Below are positions 1-51,204 of a DNA stretch of 51,204 nt, one piece after another (the first letter of the stretch is position 1; every line of letters starts with the position of its first letter). This DNA comes from Candidatus Parcubacteria bacterium (GTDB lineage Bacteria; Patescibacteriota; Patescibacteriia; CAIXNZ01), in the NCBI GenBank assembly GCA_026395685.1, contig JAPLYG010000021.1:1-51204 (forward strand), given 5' to 3'. The position numbers and the translations under genes are program-made. The notes under the pieces were generated by a model that was not told the origin of the DNA, searched no databases, and saw only the letters and a program-made list of their open reading frames with translations.

Positions 1-258
1 AAAATACTTTATTGGGGCCCATATCCTACCGGCGGATATATTGCCAAGTCTTTTGATCAGAAATATTGGGTAACGGGTTTTGACCGCAGAGAAACAAAAG
101 ATTACATTTTTGAGCTGTGGTATTATGATTATAATAATTACACTTCCAATACTATTAGGCTGGTTTTGAAAGATAAAGACGGCAAATTTATCAAGGCAGG
201 GGAGGAACCTATGCAAATTTTGATTTTTAATGAAGGACGGTTGCAATCTTTAAAATAA
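1..258 (+). CDS. 3' end of a truncated CDS, unknown product
   Basis: Open frame from base 1 (KILYWGPYPTGGYIAKSFDQKYWVTGFDRRETKDYIFELWYYDYNNY...) to TAA at 256-258, followed by a terminator hairpin. Confidence 0.7.
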   Translation, partial: KILYWGPYPTGGYIAKSFDQKYWVTGFDRRETKDYIFELWYYDYNNYTSNTIRLVLKDKDGKFIKAGEEPMQILIFNEGRLQSLK

Positions 259-262
259 CAAA

Positions 263-300
263 AAGACTCCTCAGCGTTATGAGAAGTCTTAGTTTTTTTT
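263..300 (+). terminator. intrinsic terminator
   Basis: AAGACT-c-CTCA gcgtta TGAG-a-AGTCTT followed by agtttttttt. Confidence 0.8.
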
Positions 301-597
301 GGAAAAATAACTAATGTTTGCACTAGTACAATCTGCAACCTGGCTATTTTTTTCTTCACAATTATGGCAAATTCGATTAAAAATGCCTAAGGATTCGAAG
401 TTACGTTCACAGCGTAAGCAGATTCTCGATGTTGTAGGAGTAGTTTTCCTTTTAATTCCGGCTGCTGAAAGCGGCGGCTGTCTTGGTTTGTTTCTTTTGA
501 CTGTAAGCCCTTCTGTGCAAAGAAGGCAGGTATTACTTTCTGTTTTGGACCAGAATTTTCTAGCGCACTGATCGCAGTATTTCAATACCGGTTTCAT
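289..597 (-). CDS. small zinc-ribbon protein with four CxxC pairs
   Basis: CDQCARKF, CLLC, CLRCERNF, CHNC. Start moved to the internal ATG at 597 (AAAGG upstream); the track start at 639 has no SD. Confidence 0.6.
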   Translation of the reverse strand: MKPVLKYCDQCARKFWSKTESNTCLLCTEGLTVKRNKPRQPPLSAAGIKRKTTPTTSRICLRCERNFESLGIFNRICHNCEEKNSQVADCTSANISYFSKKN

Positions 598-680
598 TGC
601 CTTTGGATGCTGCGGAGCAAAAATGAAATGTGCTCCCAAAAAGAAAGTAGCTAAAAAGAAGAAGAAATAGGGGATAAAGA

Positions 681-710
681 ATCGGCTCGTGATGGGTCGA
701 TTTTTTTATT
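681..710 (+). terminator. hairpin followed by T-run upstream of lexA
   Basis: AATCGGCTC gtgat GGGTCGATT (with G-T pairs) then ttttt. Confidence 0.6.
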
Positions 711-769
711 GTTTATCCTTTGTGATAAATGAATAAAACGAGTTTTATTGCCCTGTGGATAAGTAACTC

Positions 770-824
770 TTGACACTCGGTTTTTGTTCGGTTATTATTA
801 GAATGTAATTCGGCTTTTGTTCGG
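770..824 (+). promoter_or_regulatory. lexA promoter with two operator-like repeats
   Basis: TTGACA (770-775), 17 bp spacer, TATTAT (793-798). Repeats CTCGGTTTTTGTTCGG (776-791) and TTCGGCTTTTGTTCGG (809-824). Confidence 0.75.
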
Positions 825-847
825 CTTAATAATTAATTTGAAAAAAT

Positions 848-1453
848 ATGAGTTTAACCAAAAGACAAAAAGAAATTCTAGATTACATTAATGATTTTAT
901 TGAAGAATATGGCTATGCTCCCAGTTATCGGGAAATTGGTCAGAATTTCGGCTTATCTTCAACAGCCACTGTTTGTGAGCATATCCAGACTCTTGAAGCA
1001 AAAGGGTACTTGAAAACTGATCATAATGAAGCTCGTTCTATTGAAATCATAGAGAATGAAAAAGCATCGGCTGTATTTTTAGCCTTAGCTGGTTTAATCA
1101 CGGCTGGTGAGCCGATTGAGGCAGTTGAACAACCTGAAAAAATAGCAGTGCCCACTGATTTAATTAAAGATGAGTCTCAGACTTTTGTTTTAAAAGTTAA
1201 GGGTCAGTCAATGATAGATGAAGGAATATATGATGGTGATTATGTAGTGGTAGAAAAAAATTCACATCCTGAAAACGGGCAGGTAGTAGTTGCTTTATTA
1301 GATAATACTTTTGCAACATTGAAAAAGTTTTATAAAGAATCAAACCGTATTCGTTTGCAACCTGCGAATTCAACGATGAAGCCTATTTTTGCCAAAAATG
1401 TTATAGTACAAGGAATTGTTAAAGCGGTAATCAGGAAATATAGTTATGCTTAA
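848..1453 (+). CDS. lexA: LexA repressor
   Basis: N-terminal wHTH (SLTKRQKEILDYI..), AG cleavage site in LITAGEPIEA, catalytic GQSMID and TLKKF. Confidence 0.96.
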   Translation: MSLTKRQKEILDYINDFIEEYGYAPSYREIGQNFGLSSTATVCEHIQTLEAKGYLKTDHNEARSIEIIENEKASAVFLALAGLITAGEPIEAVEQPEKIAVPTDLIKDESQTFVLKVKGQSMIDEGIYDGDYVVVEKNSHPENGQVVVALLDNTFATLKKFYKESNRIRLQPANSTMKPIFAKNVIVQGIVKAVIRKYSYA

Positions 1454-1485
1454 AATTAATTAATTTAAATATCCTTTGGAATATT

Positions 1486-1612
1486 GCGGGTGAGTTTCGT
1501 TTTCCCCCTCCCAAAACAAAAACTCACCCCGTTTCCGAGGTAAGTCTTGCACTTAGAGAATTTATAGTCAGCTGGTTGACGCCAGTGACTAGACTTATTT
1601 CGCAATAAGCAT
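1486..1612 (+). ncRNA. candidate structured RNA (lexA 3' UTR or independent ncRNA)
   Basis: GGGTGAGTTT/AAACTCACCC 10-bp stem, bulged TAGTCAgCTGG/CCAGTGACTA hairpin, TAAGTCT/AGACTTA enclosing stem, CTTATT-tcgc-AATAAG hairpin. Confidence 0.5.
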
Positions 1613-1832
1613 CTCTTTTATTTAGTATATCTTGAATTTTAATAATATACAACAGGTCGTTATCTATCATTTTTTAACTATTAACATAATATTATATGTC
1701 TCGAAAACAAAAAGCGATTTATCGTCAATTAATCTGTAAGTTTCTTAGTTTTATTATATTTATATAAACAATTAAATAAATATAATTTTGCCCTATTTAA
1801 AAATAGGGGGTAATAGAATTAATAATAAGAAA

Positions 1833-1899
1833 CAGCTGGGATAAATACTTCGAGCAATTATGGGCGCTTGAGGTTTCCATTAAACACGGATCCCAGCTG
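1833..1899 (+). promoter_or_regulatory. structured leader upstream of the 1914 ORF
   Basis: Perfect 10-bp stem CAGCTGGGAT/ATCCCAGCTG enclosing CTTCGAGC/GCTTGAGG, ending 14 nt before the ATG. Confidence 0.5.
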
Positions 1900-1913
1900 A
1901 TTTCAATTTTACT

Positions 1914-2648
1914 ATGATTATCAAATATGCTGATAACTTTGAATCAATATTTTACGCTATAATATGCCATAATATTACCGGCTATTTTTTAGTGCCTAAA
2001 AGTCAGCCGCAAAGTTTATTTGAAGAAGAAGACTATATTGATGCTGATAAGATTAATAAGCAGCAAATATTAAATGAGCATAATCAAAAATTCGGGCTAA
2101 TAAAGTGGTTAAATATAAATGATAAAACTACATCTGATTTTAAGGCTGATATTATGTTAGCACTTCGTTTTTGGCATGCCTATAAATATAAAGTTATTAC
2201 TGAATGCATTAAATACGCTATTAAATATGGATTAACATATTTGCCGGAATTCAATGAATATAAGATTTTTAAAAATATTACGAAGCAGGTATTTGGTGAA
2301 ATCAATTTGGCAGCGAGCCATCTGGAGTTAGTGCCTGTCCAAAAAAATAAAGATTTATTTTTAATAGGAGATTATAACGAAGAAAGCCAAATCGGAGATT
2401 TGGTTCTTAAAAAAATAAAAGAAAAATATTTTGGCTATAACTTCTTATTGAGAACTCCGAGAGGAACATACTTGCTATATAAAGATAAAATTATATCCTG
2501 GGATAGCAAGCCCCTTGAGGCAATAATTCCTTTGGCTAAAATATTAGAAAGTATATATGACAAACCTTTAACTGAATTTATTGATGCAAATGAGAGAAAA
2601 ACTGTTAGCTTCTCTTTTTTATCAGGGCAAGGCTTAGCCTTTAATTAA
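1914..2648 (+). CDS. hypothetical protein, 244 aa
   Basis: Long ORF in a non-overlapping gap; no motif recognised. Confidence 0.7.
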   Translation: MIIKYADNFESIFYAIICHNITGYFLVPKSQPQSLFEEEDYIDADKINKQQILNEHNQKFGLIKWLNINDKTTSDFKADIMLALRFWHAYKYKVITECIKYAIKYGLTYLPEFNEYKIFKNITKQVFGEINLAASHLELVPVQKNKDLFLIGDYNEESQIGDLVLKKIKEKYFGYNFLLRTPRGTYLLYKDKIISWDSKPLEAIIPLAKILESIYDKPLTEFIDANERKTVSFSFLSGQGLAFN

Positions 2649-2663
2649 AATTTAAACTTAAAT

Positions 2664-3416
2664 TTATTGAACAATTACTTTAGTCCCAATCTGAGTAAAA
2701 TTATATAGCCTTTCCATATCTTCATAGCGGACATTTACGCAACCGCCTGAAACAGTATCAATACCAAATTTATTATGCCAATATGCGCCATGAATATAAT
2801 AACGCAACCCGTTTTTAGTGGCAAAATGCATATTCCACTTGGTATTGGAATAGATATTATAATTTTTAACGGGATATTTGGCAATAATGGAAAATTCACC
2901 GATTGGAGTCGGTGTTTTTGCCTTGCCCGTAGAAACAGGCACATTATCTAATAAAATATCGCCAAAATAATATGCTAAACGTAAATCTTTAATATTGACT
3001 ACAATTTTCTTTTTAAATTTAGTAGGTTTTGGGTCAATTGGTGAATAATCATTATAAACTTCTGTGCTATCTGAGTAACCGTCGTTATCACTATCTTTAA
3101 CCGTTATGTTTGAGCCCAGACGTATTTCCCAAAGATCATTTAGACCATCATTGTCAGAATCAGCATGAACCATCTTTAGTTTCGCATGTCTGGGAGAATA
3201 ATTATTTTTTACTTCTAGCCCATCAGGGAAGGTATCATTATCTGTATCTGGATTATTAGGGGCAGTATGATATATTTCTTTTTCCTGATAATCATTTAAA
3301 CCATCGGAATCAGTATCTATAAATTTTTCAATATTTTGCGCCAACGTAAAAGCACCAATAAAAGCTGTAATGGCTAAAACAATAAAAAATATCAGATATC
3401 TTGATTTTTTGAGCAT
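2664..3416 (-). CDS. L,D-transpeptidase (YkuD) with Ca-binding TSP3/EF-hand-like repeats
   Basis: Signal/TM N-terminus, DTDSDGLND/DTDNDTFPDG/DSDNDGLND/DSDNDGYSD repeats, YkuD core IHGAYWHNKFG...SGGCVNVRYEDM. Confidence 0.88.
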   Translation of the reverse strand: MLKKSRYLIFFIVLAITAFIGAFTLAQNIEKFIDTDSDGLNDYQEKEIYHTAPNNPDTDNDTFPDGLEVKNNYSPRHAKLKMVHADSDNDGLNDLWEIRLGSNITVKDSDNDGYSDSTEVYNDYSPIDPKPTKFKKKIVVNIKDLRLAYYFGDILLDNVPVSTGKAKTPTPIGEFSIIAKYPVKNYNIYSNTKWNMHFATKNGLRYYIHGAYWHNKFGIDTVSGGCVNVRYEDMERLYNFTQIGTKVIVQ

Positions 3417-3469
3417 GTATTTGTTTAATTTAAAAGTTATTTAGCGGGATTTAGAGTCTATATTATGTT

Positions 3470-3608
3470 ATTCACGAACCTTAAAAGGTTGAATAGGCTA
3501 ACGCACACGATTAAGCGCTAAAAGAGAGGGAAACAGCCTTGTCCGCTGTCCGATCTCGTCAAGGTTCTAAATTATCTTTAAGCTCCTCAAACTCAAGGAG
3601 CTTTTTCT
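3470..3608 (+). ncRNA. candidate structured ncRNA with its own terminator
   Basis: Closing stem GAACCTT (3476-3482)/AAGGTTC (3561-3567), internal hairpin GAGAGGgaaaCAGC..GCTGtCCgaTCTC, terminator AGCTCCTcaaactcaAGGAGC-TTTTT; no ORF. Confidence 0.6.
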
Positions 3609-3609
3609 T
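3581..3609 (+). terminator. intrinsic terminator of the 3470 RNA
   Basis: AGCTCCTcaaactcaAGGAGCTTTTTCTTTT. Confidence 0.8.
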
Positions 3610-3648
3610 TTCTTTATTATACCACTAAATTAATGTTATAATATAATC

Positions 3649-4497
3649 ATGAATTTAAATTGGCGACATTTTTTAAGTTTTAGCTTTATATTTGAGATTA
3701 TTTGCGTATTTTTAGGTTTATTCTTTTCGCTTGGCATAGCCTTGCGTTATAGAATTTTAGTACCTGTATCTGAAATAAGCATTCAATCTCAGTATTCAGC
3801 GTTGCAGTTTTTGCTTATTTTTTTAACAGCCACTGTTATTCTTTTATTATTACTCAAGCTTTATAAAAAGCCTTGGCTCGTGAGGCTTTTATTTTATTTG
3901 GCCATTTTTCAGGGATTATGGATCTTTGTTAACGCCTATGTCCCTTGGCCAAATTGCTTAATTATTTTAGGTGTTTTGGCTTTTTATTGGTTATATTATA
4001 AAAATATTTTAATTCATAATGCTATTATAATAATGGCCTTGAGTGCCATTGCCGTGATGTTTGGCGCTAATTTGACTCCCAGTGCCGCTATTATCATCTT
4101 ACTAATACTGGCAGTTTATGATTTTTGGGCAGTATATAAGACTAAGCATATGGTACAGATGTTTACCGGGATGGCTGAACAAAAAGTATATTTTACGATA
4201 ATAATTCCGCAGAATATTCGCGGTTTATTTAAAAAAATTAGTATAGTCAGTCCCAGTGTGGAATTTATGTTCTTAGGGACAGGGGATATTGCTTTACCGG
4301 CGATTTTTGTAGTTTCTTGCCTACAAATCAGTCTATTAACCGCCTACATAACAGCTTTAGGTACAATTGCCGGCTTTATTTTCCTGTTTATTTTATTTGT
4401 TTCCCAGAAAGAAAAGCAGCCTATGCCTGGCTTACCGCCCATTGTATTAGGGACATTATTGGGTTTTTTAATATCTCAAATTATAATTAGGCTATAA
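3649..4497 (+). CDS. presenilin/signal-peptide-peptidase-like intramembrane aspartyl protease
   Basis: Multi-TM; AVYDFWAVYKTKHM (YD motif), FLGTGDIALP (GxGD), QPMPGLPPIVLG (PAL-equivalent loop). Confidence 0.8.
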   Translation: MNLNWRHFLSFSFIFEIICVFLGLFFSLGIALRYRILVPVSEISIQSQYSALQFLLIFLTATVILLLLLKLYKKPWLVRLLFYLAIFQGLWIFVNAYVPWPNCLIILGVLAFYWLYYKNILIHNAIIIMALSAIAVMFGANLTPSAAIIILLILAVYDFWAVYKTKHMVQMFTGMAEQKVYFTIIIPQNIRGLFKKISIVSPSVEFMFLGTGDIALPAIFVVSCLQISLLTAYITALGTIAGFIFLFILFVSQKEKQPMPGLPPIVLGTLLGFLISQIIIRL

Positions 4498-4684
4498 CTA
4501 ATTAAATATAGATAACCTTATTTAAATTGTGGCTAATATTAGCATAAAAATATTTAAAAAGTAAATACTGCCTCAAGGTGTTGTGAAAGGCTAGATATTA
4601 AGTTATAATTTAGATATAAACCCTGCTTGAATACTATTAACTGAGGGAATTTTTGGCATCAGTATTATTTTGATTGTTACCTAT

Positions 4685-7600
4685 ATGAAATTTGTTCCGC
4701 TCCACGTCCATAGCCATTACAGCCTGCTTGACGGCTTAGCCAAAATTGATGACTTGGTTGCTAAGGCCAAGGCCGATGGCATAGAGGCAATGGCTTTGAC
4801 TGACCATGGTTCCATGTATGGTATTATTGAGTTTTGCCAAAAAGCCAAAAAAGCAGGGGTCAAACCCATTATCGGTGTTGAGGCTTATGTTGCCCCCTAT
4901 GGCCGAAAAAATAAAAGGACAAAAATTGATGAAGATCGTTATCATTTAATTTTACTGGCCAAAAATAATATAGGTTATCAGAATTTATTAAAGCTTGTTA
5001 CATCCGCTTATCTGGATGGATTCTATTACAAACCCAGGATTGATTTGGAAATATTAGAAAAATATAAGGAAGGCATAATCGGCTTGTCGGCTTGTATTGA
5101 AGGTGAAATTCCCAATGCCATTTTGACCTATAAGGATTTGGAAAAGGCAGAGGCTGTTTTGCAGAAATATTTGAATATTTTCGGCAGAGAAAATTTTTTT
5201 CTGGAATTACAGTCACACCCGAATATGCCGGTTCAAAAGCAGGTTAATGAAAAACTTTTGGAATTGGCCCGCAAAAACAATGTTGACGTAGTAGCAACAA
5301 ATGATACTCATTATTTAAATACTGAAGATGATAAAGCTCATGATATTTTGATTTGTATTCAGACAAATCGCAAGGTGACAGAAGAAAATAGAATGACAAT
5401 GATGGGGGAAGATTTTTCCCTAAAAACAACGGAACACATGTATCGGGAATTTAAGTTTTGCCCTGAAGCAGTGAGCAATACCCAAAAAGTTGCTGATTTA
5501 TGCAATGTGGAAATTCCTTTCGGTAAAAATATTCTGCCTGTTTTTGAAGTACCCGCTGGGTATACTGATATAGACTATTTGAGAAAATTATGTATGGAGG
5601 GGCTTGTTTATCGTTATGGCGGGCAATTGGATAAAGATAATAATTGGAGCATAGAGGAAGATAAGATTTTAAGTAAAAATTTAAATCAGGAATTTAGGAA
5701 GAAAGATGTTCAGGACAGGCTTGATTATGAATTATCCATAATTGCCAAAACTGGATTTTCTTCCTATTTTTTAATTGTGGCTGATTTTATTATTTGGGCG
5801 AAGAATAATGGTATTGTAGTCGGTCCTGGCAGAGGTTCGGCAGCCGGCAGTTTAGTTTCATATTTGACCAGAATTACCAATTTGGATCCTTTGGCATATG
5901 ATTTGTTGTTTGAACGCTTTTTAAATCCTGACCGTATATCCATGCCTGATATTGATACTGATTTTGCCGATGTCCGACGTGATGAGGTAATCAGATATGT
6001 AGAAGATAAATACGGCAAAGATCATGTAGCCCAAATTGTGACTTTTGGAACAATGGCGGCGCGTGCTGCTATTCGTGATGTGGGCAGGGCATTGGGCTTG
6101 GCTTACAGTTATTGCGATAAAGTGGCTAAAATGATTCCTCTGGCCATGGATTTAAATACTGCTTTGGGGAAAGTGCCTGATTTAAAAGCGGAATATAAAA
6201 ATAATAAAGATTGCAAGGATTTACTAGATAATGCCAGAAAATTAGAAGGTTGCTGCCGTCATGCTTCAACTCATGCCTGTGGAATTGTGATTACACCCAA
6301 GCCTTTGACTGAATATTTACCGTTACAATATGCTTCCAGCGATGATATATCTATTGTTTCTCAATATTCTTTGCATCCGATTGAAGATTTGGGCCTGTTA
6401 AAAATGGACTTTTTAGGTTTGCGTAATTTAACTATCGTTGAAAATGCTTTAGAGACAATTGAAAAAGTTCATGCCATAAAAATAAATATTGAAAATATTC
6501 CTCTGGATGATAAAAAATCTTTTGCGCTGCTGCAAAAAGGGGAGACTACCGGTGTCTTTCAACTGGAATCATCAGGCATGAAAAGATATCTTAAACAATT
6601 AAAACCCTCGAGCATTGAAGATATTATCGCCATGGTAGCTTTGTATCGTCCCGGACCTTTGAATTCAGGTATGGTTGATGAATTTATTGCTCGCAAGCAC
6701 GGAGTTAAAAAGAGTACCTATGATCATCCTCTGATGGAAAAGTCTTTGAATAAGACTTATGGTGTTATTGTTTATCAGGAGCAGGTAATGCAATTATCAA
6801 AAGATATGGCCGGCTTTACCGGCGGTCAGGCCGATACTTTGCGTAAAGCCATGGGTAAAAAAATTGCTGATTTGATGGAAAAAATGAAAAAGGATTTTAT
6901 TGAGGGCTGCCTGAGAAATAATATTCCCAAAGATATTGCCCAAAAAACTTTTAGCAGCATGGAAAAGTTTGCAGAATATGGTTTCAATAAGTCACATGCG
7001 GCCTGTTATGCCTGGATAGCTTATGAAACTGCATATTTAAAAGCTAATTATCCGGTTGAATTTATGGCATCCTTATTAACGTCTGATTTGGATGACATTG
7101 AAAGAATAGCATTGGAAGTCGGCGAATGCCGCAATATGGGTATTGAAGTTTTACCGCCAGATATTAATGAAAGTTTTACCCGTTTCACAGTGGTGGCTGA
7201 AAGTCTGAAAGAAAAAAGGCCAAGAATTAGATTTGGCTTATCGGCAGTAAAAAATGTCGGTATGAATTTAACCAAGGCAATAATCAGAGAAAGAAAGGAA
7301 AAAGGCTCTTTCCAGTCCCTGGTTGATTTTTTAAGCAGAATTAATGACAAGGATTTGAATAAAAAATCACTTGAGAGCTTAATTAAATGCGGTGCGTTGG
7401 ATCAGTTTGGCGATCGTTATGAAATGCTTATGAATATGGACAAATTGTTAAATTTTATCAGGGCAGTAAATGAAGAAGCACAAACAAGCCAAAATAGCCT
7501 TTTTGCCACGGCTGATAATAAAATAAACCATTCATTACAATTAGAGAAATTCTCGCAAACTCCCAAAAAGGAAAAATTAGCCTGGGAAAAGGAATTGTTA

Positions 7601-8239
7601 GGCCTGTATATTTCCGAACATCCTTTTTCTGATTTTCAAAATGAGCTGGACGGCTATATTTTATCATCCGTAAATGTAAAAAAGGGCTTAGGTGCGGGTT
7701 TGGGTAATATTCGTATCGGCGGGGTCATTAATAGTATAAAAAAAATTATTACTCAAAAGGGGGAAGCAATGCTTTTTGTTAAAATTGAAGATACTTATGA
7801 CAGCATTGAGGCTATTGTTTTTCCTAGTGTTTATAGCGCGACTAAAGATGACTGGGTGGAAGACAATATAGTTATAATTAGCGGCACATTATCCAATAAA
7901 GACGGAGACTATAAGATAATTTGCAATGAAGTAAAAACACTGACGGCTGGGATTATTAATGATTTGAAAAATCGTTTGAAAAAGATAAATCTGAAAGTGA
8001 CAAAGGAAGCTAAAGATTTATATATCTTTTTCAAAAAAGTGATTACCGCCGACAGTATCGTTAAATTAAATAAGATTTTAAATTCGAATAACGGCAAAAA
8101 CAAGGTATTTTTGGCTGTACCAATTGATGATCAGCGTTTTCGTAAGATTGAAACTAATTTCTATGCTGATTTTGATAATGCGGAGTTGCAAAAGGAATTG
8201 AGCAGTTTAATTGAAGTGCGCTTTGTTAAATTAATGTAA
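4685..8239 (+). CDS. dnaE: DNA polymerase III subunit alpha
   Basis: PHP motif FVPLHVHSHYSLLDG, VGPGRGSAAGSLV, MPDIDTDFAD, OB domain; ATG at 4685 preferred over TTG at 4670. Confidence 0.97.
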   Translation: MKFVPLHVHSHYSLLDGLAKIDDLVAKAKADGIEAMALTDHGSMYGIIEFCQKAKKAGVKPIIGVEAYVAPYGRKNKRTKIDEDRYHLILLAKNNIGYQNLLKLVTSAYLDGFYYKPRIDLEILEKYKEGIIGLSACIEGEIPNAILTYKDLEKAEAVLQKYLNIFGRENFFLELQSHPNMPVQKQVNEKLLELARKNNVDVVATNDTHYLNTEDDKAHDILICIQTNRKVTEENRMTMMGEDFSLKTTEHMYREFKFCPEAVSNTQKVADLCNVEIPFGKNILPVFEVPAGYTDIDYLRKLCMEGLVYRYGGQLDKDNNWSIEEDKILSKNLNQEFRKKDVQDRLDYELSIIAKTGFSSYFLIVADFIIWAKNNGIVVGPGRGSAAGSLVSYLTRITNLDPLAYDLLFERFLNPDRISMPDIDTDFADVRRDEVIRYVEDKYGKDHVAQIVTFGTMAARAAIRDVGRALGLAYSYCDKVAKMIPLAMDLNTALGKVPDLKAEYKNNKDCKDLLDNARKLEGCCRHASTHACGIVITPKPLTEYLPLQYASSDDISIVSQYSLHPIEDLGLLKMDFLGLRNLTIVENALETIEKVHAIKINIENIPLDDKKSFALLQKGETTGVFQLESSGMKRYLKQLKPSSIEDIIAMVALYRPGPLNSGMVDEFIARKHGVKKSTYDHPLMEKSLNKTYGVIVYQEQVMQLSKDMAGFTGGQADTLRKAMGKKIADLMEKMKKDFIEGCLRNNIPKDIAQKTFSSMEKFAEYGFNKSHAACYAWIAYETAYLKANYPVEFMASLLTSDLDDIERIALEVGECRNMGIEVLPPDINESFTRFTVVAESLKEKRPRIRFGLSAVKNVGMNLTKAIIRERKEKGSFQSLVDFLSRINDKDLNKKSLESLIKCGALDQFGDRYEMLMNMDKLLNFIRAVNEEAQTSQNSLFATADNKINHSLQLEKFSQTPKKEKLAWEKELLGLYISEHPFSDFQNELDGYILSSVNVKKGLGAGLGNIRIGGVINSIKKIITQKGEAMLFVKIEDTYDSIEAIVFPSVYSATKDDWVEDNIVIISGTLSNKDGDYKIICNEVKTLTAGIINDLKNRLKKINLKVTKEAKDLYIFFKKVITADSIVKLNKILNSNNGKNKVFLAVPIDDQRFRKIETNFYADFDNAELQKELSSLIEVRFVKLM

Positions 8240-8345
8240 TAATTTGGTGTTTTAAGGGAAAAAATGGTATAATATTTACAGGTGAGAACTGATTGCTAAA
8301 AGTTGAAAATGGTAAAATATATTGAAATTTAATACCATAATATTT

Positions 8346-8711
8346 ATGATCTCCGCTGGATTAAAAAAGATAATTGAAGGAAATGCGCTTGGGTTTGCCA
8401 CGATTGGGAAGAACAAACCCCACAATATTGCTGTGGCATGTGTAAGGGTGGAAGGTAATTTTGTAGTAATATCTAATTCTCATATCAAAGATTCAATTAA
8501 AAATATAAGATTTAATAAAAATGTTTCCCTTGTAGTATGGAATAAGGATTATGAGAAAGCCTGTATTGGTTTTGAATTAGTTGGAACCGCTAGAAACTAT
8601 ATTGAAGGTAAGTGGTTTGATTATGTTTGCGACTTGCCTGATAATAAAGGATACAAAATTAAGAGTGCGATTGTTGTAAAAATTGATAAAATTAAAAAAT
8701 TATTATCATAA
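8346..8711 (+). CDS. pyridoxamine 5'-phosphate oxidase-like FMN-binding split-barrel protein
   Basis: Short split-barrel pattern (ALGFATIGKNKPHNIAVACVRVEGNFVVISNSHIKDSIKNIRFNKNVSLVVW); start moved to ATG at 8346. Confidence 0.6.
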   Translation: MISAGLKKIIEGNALGFATIGKNKPHNIAVACVRVEGNFVVISNSHIKDSIKNIRFNKNVSLVVWNKDYEKACIGFELVGTARNYIEGKWFDYVCDLPDNKGYKIKSAIVVKIDKIKKLLS

Positions 8712-8725
8712 ATTAAATTAAAAAT

Positions 8726-9856
8726 ATGACACATCGACATCACATTAATCCTCCTTTGAATATCTATCGCAAAATTGCGCTGGGTTTTATTGTAATTACT
8801 GCAATCTTAATTGGGGTAATTTTTTATTTTGCTCTAAGCTACGCCTATATTACTGTTTATCCAAAAAGTCAGGAAGTTAATACTGATTTTAATTTTATAG
8901 TTGTAGAAAATCCGCAGAATGTCAATCTGGAAGAAGGTATTATTGTCGGCAAAATAATCAATGAGGAGCTCGAAGATGAAAGGACATTTCCTTCAACCGG
9001 CACGAAGATTTTAATGGATAATGATATTGTCGGACGGGTTAGAATCACCAACAATTTAACAAAAAGCCAGGCTTTAGTCGCAACTACCAGACTGCTTACT
9101 GCAGATAATATTTTGTTTCGCCTTAAAAATAGAGTAGATATTCCTGCTAAAAGCAGTATTGAAGCTGAGGTATATGCTGATGATCCTTCCCAGCCACTGT
9201 CTAAGTCAGGGACAAAATTTACTATTCCTGGTTTAAGTTCAGCTCTTCAAATTTTGGTATATGCAGAGGCAATAAGTGATTTCAATGCTAGCGGACAGCC
9301 GGTTTTGGTTGTTTCTCAGGAAGATTTAGATAAAGCGCTGGCGTTAATGTCTGACGAATTAGCGCAAAAATCGATAAAGGATATCCCGGCTGAGACAGCT
9401 AAAGTGTTGAGTAAAGAAATTATTAGTCAGGAGTTTAGTAATAAAGTGGGTGATCAAGTTAATAATTTTAAAATAAAATTAAAGCTTCGGGTCAAGGGCG
9501 TTACTTTTAACCAGGGAGACGTCAAAAAATTCAGCCAAAAGGCTTTGCAGAGTATAATCCCGACTGATAAACAGGTAGTGGCCGATAATAGCGACAAGTT
9601 GATTATTGAATTAGATAAAATTGATACAACTAACCGTTTAGCCCAATTAAAAAGCAATGTTAAGGGAGTTGTGATAATCAGTGAAAATAGCCAGATACTT
9701 GATCGTGATAAACTAATCAGATTGAAATTAGATGAAATCAAGGCTTATTTAGAAAATTTTGAAGATATTGAAAAGGTGGAAATAAGCTTTTTCCCAAAAT
9801 GGGTTAAAAAAATGCCGTTTTTTCAGGATCACATAATTATCAGAGTAAATAAATAA
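8726..9856 (+). CDS. single-pass membrane protein, possibly baseplate-J-like fold
   Basis: One N-terminal TM followed by a beta-rich extracytoplasmic region. Confidence 0.55.
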   Translation: MTHRHHINPPLNIYRKIALGFIVITAILIGVIFYFALSYAYITVYPKSQEVNTDFNFIVVENPQNVNLEEGIIVGKIINEELEDERTFPSTGTKILMDNDIVGRVRITNNLTKSQALVATTRLLTADNILFRLKNRVDIPAKSSIEAEVYADDPSQPLSKSGTKFTIPGLSSALQILVYAEAISDFNASGQPVLVVSQEDLDKALALMSDELAQKSIKDIPAETAKVLSKEIISQEFSNKVGDQVNNFKIKLKLRVKGVTFNQGDVKKFSQKALQSIIPTDKQVVADNSDKLIIELDKIDTTNRLAQLKSNVKGVVIISENSQILDRDKLIRLKLDEIKAYLENFEDIEKVEISFFPKWVKKMPFFQDHIIIRVNK

Positions 9857-9859
9857 AAT

Positions 9860-10183
9860 ATGTTTAAGCCTGAAAATTGTTTTAATGAATCAACAATAGC
9901 AAGGGAGAAAGCAATAAAAAAAATAAAAAAGTTTTGTAAATTTCCAGGTAAGATTACTGATTTACCGGACGGAACTTATCAGGTTGTGAGTCATGATAAT
10001 AACGGCAGAAATAACGGTGTTTTTAAATTTTCGAGCAGCGGAGAACCAATGCATTTTGTCGCGCTTGATACGCCCTTTAAAGTCCCGTCTGACGAAATTA
10101 ATATGGCTGAAAATCAAAAACGTTATCCAACCAGTTTGCTGCAGGCTAAAAGGAAAACATCCAGACAAAAAGAATCAATTTGA
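9860..10183 (+). CDS. hypothetical protein, 107 aa
   Basis: ORF immediately downstream of 8726 CDS, same strand. Confidence 0.55.
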   Translation: MFKPENCFNESTIAREKAIKKIKKFCKFPGKITDLPDGTYQVVSHDNNGRNNGVFKFSSSGEPMHFVALDTPFKVPSDEINMAENQKRYPTSLLQAKRKTSRQKESI

Positions 10184-10219
10184 CAAATAAAAACTCATTG
10201 TTTATAATAAAGAAATCAA

Positions 10220-10424
10220 AAAAGCGATTGAAACGGCTACCAACCGTTTAGCCTCCTTCGTTCCTGTGGAGCTATGGAGGCTAAATCCTCAATTAAAGTG
10301 GATTTCTAAGCTTTTATATTAAGTGTTCTTAGCCTTTGGGTTAAGTAAATTTGGGTGGAACCGCGGGAATAATCCCGTCCCAAGATATGGTTATTTAATT
10401 ATATTTTAGGACGGGATTTTTTTT
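10220..10424 (+). promoter_or_regulatory. T-box leader of thrS
   Basis: Consensus T-box TGGAACCGCGG (10356-10366), 7-bp Stem III-like hairpin CTTAGCC/GGTTAAG, terminator AATCCCGTCC/GGACGGGATT + T-run, candidate Thr specifier ACC at 10239-10241. Confidence 0.88.
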
Positions 10425-10450
10425 AATCTATTAATTACTAATTTAATAAT

Positions 10451-12196
10451 ATGACAAATGAAAAATTAGACACCATGCGTCATTCAGCATCTCACGTCAT
10501 GGCTGCAGCTGTAAAAGCTTTATTTAAAGATGTTAAATTCGCTATTGGGCCAACTATAGCAGAAGGCTTTTATTATGACTTTGATTTAGGTAAAAATACT
10601 TTCAATGAAGAAGATTTAGCCAAAATAGAAGCTAAAATGCAGGAGATTGTTAAGGCTGATTTAGAGATTAAGCGGGAGGAATTATCTATCAAGGATGCTT
10701 TAGCTCGTGTTAAAGGCCAGACTTATAAGGAAGAATTGATTAAAGATTTGGAAAAAGAAAGTGAAACAAAAGTCAGTTTTTATTCGATTGGCGATATTTT
10801 TGACGATCTCTGCCGTGGACCTCATGTGAAATCAACTAAAGAAGTCGGTCCTTTTAAATTATTGCGTATTTCCGGGGCATATTGGCGCGGTGATGAAAAA
10901 AATAAAATGCTACAGCGGATTTACGGCACTGCTTTTGAAGCTCAGAAAGAACTTGATGAGTATTTGAAAATGCTGGTCGAAGCGGAAAAAAGGGATCATC
11001 GCAAAATCGGCAAGGAACTTGATTTATTTACTTTCTCTGATTTAGTCGGCCCGGGTTTACCTTTATATACATTTAGAGGCGCTATAGTCAGAAATCAAAT
11101 TCTGAATCTGTCGAAAGAATTACGTGCAAAAATTGGTTATCAGGAAGTCCATACTCCGCAAATAAATAAAGCAGAATTATTCAAAATATCTGGTCATTAC
11201 GATAAATTTAAGGAAGATATGTTTCGGGTGATTTCCAATTATACTGAAGAGGAATTTTTTTTAAAGCCGATGAATTGTCCCCAGCATACTCAAATTTTTG
11301 CAGCAGTGCCTAGAAGCTATAAAGACTTGCCGATTCGTATTGCTGATTGCGCAAATCTTTACCGAGATGAACGGCCGGGCGAACTGTCAGGCTTGACTCG
11401 TTTACGGGCTTTTTCCCAGGATGATAGCCATTGCTTTTGCCGTGAAGACCATATTAAGGATGAATTTAGTAATATGTTAGGTGCAATAGAAACATTTTTG
11501 AAAATTTTCGATTTAAGTTATTACATTCGTTTATCTTTGCGCGACGAAGCCAATAAAGATAAGTATCTGGGAGATGATAAAGTCTGGCAAAAATCTCAGA
11601 AATTTTTAGAAGAATTATTGCGGGAGAAGAATCTTGAGTATATTAGAAAAGAAGGTGAGGCAGCTTTTTACGGACCCAAAATGGATATTATTGCGAGAGA
11701 TGCGTTGGGACGTGAATGGCAAATTTCTACGATCCAACTTGATTTCAATATGCCGGTTAGATTTAAATTGGAATATACCGGAGCAGATGGCAAAAAATAT
11801 ACTCCGATTATGATTCATGGTGCTCTGGCCGGATCTCCGGAAAGATTTATGGCTTTGTTAATTGAACATTATGCCGGCGCTTTTCCAACTTGGATGGCTC
11901 CCGTCCAGGTAAAAATTTTGCCTGTTTCCGACAAATTTATTGAGTATGCGCTGGAAGTTAAAAATAATTTAATTGATAATAATATCAGAGTTGAAATTGA
12001 TGACTCGGCAGAATCTTTGGGTAAGAAGATCCGCGCCGGCGAACAGGAGAAAGTGCCTTATTTATTAATTATCGGCGAGAAAGAAGTAAATGCGAAACAA
12101 GTCGCTGTCCGCCAGAGAGGCAAGGGCGATTTGGGTCCTCAGGATTTAGCGAAATTTGCGGTTCAAATTAAGGATGAAATTTTAAATCGAAAGTAA
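10451..12196 (+). CDS. thrS: threonyl-tRNA synthetase lacking the TGS domain
   Basis: RHSASHVMAAAVK, LKPMNCPQHTQIF, RDERPGELSGLTRLRAFSQDDSHCF; begins directly at the N2 domain. Confidence 0.96.
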   Translation: MTNEKLDTMRHSASHVMAAAVKALFKDVKFAIGPTIAEGFYYDFDLGKNTFNEEDLAKIEAKMQEIVKADLEIKREELSIKDALARVKGQTYKEELIKDLEKESETKVSFYSIGDIFDDLCRGPHVKSTKEVGPFKLLRISGAYWRGDEKNKMLQRIYGTAFEAQKELDEYLKMLVEAEKRDHRKIGKELDLFTFSDLVGPGLPLYTFRGAIVRNQILNLSKELRAKIGYQEVHTPQINKAELFKISGHYDKFKEDMFRVISNYTEEEFFLKPMNCPQHTQIFAAVPRSYKDLPIRIADCANLYRDERPGELSGLTRLRAFSQDDSHCFCREDHIKDEFSNMLGAIETFLKIFDLSYYIRLSLRDEANKDKYLGDDKVWQKSQKFLEELLREKNLEYIRKEGEAAFYGPKMDIIARDALGREWQISTIQLDFNMPVRFKLEYTGADGKKYTPIMIHGALAGSPERFMALLIEHYAGAFPTWMAPVQVKILPVSDKFIEYALEVKNNLIDNNIRVEIDDSAESLGKKIRAGEQEKVPYLLIIGEKEVNAKQVAVRQRGKGDLGPQDLAKFAVQIKDEILNRK

Positions 12197-12207
12197 ATTA
12201 TAGAAAA

Positions 12208-12240
12208 AAGTTTCCCCGAATTCGGGGAAACTTTTTGTTT
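12208..12240. terminator. bidirectional terminator
   Basis: AAAAAGTTTCCCCGAATTCGGGGAAACTTTTTG perfect palindrome. Confidence 0.85.
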
Positions 12241-14339
12241 TAGGGTGTAATATTAAATTGGTATATTTCAATTTTATCTTCTAAATTCCAGTATTGCGAG
12301 GAATATAATTTAATTTCCTCTTTAGTGGTTTCTTCAGGCTGCCAATAGTCAGTAAGAATCAAATAGACGCGATTTATTTTTGTTGTTTTCATTATTTCCA
12401 GAATTGAATTATAATCAAATTCATTTTCAGAAGTAATCTTTTCATAACGGGTGTGATATTCGCTGGACATGGGAATGGAATAATATAGAAGATTGCCCCA
12501 GTAAGTCTGGTAGTAGGGTCCAAACCCGTATGATTTTACGGCGGCAGCGCCGAATAATTGATTGGCCAAGACAAGATAGCCGTTTTTGCCTTTTTCTAGT
12601 GAGTAGATAAAGTTTACGGCCCGGTAATCAATTGCTCTGATGGAATTAACACTCAGATGTGAAATCTTGTCATTGCGCGGGTATGTTAAGTACCAATTTA
12701 CGCAAAGTAGCAAGGATATTAATAACAGATAAATTATCCGAGTCCAGAATTTTAAACTATTTATAAAAGTAAACAAATAATAGAAAATAATCAGCCAGAT
12801 GGGCCATAAGAGCCATCTTGCTATCTGAATTAAGCGATAGGAGTAATTCAGCTGGTCAGAATAAGTATAGCCGGATACGGAGATGCCTGAAATAAAAAGC
12901 CAGCCGGTGATGATAAAGCTTAAGCTTAAAATTATTAAAATTAATTCGACAAAGCGTTTTTTTGCTACTGCTATAAAAAAGGCAGCTATAATTAAGGCTA
13001 GAATTAATAGAAAATATCTTTCATAAGTATAAATAAGCAAGTAGCCTAATGAGGTATTCAGGGAGTTAAACCAGACAGGCGGTGAAAAAATTTCAATTAA
13101 GAAGCTCCAATAACTTAGCGGGTTATTAAAGGAAACAGCATTATGACTGAGTAAATTGAAAACCGCAAAACCTAAAAAAATAATCAAACTTGAGCTAATA
13201 AAGGTGAAAAATAAATTTATTTTTTTATATCTGATCCGATTATGGTTTATTGCTCCGATTATTATAAAGATAAACGGGAGGCCGACAAAGGGATGAATTA
13301 AAAGCGTGCAGGTTGCCGATATTACCATTAAATAAAAATCGGCTTTATTTTTTTTAATTAGATAAAGATATAGCGCGCAGGAAAAAATAATTGCCCAGAT
13401 AATCGCAAAAGCATAGGGTGTACTGTAAAAAAACTGATCAGGAATTAGAAAAAGTGAAACGATTGGCACAATAAAAATATTTATTTTTAAGTTTAGGGTA
13501 CTAAAAAAATGTTTTGAAATTAAGAGGGTCAAGGTTACGAAGAAGACGGGTATTAAAAAGCGTTCAATTACGGTAAAATCAAGATTGCAGAAAAAATGAA
13601 TCAATAATTCGAAAACATATTGTCCAATATAAAATGGCGTCAACGGTAAAATTTTTCCTGCCGCTGCTATCTCATTTAAAGATGCTTGATGGATTAAAGT
13701 GTCAAATCCATAGGAAAGCTTGTATTTTATGGCAACTAAACAAATTGCATATAAATAATAGACGGTGGTGGTAATAATTGAACTCCTATTATAATAATCA
13801 GCAATCAGCAGAAAAGTGATTAAGCTAAAGAGTACAAATGCCCAGCTTGGAAAATTTGACCACGGTGTCGGATTGCCGTCCAGTATCGGCTGGAAATAAG
13901 TGATAAAAAATATGACAATCAATCCAAGCAGGCTTAATATTTGCAGCCAAGATTGTTTTATTTTTTTGTATTCATTAATAATTAGGTCAAAATTAGATAT
14001 TTTAAAATCTAATTTTTTAATTAAAAGAAACAAGATTAAGTAGGTAATAAAAAACCAGATAGAAAAGATTAGTCTGGTAAGACCGATAAAATAATATAAA
14101 ATTGTTAGGGAAATCAAATAATATGCCAGCAAAAATAAAATGTGTAAAATGGATGTCTGCAAAATTTTACGTTTTTCAAAATAACGTCCCAAAAGCTTGC
14201 TTTGCCAGATGAATGAGCAGATCAGGACAATTAATCCCAGCGGGTTGGGTAAAAGTCCGTATAGGGCAACAATGACCAAACAAAAAAATAGCCAATAGGC
14301 AATTTGGGGTTTAAACTTGGCAATAAGTAAGATAATCAT
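12240..14339 (-). CDS. large multi-pass membrane protein (glycosyltransferase-like)
   Basis: Many TM segments; internal start (MIILLIAKF) preferred because the track start overlaps the miaB 5' end. Confidence 0.65.
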   Translation of the reverse strand: MIILLIAKFKPQIAYWLFFCLVIVALYGLLPNPLGLIVLICSFIWQSKLLGRYFEKRKILQTSILHILFLLAYYLISLTILYYFIGLTRLIFSIWFFITYLILFLLIKKLDFKISNFDLIINEYKKIKQSWLQILSLLGLIVIFFITYFQPILDGNPTPWSNFPSWAFVLFSLITFLLIADYYNRSSIITTTVYYLYAICLVAIKYKLSYGFDTLIHQASLNEIAAAGKILPLTPFYIGQYVFELLIHFFCNLDFTVIERFLIPVFFVTLTLLISKHFFSTLNLKINIFIVPIVSLFLIPDQFFYSTPYAFAIIWAIIFSCALYLYLIKKNKADFYLMVISATCTLLIHPFVGLPFIFIIIGAINHNRIRYKKINLFFTFISSSLIIFLGFAVFNLLSHNAVSFNNPLSYWSFLIEIFSPPVWFNSLNTSLGYLLIYTYERYFLLILALIIAAFFIAVAKKRFVELILIILSLSFIITGWLFISGISVSGYTYSDQLNYSYRLIQIARWLLWPIWLIIFYYLFTFINSLKFWTRIIYLLLISLLLCVNWYLTYPRNDKISHLSVNSIRAIDYRAVNFIYSLEKGKNGYLVLANQLFGAAAVKSYGFGPYYQTYWGNLLYYSIPMSSEYHTRYEKITSENEFDYNSILEIMKTTKINRVYLILTDYWQPEETTKEEIKLYSSQYWNLEDKIEIYQFNITP

Positions 14340-14423
14340 ATTACTTATATTATATAATATTTTCAGGAATAATATAAGTAGTAAATATTGCCAAGATCTG
14401 CTAGTTTTAGTATTATACATTGT

Positions 14424-15758
14424 ATGAAATATTTTCTCTATATTTACGGCTGTCAGATGAATATAAGCGATGCCGAAAGAATTGAAGCGGTGCTGGGGTC
14501 ACTTGGCTATAATAAAACCAAATTGTGCGATGACGCGGATTTGGTTATTTTTGTGACCTGTTCTGTGCGTCAATCAGCTGAAGATCGAGTCTGGGGAATT
14601 GTGCGAAATTTGAACAGGTTAAGGTCTAAGGGTAAAAAATTAAAAGTTATTTTGACCGGTTGTATGGCTTTGCGCAAGGAAGTAGTTAGAAAAATGACAG
14701 GAGTTGATATTTTCTTGGATATTAAGGATTTGAATAAATTGCCCCAGCTTTTGGGAATCAAACCCGGCAAAGAGGAAATTGAGTCTTACCTTTCAGTCAA
14801 GCCAAAATATGAAAATAAATTTACTGCATATGTCCCAATTATGACCGGCTGTAACAATTTTTGCGCTTATTGCATTGTGCCTTATGTCAGGGGAAGGGAA
14901 ATGTCGCGTTCACCGCAGGAGGTAATTAAAGAGGTTAAGGAATTGATTAAAAAGGGGTACAAGGAGATTATTTTGCTTGGTCAGAATGTCAATTCTTACG
15001 CACCTGAACTCAAAATTCAAAGCTCAGAACTCAGAACCAGATCTAAAAACTCAAAACTTTTAAAAATTACAGACTTTCCGGATTTGCTTGAATACATTGC
15101 TCAGTTATCAGGCAACTTTTGGCTGTCATTTTTAACTAGTCATCCTAAAGATTTGTCAGATAAATTAATTGAGGTTATTGCCAAGAATCCCAGGATTTGT
15201 CCCTATATAAATTTGCCGGTCCAGGCTGGAGATGATTTAATATTGAAAAAAATGAACCGTAAGTATACAGTTAAGCAATATAAACTTTTAGTCAAAAAAA
15301 TTCGTAAAAGTATTCCAGAAGTGGCAATTTCTACTGATATTATTGTGGGCTTCCCCGGAGAAAGCAAAAAGCAGTTTTTGAATTCCGTAAAGTTATTTAA
15401 AGATATGAAATACGATATGGCTTATTTAAATCAGTACTCGCCCCGTGAAGGTACTGCCTCAGCTAAAATGAAAGATACTGTTAGCCATGCGGAAAAAGAA
15501 AGGCGGGATAAGGAGCTGGATAAAGTATTAAACAAGACTGCGCTGGCGATTAATAAGAAATTAGTCGGCAAGGTTTTAGATGTATTAGTTGAACGTAAAG
15601 GTAAGAGTGACCTTTGGCTTGCTAAAACAAAGACGTTTAAAGTTGTTAAGTTTACTTCTGATAAGAATTTGCTGGGTAAATTTGTTAAAATTAAAATTAC
15701 GAAGGCCAAGAGTTTCGGGTTGGAAGGGGATTCGGTTGACAGTTTAAATAGTATTTGA
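14424..15758 (+). CDS. miaB: tRNA-2-methylthio-N6-dimethylallyladenosine synthase
   Basis: Radical SAM CNNFCAYCIVPYVRGREMSR, UPF0004 YGCQMNISDAERI, C-terminal TRAM; start at MKYFLYIYGCQMN. Confidence 0.95.
   Translation: MKYFLYIYGCQMNISDAERIEAVLGSLGYNKTKLCDDADLVIFVTCSVRQSAEDRVWGIVRNLNRLRSKGKKLKVILTGCMALRKEVVRKMTGVDIFLDIKDLNKLPQLLGIKPGKEEIESYLSVKPKYENKFTAYVPIMTGCNNFCAYCIVPYVRGREMSRSPQEVIKEVKELIKKGYKEIILLGQNVNSYAPELKIQSSELRTRSKNSKLLKITDFPDLLEYIAQLSGNFWLSFLTSHPKDLSDKLIEVIAKNPRICPYINLPVQAGDDLILKKMNRKYTVKQYKLLVKKIRKSIPEVAISTDIIVGFPGESKKQFLNSVKLFKDMKYDMAYLNQYSPREGTASAKMKDTVSHAEKERRDKELDKVLNKTALAINKKLVGKVLDVLVERKGKSDLWLAKTKTFKVVKFTSDKNLLGKFVKIKITKAKSFGLEGDSVDSLNSI
15006..15059 (+). repeat. CTCAAA-type low-complexity insertion within miaB
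   Basis: AACTCAAAATTCAAAGCTCAGAACTCAGAACCAGATCTAAAAACTCAAAACTT, in frame, between GQNVNSY and TDFPDLLEYI. Confidence 0.55.
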
Positions 15759-15814
15759 TAATTTTAGAGCATAATCCTTAGGTCTTTAATTTTTATTTAA
15801 AGGAGGAATAGACA

Positions 15815-16300
15815 ATGAAAAGGAAATCAAAGGAATTATCGGATGAACCCAGGGAACCTCAAAGCAGGAGGGAAAGTAAGAAGTTATTGGAAGCATCCAA
15901 GGAACTTCAAAGCAGGGGAAAAATTAAGGAAGCCATGGCTAAATATAGAGAATTTTTTGACAGGTTTTATCGCAATTTTGGGATAGAGAACCTGTGCAAT
16001 TTAGCCCGTCTCTGCGTGCATTTCAATGACATGGAAGGTGCAGTCGGCTATTATTTAATGGCAGTAAATATCTTGATGAAGGATGGACATTACCACAGGG
16101 CGGCTTCAATATTGGAGATAGTCTTTGCAATCAAGCCTAATTGCCAAGAGGCATATGAAGCCTTGATAAGCATTAATCGCAAGCTTGGTCGCATCGACGA
16201 TTTAAAAGAATACGAATTAAAATTGTTAAAGTTAAAAAGGAGAGATAAGGGATTGAAACCCGCCAAGATTTCTGCCGGTAAAAAGAAAAGCCAAAAATGA
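15815..16300 (+). CDS. small TPR-like protein
   Basis: SD AAAGGAGG, ATG at 15815; TPR-like helices (AMAKYREFFDRF, AVGYYLMAVNIL); TTGACA-17-TAATTT upstream, terminator downstream. Confidence 0.75.
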   Translation: MKRKSKELSDEPREPQSRRESKKLLEASKELQSRGKIKEAMAKYREFFDRFYRNFGIENLCNLARLCVHFNDMEGAVGYYLMAVNILMKDGHYHRAASILEIVFAIKPNCQEAYEALISINRKLGRIDDLKEYELKLLKLKRRDKGLKPAKISAGKKKSQK

Positions 16301-16302
16301 AA

Positions 16303-16342
16303 AAATCGCGACACGCTAAGACGGGTCGCTTTTATTTTTTTG
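16303..16342 (+). terminator. intrinsic terminator
   Basis: GCGACacgctaagacggGTCGC then tttta tttttt. Confidence 0.6.
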
Positions 16343-18032
16343 TATAAATATCCCAGAGATTGTCAGAATAAATTTTTTGCCAGTACTGATCAGAAATTAG
16401 GTTTTGGGGAAGATTGATGATTAGTTCTTTGCCGCCGTTGGGATAATTGTCCCGCCAGTAAGATAGGGGATAGTTTTCTTTGTCCTTAATAAGGATTAAG
16501 CCGGTAATTAAAGGTTTGCTTTCATTTAAAATCTCATTAAACTCTTCAGGCGTTTTGGCGCTGCTTATTTTTTGTATTAAATCTAGCCTTCGGGAATAGA
16601 TTGCAGCCGGGTGGGAAAAATGAGGATTATGGGCAATATAATAATTTAAGGGAATGTAAAGATTAATTTCCGGGGTCCCTGAAGTCAGCCAGTTCATAGT
16701 TTTATAACCGGGTATATCTTTTTCAATAATTTGAGCCAGTATTTTAAAATCAGAAACAATTAGATTTTTTTCAATCTGTTCGGGAATCACAGGATCATCA
16801 ATAAATTTGATCATGGGTAACAGTGGTAAGAAAATTACGATCGCGCAAAGCGCAGCGATTTTTTTTGTTTCCGAGGTTTTTAGGTAATTATTCCAGATGT
16901 AAATGACTAAATATGTTGCGCCGACGCATAAGGTCGCGCCTCCGAGAAACAAAAACGGCTTTTGGCACTGTAATGGTTTAGCATTAAAGGTATAAATGAT
17001 TAAATTGATAAATTGATAAATGAAGCAGGTCGCAAGAACTATTAGATTAGCTTTGATAAATTTTTCCTGGGCAAAAGCAATCAGACCGATAATGCCGGCA
17101 AGAAAGATTAGGGATTTTAAGGATAAGGATTGCCAGGGCGCAAAAGTGATAAAATCTGTGGGTACAAAAAAGACAGCTTGCCAGTTTTCCATGCCAAAAT
17201 GTGAATAATTGAGGAAAAGAGGTATTATGTAGATTGATGATATGGCAAATATTGCGAATCCCAGTAAAATGATGCGTTTGATGTTTAGAATTTTAGTTCG
17301 AGAGGTAAGCGCCAGAAAAAACATAGCCGGAATCAAAATAAACCACCAGAAATAATAAGTTAAAAAGAGAAGGCCGGCACTAACTCCCAGAAAACAATAA
17401 TTTTTCCAGTTCCATTTTTCCCAACTAAACGAATCAGCAATTATGCCGATTAAAATTACGCTAAAAAGGGCGGGAATCGTTTCATAAGGCTTGACTATAA
17501 TATTATCAAAGTCCAGGCTGATAAAATAAATAATCGGGAATAGCAGCCAAAATCGGGGGGATTTATAAATAGCAATTTTATCTCTGGCCTGGTCTAGCTT
17601 ATTCCAAAATAATTTTTGCCAGAAGTATGAGCCAATAAACCAGATTAAAATGGTACCCAAGATTCCTATTTTAGCGGCGGTAATGGCATTTGAGGTAACT
17701 AAGCGGGAAATTGTTCCTGTAACCCAGAAGTAAAGCGGAGGATAAAACGGAGCCAAGTTAGTATAATAAAAGTCTGAAAATATCTGGCCGTTTAAGACTC
17801 TGGTTAGAAAAGCGCCGGTAAAAAGTTCATCTCCGTTATTAGACCACCAGAGGCGTTTTAACGGATATGAAAGTGTAAGGTAAAAAATAAAGATAGCGGA
17901 AGTAAAGGCGATTAAATGCCAATGGGGCTTTTTATTTTTCCAAATTAAAAAAATCGTAACCCCAAAATAAATGAAGAGTACAATCTTTGCTAAAGCTATA
18001 ATATGAATTGTCGTCAGGCTAAGTTCATTCAT
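16332..18032 (-). CDS. membrane glycosyltransferase resembling arabinofuranosyltransferase AftA / GT-C fold
   Basis: Multi-TM; NGDELFTGAFLTRVLNGQIFSDFYYTNLAPFYPPLYFWVTGTISRL. Confidence 0.6.
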   Translation of the reverse strand: MNELSLTTIHIIALAKIVLFIYFGVTIFLIWKNKKPHWHLIAFTSAIFIFYLTLSYPLKRLWWSNNGDELFTGAFLTRVLNGQIFSDFYYTNLAPFYPPLYFWVTGTISRLVTSNAITAAKIGILGTILIWFIGSYFWQKLFWNKLDQARDKIAIYKSPRFWLLFPIIYFISLDFDNIIVKPYETIPALFSVILIGIIADSFSWEKWNWKNYCFLGVSAGLLFLTYYFWWFILIPAMFFLALTSRTKILNIKRIILLGFAIFAISSIYIIPLFLNYSHFGMENWQAVFFVPTDFITFAPWQSLSLKSLIFLAGIIGLIAFAQEKFIKANLIVLATCFIYQFINLIIYTFNAKPLQCQKPFLFLGGATLCVGATYLVIYIWNNYLKTSETKKIAALCAIVIFLPLLPMIKFIDDPVIPEQIEKNLIVSDFKILAQIIEKDIPGYKTMNWLTSGTPEINLYIPLNYYIAHNPHFSHPAAIYSRRLDLIQKISSAKTPEEFNEILNESKPLITGLILIKDKENYPLSYWRDNYPNGGKELIINLPQNLISDQYWQKIYSDNLWDIYTKK

Positions 18033-19027
18033 AAAATCCCAAAAGAAAGAAGGTCAGCGCCGGGAAATGCTACGGAAAAATCAGAGTGCCCTAGAATAAG
18101 GCTATCCTGCAAACTGCAGAGTGTTTCCTGGTGTTTGCCAAAAACATTATAAATTTTGGCCAAGGGCTGGCCCTTTTTAACTACTTCTCCGGGTTTTACA
18201 ATATAAACAACCACACCGCTGGTCGAAGCATCCGGCTGATGAGAATATTTTAAAATTTTATTTTTGAAACTGTCAGGTACCTGATAATTAAAATCTTGAG
18301 CAATCGGCTTGACCATGCCCAGGCTGGTCAAAAGATCCCAAATAGCTTTAACGCCGTCTTCCACGTCTTTTTCTTTGGCAATTGACGAAACCGGTGAAGC
18401 GCCGCCGACTTCCAGAGTTATCGCGGGAATATTATGAGCCAAGAGACTGCCGGAAAGTGATTTTTGTAATTCTGGCGCTTGCTCAGCCTCTTCCAATTCA
18501 TTAATAATTGGCAACCCCAATTTTAATGCCATGGTTCTGGTTTTTTCATAGGTAACTTTGTGTTTCTGGCCGGGATAAGGATCAATTAAAGTATGGGGAA
18601 TAGAATTAATCCAGTCATTATGCAAATCTAGTACTAAAGCTGGTCGGGAAGTCTTTATTGTCTGAAAAATAGTATAAGCAATGCGTTCTGCCAAAGTACC
18701 GAATTTATCACCGGGAAAAGAGCGATTAAGGTCAAAAGAGCGATTAAAATCTTCCCGGCTTAAAGTAATTCCTCTGGTAACCGTTTCAAAACCTATGGGA
18801 TTCATTAACGGCAACGCATAAACAGCGCCTTTGAGCAGTTTGTATTTTTGCAGTCGTTTAAAAATTTCCTGGATAATTATAATGCCGCCGACTTCATCGC
18901 CATGTACTGCGCCAGTTAACCAAATTACTGGACCGGTTTTTGGACTTTTTGTGGAGATTAAGGCTAAACGTCGAGTTGAGAGGTCAGAGCCGGTCAGGAT
19001 ATTGATAAAAGAGTATTTTGGTTTCAT
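18029..19027 (-). CDS. succinylglutamate desuccinylase/aspartoacylase (M14) family protein
   Basis: GAVHGDEVGG, LDLHN, LEVGG. Confidence 0.85.
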   Translation of the reverse strand: MKPKYSFINILTGSDLSTRRLALISTKSPKTGPVIWLTGAVHGDEVGGIIIIQEIFKRLQKYKLLKGAVYALPLMNPIGFETVTRGITLSREDFNRSFDLNRSFPGDKFGTLAERIAYTIFQTIKTSRPALVLDLHNDWINSIPHTLIDPYPGQKHKVTYEKTRTMALKLGLPIINELEEAEQAPELQKSLSGSLLAHNIPAITLEVGGASPVSSIAKEKDVEDGVKAIWDLLTSLGMVKPIAQDFNYQVPDSFKNKILKYSHQPDASTSGVVVYIVKPGEVVKKGQPLAKIYNVFGKHQETLCSLQDSLILGHSDFSVAFPGADLLSFGIL

Positions 19028-19053
19028 AGGGTTGAATTTTAGGTTTTATAATG

Positions 19054-19083
19054 TTATATGAGGTTGTATGAGGTTTTATTAGG
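19054..19083 (+). repeat. three 10-bp tandem units
   Basis: TTATATGAGG TTGTATGAGG TTTTATTAGG. Confidence 0.7.
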
Positions 19084-19226
19084 TTGCTTTGAACATGCGA
19101 GATTGCGGATTGCAGATTCTGGAATTTTAATCATTTAATGCTTTATTCATTTAAAGTATTTTGACTAAAGTTTAATTAAATCCTATAATTAGCTTAGCAA
19201 AAATGGCTGATTTCGTCTAATTAAAA

Positions 19227-19256
19227 TAACCCGAGCTGAAAAGCTTCGGGTTATTG
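19227..19256. terminator. hairpin terminator between convergent/divergent units
   Basis: AATAACCCGA-gctgaaaagct-TCGGGTTATT. Confidence 0.65.
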
Positions 19257-19289
19257 GGGACTTAATATCAGTTGAAAAAGTTTTTAATG

Positions 19290-19562
19290 TTACTTTTCTT
19301 CTTGAGAAACTAAGCGGTTTTCCATAAGAATAGTAAAGGAGTCATTGTCAGGAGCATTTTCAACCATTTCTTTTATTCTGTCAGCCTGATATCCCGCAGC
19401 AACATGTATGCATTTTCTGATATGATCAGTCGCCAGAATTTTATTTCCAGCAGAAACGGCGAAGTATTTAAATATCGCCTTTATGTAGCCAACTATTGTC
19501 AGCGGGTACTGTTTGTTGAAAAATGTTTCGCTAAAAAAGCTTTCTCCTGATTCTTCAGCCAT
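19290..19562 (-). CDS. hypothetical protein, about 90 aa
   Basis: SD AGGAGGG before ATG at 19562 (MAEESGESFF...); minus-strand TTGACA-17-TATATT upstream. Confidence 0.7.
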   Translation of the reverse strand: MAEESGESFFSETFFNKQYPLTIVGYIKAIFKYFAVSAGNKILATDHIRKCIHVAAGYQADRIKEMVENAPDNDSFTILMENRLVSQEEK

Positions 19563-19625
19563 TGATATCCCTCCTGATAAAAAGACATTAAAGACTTGCA
19601 CTAAATATAACAAATTTATTAATTT

Positions 19626-20522
19626 ATGTCAAGACTATTAGAAAAGGTTTTAGTCATTGTTGGTCCCACATCCAGTGGCAAGACCAGTCTTTCGATTGAG
19701 CTGGCCAGGAAGTTTACTGGGGAAGTGATTTCCGCTGATTCGCGACAAGTTTATAAAGGCATGGATTTGGGAACCGGCAAAGTGACAAAAAAAGAAATGC
19801 AGGGTATTAAGCATTATCTATTAGACGTGGTTTCGCCCATTTCTCAATTCAACGCAGGTAAATTTGTTAGAATGGGAGAAAAGGCTATTAAGGAAATAAT
19901 AAAAAAAAGGAAATTGCCGATAATCTGCGGAGGCACGGGTTTTTGGATAGATGCTTTGCTTTACGGTTTGCCCAAGACAGTTACAGCTGACTGGAAGTTA
20001 CGAAAAAAACTTGACAAATTATCTGCTGCTGAACTTTTTAATAAGTTAAAGAAGCTCTGGCCAGAACGAGCTAAAGTGATTGATCCGAATAATAAGAGGC
20101 GTTTGATTCGAGCCTTGGAATTGGCTTTAAACGGTAAAAAGACGATAATGCCACATATCCGGGCGGCAAAGTACGATATTCTTAAAATCGGAGTCCTGCG
20201 AGATAAGGCTGAATTAAATAAAAGAATACATGATCGTTTAATTAGCCGCTTTAAGCAGGGTATGATTCAGGAAGTGGCAAATTTGCATAAAAAAGGGGTC
20301 TCCTGGAAGCGTTTGGATGATTTTGGGCTAGAATACCGCTTCATTTCCCGCTACCTAACCGGCGCAATTAAAGATCAAAAAGAAATGATTCAATTGTTGG
20401 AAATAGCCAGTAATCAGTATGCCAAAAGGCAGAATACCTGGTTTAAGCGTGATAAAGAGATTATCTGGGTAAATAATCCGGCTAAAGCCAATAGCCTGGT
20501 TAAGAAGTGGTTAAAAATATAA
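19626..20522 (+). CDS. miaA: tRNA dimethylallyltransferase
   Basis: IVGPTSSGKTSLSIELA, ISADSRQVYKGMDLGTGK. Confidence 0.96.
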   Translation: MSRLLEKVLVIVGPTSSGKTSLSIELARKFTGEVISADSRQVYKGMDLGTGKVTKKEMQGIKHYLLDVVSPISQFNAGKFVRMGEKAIKEIIKKRKLPIICGGTGFWIDALLYGLPKTVTADWKLRKKLDKLSAAELFNKLKKLWPERAKVIDPNNKRRLIRALELALNGKKTIMPHIRAAKYDILKIGVLRDKAELNKRIHDRLISRFKQGMIQEVANLHKKGVSWKRLDDFGLEYRFISRYLTGAIKDQKEMIQLLEIASNQYAKRQNTWFKRDKEIIWVNNPAKANSLVKKWLKI

Positions 20523-20548
20523 TTATAAATCAGGGGTTAACCGTAAAT

Positions 20549-20585
20549 AAAAAACAACCATCGATTTCCGACGGTTGTTTTTTTA
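20549..20585. terminator. bidirectional terminator
   Basis: AAAAACAACCatCGatttcCGacGGTTGTTTTTTT. Confidence 0.8.
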
Positions 20586-20586
20586 T

Positions 20587-22128
20587 TTATTGCAGGTTTT
20601 TCTTGAGAATTTCCTGGACAATTTCCGGGTTTGCTTTGCCTTTGGTTTGAGCCATGACTTTGCCAACAAGCGCCTGTAAAGCCGGAAGTTTCCCGTTTTT
20701 ATAATCTTCTGCCGGTTTAGGATTATCAGTAATTACTTGGGCAATGATATTTTCTAATTCGCCCGAGTCAGAAATTTGTTCGATATTTAAGTCTTTCATC
20801 AGGTGTGAGGGGTCAGCACCAGATTCAATCATTTGCGGGAAGATTTGGACAGCTGACGTGTTATTTAATTTTTTTGCAAAGATCAAGGAAACAAGTTCAG
20901 CCATATTTTCCGCAGTCAATTTGGTTTCGTTAATTTCCAGATTTTTTTGATAAAGCAGGGGGACCAAATTGTTAATAATCCAGTTGCTGGCAAGTTTAAT
21001 AAGTTTTGGCTTGTTATCTTCCCAAATGTACGGATTATTTTTAGCTTCTTCAAAATTCTCAGTCCAGGCTTTTAGTTCGGAAATAACATCTTCAAAGTAA
21101 TTTGCTATTTTTTTATCTTCAGTCAATTGTCTGGCTTCGTCTAATGATAAGTCATATTCTCCCATAAAGCGTTTACGTTTGGGATTTGGCAATTCCGGTA
21201 AATTAGCTGTTAGACAGGGAATATTGATTATTTTTGCGTCAAGGTCGCATTTGGCGTCTGGTTGAAGCTGGAAATGGATTGGGGGCAAATCAGGTTCCGG
21301 AAAATAGCGATAATCATGGGCTTCTTCTTTGGAACGTTGCTCTTCAGTAATGCCTTTGGCATCATTCCAGCCGCGAGTGGTTAAAATCTGAGGGGGAGTG
21401 CCTTCCAGCCATACTTTGGTCTGCCTGGATATTTCATATTCCAAAGCTTTTTCCACCATTTTGAAAGAATTTAAATTTTTAATTTCGGTTTTGGGATAAA
21501 GCTTTGTGTCTCCAATCGGCCGCAGGGAAATATTGGCATCGCAGCGCAAATGTCCTTTTTCCATATCAGCTTCGGAAACATCCAGATAGCGCATAATCTG
21601 GCGCAGTTCCTGCAAGAAAGCTTTGGCCTGGGCCGGAGTTTTTATATCCGGTTCACTCACAATTTCCATTAAAGGCGTACCACCGCGGTTATAATCTACC
21701 AGGCTATAGGCCTTATTAGGCGCGTGTATAAGTTTAGCCGCATCTTCTTCCAGATGCAGACGGTTAATCCTGATTTTTTCTTCTTCCTGTGTTTTTGGAT
21801 TTAAAATATAAAGATAGCCGGTATTGCCGATTGGCCGGTCAAATTGAGAAATCTGATAAGCTTTGGGCAGATCCGGATAATAATAGTGCTTGCGGTCAAA
21901 TTTTGAATATTCATCAATTGTGCAATTCAATGCCACGGCTGTTTTAGCTGACCACTCAATAGCCTGTTTATTGGCTACAGGCAATGTACCGGGATGGCCT
22001 AGACAAACAGGGCAAACACAAGTATTCGGCGGCTGATTTTCGCCGCTATTATCGCACGAGCAAAACATTTTTGATTTTGTTTTGAGCTGGACATGAATTT
22101 CCAGGCCAATGACAGGTTCTAGTTCCAT
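20587..22128 (-). CDS. gatB: Asp-tRNA(Asn)/Glu-tRNA(Gln) amidotransferase subunit B
   Basis: VIGLEIHVQLKTKSKMFC, VDYNRGGTPLMEIVSEPD, YRYFPEPDLPP. Confidence 0.96.
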   Translation of the reverse strand: MELEPVIGLEIHVQLKTKSKMFCSCDNSGENQPPNTCVCPVCLGHPGTLPVANKQAIEWSAKTAVALNCTIDEYSKFDRKHYYYPDLPKAYQISQFDRPIGNTGYLYILNPKTQEEEKIRINRLHLEEDAAKLIHAPNKAYSLVDYNRGGTPLMEIVSEPDIKTPAQAKAFLQELRQIMRYLDVSEADMEKGHLRCDANISLRPIGDTKLYPKTEIKNLNSFKMVEKALEYEISRQTKVWLEGTPPQILTTRGWNDAKGITEEQRSKEEAHDYRYFPEPDLPPIHFQLQPDAKCDLDAKIINIPCLTANLPELPNPKRKRFMGEYDLSLDEARQLTEDKKIANYFEDVISELKAWTENFEEAKNNPYIWEDNKPKLIKLASNWIINNLVPLLYQKNLEINETKLTAENMAELVSLIFAKKLNNTSAVQIFPQMIESGADPSHLMKDLNIEQISDSGELENIIAQVITDNPKPAEDYKNGKLPALQALVGKVMAQTKGKANPEIVQEILKKNLQ

Positions 22129-22195
22129 AGTTTGTTAGTGAATTGTATAGATGGTTTGGAAAATTGGTGCAGTTTATCGGTTTGGATTTAGTGTT

Positions 22196-23308
22196 CTATA
22201 TTTGAGTTGGGGCGGTTGGCTGAAATTTATTATTTGAAGGTCTGGTTTCAACTAAGCTGTAATACAAAATAACAACAAAGGCTAAGGAAAGAGGAGTAAG
22301 AATCAGCGAAAGAATTGACATCAGTATATTATAAACGATTGATAGTATTAGGTTTTCTCCAACCATGAAGGTAATTATACCGTAAGGTATTACGAGAATC
22401 AGAACTAATGCTAATGATGCCAAGCCGACTACTAATCCGCAGACAAATAACCGAATAAATACATCAAGCCATCTTCCTTTAGTTAAATAATAACTGGATT
22501 TTAATGAGGCGACTCCCTTATTATCCGTATCGGCCAGAATATTCACATAAGGAGCAAAAGTAAACCAGATAGAAAAAATTATTCCCGGGATGACAAAAAG
22601 TATTAGTCCTGCGAAAACAACAAGGAAATTTAAAATATTAGCCCATAAATACGAAGGTACTTTACTAAATGATTCCTCGTAAATTTTCCTCATTTCAACC
22701 GGTTGGCTTAAATACAAGTTGGCAATTATTTTTATTATAACAATTGTAATCCACAGAGAAATGAAAATATAGGCTAAGGCGAATAAAAGGAATCCCAGGA
22801 TGACTAACAGCATAGGAATGCCATAAGTTTCCGCATAAGGCATTACACCAAGTACCAGCATAAAAACCAAGTATGATCCGGCTAGAATTAATAAAGGGTT
22901 AACAAATTGTTGGTAATTATTTTTAAATAAATTCCAGCCTTTTTTTAAAATTTCCCCGATATCTACTAATGGCTTTTCCCCAGGAGTACCTGAAACTAAT
23001 TCTTTTTTTGTCAGGAAATAAATTCCTAGCGGTACGCATACAAATATTCCCAGAAAGCAAAGTATCCCTAATAAGCTTAAAATAGCACTTATTATCCTTG
23101 CTACTGTTGACCTTACGTCACTTTGGCCAATCGGTATATAGTCGGAATTTAAATTTTCAAACTCACCCAGATTTAGATTTCTAAGATCATTAGCGTTTAA
23201 ATTTAGATTTAGTTCCGGCTGAGAAGCCTGGCAGATATTGCTGAAAATCGGGGAGATGGCCAGCAATAGGGCAGCAACCAGCAGAGTTTTAAAAATGATT
23301 TTTTTCAT
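22196..23308 (-). CDS. multi-pass membrane protein, hypothetical
   Basis: Signal peptide plus several TM helices. Confidence 0.7.
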   Translation of the reverse strand: MKKIIFKTLLVAALLLAISPIFSNICQASQPELNLNLNANDLRNLNLGEFENLNSDYIPIGQSDVRSTVARIISAILSLLGILCFLGIFVCVPLGIYFLTKKELVSGTPGEKPLVDIGEILKKGWNLFKNNYQQFVNPLLILAGSYLVFMLVLGVMPYAETYGIPMLLVILGFLLFALAYIFISLWITIVIIKIIANLYLSQPVEMRKIYEESFSKVPSYLWANILNFLVVFAGLILFVIPGIIFSIWFTFAPYVNILADTDNKGVASLKSSYYLTKGRWLDVFIRLFVCGLVVGLASLALVLILVIPYGIITFMVGENLILSIVYNILMSILSLILTPLSLAFVVILYYSLVETRPSNNKFQPTAPTQI

Positions 23309-23330
23309 AAAGTTATAAAATTTTTTAAAT

Positions 23331-23573
23331 TTATATTGTTGCTTGGGTTATCGCATTTATAATAAATTGAGTGATTGCATAAGCGACCAAAATAAAAATC
23401 AAACCAGCAAATGGCGCAATGATCAGGATAACGCCGATTGTTTTATTTTTTTTGCTGACAGCATAGTAGCCGTTTTGTTGTGTCGGATTGGGCTGGGTAT
23501 TTACTTTTGAGCCGCAGCCTTGGCACATGCTTGAATTAGGTTGTAACTCAATACCGCATTGAGGACACTGCAT
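23331..23573 (-). CDS. zinc-ribbon plus single TM protein
   Basis: MQCPQCGIELQPNSSMCQGCGSK then TM helix. Confidence 0.75.
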   Translation of the reverse strand: MQCPQCGIELQPNSSMCQGCGSKVNTQPNPTQQNGYYAVSKKNKTIGVILIIAPFAGLIFILVAYAITQFIINAITQATI

Positions 23574-23599
23574 AAGTTTAGTCTTATTAATTAATAAGT

Positions 23600-24208
23600 T
23601 TATTCAATATAAGTTATTTTGCTTTTGATAATGTTGAGAATGTCTTCCTGGACTTTTTCAATCGGCTGGTTGGCATTGACTGTTAGCCAGTTAAAGTCGC
23701 GGGAAATTTCTTTAAAAGCCTCGCCAGCCTTAGCTAGCATGGCATGATTATTTTCCATCACATTATTTTTGTCAATATTCTCAGGGAACGGTTCGCCTTC
23801 GAATAAAATACCCAAATCTTCTTTTAATAAATGTGAATTCATTTGATAAAGCAGGTTTTTATCCAGTCCCTGAGTCATGCCCCAGGCAATGCCAGTACCG
23901 GTATAATCTTCAGCAATTATCCATTTGCCTTTGCTAAGCTTTTCTTTAAGTGTTTGCTCATGCTGGGTGCGGTTTAAAACCTGAAGCAGCTGAAATTCAC
24001 GCGGTGTAAATTTGTAGGGATTATTTTGGCGCAAATATGTATTGATCAGGGGGCCTGATGGTTCCAGTCCATAGACAGCATATTTAAGATATTCTGCTTC
24101 TTTGCCCATTTGGATAATAATATTTTCCACCAATAATTTAGCTTGCGTGGTTTTGCCCAGATTATTGGCGCCGTAGATGACTATGAATTTGCCTTTGTGA
24201 TTGGACAT
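23600..24208 (-). CDS. second thymidylate kinase-like P-loop protein
   Basis: FIVIYGANNLGKTTQAKLLVE P-loop; same overall layout as tmk at 25423. Confidence 0.75.
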   Translation of the reverse strand: MSNHKGKFIVIYGANNLGKTTQAKLLVENIIIQMGKEAEYLKYAVYGLEPSGPLINTYLRQNNPYKFTPREFQLLQVLNRTQHEQTLKEKLSKGKWIIAEDYTGTGIAWGMTQGLDKNLLYQMNSHLLKEDLGILFEGEPFPENIDKNNVMENNHAMLAKAGEAFKEISRDFNWLTVNANQPIEKVQEDILNIIKSKITYIE

Positions 24209-24252
24209 AGGGGATTTGATTAGGTGAGATTTTATAAAATTTGAAACCTATA

Positions 24253-24331
24253 AACCACAGATTTTATTCACAGATAGCACTGATATTATCTTGTCATCTG
24301 TGGAATCAGTGAGTATAAATCAGTGGTTAAG
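24253..24331. repeat. imperfect-palindrome intergenic element A
   Basis: AACCACAGATTTTATTCACAGATAGCACTGAT...ATCTGTGGAATCAGTGAGTATAAATCAGTGGTTAAG. Confidence 0.85.
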
Positions 24332-24374
24332 ATGTTCCTTAAATATAATTATATTTTATCAGAAAGGCTTGTTT

Positions 24375-24803
24375 TTAGCCAGTTGAACCAAAGCCACCGC
24401 GGGTTTTTGTTTCGATTTGGTCAATTTCCTGCCAGGAGGCAGTATCAATGCGCACAAAGACAGCCTGGCCGATTCTCTGGCCTCTGGTTATATTAACCGA
24501 ATTGTCAGTAAAATTGAAGACCTGTAAATGAATTTCATCCTCAGGGCCGCAATAATCTTGGTCAATAATGCCGATGCCGTGGGGGACAAAAAGCCCTAAT
24601 TTCTTTGGCGTTGAACTGCGCGGTACGACGGCTAACATGTAATTGGGAGGCGTCTGAATTATCAGATTTGTCGGAATTAAGGCTATTTCTTTGGGCTTGA
24701 TTTCCATGTCTATACGAGAATACAAATCAAAGGCAACAGAGCCTTTGGTCTGATACTCTGGTAAAGGCAGGGATTTATCTATTCTCTTTATTTTGACTTC
24801 CAT
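24375..24803 (-). CDS. dut: dUTP diphosphatase / dCTP deaminase-family trimeric enzyme
   Basis: AFDLYSR, PRSSTPKKLGL, GIIDQDYCGP, C-terminal GGFGSTG. Confidence 0.92.
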   Translation of the reverse strand: MEVKIKRIDKSLPLPEYQTKGSVAFDLYSRIDMEIKPKEIALIPTNLIIQTPPNYMLAVVPRSSTPKKLGLFVPHGIGIIDQDYCGPEDEIHLQVFNFTDNSVNITRGQRIGQAVFVRIDTASWQEIDQIETKTRGGFGSTG

Positions 24804-24806
24804 AGG

Positions 24807-25403
24807 TTAAAACTTATTAGCTAAGCCTTTTATAGCTGGTATGTCTTTAAGCAGCATGTAATTTGAGGAACATGCCATGCTTAAGGCTTTGCCCAGTCCT
24901 TTAAATATTGCTTCTGCTTTAAGGCGGTCATTATTGCCATAAGGGACAAAAGTTGTCAGATTACAGGCTGCGCCCTGGCTAAATCCGCTTAAAAATTCTT
25001 TGATATATTCAGTTTTTAAATCGCTTATTTTATGGGTTTTGAATTTTGCTTTAAAAACATTCTGAGCCTTGGCGTTTAAATCCAGCGCAATAATAGCCAG
25101 TGATTCATCAAGAGGAAACGCAAAAAAACCGACGCCATTTAATCCTTTGGCATCCTTGATATAGGTGCGAAAAGCTTTGCCCAGTGAAATGCCGACATCT
25201 TTTACAAAAGAGCGCTGATCCGCCTTGGGGCTGGAAGTAGCTTTGAGGGAAAATAAGAAATTGCCGTTAGCGGCAAATTTTTCCAGGAGGCTGTTTAAAA
25301 AGTTGATGGACGTAGTAATTTTAACTTTGCCCTTAGCGCCGATATTCAGATGAATTTCAATGTTCGTCTCATTTGTCTTGCGCGTAAACTTTATTTCTTT
25401 CAT
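24807..25403 (-). CDS. HisB (imidazoleglycerol-phosphate dehydratase)-fold protein with degenerate metal site
   Basis: RKTNETNIEIHLNIGAKGKVKITTSINFLNSLLEKFA..., FPLDESLAIIALDL, PYGNNDRLKAEAIFKGLGKAL, terminal PAIKGLA; start at MKEIKFTRKTNE (25403). Confidence 0.8.
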   Translation of the reverse strand: MKEIKFTRKTNETNIEIHLNIGAKGKVKITTSINFLNSLLEKFAANGNFLFSLKATSSPKADQRSFVKDVGISLGKAFRTYIKDAKGLNGVGFFAFPLDESLAIIALDLNAKAQNVFKAKFKTHKISDLKTEYIKEFLSGFSQGAACNLTTFVPYGNNDRLKAEAIFKGLGKALSMACSSNYMLLKDIPAIKGLANKF

Positions 25404-25422
25404 AAGATTAGGAAATAAATAA

Positions 25423-26097
25423 TTAGGCGATGACTTTCTTGATTTCTTCCCAGAGCAGATTATGAATTTCTTCAATAGATAATAAGTTGCCGTCTGGGGC
25501 GCAGTTTATAATAATCCAGTTATATTTTTTCGCTACGTACTGATAAGCTTCGGCTGCATTTTTTAAATGTTCCAAATCAGCTTCATGAATGTCTCTTTTC
25601 TGCCCGCCAATATAGTCGCGACTGCCTTTTTTATCAACTAGTTTTTGTCCGATTTCCGGCGGCATGTAAAGTAAAATATTTATATCAGGCTTAGGAATGT
25701 CAAAAAGATTATATTCAAAATCAAAAAGCCATTCCAGGAATTTATCGCGTTCAGCCGGGTCTTTTATTTTTCCGGCTTGATGCCCCATGTTAGAGGAAAC
25801 ATAGCGATTGGAAATAATGATATGGCCTTGGTTAAGCCAGTCTTTAAGCTGAAAAGAGGCATTATAACGGTCACAGGCATAGAAAACCGAAGCCCGGTAA
25901 GGACCTACTTCATTGGCTGTCCCATAATTTCCGTTTAAATATTCTTCAACTAATCCGGCGCTTTTTTTGCCATACTGCGGAAAATCAATAGTTTTGACAG
26001 CCAAATTTTCTTGAGCCAGCTTTTCGACTAATAATTTTGTCTGGGTTGCTTTGCCTGAGCCGTCAGTGCCGTCAATCACGATAAATTTGCCATTCAT
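25423..26097 (-). CDS. tmk: thymidylate kinase
   Basis: FIVIDGTDGSGKATQTKLL, DRYNAS, ISNRYVSSN. Confidence 0.92.
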   Translation of the reverse strand: MNGKFIVIDGTDGSGKATQTKLLVEKLAQENLAVKTIDFPQYGKKSAGLVEEYLNGNYGTANEVGPYRASVFYACDRYNASFQLKDWLNQGHIIISNRYVSSNMGHQAGKIKDPAERDKFLEWLFDFEYNLFDIPKPDINILLYMPPEIGQKLVDKKGSRDYIGGQKRDIHEADLEHLKNAAEAYQYVAKKYNWIIINCAPDGNLLSIEEIHNLLWEEIKKVIA

Positions 26098-26107
26098 AAT
26101 TATAAAA

Positions 26108-27493
26108 TTAAATTTTTATTTCCTGATCCTGATTATAAGGTATATTTTTTTTCAGTGCCAGTTCTGCTTTACCCAGCTCTTTGCCCAAATCAAGGGCATG
26201 GAGAATATCGGAAATAAAAGTAAAAATTTGGTTAAAGACTTCAGTGCTAGTGGCCCCTTCAAATTTCTGGATAAATTGTCCGTCAGGGGAGTAATGGGTG
26301 GCAATTATTTTTCCGTTTTCCAGAGTAATGCCAAAGTTGCCCCGCGGATCCTGCACACATTCTGTTTTGGCTTTATGTTTTTCCACCATTTCCGCGGCAG
26401 CCAGAAAATCACGTTCATAAATATGGGCAGAGTTGGAAATAATGCACAATTTCCCGAGTTTTAAATTTAAAGCATCAGCTATTTCTTTCTGGATTTTGCG
26501 CAAGGCAAAAGAATTCTGAGGCCAGGCGCGATACATATCATTTGACCGGATGTAAGTAGATAAATATACTTTCTCTCTTTGCACTAAAGCATTTACCAGA
26601 TTAATGCAGGGACTTTTGGGATTGCCGGTGTCTTTCATTACATCCCAGGTAAAAGCAATAGCGCGCCGGCTATAATTATTTTCTTTAAGGTCTTTAATCA
26701 CAGCTTCTATTTGGTTAATGCCGTTAAAATTACGAAAGCGGCTGCCATAAGTATATTCGACGCCTTCAAAAATGTGATCGGTCATCAACTGAGGGTAATA
26801 ATTTTCCAGATCTTGCTTATTAAAGTATAAATATTCAGGCAGATAGGGATTATCCGGATCTTCATCATTGATGACGGTGGTGATATTGATTAATTCTCTT
26901 TGCATTTCCGCATACTGGCTCATTTTATTAAGCCCGAATTTTAAAACGCGATCCAAAACTTTCAGCCACAAATCAGCGATTTTTTTATCTTCCAGACGAA
27001 AACAGATTTCTTCGGAAGGATAATCAATTTTTTCCCGTTGCGCCTGGTCTGGAAATTCCAGAGGCTCGCTTATCCAGTCCGCTTTAGGTTGCAGGCTGTC
27101 TAACAAGTTATTAAGTTCATTCTCCTGAATAAAATGGGTATTATCTTTAAACCAAGCGCGAAAAACCTGGATTTTTTCCGCAGGAATCTCCTGATGTAAA
27201 ACCTGCAGACCTTTATTGTCATTAAGAAAATCGCGAAGAAATTTTATGCTGCCTGATAAATCATTGCCCGTAACAATCAGCTTGGTTAACTTGGGATTTA
27301 AAAAAATATTACGGATTATATAGTTAAGGCCTTCTTTGCTATAAAGCTGTCCGATTGCGGCAATCTTATTTTTTTTGGCTTCGGATATTTTTTCAGCAAT
27401 ATGTTCTTTCTTGCTCCACCCGCAAATTATGCCGATAAAGCCGTCGGTATTAGGCGCGATTATTTGATTGGCATAATATTTGGGCCAGGACAT
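26108..27493 (-). CDS. thyA: thymidylate synthase, archaeal-like, with extra N-terminal domain
   Basis: SPCINLVNALVQREKVYLSTYIRSNDMYRAWPQNSFALRKIQKEIADALNLKLGKLCIISNSAHIYERD; RRAIAFTWD; N-terminal FIGIICGWSKKEHIAEKI..LIVTGNDLSGS. Confidence 0.85.
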   Translation of the reverse strand: MSWPKYYANQIIAPNTDGFIGIICGWSKKEHIAEKISEAKKNKIAAIGQLYSKEGLNYIIRNIFLNPKLTKLIVTGNDLSGSIKFLRDFLNDNKGLQVLHQEIPAEKIQVFRAWFKDNTHFIQENELNNLLDSLQPKADWISEPLEFPDQAQREKIDYPSEEICFRLEDKKIADLWLKVLDRVLKFGLNKMSQYAEMQRELINITTVINDEDPDNPYLPEYLYFNKQDLENYYPQLMTDHIFEGVEYTYGSRFRNFNGINQIEAVIKDLKENNYSRRAIAFTWDVMKDTGNPKSPCINLVNALVQREKVYLSTYIRSNDMYRAWPQNSFALRKIQKEIADALNLKLGKLCIISNSAHIYERDFLAAAEMVEKHKAKTECVQDPRGNFGITLENGKIIATHYSPDGQFIQKFEGATSTEVFNQIFTFISDILHALDLGKELGKAELALKKNIPYNQDQEIKI

Positions 27494-27496
27494 AAT

Positions 27497-28048
27497 TCAT
27501 TTTATTAACGAAATAAATTTTTCTGCCTGTTGAAAAGCAGCTTCTTTTGCCCCCTCATTTATTATTGTAAAATCAGCTCTGGCAATGGGACCTGCCTGAT
27601 GCAGATTGGCAATTTGGGAGAAATCTCGGGACTCAACCTGTTCTTTGGTCAGCGGGCGTTCGGGCCGGCTGTTCAACCTTTTAATTCTGGTGACAGGGGA
27701 GGCATAAATAGCCAGAACATAAAAATTATCCCCAAATTCTTTTTTCATTTCCAGATACTCTTCCCAGCTGTATAAACTTTCCACCAAAACGCTTGATTGA
27801 CTGTATAATTCTTTTATTTTAGGAATATTTTTAATGGCCATGGCAGCCATGCCGTATTTGCTCCTTAACTCTTCTCGGATTTGCCTTTCGTTTTGCTCAT
27901 TGACTTCCATTCCTCTTTGCGCCAGTTCATCAAACACAGCCTGGCCAAAATATATATTAGGCCATTTCTGGGTTTGCCGCAGATAATTTATTATTTCTGT
28001 TTTGCCGGCGCCGGGCAGTCCGACGATAGCCAGGATAATATTCTTCAT
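27497..28048 (-). CDS. P-loop nucleotide kinase, UPF0200-like
   Basis: ILAIVGLPGAGKTEIINYL, YFGQAVFDELAQRG, VLAIYASPVTRIKRLNSR, DFTIINEG. Confidence 0.75.
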   Translation of the reverse strand: MKNIILAIVGLPGAGKTEIINYLRQTQKWPNIYFGQAVFDELAQRGMEVNEQNERQIREELRSKYGMAAMAIKNIPKIKELYSQSSVLVESLYSWEEYLEMKKEFGDNFYVLAIYASPVTRIKRLNSRPERPLTKEQVESRDFSQIANLHQAGPIARADFTIINEGAKEAAFQQAEKFISLIK

Positions 28049-28050
28049 AA

Positions 28051-28584
28051 TTATTTTTCCTCTAATTTAATTGCACCTTGATTTATTCTCTCGGGAATAT
28101 CTTCAGAAAATATTTGTTTCAGTTCTTCGTTCCAATCTCGGTTTTCCTGATAAATATCCACTTGCACGCCTGCTTGTTTTAAATACTCAATAGCTTGGGC
28201 AGCCCGGTATACTCTGGCTGCAACTACGCGTTTAATACCGCAAGCCACCACGTATTTAGAGCAATGCATACAGGGAACATATTTAGTGTACATCGTTGCT
28301 CCCACTGTACTGGTTGCTCCTAGAACCGCCGCTTGCAGCAGGGCATTATGCTCGCCGTGAATTGTTCTGATGCAATGGGTTTCTTCCAATAAATGTCCGA
28401 TGTCATGACAATGAGGTAATCCCGGGGGCGCGCCATTGTAGCCAGAGGCAATGATACGATTTTCCTTGACTAAGACTGCTCCGGAATAGAGGCGATCACA
28501 AGTACTGCGGCTGGAAATTATTTTGGCAATGGCCATAAAATAATCGTCCCAGGAAGGACGATAGTGATTGCGTTCTTCAGACAT
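28051..28584 (-). CDS. dCMP deaminase family protein
   Basis: HGEHNALLQAA, VPCMHCSKYVVACGIKRVV. Confidence 0.9.
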   Translation of the reverse strand: MSEERNHYRPSWDDYFMAIAKIISSRSTCDRLYSGAVLVKENRIIASGYNGAPPGLPHCHDIGHLLEETHCIRTIHGEHNALLQAAVLGATSTVGATMYTKYVPCMHCSKYVVACGIKRVVAARVYRAAQAIEYLKQAGVQVDIYQENRDWNEELKQIFSEDIPERINQGAIKLEEK

Positions 28585-28663
28585 AAAATTATAAAAGTTA
28601 TATTTATAAGATAATACTATTTTATCACGCTTAATATAATAAATAAAGGGTAATTGTCAACAA

Positions 28664-28697
28664 AAAAGAACCCCGCCGATGCGAAGTTCTTTTTTAA
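28664..28697 (-). terminator. terminator downstream of rplA
   Basis: AAAAAGAAC ... GTTCTTTTTT. Confidence 0.6.
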
Positions 28698-28707
28698 AGA
28701 AGTTATT

Positions 28708-29409
28708 TTAAATTTGGACTTTAATGCCGGGTCCCATAGTCGAAGATAAGGTGATTTTTTTAATGAAATCTCCTTTAATTGAAGATGGCTTCATTTTTAG
28801 CAAAGTATCCATAAAAGCCTTATAATTTTCAATTAATTTTGCTTCATCGTATTTAGCCTTGCCAATGCTTAAATGAATATTTCCAGTGTCATCAGCACGG
28901 AAAGTGATTTTGCCTTTGGACAATTCTTCAACAGCTTTTTTGATATTCGGGGTAACTGTTTCTGTCTTGGGGTTAGGCATTAAGCCTTTAGGGCCTAAAA
29001 TTTTCGCCACTTTGCCCAGATTTTTCATCATTTCCGGAATAGTTAAGAGCACATCAAAATTGATTTTTTGGGTTTTAGCGATTTCTTCTATCAATTCTTC
29101 TCCGCCGACGATAGTAGCGCCTGCTTCTTTTGCTTCTTTCTGTTTTTCCGGGGTGGCAATGACTGCTATCTTTAGCTTTTTGCCGTTACCATGAGGTAAA
29201 AGAGCAGTTGAGCGAATTTGTTGGTCTGTTTTGCTCGGATCAATGCCGGTTCTGATGGAAATTTCAATAGAAGAGTCAAATTTGGTGGTTGCTGTTTCTT
29301 TAACCAGCTTTATTGCTTCTTCAATCGGATAAGCTTTGTTTTTATCGATTTTCTTGACTAATTCCACATATCTTTTGGAATGCGGCTTGGATTTCGGTTT
29401 TCTTTTCAT
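28708..29409 (-). CDS. rplA: 50S ribosomal protein L1
   Basis: KRYVELVKKIDKNKAYPIEEAI; GLMPNPKTETVT; GNIHLSIGKAKYDEAKLIEN. Confidence 0.97.
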   Translation of the reverse strand: MKRKPKSKPHSKRYVELVKKIDKNKAYPIEEAIKLVKETATTKFDSSIEISIRTGIDPSKTDQQIRSTALLPHGNGKKLKIAVIATPEKQKEAKEAGATIVGGEELIEEIAKTQKINFDVLLTIPEMMKNLGKVAKILGPKGLMPNPKTETVTPNIKKAVEELSKGKITFRADDTGNIHLSIGKAKYDEAKLIENYKAFMDTLLKMKPSSIKGDFIKKITLSSTMGPGIKVQI

Positions 29410-29460
29410 AGATTTAAATTAGGTTGTATTATGTATTATTTAATTATGCGAGGTTGCATA

Positions 29461-29556
29461 GTTACATTAGTAATAAACAAAAAACTGATGTAACGCAATA
29501 CACCAGCTTAATAGGGTAGTAGTATTGCGTGGTATTGGCGCCGAAGCTCCCACACT
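29461..29556 (-). promoter_or_regulatory. structured rplK-rplA intercistronic leader
   Basis: Minus strand: GGAGC-TTCG-GCGCC hairpin, ACGCAATAC/GTATTGCGT stem, ATGTAAC/GTTACAT stem overlapping it by two bases. Confidence 0.5.
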
Positions 29557-29561
29557 TTGAT

Positions 29562-29595
29562 AAGTCTAAAGTTTAAAGTAGAAAGTCTAAAGTTT
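29562..29595. repeat. AAAGTT-type short tandem repeat
   Basis: AAGTCTAAAGTTTAAAGTAGAAAGTCTAAAGTTT. Confidence 0.7.
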
Positions 29596-29598
29596 GGA

Positions 29599-30024
29599 TT
29601 AGTTTTCAACGGTTAATCCCATTTGCTTGGCAGTTCCTTCAACCATTCTCATCGCTGCTTCAACATCATCTGTATTCAAGTCCGGCATTTTAGTCTCAGC
29701 AATTTGTCTGACTTGAGCTTTGGTAACTTTGCCTACTTTTTCCTGTAAGGGACGGCCAGATCCTTTTTGGATACCGGCTGCTTTTTTCAATAAATCCGGA
29801 ACAGGGGGTGTTTTATATTTTAAGGAATAGGTGCGGTCATCATAGACAGTAATTTCCACCGGGATTACGCTGCCGCTTTTGTCTTTGGTCGCGTCATTGA
29901 ATTTGGCGCAAAATTCCTGAATATTCAAGCCGTGCTGGCCTAAAGCAGGACCAACTGGAGGCGCTGGATTAGCTGCACCGGCAGGGATTTGTAATTTTAT
30001 AATAGTTTTAATTGGTTTTGGCAT
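29599..30024 (-). CDS. rplK: 50S ribosomal protein L11
   Basis: [34 protein letters not shown]. Confidence 0.98.
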
Positions 30025-30045
30025 AGATTTTTATAGGGATTAATT

Positions 30046-30157
30046 GAACCACAGATTTATTTTCACAGATTACACTGATTTTCCAGTGAGAAGCCCAAAT
30101 TAATGGCACTAGAATACTTATATATCTGTGGTATCAGTGAATAAAATCAGTGGTTAA
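30046..30157. repeat. imperfect-palindrome intergenic element B
   Basis: AACCACAGATTTATTTTCACAGATTACACTGAT...ATCTGTGGTATCAGTGAATAAAATCAGTGGTTAAG. Confidence 0.85.
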
Positions 30158-30161
30158 GATA

Positions 30162-30704
30162 TCATACCTTCTTTATTTGTAAAAAGTCAAGCTCCACCGG
30201 GGTTTCGCGGCCAAACATAGAAACCAGAACTTTGATTTTACCGCGGGCTTCATCAACAGTTGTAACTTTGCCCTCGAAATTTTTAAAGGGTCCATCAGTG
30301 ATTTTAACCAGGGTGCCTTCAACCACATCAATTTTGAATTTCGGTTCCTCAGTGCCCATTCTTTTAAATAAGCTTTTAACTTCCTCTTCAGATACAGGAG
30401 TCGGGGTAGTCCCAGAGCCAACAAAGCCGGTAACATTAGGCGTATTTCGCACAACATACCAGGAATCATCATCAACAACCATTTGGACCATTAGATAACC
30501 AGGAAATATTTTTTCAATCACTGTTTTGCGTTTGCCGTTTTTGATCTTAATCTTTTTTTCAGTCGGAATAACCACGTCAAAGATTTTATCCTGCATGTCC
30601 ATTGATTCGATTCTTTGTTTTAAATTGTCCGCGACATTTTCTTCATAGCCAGAATAGGTGTGAATTACGTACCATCTTTTGCCGCGCGCTATTTGTTTTG
30701 CCAT
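30162..30704 (-). CDS. nusG: transcription termination/antitermination protein NusG
   Basis: RWYVIHTYSGYEENVADNL; KOW domain FKNFEGKVTTVDEARGKIKVLVSMFGRETPVELDF. Confidence 0.97.
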   Translation of the reverse strand: MAKQIARGKRWYVIHTYSGYEENVADNLKQRIESMDMQDKIFDVVIPTEKKIKIKNGKRKTVIEKIFPGYLMVQMVVDDDSWYVVRNTPNVTGFVGSGTTPTPVSEEEVKSLFKRMGTEEPKFKIDVVEGTLVKITDGPFKNFEGKVTTVDEARGKIKVLVSMFGRETPVELDFLQIKKV

Positions 30705-30753
30705 AGAAATGACGAATTATCACGAATTTTAAATAGTTCGTGTTTTTTGTTTT

Positions 30754-30951
30754 TTATTTAGTTATAATTTTTTCTACGCCCAGGGCTAAAAGAAAATCAG
30801 CAATTCCGATAAAAGCTGCTACGCCCAGGCTGATGCCGATAACCAGAATGGTGTATTCTGTTGTCTGCTTTTTTGTCGGCCAGGTGACTTTCTTTAATTC
30901 AACTATTGAGTCTTTAAGGTAGGATGAAATTTTAGTGATAGGATTTGTCAT
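30754..30951 (-). CDS. secE: preprotein translocase subunit SecE
   Basis: SYLKDSIVELKKVTWPTKKQTTEYTILVI + TM. Confidence 0.93.
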   Translation of the reverse strand: MTNPITKISSYLKDSIVELKKVTWPTKKQTTEYTILVIGISLGVAAFIGIADFLLALGVEKIITK

Positions 30952-31108
30952 AATTTTAATATAATAAATGAAGAATCGTGTAAAAGATTTAGAAAATTAG
31001 TATAGTATAGTGGTTAAGAAAATAAGGCCTTTAAATTCACTATTACTGATATCTTTTTCCGGTACTAATTTATCGCACTGATTATACCATTAACTTTTAA
31101 CGATTTTA

Positions 31109-31132
31109 AAAAGACCCTGCGGGGTCTCTATA
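31109..31132 (-). terminator. hairpin with minus-strand U-run
   Basis: AAAAAGACCCtgcgGGGTCTC. Confidence 0.55.
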
Positions 31133-31281
31133 CTTATATTGTATACTTTTGTCATAATATGTCAAGCCCTTGACTTTTAGGTAGTTTTTTGGTTAAATAT
31201 TGAAAAGGTCTGTTGTGACGTCGTTCCTTGCTCAATTTCTAAAGCTGAAAAGGAAGCCCCGCGGAGCGGGGCAAGGAGGAT

Positions 31282-31614
31282 GTGATGAACCATACAGTTG
31301 CTGAACAGGACGAAAAGAAAAAGTATGAGCGGCCAGGCAAGCGTTACAATATTACAGTAAACCTTTCAACTCCTGATGCTGAGGATTATGATGAGATAAT
31401 AGGGGAGCTGAAAATATCTTTCTCGTCATTCGTAAAAATCGGACTTCAATTACTGTTCTGGTTTTATCAAAAGCTTGAGGAGGACGTTATTATCAAGGCG
31501 GTTTATCCTGACGGCAGGGAAACCGAACCGGAAATTTTGGAACTCAATCGTCTGAAAGTTTTGATTAAGAAAAAACAAGCTGGGCTCAGCAAAAACAGGG
31601 AGGTCAGAGAATGA
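31282..31614 (+). CDS. hypothetical protein, 110 aa
   Basis: SD AAGGAGG, GTG/ATG start, preceded by GCCCCGCggaGCGGGGC hairpin. Confidence 0.7.
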   Translation: MMNHTVAEQDEKKKYERPGKRYNITVNLSTPDAEDYDEIIGELKISFSSFVKIGLQLLFWFYQKLEEDVIIKAVYPDGRETEPEILELNRLKVLIKKKQAGLSKNREVRE

Positions 31615-31721
31615 GGAAGCATATTGTCATTTTGTTAGAATGGGCTGATCAGGCGATCAAGCGTAATAAAAGACAGCTTAAGACAGTAAAAAAGTTCTTG
31701 GCCGACAGCGAAAAATTGTAG
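31611..31721 (+). CDS. 36-aa ORF, translationally coupled (ATGA overlap)
   Basis: MRKHIVILLEWADQAIKRNKRQLKTVKKFLADSEKL*; SD GGGAGG inside the preceding gene. Confidence 0.55.
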   Translation: MRKHIVILLEWADQAIKRNKRQLKTVKKFLADSEKL

Positions 31722-31729
31722 GCTTACAC

Positions 31730-31757
31730 CCCGGAACCAAAAGGTGCCGGGGTTTTC
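31730..31757 (+). terminator. intrinsic terminator
   Basis: CCCCGGaaccaaaaggtgCCGGGGttttcttt. Confidence 0.75.
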
Positions 31758-31807
31758 TTTGTCAAAAAAAGACACAGTTTGAAGTACCGCGTCTTTTTTA
31801 TAATATA

Positions 31808-33874
<2,067 letters not shown>

Positions 33875-34071
33875 CTATCATCCTAAATTGATTATAGCAT
33901 TTTAATATTGATGTTTCAAGAGAAATCGGGGATAATTTGGGGTTTCTCTCTAAGTCAAAAAGTGGTATAATATATTCAGGCTTATAATTGCATGACTTTA
34001 GTAATTGTAAAGCCTTGCAGTCAGTATGCGCCTTAATGATAATAATTTAAATTTTCTGCCTATAAAATTTT

Positions 34072-34908
34072 ATGTCCGATGACAAGCTATATGAAAAAAA
34101 ATTAGATATTGCTTACTTTCTTGCTTCCAATAAGCTATTATTTAAAAATATTTTCCTTGTTTTTTTAATGGTAGTTGTTTTTATTGAAGTAGCTTTTTGC
34201 CTGTATCTATTAATTTACAATTTTGGCATTTTAGGAAAAAGTTACAAACAGATGCTTAAGGATTTAGTCCTGATAACTCAGGAAAATGTAAATTCCAGAC
34301 AGGCGCGCTTGCCTTTTCCCATCAAAGTAAATAAGATTGAAACTCTAACCAATAATACAAATTTTGATATTATCGCGGAAATTACCAACCCCAATACTGT
34401 TTGGTACGTGACTTTTGATTATCAATTTGAAGTGGGGGAGAAATTGACAGCTAAACGGCCTGGTTTCATTTTGCCGAATAAAACCGTTAAACTTTTTGAT
34501 CTGCAGATTGAAGGCGGTGATCAGGTGCGTAATATTGTCTTTTCTGATATAAAATGGTACAAAGAAATAAATTATGAAAAAATAGAGCAGGAAAAATATA
34601 AGCTGGAAATTATAGATCCTGTTTTGGTGCCTTTAAACGAAGCAGACCCAGCCAGCAAAGGAACAGTTAAGCGGATAAGGTTTGGAGCTATAAATAAAAG
34701 TCCGTTTAATTATGCTAATGTGCTTTTTCAGCTTTATTTATATAGCGGTGAACAGCTGGTGGCGGTTAATCAGATTGCTTCTGGCACACTTTATGTTAAT
34801 CAGCAAAAAAATTTCGAGGTTAACTTTTTTCAGCAAATACCCAGTGTGAGCGCGATCAGCATTGTTCCGGTCTTTAATTTATTGGACAGCCAGTCATTTA
34901 TCAAGTAA
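34072..34908 (+). CDS. hypothetical protein with one N-terminal TM
   Basis: TM helix then beta-rich domain; directly upstream of rodA. Confidence 0.65.
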   Translation: MSDDKLYEKKLDIAYFLASNKLLFKNIFLVFLMVVVFIEVAFCLYLLIYNFGILGKSYKQMLKDLVLITQENVNSRQARLPFPIKVNKIETLTNNTNFDIIAEITNPNTVWYVTFDYQFEVGEKLTAKRPGFILPNKTVKLFDLQIEGGDQVRNIVFSDIKWYKEINYEKIEQEKYKLEIIDPVLVPLNEADPASKGTVKRIRFGAINKSPFNYANVLFQLYLYSGEQLVAVNQIASGTLYVNQQKNFEVNFFQQIPSVSAISIVPVFNLLDSQSFIK

Positions 34909-34936
34909 TTTGGGGGAGAACGGAAAATTAGTTTCT

Positions 34937-36046
34937 ATGATTTTACATAAATACATTCAGATCATTAGAAAGTTTGACTGGATATTATTTGTGCCTGTTA
35001 TTTTATTGATTATCCTGGGGGTAATTCTGATTTATAGCGTGGCGCTGGGCAGTCAGACTGAACAAAACTATTTAAATTTCCAAAAGCAAATAGTTTTTTT
35101 TGTTTTAAGCGTTGTGTGCAGCTTGTTAATTGCTGTTTTTTTTAATTATCGTTATGCTATCAGGCTGGATAGTGTATTTTATATTTTGGGAGTTATTTTG
35201 CTAATTGCTGTTTTGATTTTTGGAAATCAGGTCAGGGGAACGACCGGATGGTTTAATTTGGGTTTTGTTTCCCTTCAGCCGGTTGAGTTTGTTAAAATCT
35301 TCTTGATTATTTACCTCGCTAAATTCTTTAGCGATAAAGCAAAATATATCAGCCAATTAAGATATTTGATTCTCAGCAGTCTGGGAGTTATTCTGCTTAT
35401 AGCTTTGGTTGTTTTGCAGCCTGATTTTGGCTCGGCTTTGATTTTATTTTCAATTTGGGCAATTTTAATATTATTGTCAGGCATAAAAAAAAGTCATCTT
35501 CTGATGCTATCCGGAATATTAATATTGTCTTCTTTAATCTTGTGGCTTTTTGTTTTTCAGACATATCAGAAACAAAGAATAATGGTTTTCTTGGACCCGT
35601 CTTTAGATCCTTTAGGCAGCGGATATAATATTACCCAGGCAATTATTGCGATCGGTTCCGGCGGCGTTTTTGGCAAGGGGCTGACTTTCGGCTCCCAAAG
35701 CCAGCTTAAATTTTTGCCCGAAAGTCAGACTGATTTTATTTTTGCTGTTTTAGCAGAGGAACTCGGCTTATTTGGCGTGCTTTTGCTGTTAGGCCTTCTG
35801 GGATTGCTGATTTGGCGTTTGCTTTATTGGGCTAAAAATATTAATGATAATTTCGCCTCATATTTGATTGTGGCCACTTGTATTTTAATCTTTGTGGAAT
35901 TGGTAGTAAATATCGGTGGTAATTTAGGCATTTTGCCCATCACCGGCATTACTTTGCCTTTTGTCAGCTATGGCGGCAGTTCTTTGCTGGCCTTGATGAT
36001 TTTAATAGGTTTAGTGGAGTCAATAATTATCAGAAATCGCCAATAA
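34937..36046 (+). CDS. rodA: rod shape-determining / peptidoglycan polymerase RodA (SEDS)
   Basis: GTTGWFNLGFVSLQPVEFVKI, LPESQTDFIFAVLAEELG, GITLPFVSYGGSSLL; start at MILHKYIQ. Confidence 0.93.
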   Translation: MILHKYIQIIRKFDWILFVPVILLIILGVILIYSVALGSQTEQNYLNFQKQIVFFVLSVVCSLLIAVFFNYRYAIRLDSVFYILGVILLIAVLIFGNQVRGTTGWFNLGFVSLQPVEFVKIFLIIYLAKFFSDKAKYISQLRYLILSSLGVILLIALVVLQPDFGSALILFSIWAILILLSGIKKSHLLMLSGILILSSLILWLFVFQTYQKQRIMVFLDPSLDPLGSGYNITQAIIAIGSGGVFGKGLTFGSQSQLKFLPESQTDFIFAVLAEELGLFGVLLLLGLLGLLIWRLLYWAKNINDNFASYLIVATCILIFVELVVNIGGNLGILPITGITLPFVSYGGSSLLALMILIGLVESIIIRNRQ

Positions 36047-36104
36047 ATTATTAATTCTTGACAAAAGCGTTATAATTTTATACTATATTACTATCTAATT
36101 CTGA

Positions 36105-36177
36105 CCCACTAAATTTTTTCACGAAAAAACACTAAAACAGCTTTCGTGTTGATTAGCGATATAATTTCGTGGTTAAG
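36105..36177. repeat. imperfect-palindrome intergenic element D (CACGAA subtype)
   Basis: CCCACTAAATTTTTTCACGAAAAAACACTAAAA...TTTCGTGTTGATTAGCGATATAATTTCGTGGTTAAG. Confidence 0.7.
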
Positions 36178-36193
36178 CATTCATTTATAATTT

Positions 36194-36880
36194 ATGACAA
36201 GCATAGTATTAAAAGCTCAAACACGTGAAGCTTTGGGCCGCAAAAAAGTTAATAAATTAAGAGAGCAAAGCCAGATTCCGGCTGTATTATATGGGCATGG
36301 TTTAAAAAATATTAATTTATCTTTGCCTTTTGGCGATTTTAAAAAAGTTTTAGAACAGGCAGGCTCAAGTAAGCTGATTGATTTGCAGATAGATGATAAG
36401 AAGCCTGTTAAAATATTGATTCATGAGGTGCAACTTGATGCTTTGAAAAATATTCCCAGCCATATTGATCTATATCAGATTAAAGAAGGTGAAAAGATTA
36501 AGACAGAAATTGAGATTGAATTTATCGGTGAAGCGCCGGCAGTAAAGGAATTGAGCGGTGTTTTGGTTAAAAATTATGATGAGGTTGAAATTGAATGTTT
36601 GCCGTCTGACTTGGAGAAATTGGATAAGATTCAGGTGGATCTATCTTCCTTGAAAACATTTGAAGATGTTATTCATATCAAAGATTTGCATGTCCCGGCT
36701 GGAGTAAGAATATTAGTTGATCCTACAGAGGCGGTAGTTATGGTTGAACAGATTGCTGAAGAGAAATTTGAAGAAGCTAAGCCGATTGAATCAGTTGAGG
36801 GCATTGTTAAGGAAGAAAAAACAGAGGAAGGCGAAGCTGAAAAGGAAGGTGCTAAAAAAGAAGGTAATAAAAAAGAATAA
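36194..36880 (+). CDS. rplY: 50S ribosomal protein L25/CTC
   Basis: LKAQTREALGRKKVNKLREQSQIPAVLYGHG; HIDLYQI. Confidence 0.93.
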   Translation: MTSIVLKAQTREALGRKKVNKLREQSQIPAVLYGHGLKNINLSLPFGDFKKVLEQAGSSKLIDLQIDDKKPVKILIHEVQLDALKNIPSHIDLYQIKEGEKIKTEIEIEFIGEAPAVKELSGVLVKNYDEVEIECLPSDLEKLDKIQVDLSSLKTFEDVIHIKDLHVPAGVRILVDPTEAVVMVEQIAEEKFEEAKPIESVEGIVKEEKTEEGEAEKEGAKKEGNKKE

Positions 36881-36885
36881 AATGA

Positions 36886-36917
36886 AAAAGTCCCCCGTAA
36901 CTGGGGTACTTTTTTAA
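36886..36917 (+). terminator. intrinsic terminator
   Basis: AAAAGTcCCCCgtaactGGGGtACTTTTTT. Confidence 0.75.
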
Positions 36918-36932
36918 ATAAATAATTTTTTT

Positions 36933-38021
36933 ATGCAGCAATTAGCCGTGGGTATTAAAAAAATGATTATCTTTTTTAGGCAAAATCGTCGCTACTTCAT
37001 AATCGGTTTGTTTGTTTGTTTAGTTGTCCTGGTCGCTATTTTTAGCCGTGAAATTTTTCAGAAAGATAATGATTCAAAACAAAATTTAAATATTAATGTC
37101 GCATTGCCAACAGAAGAAATAGTTATTCGCCGTAAAATAAACGGGCAGGAAGTAAAATCCCAGGATGAGGCAAATCTGTATCCGGTAGCGATTATGGTAG
37201 AAAATTCCGCTGATTGCTGGCCGCAGACAGGATTGGATAAGGCTGATTTGGTAATTGAAGCCATAACTGAAGCCTCAATTCCTCGCTTTGTTGCTTTTTA
37301 TGCGAATAATGAGGAAATAAAAAAAATCGGGCCGGTCCGTTCAGCGCGACCATATTATTTGGACTGGATTGAGCCTTTTGCACCTTTGTATCTGCACGTT
37401 GGCGGTGCACCCGAAGCTTTGCAGAAAATTCGCAGTGGTAAATATGATTTGATTGATTTGGATCAGTTTTTCTGGTCAGAATATTACTGGCGCGATAAAT
37501 GGCGCTATGCCCCGCACAATGTTTATACTTCATCAGAATTGATCAAAGAAGCTTTAACAGAAAAAGAATTAACAACTCCGGCGGATTATCCGACCTGGAA
37601 ATATAAAAAGGATTTGGAACCGGAAAAAAGACCGGAGCAGGTTAGTGACATAAAGGTAAATTTTAGCGATCAATATTATAAAGTACGCTGGGTATATAAC
37701 CGCGAGGAGAATAATTATATCCGTTACCAATACGGTGATCTTCATAAAATGAGCGACGGCGAATGGATCAAAGCCAAAAATGTTATTGTTCAGGTAAATA
37801 CCATGAAAGTTATCGATGAACTGGGACGGAAGAAAATCGATACTTTGGGCAGTGGCCAGGCCTGGATTTATCGTGACGGCGAAAAGATAGAAGCGACCTG
37901 GCAAAAAGATTCAATTAATGACGGTTTGAAATATTTTGATACTAATAGTAATGAAATTGAATTAAATGGTGGTACGACATGGATTGAAGTCATTCCATTT
38001 TCGGACTATTTAAGAGATTAG
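36933..38021 (+). CDS. DUF3048 (YerB-like) membrane-anchored protein
   Basis: PVAIMVENSADCWPQTGLDKADLVIEAITEASIPRFVAFYAN; GPVRSARPYYLDW. Confidence 0.85.
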   Translation: MQQLAVGIKKMIIFFRQNRRYFIIGLFVCLVVLVAIFSREIFQKDNDSKQNLNINVALPTEEIVIRRKINGQEVKSQDEANLYPVAIMVENSADCWPQTGLDKADLVIEAITEASIPRFVAFYANNEEIKKIGPVRSARPYYLDWIEPFAPLYLHVGGAPEALQKIRSGKYDLIDLDQFFWSEYYWRDKWRYAPHNVYTSSELIKEALTEKELTTPADYPTWKYKKDLEPEKRPEQVSDIKVNFSDQYYKVRWVYNREENNYIRYQYGDLHKMSDGEWIKAKNVIVQVNTMKVIDELGRKKIDTLGSGQAWIYRDGEKIEATWQKDSINDGLKYFDTNSNEIELNGGTTWIEVIPFSDYLRD

Positions 38022-38056
38022 GTGCACAAATTAACACGAATTTTAGATTAATATAA

Positions 38057-38083
38057 AAACTCAGGAATAACTGAGTTTTTGTA
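38057..38083 (+). terminator. intrinsic terminator
   Basis: AAAACTCAggaataacTGAGTTTTT. Confidence 0.75.
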
Positions 38084-38146
38084 TTATTGACAAAGTGATT
38101 TTAATATGGTAGTATCTAATATTACTGAAAGAGGGAGGTGATAAAG

Positions 38147-38692
38147 ATGCATACGGAATTTTACCTGAATGCCTGTGTCAAACTTAAATCCCAAGGCTCG
38201 AGCCAGAATACTTATTGTGAAGTCGGTGCTAAGGTAAAAGCAGATTTTATTGTAAATTTTCACTTACTTTACGGTGAGGTTTTGTTGCAGTGCGTACGGG
38301 AATTAAAAACCTCCAAATTGAGAATTATCAGCTTGAAGCTCATGCAGGATGATGAAAAGCTGAAAATTACTGCCAATGTTCTTTTACCCCGTGAAAATAA
38401 TTCGCCTAAAGATGACTCTAAGGAAGATAATGGCCAGGGATGTAAGAAAAACCCTGAGACCAAAAAGGATGCTGAACCTGATTTGATCACAGAACCTGAA
38501 GAACAGGAAGACGAATACCTTAAAGTCGAGTTCTTTGATAAGACCCATAAAATCAAGGAAGTCGGCATTTATAGGCTTTTTAAGTATATGGAAGCCTTAT
38601 CTCAAAAAGAAAAAGGCAATGAGTTTGCAGCTCTTGTCCATGTCAGGGTCGTGCCGGTTGAGCACGATGATATTCATCCTGATAAATTTTAA
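38147..38692 (+). CDS. hypothetical protein, 181 aa
   Basis: SD GGGAGG before ATG 38147; TTGACA-17-TAGTAT upstream; terminator downstream. Confidence 0.7.
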   Translation: MHTEFYLNACVKLKSQGSSQNTYCEVGAKVKADFIVNFHLLYGEVLLQCVRELKTSKLRIISLKLMQDDEKLKITANVLLPRENNSPKDDSKEDNGQGCKKNPETKKDAEPDLITEPEEQEDEYLKVEFFDKTHKIKEVGIYRLFKYMEALSQKEKGNEFAALVHVRVVPVEHDDIHPDKF

Positions 38693-38695
38693 AAC

Positions 38696-38724
38696 CTCTT
38701 CGCGAAAGCGGGGAGGTGTTTTTT
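38696..38724 (+). terminator. intrinsic terminator
   Basis: CCTCttCGCgaaaGCGggGAGG then gtttttttg. Confidence 0.65.
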
Positions 38725-38762
38725 TGAAAAAAAATAACCCCGGGCAGGTGAGTGCTCGGGGT
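38725..38762 (-). terminator. terminator of the 38792 gene (minus strand)
   Basis: ACCCCGAGCactcacctGCCCGGGGTtattttttt on minus strand. Confidence 0.7.
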
Positions 38763-38791
38763 GGTTGAAGAACTGGATGTGTTCTTGCTAT

Positions 38792-39082
38792 TTAGGCGGC
38801 GATCCTGACGACCAGGAAAAGCGCGCCCTTATACCAGGTGCCCGATTTGTCGGGGGTGACTTCCCGAGCCTTGGTTGCCCCGTACATCTTCTGCTCCTGG
38901 GTGTTGGCCAGTCTTAGGCCGTTTTGCTTGAGAGATTCGATGAGTTCGGGGGTAGGGAATCTGCTGTATGAGTAGACCACCATCATTTCCGTGCGAGTCT
39001 GGGGGCCGGTGAAGGTCCTCTCGGTTCCGTTCTCAATGACGAAGAGCTGCCCGAATTTACGCTTGCTGATCCAGGTTATCAT
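38792..39082 (-). CDS. hypothetical protein, 96 aa, GC-rich
   Basis: SD AAGGAGG then ATG at 39082; visibly GC-richer than the window. Confidence 0.7.
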   Translation of the reverse strand: MITWISKRKFGQLFVIENGTERTFTGPQTRTEMMVVYSYSRFPTPELIESLKQNGLRLANTQEQKMYGATKAREVTPDKSGTWYKGALFLVVRIAA

Positions 39083-39205
39083 AATTTCCTCCTTGTTCGT
39101 TTTTGGGGTTTGGTTTGATTGTCAAATAGTTATAATATAATATAGCACATTTAAATAAAAAAGTCAAGGGTTGCTTCAGTTTCTTGGCTTTTTGAGGTAA
39201 TTTAG

Positions 39206-40048
39206 TTATTTTGTGATAATGATAATTCGGTCAAACCCGCAGAGATCTTTTTTTGCGGTTATTTTATATCTTGGTAGCGCTAGCTTGGCTAGCTTGGTAA
39301 TTTTCGCGCCTTGATTGTAACCGATTTCCAGAAAAATTGCCTGAGGTTGCAGTTTGTATTTCTGGATTTGGTGGAAAAATTCACGATAATACTTAAGTCC
39401 GTCAGGTCCGCCGATCAAGGCCGTTTTGGGCTCGTAGTTAAGCTGGGGGTTATTTAGTTGTTTAGTTTCCAGATAGGGAAGGTTTGCGACCAAAATAAAA
39501 TTGGAGATTAAAAACTGGAAATCAGTAATTTCAGTAAGCGGTTTTAATAAATTACCTAACAAAAAATGAATTTTTACTTTGTGCTTTTTGGCGTTGTATT
39601 TGGCAACGGACAATGCTTTGGTTGAAATATCAGTGGCGATAAATTCAGCTCTTGGAAGTTTTTTAGCTAGAGAAATTATTACTGCACCAGAGCCGACGCC
39701 GACTTCTACAACTGATAATATTTTATTGCTTTTAGTAAAACGAAGGGTTTCTTCCACTAGCTGTTCAGTTTCGGGCCGTGGGATTAAAATATCCTTATTA
39801 ACTTTGAAATCCAGACCAAAAAATTCCTTGTGGCCTAAAATGTACGCAATCGGCTCGCCCTTAAGTCTGCGTCTGTATAATTTTTTAAATTTTAATAATT
39901 GAGAGGTTGTTAGTTTTTTTTCCGGGTAAGTATAGAGATATTCTTTGGGTTTATTGAGCGTAAAGGCCAATAAAAGCTCAGTGTCCAGAAGGGGGCTCGA
40001 GGACTTTAATAATTTTGAATATTTAGAGATTGTTTGGGCGATAGTCAT
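39206..40048 (-). CDS. prmC: release factor glutamine N5-methyltransferase
   Basis: YILGHKEFFGLDFKVNKDILIPRPETEQLVE, VVEVGVGSGAVIISLA, VANLPYL (NPPY-equivalent); start at MTIAQTISKY. Confidence 0.92.
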   Translation of the reverse strand: MTIAQTISKYSKLLKSSSPLLDTELLLAFTLNKPKEYLYTYPEKKLTTSQLLKFKKLYRRRLKGEPIAYILGHKEFFGLDFKVNKDILIPRPETEQLVEETLRFTKSNKILSVVEVGVGSGAVIISLAKKLPRAEFIATDISTKALSVAKYNAKKHKVKIHFLLGNLLKPLTEITDFQFLISNFILVANLPYLETKQLNNPQLNYEPKTALIGGPDGLKYYREFFHQIQKYKLQPQAIFLEIGYNQGAKITKLAKLALPRYKITAKKDLCGFDRIIIITK

Positions 40049-40050
40049 AT

Positions 40051-40175
40051 TTAGTTTAAAGTTCAAAATTTAAAGTGCAAAGTTGCATTTAGTAGTTAAA
40101 AATTTAGGAAATATTAGTACAATAATTTTAAATTACAAACTGTAACTTTGAATTTTTCGCTTTGAATTATAAACT
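40051..40175. repeat. imperfect-palindrome element of the AAAGTT type
   Basis: TTAGTTTAAAGTTCAAAATTTAAAGTGCAAAGTTGCA ... AACTGTAACTTTGAATTTTTCGCTTTGAATTATAAACTA. Confidence 0.75.
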
Positions 40176-40179
40176 ATTT

Positions 40180-41214
40180 TTATTCGTCGGCTTTTTTGAG
40201 CGCATTGATTACCGGATCCAGATTGCCTTCGAGAATGGTATTGATATTGTGCCAGCTTTCTTTGATGCGGTGATCAGTGATTCTGTCCTGAGGAAAATTA
40301 TAAGTGCGGATTTTTTCCGCGCGCATAGCAGTTCCTATTTGTATTTTGCGATTTGCGCCGAGTTCCTGCATCTTTCTTTCTTCTTCCAGAGCCATTAAGC
40401 GGGAACGCATGATTTCCATGGCTTTTTCGCGATTTTGCAGTTGAGAGCGTTCATCCTGGCAGGAAACAACAGTATTTGTAGGGATATGTACGAGTCTGAC
40501 AGCTGAGTAGGTTGTATTTACGCTTTGTCCGCCATGACCGCCTGCGCAAAAAGTGTCAATTCTGATATCTTTGGGATCAATTTTATAATCAACCTCTTCA
40601 ATAACCGGTAAAATTACAACTGAGGTGGTTGAAGTATGGACGCGGCCGCTTTTTTCAGTTTCCGGCACTCTTTGCACGCGATGGACGCCGCTTTCATATT
40701 TCATATTGCCATATACATTATGTCCTCTAATTTCAAAAATAGCTTCTTTGAAGCCTCCGATGCCAATCCTGCTGGTGGAAAGAATTTTTACCTGCCAGCC
40801 TTTGCTTTCAGCATAGCGTGAATACATGCGCACCAGTTCAGCCGCAAATAAAGCTGATTCGTCACCGCCGGCTCCGGCTCTGATTTCCACAATAGCATCT
40901 TTTTTATCATTAGGATCTTTGGGCTTTAAGAATATTTTAATTTCAGTCTCAAGCTTATTTTGTTCCTGCTCCAATTTGGCTAATTCTTGTTCTGCGAGTT
41001 CTTTGAGCTCATTTATTTTTAAAGATTCCCTAGCTTCCTTAACGGCTTGGTTTATTTTATCAAGGTGTTGAATATTATTAAATACATTTTTATAATCAGA
41101 AAATTCCTGGCTGACTTTTTTATAATTTTCAGCATTATTAATAATGGCAGGATCCTGAAGCTGCTTTTGAAGCTGGTCATAATGGTCTAGAATTTTTTGA
41201 TATTCAATTTCCAT
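40180..41214 (-). CDS. prfA: peptide chain release factor 1
   Basis: [38 protein letters not shown]. Confidence 0.97.
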
Positions 41215-41230
41215 AATATTGTAGTTTCAA

Positions 41231-41348
41231 AACCACGGATTTTTTTCACAGATAACACGGATAGGTGTTAGTTATTTATATTCTACCATGTAGCTTATAG
41301 ATTGGTAAAAGATTAATCTGTGCAATCTGTGAATATGTGTCTGTGGTT
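41231..41348. repeat. imperfect-palindrome intergenic element C
   Basis: AACCACGGATTTTTTTCACAGATAACACGGAT...AATCTGTGCAATCTGTGAATATGTGTCTGTGGTT. Confidence 0.85.
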
Positions 41349-41367
41349 CGGTTTTCCTTAGAATCAC

Positions 41368-41389
41368 AAAACCCCCTATGCGGGGGTAA
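41368..41389 (-). terminator. terminator downstream of rpmE
   Basis: ACCCCCgcatAGGGGGTTTTGT on minus strand. Confidence 0.65.
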
Positions 41390-41432
41390 TGTAAAAGTGC
41401 CCTATGCAAAATACACAGAGCTATTTGAGTAG

Positions 41433-41714
41433 CTATTTTTTGGCGTTTTTCTTTTTTTCAGCTAAGGCCGCTCTTTTAACTTTTTTGCCTTTTCGTCCCG
41501 ATGATATTTCCTGGGCTTTAGCAGCTCTTTGTTTGAATTTATCAACGCGTCCGGCTGTATCAACCAGTTTTTGTTTGCCGGTATAAAAAGGATGGCAAAC
41601 AGAACAAAGTTCAATGTGTATCTCAGGCACAGTTGAACCGACTGTAAATTCATTGCCGCAAGCGCAGATTACTTTTGCTTTTTCCTGATATTTAGGATGG
41701 ATTTCTTTTTTCAT
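41433..41714 (-). CDS. rpmE: 50S ribosomal protein L31
   Basis: [63 protein letters not shown]. Confidence 0.97.
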
Positions 41715-41992
41715 TTATTTTAAGATTAATTTTTATAGAGCAATAATATCATAAATGATTAAGATTGGCAAGTCGGGGCGGGGGATTGCTCAGATGTGGA
41801 AAACTACCCTTACATTGCGGATAAATTGTGATATAATAAATTCAAGATATTTTTGTTTAAAATTAGCGGAAAATTTTGTCTGACAATATTTTTATATTAC
41901 CAGCATTTTAATTTAAGTGGATTAAAAATTCTTTAAGTTTTAAACCAATAGGAAGTTATTAAAATAATAAATGAAATAAATATTTCAGGAGT

Positions 41993-44900
41993 ATGAATAT
42001 TAAAAATAAGGTTTTAATCATAGCAGCATTTGCCTTGTTGATTTTATTGACCTCAAGCTGCGCCATTTCCTATCCGGGGATGACTATTCAGCCAACACCG
42101 CATGGGTGTTGTTTGATTAAAGACGGGGCTAATGTTTTGCAGGGTTGCGTTTCTGATCTCAGTCATAGGCAATGCTATGAAGCATATAATAAGGGCTATA
42201 ATGTCACTTATTCAGCTTCTGATTGTACAGCTGCTTCAGGTTGCGCTGGACTTACCGGCTGCACTTTTTATGACTCAGGCACAGGACTTCGCTACTATGT
42301 TGAAAAAGATGATTACACTTTGCCTGTTAGCGACGCTCTTGTGTGCGGTACCAATGCCGGAGATGAAAAGATTTACCAATGTAAATCTTTATTGCCGAAA
42401 ACATTAAAAGTCTGGATTTATATTAATGATAAAAATATTTTTGGCGCCGGGCCTTCTTATGGTAATTTTTATATAAGGTGGATGGGTTCAAATATGGGTT
42501 GGATTATACAGCCGTCAAACCCCGCTGATTTATATGATCTTGACGGTGATGGGGCTGAGGATGATGTAATTCAGGACCAGGTCCATGACGGCAATGGTTG
42601 GAATTTATTTTACCTTTATGCAGGGACAGCTGATTTACATCCGGATTATTGGAATTTCCCGACAATTTTTAGAAATTTAACTGGTGTAAGTATTTTATTT
42701 CGGCCGATACAGCATAATACAGCTATTATTATTGGTGATGGGGATTTCAGAATAGGTGATGCTTATATGTATAATTCTGAATCAGTCACTTATGATAAGA
42801 TTGTGGCAGGCAATGAAACAAATATTGTATATAATAATACATCTCCTCCTTATTCTACGATTGGCGCTGGCTTAGCAGCTGCTTATTATGGAAAGAATGG
42901 GCCTTATGCTGATCTTGGCGGTGCTGCTTTCTGTGCCGGTAATCCTGATTTTTGCGATCCTGGTAATGTCTTAAAATCTCAGTTTAGTACTTTGGCATCT
43001 TCAATCAGTATTGTTCCAGGTAAATTTTGGTATGATTCAACAGGAGATTGTAGCGATACGATCAATAATGACGGAGATTTTGGTCCTAATCCCACACCGC
43101 CTCCGGCAACATTACCAAAAATTGACGAGGTTGGCGTTCCAGGCGTGTCTATTGCTGATCAACCGGATTGTAAATATTATGGAGAAGAAACCGGAATAGC
43201 TGATGTCGGCGGTTTAAGCTGGTATTTTGATACCCTTTTTACTACTAAAAACATTACCACTCCAGTTGACGGATTATATGTGCCCCAGTCCATTGATGCG
43301 ATGTTTGTGGAAACCGGCACTGATTGCGCGACTCTGCCGGCCACGCCAGTTTGTTTAAACAGTGTTTGCGCCCCTAAACCCCAGTGTTCTGATGGCATTG
43401 ATAATGATCTTGATGGCGTGTCTGATATTAATGATCCCGGCTGTTATGATGATGCCAGATTTCCCGGATATAATTCTATAGATAATGATGAAACAAATAC
43501 TTTACCGCAATGTTCTGATCATTTTGACAATGACGGCGATACATTCATTGATCTGTTAGATATCGGTTGCGAAAATGCGGCGGATAATGATGAAACAAAC
43601 CCCTTGATTACTCCGCAATGTTCAGATGGTATAGATAATGATGGGGACTTATTTATTGATTATCCCCAGGATCCCGGATGTGACAGTATTGGTGATAATG
43701 ATGAATTTAATCTCTTAGGCGGACAAGTTCCAATCATCAATGCCACTAAGGGTGTGGCTATAAATTTGGCCAAAGCTTCGGGCAGCGGACTGATTGGGTC
43801 AGTCCTGGCCGGAAATGGTTTTATTTTGCCCTTAGAACAGATTGATATCTTTGTCAGGGGCTTATCTATACTTTTAAATCTGATAATTTTAATTCTGATA
43901 GTTCTTTTTGGCTTAAGCATTTATCATACAGTTAAACAGTTGAAAGCAGGATATGAAAAGCCCCGAAAGCTTGGCATGATTTGGCCGATTTTATTTCACC
44001 GGCCGCAAACAGTTTATCAGAATCATGCTTGGCGTGATAATGATGGTAGTTATATAAATGCTTCTTATCATGAACATCAAAAGCTGCAAAAGGCAAGCCA
44101 AAAGTCTTTTCAAGCTTTGCTTTTAGCCTTAGGCGCAAAATTAGCAGTATTTATCGCCTTGCTTTTATCTTTTTCAGGATTAAGCCGAGGATTAGCGCAA
44201 ACTGCGCCATATAATCAGAGCGGAACGACTGTAAATATCGGCGATACCTTGACTTATATAATTGAAGTAACGAATAGCGGTGATGCAGCCGGTATGGATA
44301 TAAAAATTAGCGATATATTAGATAATAATTTAACCTATGTAAAAGGTAGCGCTAAGGTAAATAATGTCTCAATTAGTGATCCGGATAGCGGTAATACTTT
44401 AACATTTAGTGTCGGTAATTTAGAATTGAATAAGAGTGTTTATGTAACTTTTAAAGCCATTGTCAATGCCGGCAGTGGTGGCGCAACCATCATTAACAGG
44501 GGGCAAGTAACCGGTTTTAATTTTAATATAGTAACTACTGAGCCACCAACTAGTAATTATGTTGCGATACCAGCGCCGGTTTGTGGTAATGGTTTATTAG
44601 AATCAGGCGAAATCTGTGAAAATAATAGTTCCTGCGCTTCTGGGCAGGTATGTAATAGAAGTTGTGTCTGCCAAGATCCTCCGCCACCTCCGATAGTATG
44701 CGGTAATGGCGTATTGGAATCAGGAGAAGTCTGCGATGTTGTCGGCTGCCAAGTCGGACAATCATGTAATGCTGCTTGCCAATGTATAACTTTACCAGTC
44801 TGCGGCAACGGAGTCGTAGAAGCACCGGAAATTTGCGATGGGGTTTTAGGATGCGCACTTAATCAAAATTGTATTAATAATTGCAGCCTTTGCCAGACTC

Positions 44901-46765
44901 CGCCTCCACCATCGCCGGTATGCGGCAATGGAGTGATTGAAGCACCGGAAATTTGCGATGGCTCTTTGGGATGCGCAGCTAATCAAACTTGTGTAAATAA
45001 TTGCAGCCTTTGCCAGACTCCGCCCCCACCATCGCCGGTATGCGGCAATGGAGTGATTGAAGCACCGGAAATTTGCGATGGCTCTTTGGGATGCGCAGCC
45101 AATCAAAATTGTGTGAATAATTGCAGTTTGTGTCAGGCTCCGACGCCGGGAGGAAATATTTGTGGAAATTTGATTGTAGAACGAAATGAGCAATGTGAAT
45201 TAGATAAAGATTGCCAGGAAGGATATTCTTGCAGAAGAAGCGATTGTACTTGCCAGCCAGTAATACCTCCAGCTATTTGTGGCAATGGAAAAAAAGAAAG
45301 AGGTGAAGAATGTGAAAACAATAGTGAGTGTTTTGACGGGAAAGTCTGTAATAATGATTGTGCTTGCCAAATAGCGCCACCGCCTCCGCCAGTTTGCGGT
45401 AATGGGGTGATAGAACAGGGGGAGGTATGTGATTTGAAAGTCGGCTGTTTGTTCGGTCAGATTTGTAATATCGGTTGTCGTTGCCAGCTTATTCCTTTAC
45501 CGCCATCAGCGTCACCATTCTGTGGCGATGGAGTAGTAACAGGTGAGGAAGAATGTGAGAATAACTCAGGTTGTACAGACAAAAAAGTATGTAATTACAA
45601 ATGTAAATGTCAGGTTGAACCTCCGCCACCGCCAGTCTGCGGCAACGGCATAATTGAAACAGGTGAATCATGCGATGTCGTCGGTTGCGTCGATGGTCAA
45701 TATTGCAGTGCTTGCCAATGTCAATCAATACTAGTTTTGCCGGGATTGGTAAATATTAATGAACCTCCAATACCTCCGGGACCTGAAATAATCGAACCTC
45801 CAATTATTGAACCTATTATTGAAGTTATTGATAATCCTCAGGTGGAAATAGTGAGTCAGAATATTGCTACCCCTATTATTTTAACTATTGCCGTAGCTAA
45901 TACTTTGCCAATATTGATTATGCTCGTTTACTTGTGGGCTTATTTGTACATGATCTTTTTAGAGCCGTTTATGTACTTATTCCGTAAGAAGAGAGAAAAA
46001 TGGGGGATCGTCTATGATTCTTTGAGTAAAATGCCGATTGATCTGGCTTTGGTCAGGCTTTTTAGGAAAAATGATAATAAGCTGATTCAAACCAAAGTTA
46101 CTGACAGGGAAGGACGATATATTTTTGTGGTGGAAGAAACAGGCGAGTATTATATTTCAGTCATTAAGCCCGGTTATATTTATCCGACCAGATATTTGCA
46201 GGCCGAAGTCCAGGATGCAAAGTTTATTGACCTGTATCATGGTGAAGGGCTCAATGTTACTGAAAAGTCAGCGGTTATAACGGCAAATATTCCTTTAGAT
46301 CCCAGTGAGAAAATTAAATTACCGGTTCAGGATGTAATCAGAAGCTATGCCATAAAGAACTTAAGGATTATTGTTTCTTATGCGGGATTGCTTTTGGCCT
46401 TTATAATTTTTATCATTTATCCCACGCTGATTACAGGCTGTGCCTTAATTTTGCATATCTTGCTGTATACTGTTTTTAGCCGCATTATGAATCCCGGTAA
46501 GCCCAAAAGCTGGGGAATTATTTATGATAAGAGCACCAAGAAACCGTTAAAAAGTAGCGTGGTCAGGATTTTTAATACCAGATTTAACAAATTGCTGGAA
46601 ACACAGGTTACAGATTCGCAGGGCAGATATGCATTTTTAGTCGGTCAAAACCACTATCAATTATTATCAGAAAAACCGGGATATCAGCCAAAAGAGATAG
46701 CCGAAATTGATTTGGTAAAAACTGATAAAATTATTAATCTGGATATCGGTTTAGAGAAAAAATAA
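41993..46765 (+). CDS. giant secreted/membrane Cys-rich repeat protein
   Basis: Signal sequence, QCSDGIDNDGD repeats, DUF11-like domain, CGNGVIEAPEICD Cys-rich repeats, TM helices and two CarboxypepD_reg-like modules (WGIVYDSLSKMPIDLALVRLF; WGIIYDKSTKKPLKSSVVRIF). Confidence 0.85.
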   Translation: MNIKNKVLIIAAFALLILLTSSCAISYPGMTIQPTPHGCCLIKDGANVLQGCVSDLSHRQCYEAYNKGYNVTYSASDCTAASGCAGLTGCTFYDSGTGLRYYVEKDDYTLPVSDALVCGTNAGDEKIYQCKSLLPKTLKVWIYINDKNIFGAGPSYGNFYIRWMGSNMGWIIQPSNPADLYDLDGDGAEDDVIQDQVHDGNGWNLFYLYAGTADLHPDYWNFPTIFRNLTGVSILFRPIQHNTAIIIGDGDFRIGDAYMYNSESVTYDKIVAGNETNIVYNNTSPPYSTIGAGLAAAYYGKNGPYADLGGAAFCAGNPDFCDPGNVLKSQFSTLASSISIVPGKFWYDSTGDCSDTINNDGDFGPNPTPPPATLPKIDEVGVPGVSIADQPDCKYYGEETGIADVGGLSWYFDTLFTTKNITTPVDGLYVPQSIDAMFVETGTDCATLPATPVCLNSVCAPKPQCSDGIDNDLDGVSDINDPGCYDDARFPGYNSIDNDETNTLPQCSDHFDNDGDTFIDLLDIGCENAADNDETNPLITPQCSDGIDNDGDLFIDYPQDPGCDSIGDNDEFNLLGGQVPIINATKGVAINLAKASGSGLIGSVLAGNGFILPLEQIDIFVRGLSILLNLIILILIVLFGLSIYHTVKQLKAGYEKPRKLGMIWPILFHRPQTVYQNHAWRDNDGSYINASYHEHQKLQKASQKSFQALLLALGAKLAVFIALLLSFSGLSRGLAQTAPYNQSGTTVNIGDTLTYIIEVTNSGDAAGMDIKISDILDNNLTYVKGSAKVNNVSISDPDSGNTLTFSVGNLELNKSVYVTFKAIVNAGSGGATIINRGQVTGFNFNIVTTEPPTSNYVAIPAPVCGNGLLESGEICENNSSCASGQVCNRSCVCQDPPPPPIVCGNGVLESGEVCDVVGCQVGQSCNAACQCITLPVCGNGVVEAPEICDGVLGCALNQNCINNCSLCQTPPPPSPVCGNGVIEAPEICDGSLGCAANQTCVNNCSLCQTPPPPSPVCGNGVIEAPEICDGSLGCAANQNCVNNCSLCQAPTPGGNICGNLIVERNEQCELDKDCQEGYSCRRSDCTCQPVIPPAICGNGKKERGEECENNSECFDGKVCNNDCACQIAPPPPPVCGNGVIEQGEVCDLKVGCLFGQICNIGCRCQLIPLPPSASPFCGDGVVTGEEECENNSGCTDKKVCNYKCKCQVEPPPPPVCGNGIIETGESCDVVGCVDGQYCSACQCQSILVLPGLVNINEPPIPPGPEIIEPPIIEPIIEVIDNPQVEIVSQNIATPIILTIAVANTLPILIMLVYLWAYLYMIFLEPFMYLFRKKREKWGIVYDSLSKMPIDLALVRLFRKNDNKLIQTKVTDREGRYIFVVEETGEYYISVIKPGYIYPTRYLQAEVQDAKFIDLYHGEGLNVTEKSAVITANIPLDPSEKIKLPVQDVIRSYAIKNLRIIVSYAGLLLAFIIFIIYPTLITGCALILHILLYTVFSRIMNPGKPKSWGIIYDKSTKKPLKSSVVRIFNTRFNKLLETQVTDSQGRYAFLVGQNHYQLLSEKPGYQPKEIAEIDLVKTDKIINLDIGLEKK
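44797..45150 (+). repeat. 120-bp (40 aa) tandem coding repeat, about three copies
   Basis: Bases 44881-45000 and 45001-45120 nearly identical line-for-line at 120-bp offset; a more diverged copy precedes. Confidence 0.92.
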
Positions 46766-46781
46766 GCGGATCCTTGCCAAA

Positions 46782-46806
46782 ATTTAAGCTTTATGTTAAG
46801 CTTAAA
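46782..46806 (+). terminator. inverted repeat after the giant gene
   Basis: TTTAAGCTTtatgttAAGCTTAAA. Confidence 0.4.
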
Positions 46807-46910
46807 AACAAGTTTTATTAAATTTAATTACTCATTTAATCACTCACATCTGGAATTTTTTCCTTGTCCCGTTATTCGGGATAAACCGGATGGAGGTAGA
46901 AAGGAAAATT

Positions 46911-47609
46911 ATGACCAAAATTCCAAGCATTTTGGAAATGCTTCAAGCTGGCGTACATTTCGGACATGAGTCTGGACGCTGGCATCCAAAAATGGAACCT
47001 TATATTTATGGAGTCAGAAATGGCGTCCATATCATTGATTTGGAAAAAACCGAGGAGTGTTTAGCTCGAGCGCAGGAGTTTATAAAAAAAGTTGTGGCCA
47101 AAAACGGCACCATCTTATTTTTAGGCACCAAAAAACAAGTCCAGCCGGTAATTACAGCCGAAGCACAAAGATGCGGAGTGCCTTATCTGACTTTGCGCTG
47201 GATCGGCGGATTTTTCACCAATTTTCCGGTTGTCGTCAGAATAATCCAAAAATATAAGGATTTAGTAAGAAAAAGAGACGCGGGTGAACTTAATAAATAT
47301 ACCAAAAAGGAACAGCTGGATTTTGAAAAAGAAATTCAAAGATTGCAGGAATTGGTTTATGGCGTCAAGGATTTGGAAAAAGTGCCGGATGCAATTTTCG
47401 TCTGGGATGTGCGCAGTCAAAAAACAGCGATTGCCGAGGCCATAACTAAGAAAATTCCCATTATCGGCATTTGCGATACTAATTGCAAGACTGAGGGCAT
47501 AGATTATGTTATTCCTTGCAATGATGATGCAACTAAGGCAATCAAGCTAATTATTGCTTATATTGCTGATTGCATTCTGGAAGCTAAACAAACTCCGATA
47601 AAAAATTAA
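46911..47609 (+). CDS. rpsB: 30S ribosomal protein S2
   Basis: LEMLQAGVHFGHESGRWHPKMEPYIYG; start at MTKIPSI with SD AAAGGA. Confidence 0.97.
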   Translation: MTKIPSILEMLQAGVHFGHESGRWHPKMEPYIYGVRNGVHIIDLEKTEECLARAQEFIKKVVAKNGTILFLGTKKQVQPVITAEAQRCGVPYLTLRWIGGFFTNFPVVVRIIQKYKDLVRKRDAGELNKYTKKEQLDFEKEIQRLQELVYGVKDLEKVPDAIFVWDVRSQKTAIAEAITKKIPIIGICDTNCKTEGIDYVIPCNDDATKAIKLIIAYIADCILEAKQTPIKN

Positions 47610-47635
47610 AAATAAATATTAATTAAAATAAAAAT

Positions 47636-48220
47636 ATGCAAATTGATACCAAGCTTATAATGCAATTAAGAAATCAAACCGGCGCTGGTATGAAAGATTG
47701 TCAGGAGGCTTTAGCAGAATCCGACGGTGATTTGATTAAAGCAATAGAATTTTTACGCAAAAAAGGCGCGAAAATCGCCAGCAAAAGGGCAGAAAAGGAA
47801 GCTAAAGAAGGAATAATTTATGCTTATGTTCATGCCGATAAAGTCGGAGCAATGATTGAATTGAATTGTGAAACTGATTTTGTCGCAAAAAATGAAAATT
47901 TTAAGAATTTAGCGCATGATTTGGCCATGCAAATTGCCGCACAAAATCCCTTGTACTTAGCGCCCGAGGATGTGCCCGAGGATATCCTGATTAAGGAAAA
48001 GGAAATATATAAAGAGCAGCTTTTGGCTGAAGGCAAGCCCGATAATATGGTTGATAAAATAATTGAAGGTAAAATTAATAAATGGTACAGTGAAGTCTGT
48101 TTATTGAAACAGCAATATATTAAAAATGAAGATATTACGATTGAGGAATATATTAACGAGAAAATAGCCTCTATCGGCGAAAAAATAAAAATTGGCAGTT
48201 TCTGCCGTAAACAGATATAA
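47636..48220 (+). CDS. tsf: elongation factor Ts
   Basis: LIMQLRNQTGAGMKDCQEAL; IELNCETDFVAKNENF. Confidence 0.97.
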   Translation: MQIDTKLIMQLRNQTGAGMKDCQEALAESDGDLIKAIEFLRKKGAKIASKRAEKEAKEGIIYAYVHADKVGAMIELNCETDFVAKNENFKNLAHDLAMQIAAQNPLYLAPEDVPEDILIKEKEIYKEQLLAEGKPDNMVDKIIEGKINKWYSEVCLLKQQYIKNEDITIEEYINEKIASIGEKIKIGSFCRKQI

Positions 48221-48230
48221 CAGAAAACCG

Positions 48231-48300
48231 AACCATAAGAAATTTATCACGAAGCATATAAAATCATTTTAGTGATTTTTTGTGGAATTATTTCGTGGTT
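48231..48300. repeat. imperfect-palindrome intergenic element E (CACGAA subtype)
   Basis: AACCATAAGAAATTTATCACGAAGC...TTGTGGAATTATTTCGTGGTT. Confidence 0.65.
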
Positions 48301-48317
48301 GATAATACCTATATAAT

Positions 48318-49130
48318 ATGAAGGTAGTCGAAATACAACTAAATCTTTGGGACAGGATCTATTATTTTTTGGGCAATGATTTAATTTTGAATCACGGAGA
48401 TTATGTTGTTGTTGAAGCTAATCAGAATTTGGAAGTCGGCAAGGTCGTCGGCTTTAAAGAAATGTCAGAAAAAGAAATTCAGGCCTTGCCTGAAGAAGAA
48501 AAGCCCAGCCCGGTGATCAGAAAAGCCACTCTTAGCGATTTGGAAGTTCTGGAATCCAATGAAAAACAAAAGGAATCAGCATTGGAAGTCTGTAAAAAAA
48601 TGATTGAAAAAAATAAGCTCGAAATGAAGCTGGTGGATGCGCAGTTTTCTTTTGACGGCAAGAAGGTTACTTTTGCCTTTATTGCTGATGGTCGCATTGA
48701 TTTCCGTTCCCTGGTAAAAGATCTGACCAGGCATTTTCAGAAAAATATCCGGTTGCAGCAATTAGGCGTGCGTGATGAAGCGAAAATTAACGGCGATATC
48801 GGCGCCTGCGGCATTACTCAGTGTTGTAAAACACACTTAAAATTGCTGGGCAATGTCAATGCTGAACAGGCTGAATTACAGCAGGTTTCCCATCGCGGAG
48901 CAGAAAGGCTTTCAGGCATTTGCGGCCGGTTAAAATGCTGTTTGCGTTATGAAAATGATTTATATAAGGAATTGTCCGCAAACTTTCCGGCCCTTGGTTC
49001 AATAGTGAAAACTCCGCGCGGTAAAGGCGAGGTTGTTGAATGGCATATTCTAAAACAGACAGTAAATGTCAGGCTGGAAGAAGATAAGGTCTCAATCGTT
49101 GAAGTTCCCTTAGCTAACATTAAGCACTAA
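48318..49130 (+). CDS. PSP1 domain protein (RicT/YaaT-like)
   Basis: YVVVEANQNLEVGKVVGF; CGITQCCKTHLK; RLSGICGRLKCCLRYE. Confidence 0.92.
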   Translation: MKVVEIQLNLWDRIYYFLGNDLILNHGDYVVVEANQNLEVGKVVGFKEMSEKEIQALPEEEKPSPVIRKATLSDLEVLESNEKQKESALEVCKKMIEKNKLEMKLVDAQFSFDGKKVTFAFIADGRIDFRSLVKDLTRHFQKNIRLQQLGVRDEAKINGDIGACGITQCCKTHLKLLGNVNAEQAELQQVSHRGAERLSGICGRLKCCLRYENDLYKELSANFPALGSIVKTPRGKGEVVEWHILKQTVNVRLEEDKVSIVEVPLANIKH

Positions 49131-49147
49131 GCATATTCCCAAAAATT

Positions 49148-49182
49148 AAAAAATCCTCTATAATAGAACTAGAGGGTTTTTT
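49148..49182 (+). terminator. intrinsic terminator
   Basis: AATCCTCTAtaatagaacTAGAGGgTTTTTT. Confidence 0.75.
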
Positions 49183-49204
49183 AATTATTTAACTTGTTTT
49201 TAAT

Positions 49205-49423
49205 ATGAAAAAAAGTCAATTTATTTTTCTGATGCTGGTTGTTATTTGTCTGCCTATTTTTTTGGCCGGTTGCGGAAACAAAATCGTCAAAACTGATACT
49301 GATGCTAAACAACTGGAAGCTGATTTTAATATTGATGTGCCGCTGCCAAATAAGCAAGCGGGGAATTTAAAAAATGTACCAAAAGAAGAAATTGATACCT
49401 TGTTTGATAACATTAAAAAATAA
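49205..49423 (+). CDS. small lipoprotein
   Basis: Signal peptide with lipobox FLAGC. Confidence 0.7.
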   Translation: MKKSQFIFLMLVVICLPIFLAGCGNKIVKTDTDAKQLEADFNIDVPLPNKQAGNLKNVPKEEIDTLFDNIKK

Positions 49424-49446
49424 ATTTAAATCATAATTATAAACCC

Positions 49447-50451
49447 ATGCTAAAAGTCGCAATAAATGGCTTTGGGCGCATTGGACGTTGCGCCTTCAAG
49501 GCCGCTATTGACCGTAAAGCTAAATTAAATATTGTTGCTGTTAATGATTTGACTGATACTGCAACTTTGGCCTATTTGTTAAAATATGATTCTGTTTATG
49601 GACGCTGGGATAAACATAAAATTTCTCACGGTAAGAATTTTTTACTTGTTGACGGCAAGAAAATTTTGGTGTTTGCAGAAAAAGACCCCAGCAACTTGCC
49701 CTGGAAAAATCTAGGTATAGATGCAGTTATTGAATCAACGGGATTTTTTACGGAAAAAGACGGTGCAGCTTTACATTTAAAGGCTGGCGCCAAAAAGGTT
49801 ATTATCTCCGCCCCTACAAAGTCAGCCGATGTCGGGACCTATGTGATCGGCGCTAATGAAAAGAAAATGAAAAAGAGTGAAAAAATAATCTCTAATGCTT
49901 CCTGCACAACGAATTGCACCGCTCCGGTTATTGCTGTTTTAAATAATAAATTCGGAGTAAAAAAAGCTTTGTTAACGACAATTCATTCTTATACAGCCAC
50001 TCAAAAACTGGTTGACGGACCCGATGCCAAGGATATGACCAGGGGCAGGGCAGCTGCTGTTAATTCAGCGCCTTCCACAACTGGCGCGGCAATAGCTACG
50101 ACCTTAACGATACCAAGTTTAAAAAATAAATTTGACGGCATTTCAATCAGAGTGCCGTTGGTTTGCGGATCAATTATTGATGTTACCGCGGTATTAAAGA
50201 AAAAAGTTACAGTCGAACAGGTAAATAAAGCATTTTTTGAAGCTGAAAAAAATCCGCTTTATAAAAATATTATTGCAGTTACCAAAGATCCTCTGGTTTC
50301 TACAGACATTATCGGTACTCCTTATTCAGCCATTATTGAACCGAATTTTACCAAAGTCATTGATGGTGATTTGGTTAAAGTCCTGGCCTGGTATGATAAT
50401 GAATGGGGTTATTCTTGCCGTTTGGTTGAAATGACTGAGAGGTTAGCTTAA
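49447..50451 (+). CDS. gap: glyceraldehyde-3-phosphate dehydrogenase
   Basis: INGFGRIGRCAFKAA, SNASCTTNCTAPV, YDNEWGYS. Confidence 0.98.
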   Translation: MLKVAINGFGRIGRCAFKAAIDRKAKLNIVAVNDLTDTATLAYLLKYDSVYGRWDKHKISHGKNFLLVDGKKILVFAEKDPSNLPWKNLGIDAVIESTGFFTEKDGAALHLKAGAKKVIISAPTKSADVGTYVIGANEKKMKKSEKIISNASCTTNCTAPVIAVLNNKFGVKKALLTTIHSYTATQKLVDGPDAKDMTRGRAAAVNSAPSTTGAAIATTLTIPSLKNKFDGISIRVPLVCGSIIDVTAVLKKKVTVEQVNKAFFEAEKNPLYKNIIAVTKDPLVSTDIIGTPYSAIIEPNFTKVIDGDLVKVLAWYDNEWGYSCRLVEMTERLA

Positions 50452-50470
50452 AATAAAAATAATAGTATAA

Positions 50471-50508
50471 CCTTGGCCCTTGACAAGACCAGGGTTTTTG
50501 TATATAAT
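50471..50508 (+). promoter_or_regulatory. overlapping gap terminator and promoter of the 50579 gene
   Basis: CCTTGG...CCAGGG-TTTTT hairpin whose loop holds TTGACA (50480-50485); 17 bp to TATAAT (50503-50508). Confidence 0.7.
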
Positions 50509-50578
50509 TGAGGCAATATTTTCCCTGGTAAAATGGGAAAAAAATAAAACGTTGACTGCATAAGGAGGGTTCAATGAA

Positions 50579-51136
50579 ATGTCAAAAGAATTTATCCTGC
50601 AAACAGTGGAGGGGCTGAATTTAAACATCTTTGACATCTCAGGCAATCGGCAGTTTTATCAAAAAATGGGTTTAACAATTTATTGTCAATCACAACTTGA
50701 GCTTTTTAACAGAAAATGTGTCTTGGCCATAATCGGCGAGAGTCATTTTTTGTGGCTAGACGGAGTCATGATGGAGCTCTTAGCCTGCGTCAATATGGAA
50801 AAGAAGCAAAAAGGAGTTCAGCTCATATATCAACTAAAAGGTTCAGAGCTGACTAATGTGATCAAGGAGAGCCGCATCAAGAATCTCACCCACCGCATCA
50901 GGGTCAAGTTTTTGCCTTATAATCAGGCGAATAATGAATTTGAATTGCCGGCCAAACCCCTGGTTACATTAATTGAAGATTTTCCGTTTGAGAAGGACGG
51001 GATCCAGTATGAGTGCCGGACAATAGTAAGTATTTGTTATCCGCATCCAAATTTTGCTGCGCTGACAACCCAGCATGATTATCCTTATCCTGACAACAAG
51101 TCAGTTTACACAATGTCAACCTTCACCTGGGAGTAA
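50579..51136 (+). CDS. hypothetical protein, 185 aa
   Basis: SD AAGGAGGG, consensus promoter upstream, terminator downstream. Confidence 0.75.
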   Translation: MSKEFILQTVEGLNLNIFDISGNRQFYQKMGLTIYCQSQLELFNRKCVLAIIGESHFLWLDGVMMELLACVNMEKKQKGVQLIYQLKGSELTNVIKESRIKNLTHRIRVKFLPYNQANNEFELPAKPLVTLIEDFPFEKDGIQYECRTIVSICYPHPNFAALTTQHDYPYPDNKSVYTMSTFTWE

Positions 51137-51164
51137 GGGAGAGAAGTTCTCTCCCTTTTTTTAT
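51136..51164 (+). terminator. intrinsic terminator
   Basis: GGGAGAGAAgTTCTCTCCC-TTTTTTT. Confidence 0.85.
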
Positions 51165-51204
51165 TGTTTTTTGATATAATGTTAATATGTTTATAGCCCT
51201 TTAT

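Follow-up and report, generated by a model that had tools for sequence, protein, structure and literature searches.

An imidazoleglycerol-phosphate dehydratase homologue stripped of most metal ligands in a dTMP biosynthesis operon of a Candidatus Parcubacteria bacterium

The window, a 51,204-nt stretch of a Candidatus Parcubacteria genome (contig JAPLYG010000021.1 of assembly GCA_026395685.1), carries a run of genes on the minus strand encoding, in order, a dCMP deaminase of the ComEB type (28051–28584; PF00383, E 2e-22; TIGR02571, 144.6 bits), a P-loop nucleotide kinase (27497–28048; PF13238, E 2.3e-11), the thymidylate synthase ThyA (26108–27493), a protein of the thymidylate kinase family, Tmk (25423–26097; PF02223, E 1e-19; NF005923, 122 bits), an imidazoleglycerol-phosphate dehydratase (IGPD, HisB) homologue referred to here as HISB* (24807–25403), the dUTP diphosphatase Dut (24375–24803; TIGR00576, 116.8 bits, over the cut-off), and a second thymidylate-kinase-like protein, Tmk2, conserved in the family (23600–24208; PF02223, E 1e-15). 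The tmk gene ends 19 nt upstream of HISB*, and dut starts 3 nt past the HISB* stop codon in the junction sequence. Because these spacers are so short, HISB* would be transcribed and translated together with tmk and dut. The original prediction had placed the gene inside a dTMP operon with dut and tmk as neighbours, and both the annotated neighbours and the spacing agree with this. No Rfam RNAs were found within 23200–29000.

The 461-aa ThyA combines an N-terminal extension, a thymidylate synthase core of the methanogen type and a C-terminal PterinBD-DUF4346 region; it has distant relatives in Thermoproteales (L086, L087) and may use an unusual pterin. Tmk and Tmk2 are two different thymidylate-kinase-like proteins, both scoring under the dTMP kinase equivalog cut-offs. 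It is Tmk2, not Tmk, that is present throughout the family, and its substrate may differ from dTMP.

The HISB* frame runs from an ATG at 25403 to a stop at 24807 on the minus strand, the coordinates originally predicted, and encodes 198 aa with neither internal stops nor frameshifts. All 144 positions of the Pfam profile PF00475 aligned with the protein (118.8 bits, E 2.7e-34; curated cut-off 27), and among solved IGPDs the best phmmer match was 6fwh (E 5.7e-26, residues 2–193), as expected from the near full-length alignment that had been proposed. HISB* thus is a member of the IGPD/HisB family PF00475. The best NCBIfam HisB model reached 155.8 bits against a cut-off of 231, and every equivalog cut-off was missed; searches of PADLOC and PHROGs matched nothing. 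HISB* resembles IGPD (EC 4.2.1.19) in its length, in the near-gapless alignment of residues 2–193, and in the RxTxET start, the DE of the PLDESLA motif and the C-terminal PxxKG, whereas it departs from IGPD in its metal ligands and most phosphate contacts (below), in having two histidines in total and a pI of 9.8, and in its location in a dTMP operon of a genome without the his pathway as tested.

Two AlphaFold runs with four sequences each gave low-confidence models (mean pLDDT 50.5 and 54.3; pTM 0.45 and 0.61). When both models were searched with Foldseek, as the original prediction had proposed, all matches at E ≤ 1e-3 were IGPDs, with a TM of about 0.6 for the second model. Homology is the better basis for assigning the fold, and the predicted structures agree with it. 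Ribosomal protein S9 chains were apparently among the weak Foldseek matches, and HISB* has its fold partly in common with ribosomal-protein-S5-domain-2-like proteins, many of which are basic and bind RNA. These proteins differ from it in being unrelated by sequence, their fold matches reaching E 0.07 at best, and they serve only as an analogy for a possible anion-binding role.

According to PMC4509728, each Mn of IGPD is held by three histidines and one glutamate, the metal sites are situated between chains of the 24-mer, and in Arabidopsis IGPD2 the Mn2 ligands are H73, E77, H145 and H170, the phosphate contacts are Q51, H55, R99 and K177, then R121, S199 and K201, and proton transfer involves E21, D108 and E173. 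We inferred the Mn1 set (H47, H74, H169, E173) from the internal repeat of the IGPD fold. At the Mn2 positions given in that paper, HISB* carries R64 for H73, K68 for E77, E136 for H145 and L161 for H170; at the inferred Mn1 positions it carries S38 for H47, S65 for H74 and R160 for H169, and only the equivalent of E173 (E164) is retained among the eight metal-ligand positions. Of the phosphate contacts listed there, K177 (K168) and K201 (K192) are kept, while Q51 is replaced by K, H55 by N46, R99 by G90, R121 by K and S199 by A190. The listed proton-transfer residues E21 (E12), D108 (D99) and E173 (E164) are all kept.

For comparison with 26 ordinary HisBs, conserved columns were defined as those at least 90% identical across these proteins (51 columns in total). 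The H145 column is not invariant, with 54% identity among ordinary HisBs, and the other seven ligands are kept by 26/26. HISB* retains one of these seven, two of six conserved phosphate columns and 23 of 38 other conserved columns. None of the six invariant histidine columns is kept, compared with 26 of the remaining 45 conserved columns (Fisher p 0.0098); the losses are targeted at the metal site and not evenly spread. The two Mn(II) sites of a functional IGPD are missing, six of the seven invariant ligands being replaced and the H145 position being Glu. Because its metal ligands are lost, HISB* very probably does not dehydrate imidazoleglycerol phosphate. The motif changes read in the original prediction (DHML to NSLL, HHTxED to RSFVKD, HHxxE to RLKAE and PSTKG to PAIKG) were all recovered; its statement that the metal ligands are gone holds for seven of the eight positions, and the glutamate of the last motif (RLKAE) is retained. 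The description as a HisB-fold pseudoenzyme is backed by the sequence, the fold search and the ligand loss.

The retention of E12, D99, E164, K168 and K192, together with neighbours whose products act on deoxynucleotides, would suit a new metal-free nucleotide or pterin enzyme that reuses these acid-base residues and phosphate lysines. A preferential keeping of the old active-site pocket was considered and dropped: five of nine non-histidine active-site residues are kept, the same as at other conserved positions, so these data give no support for a newly formed active site. The changes of R99, S199 and H55, the existence of the relatives' operon without HISB*, and our failure to identify a missing step of dTMP synthesis for it to fill also speak against a metal-free enzyme, which we consider improbable.

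The histidine pathway was probed in the HISB* genome through three families (hisB, hisD and HisA/HisF). HISB* itself is the one PF00475 match, and hisD was not found by a search that was positive in 13 of 14 controls. The original prediction had noted no his genes nearby, and it would have been contradicted by a his operon or an intact HisB copy elsewhere in the genome; the single PF00475 match and the absence of hisD anywhere in the genome leave it standing on both counts. The sole PF00977 match was weak and partial (32.5 bits, positions 60–142) and lay in a 304-aa PyrD-like ORF flanked by two ORFs that look pyrK- and pyrF-like on visual inspection; it is most likely a dihydroorotate dehydrogenase and not HisA/HisF. 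If HISB* were a working IGPD whose metal site is unusual, the homology over the whole length of the protein would be explained, but with no more than one of the eight metal ligands remaining, and with neither hisD nor HisA/HisF to provide a pathway around it, we find this reading scarcely credible.

HISB* was sought among relatives. The PF00475 family is rare in these bacteria (2/57 relatives). With the HISB* protein as query, matches were obtained in 9/381 genomes of the class sample and 8/380 of the phylum sample, the HISB* genome being counted in each, and in 1/3 and 3/49 genomes of two other classes; the samples overlap, and the genome handles, which run up to G742, correspond to about 740 distinct genomes. 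HISB* was absent from all eight other genomes of its family. No second ligand-less copy was found in the approximately 740 genomes of the phylum, IMG/VR, phages or plasmids, and degenerate-pattern searches of genomic and viral collections with the protein returned no close relatives. HisB matches in phage and plasmid records were ordinary-looking only, and so annotated where annotated; the best "phage" match is an unverified faecal scaffold.

Other HisBs of Patescibacteria (e.g., L012, L013 and L015) are nearest to HISB* by sequence (34–36% identity) and by tree path, whereas, unlike HISB*, these three keep all invariant ligands. Typed neighbours of L012 are hisD, a HisC-type aminotransferase, a HAD phosphatase, a HisH-type amidotransferase and HisA/F, and those of L013 are hisD and a HisH-type amidotransferase. 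The aligned HisB matches retain their ligands except in G068, whose divergent HisB (L019:7786–8448) lies between hisD and a HisH-type amidotransferase and has QH in its first HH motif (QHVVWED). The terminal branch of HISB* measured 4.07 against a median of 0.47, and the tree was unable to place the protein, the branch being too long and the composition unusual. Selection on HISB* is not measurable by dN/dS, since a single genome carries it.

Seven operon loci of the family were read directly; the rplA..thyA..tmk2..gatB stretch was present and HISB* was absent from all of them, and a ThyA-based scan for syntenic loci gave 11 loci, none with HISB*. In the genus-mate G001 (L078 by contig coordinates), thyA, tmk and tmk2 follow one another with a 115-nt gap and without HISB* and dut; the same arrangement was seen in G006 (L069) and in the Falkowbacteria contig L077, whose coordinates match G007. 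G005 has a thyA::tmk fusion followed by dut and tmk2, with ThyA and Tmk apparently in one 692-aa open frame (L067:11116–13194), in G002 and G004 a more distant thyA precedes dut and tmk2, and in G003 a distant thyA occurs with tmk2. A 204-aa ORF between thyA and dut in G004 (L066), considered as a hidden divergent IGPD, was rejected as hydrophobic and membrane-like, with no Pfam match. An arrangement with dut ahead of tmk2 probably goes back a long way in this family; HISB* has been added to it in the one case observed, and several members have neither HISB* nor dut. Genes are readily gained and lost in this stretch. A conserved component of the thymidylate operon would recur beside thyA, tmk or dut in related genomes, and in those sampled HISB* does not: the conserved linkage that the original prediction had proposed to look for, and whose absence it had named as a refutation, was not seen (0/8 family genomes, 0/7 operon loci), HISB* being known from a single instance. 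Its suggestion that the fold may have been repurposed for dTMP metabolism has partial support at most: members of the family share the operon in which HISB* lies, but the gene is missing in relatives and known from one locus only.

Such a unique occurrence in a draft genome of 23 contigs could arise by assembly or binning error. HISB* lies inside a 51-kb contig, however, flanked on either side by operon genes in the order usual for the family, and its codon use and GC are similar to those of the neighbour genes; genome completeness is 100 and contamination 0.54, and an assembly error would not swap six ligands yet leave the frame open. An artefact can be given almost no weight.

Recent decay is a serious rival to the pseudoenzyme reading. 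HISB* would then be a horizontally gained or relict hisB, selected until recently and now drifting, whose frame has stayed open by chance and whose place in the operon is accidental. Its confinement to one genome of those sampled in the family, its long terminal branch, the ready gain and loss of genes in this region and the missing remainder of the his pathway, as tested, are all consistent with this, as is the GC by codon position (0.42, 0.35 and 0.40), which differs less between positions than it does for most genes here and would fit relaxed constraint. On the other hand, the purine periodicity typical of coding DNA is retained. To gauge the open frame, four intact CPR hisB genes were mutated without selection at assumed mutation rates, with substitutions but no frameshifts, and read at the point where the conserved non-ligand columns had fallen to the HISB* level (identity to the ancestor about 60%). 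By then a run had acquired about 4 stops on average, and 0.3–1.7% of runs were stop-free, a share that frameshifts would lower further; ligands were as few as in HISB* in 2–5% of runs. HISB* keeps 37 of 41 core hydrophobic columns, equalled in 15–19% of matched neutral runs. The frame of 198 codons and the concentration of losses on histidines speak against simple decay, though not decisively, and the simulation is compatible with a gene selected until recently. We regard decay as possible and less likely than the reading that follows.

We favour, at a probability of roughly 45%, the reading that a hisB gene came to stand between tmk and dut and that HISB* is a lineage-specific IGPD-fold pseudoenzyme that lost its dinuclear Mn site but has been maintained as a folded protein, expressed together with tmk and dut and perhaps binding an anionic partner. 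Because Mn ions cannot bind at the chain interfaces described for the 24-mer in PMC4509728, HISB* probably remains a small oligomer and not a 24-mer. The protein has a net charge of +14, compared with −11 to +8 in the 26 ordinary HisBs, although basic proteins rich in lysine are no rarity in the window (MiaA, L1). This strongly basic character and the kept phosphate-site lysines K168 and K192 suggest that its likeliest partner may be phosphorylated or polyanionic, namely a nucleotide, a nucleic acid or an enzyme of the operon. The more specific proposal, that the metal-stripped fold has been selected for a new role in deoxynucleotide metabolism, either working as an enzyme without metal or, being basic, binding or regulating Tmk, Dut or ThyA, is possible but less likely than not.

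HISB*, a single instance with a putative function, is better described as a promising candidate than as a discovery. IGPD depends on Mn and is highly conserved, and a natural, foldable, metal-free version without its pathway would, if true, show reuse of the fold; such a homologue would also test the need for the Mn sites in forming the 24-mer shell. When a reduced genome keeps a gene but not the pathway it belongs to, this hints at an unrecognised function. Within the open-licence literature, we found no work pairing the name of IGPD with the word pseudoenzyme.

The dut–tmk2 spacer contains a dispersed palindromic repeat (24225–24345) with 32 matches in the genome. It is an imperfect, REP- or MITE-like palindrome of ~85 nt, seen also at 30047–30160 and at about 41230–41360, which occupies spacers of the HISB* operon and of nusG-rplK; weaker matches occur in G005 and G001. 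The repeat possibly had a part in rearranging this stretch or in the insertion of HISB*.
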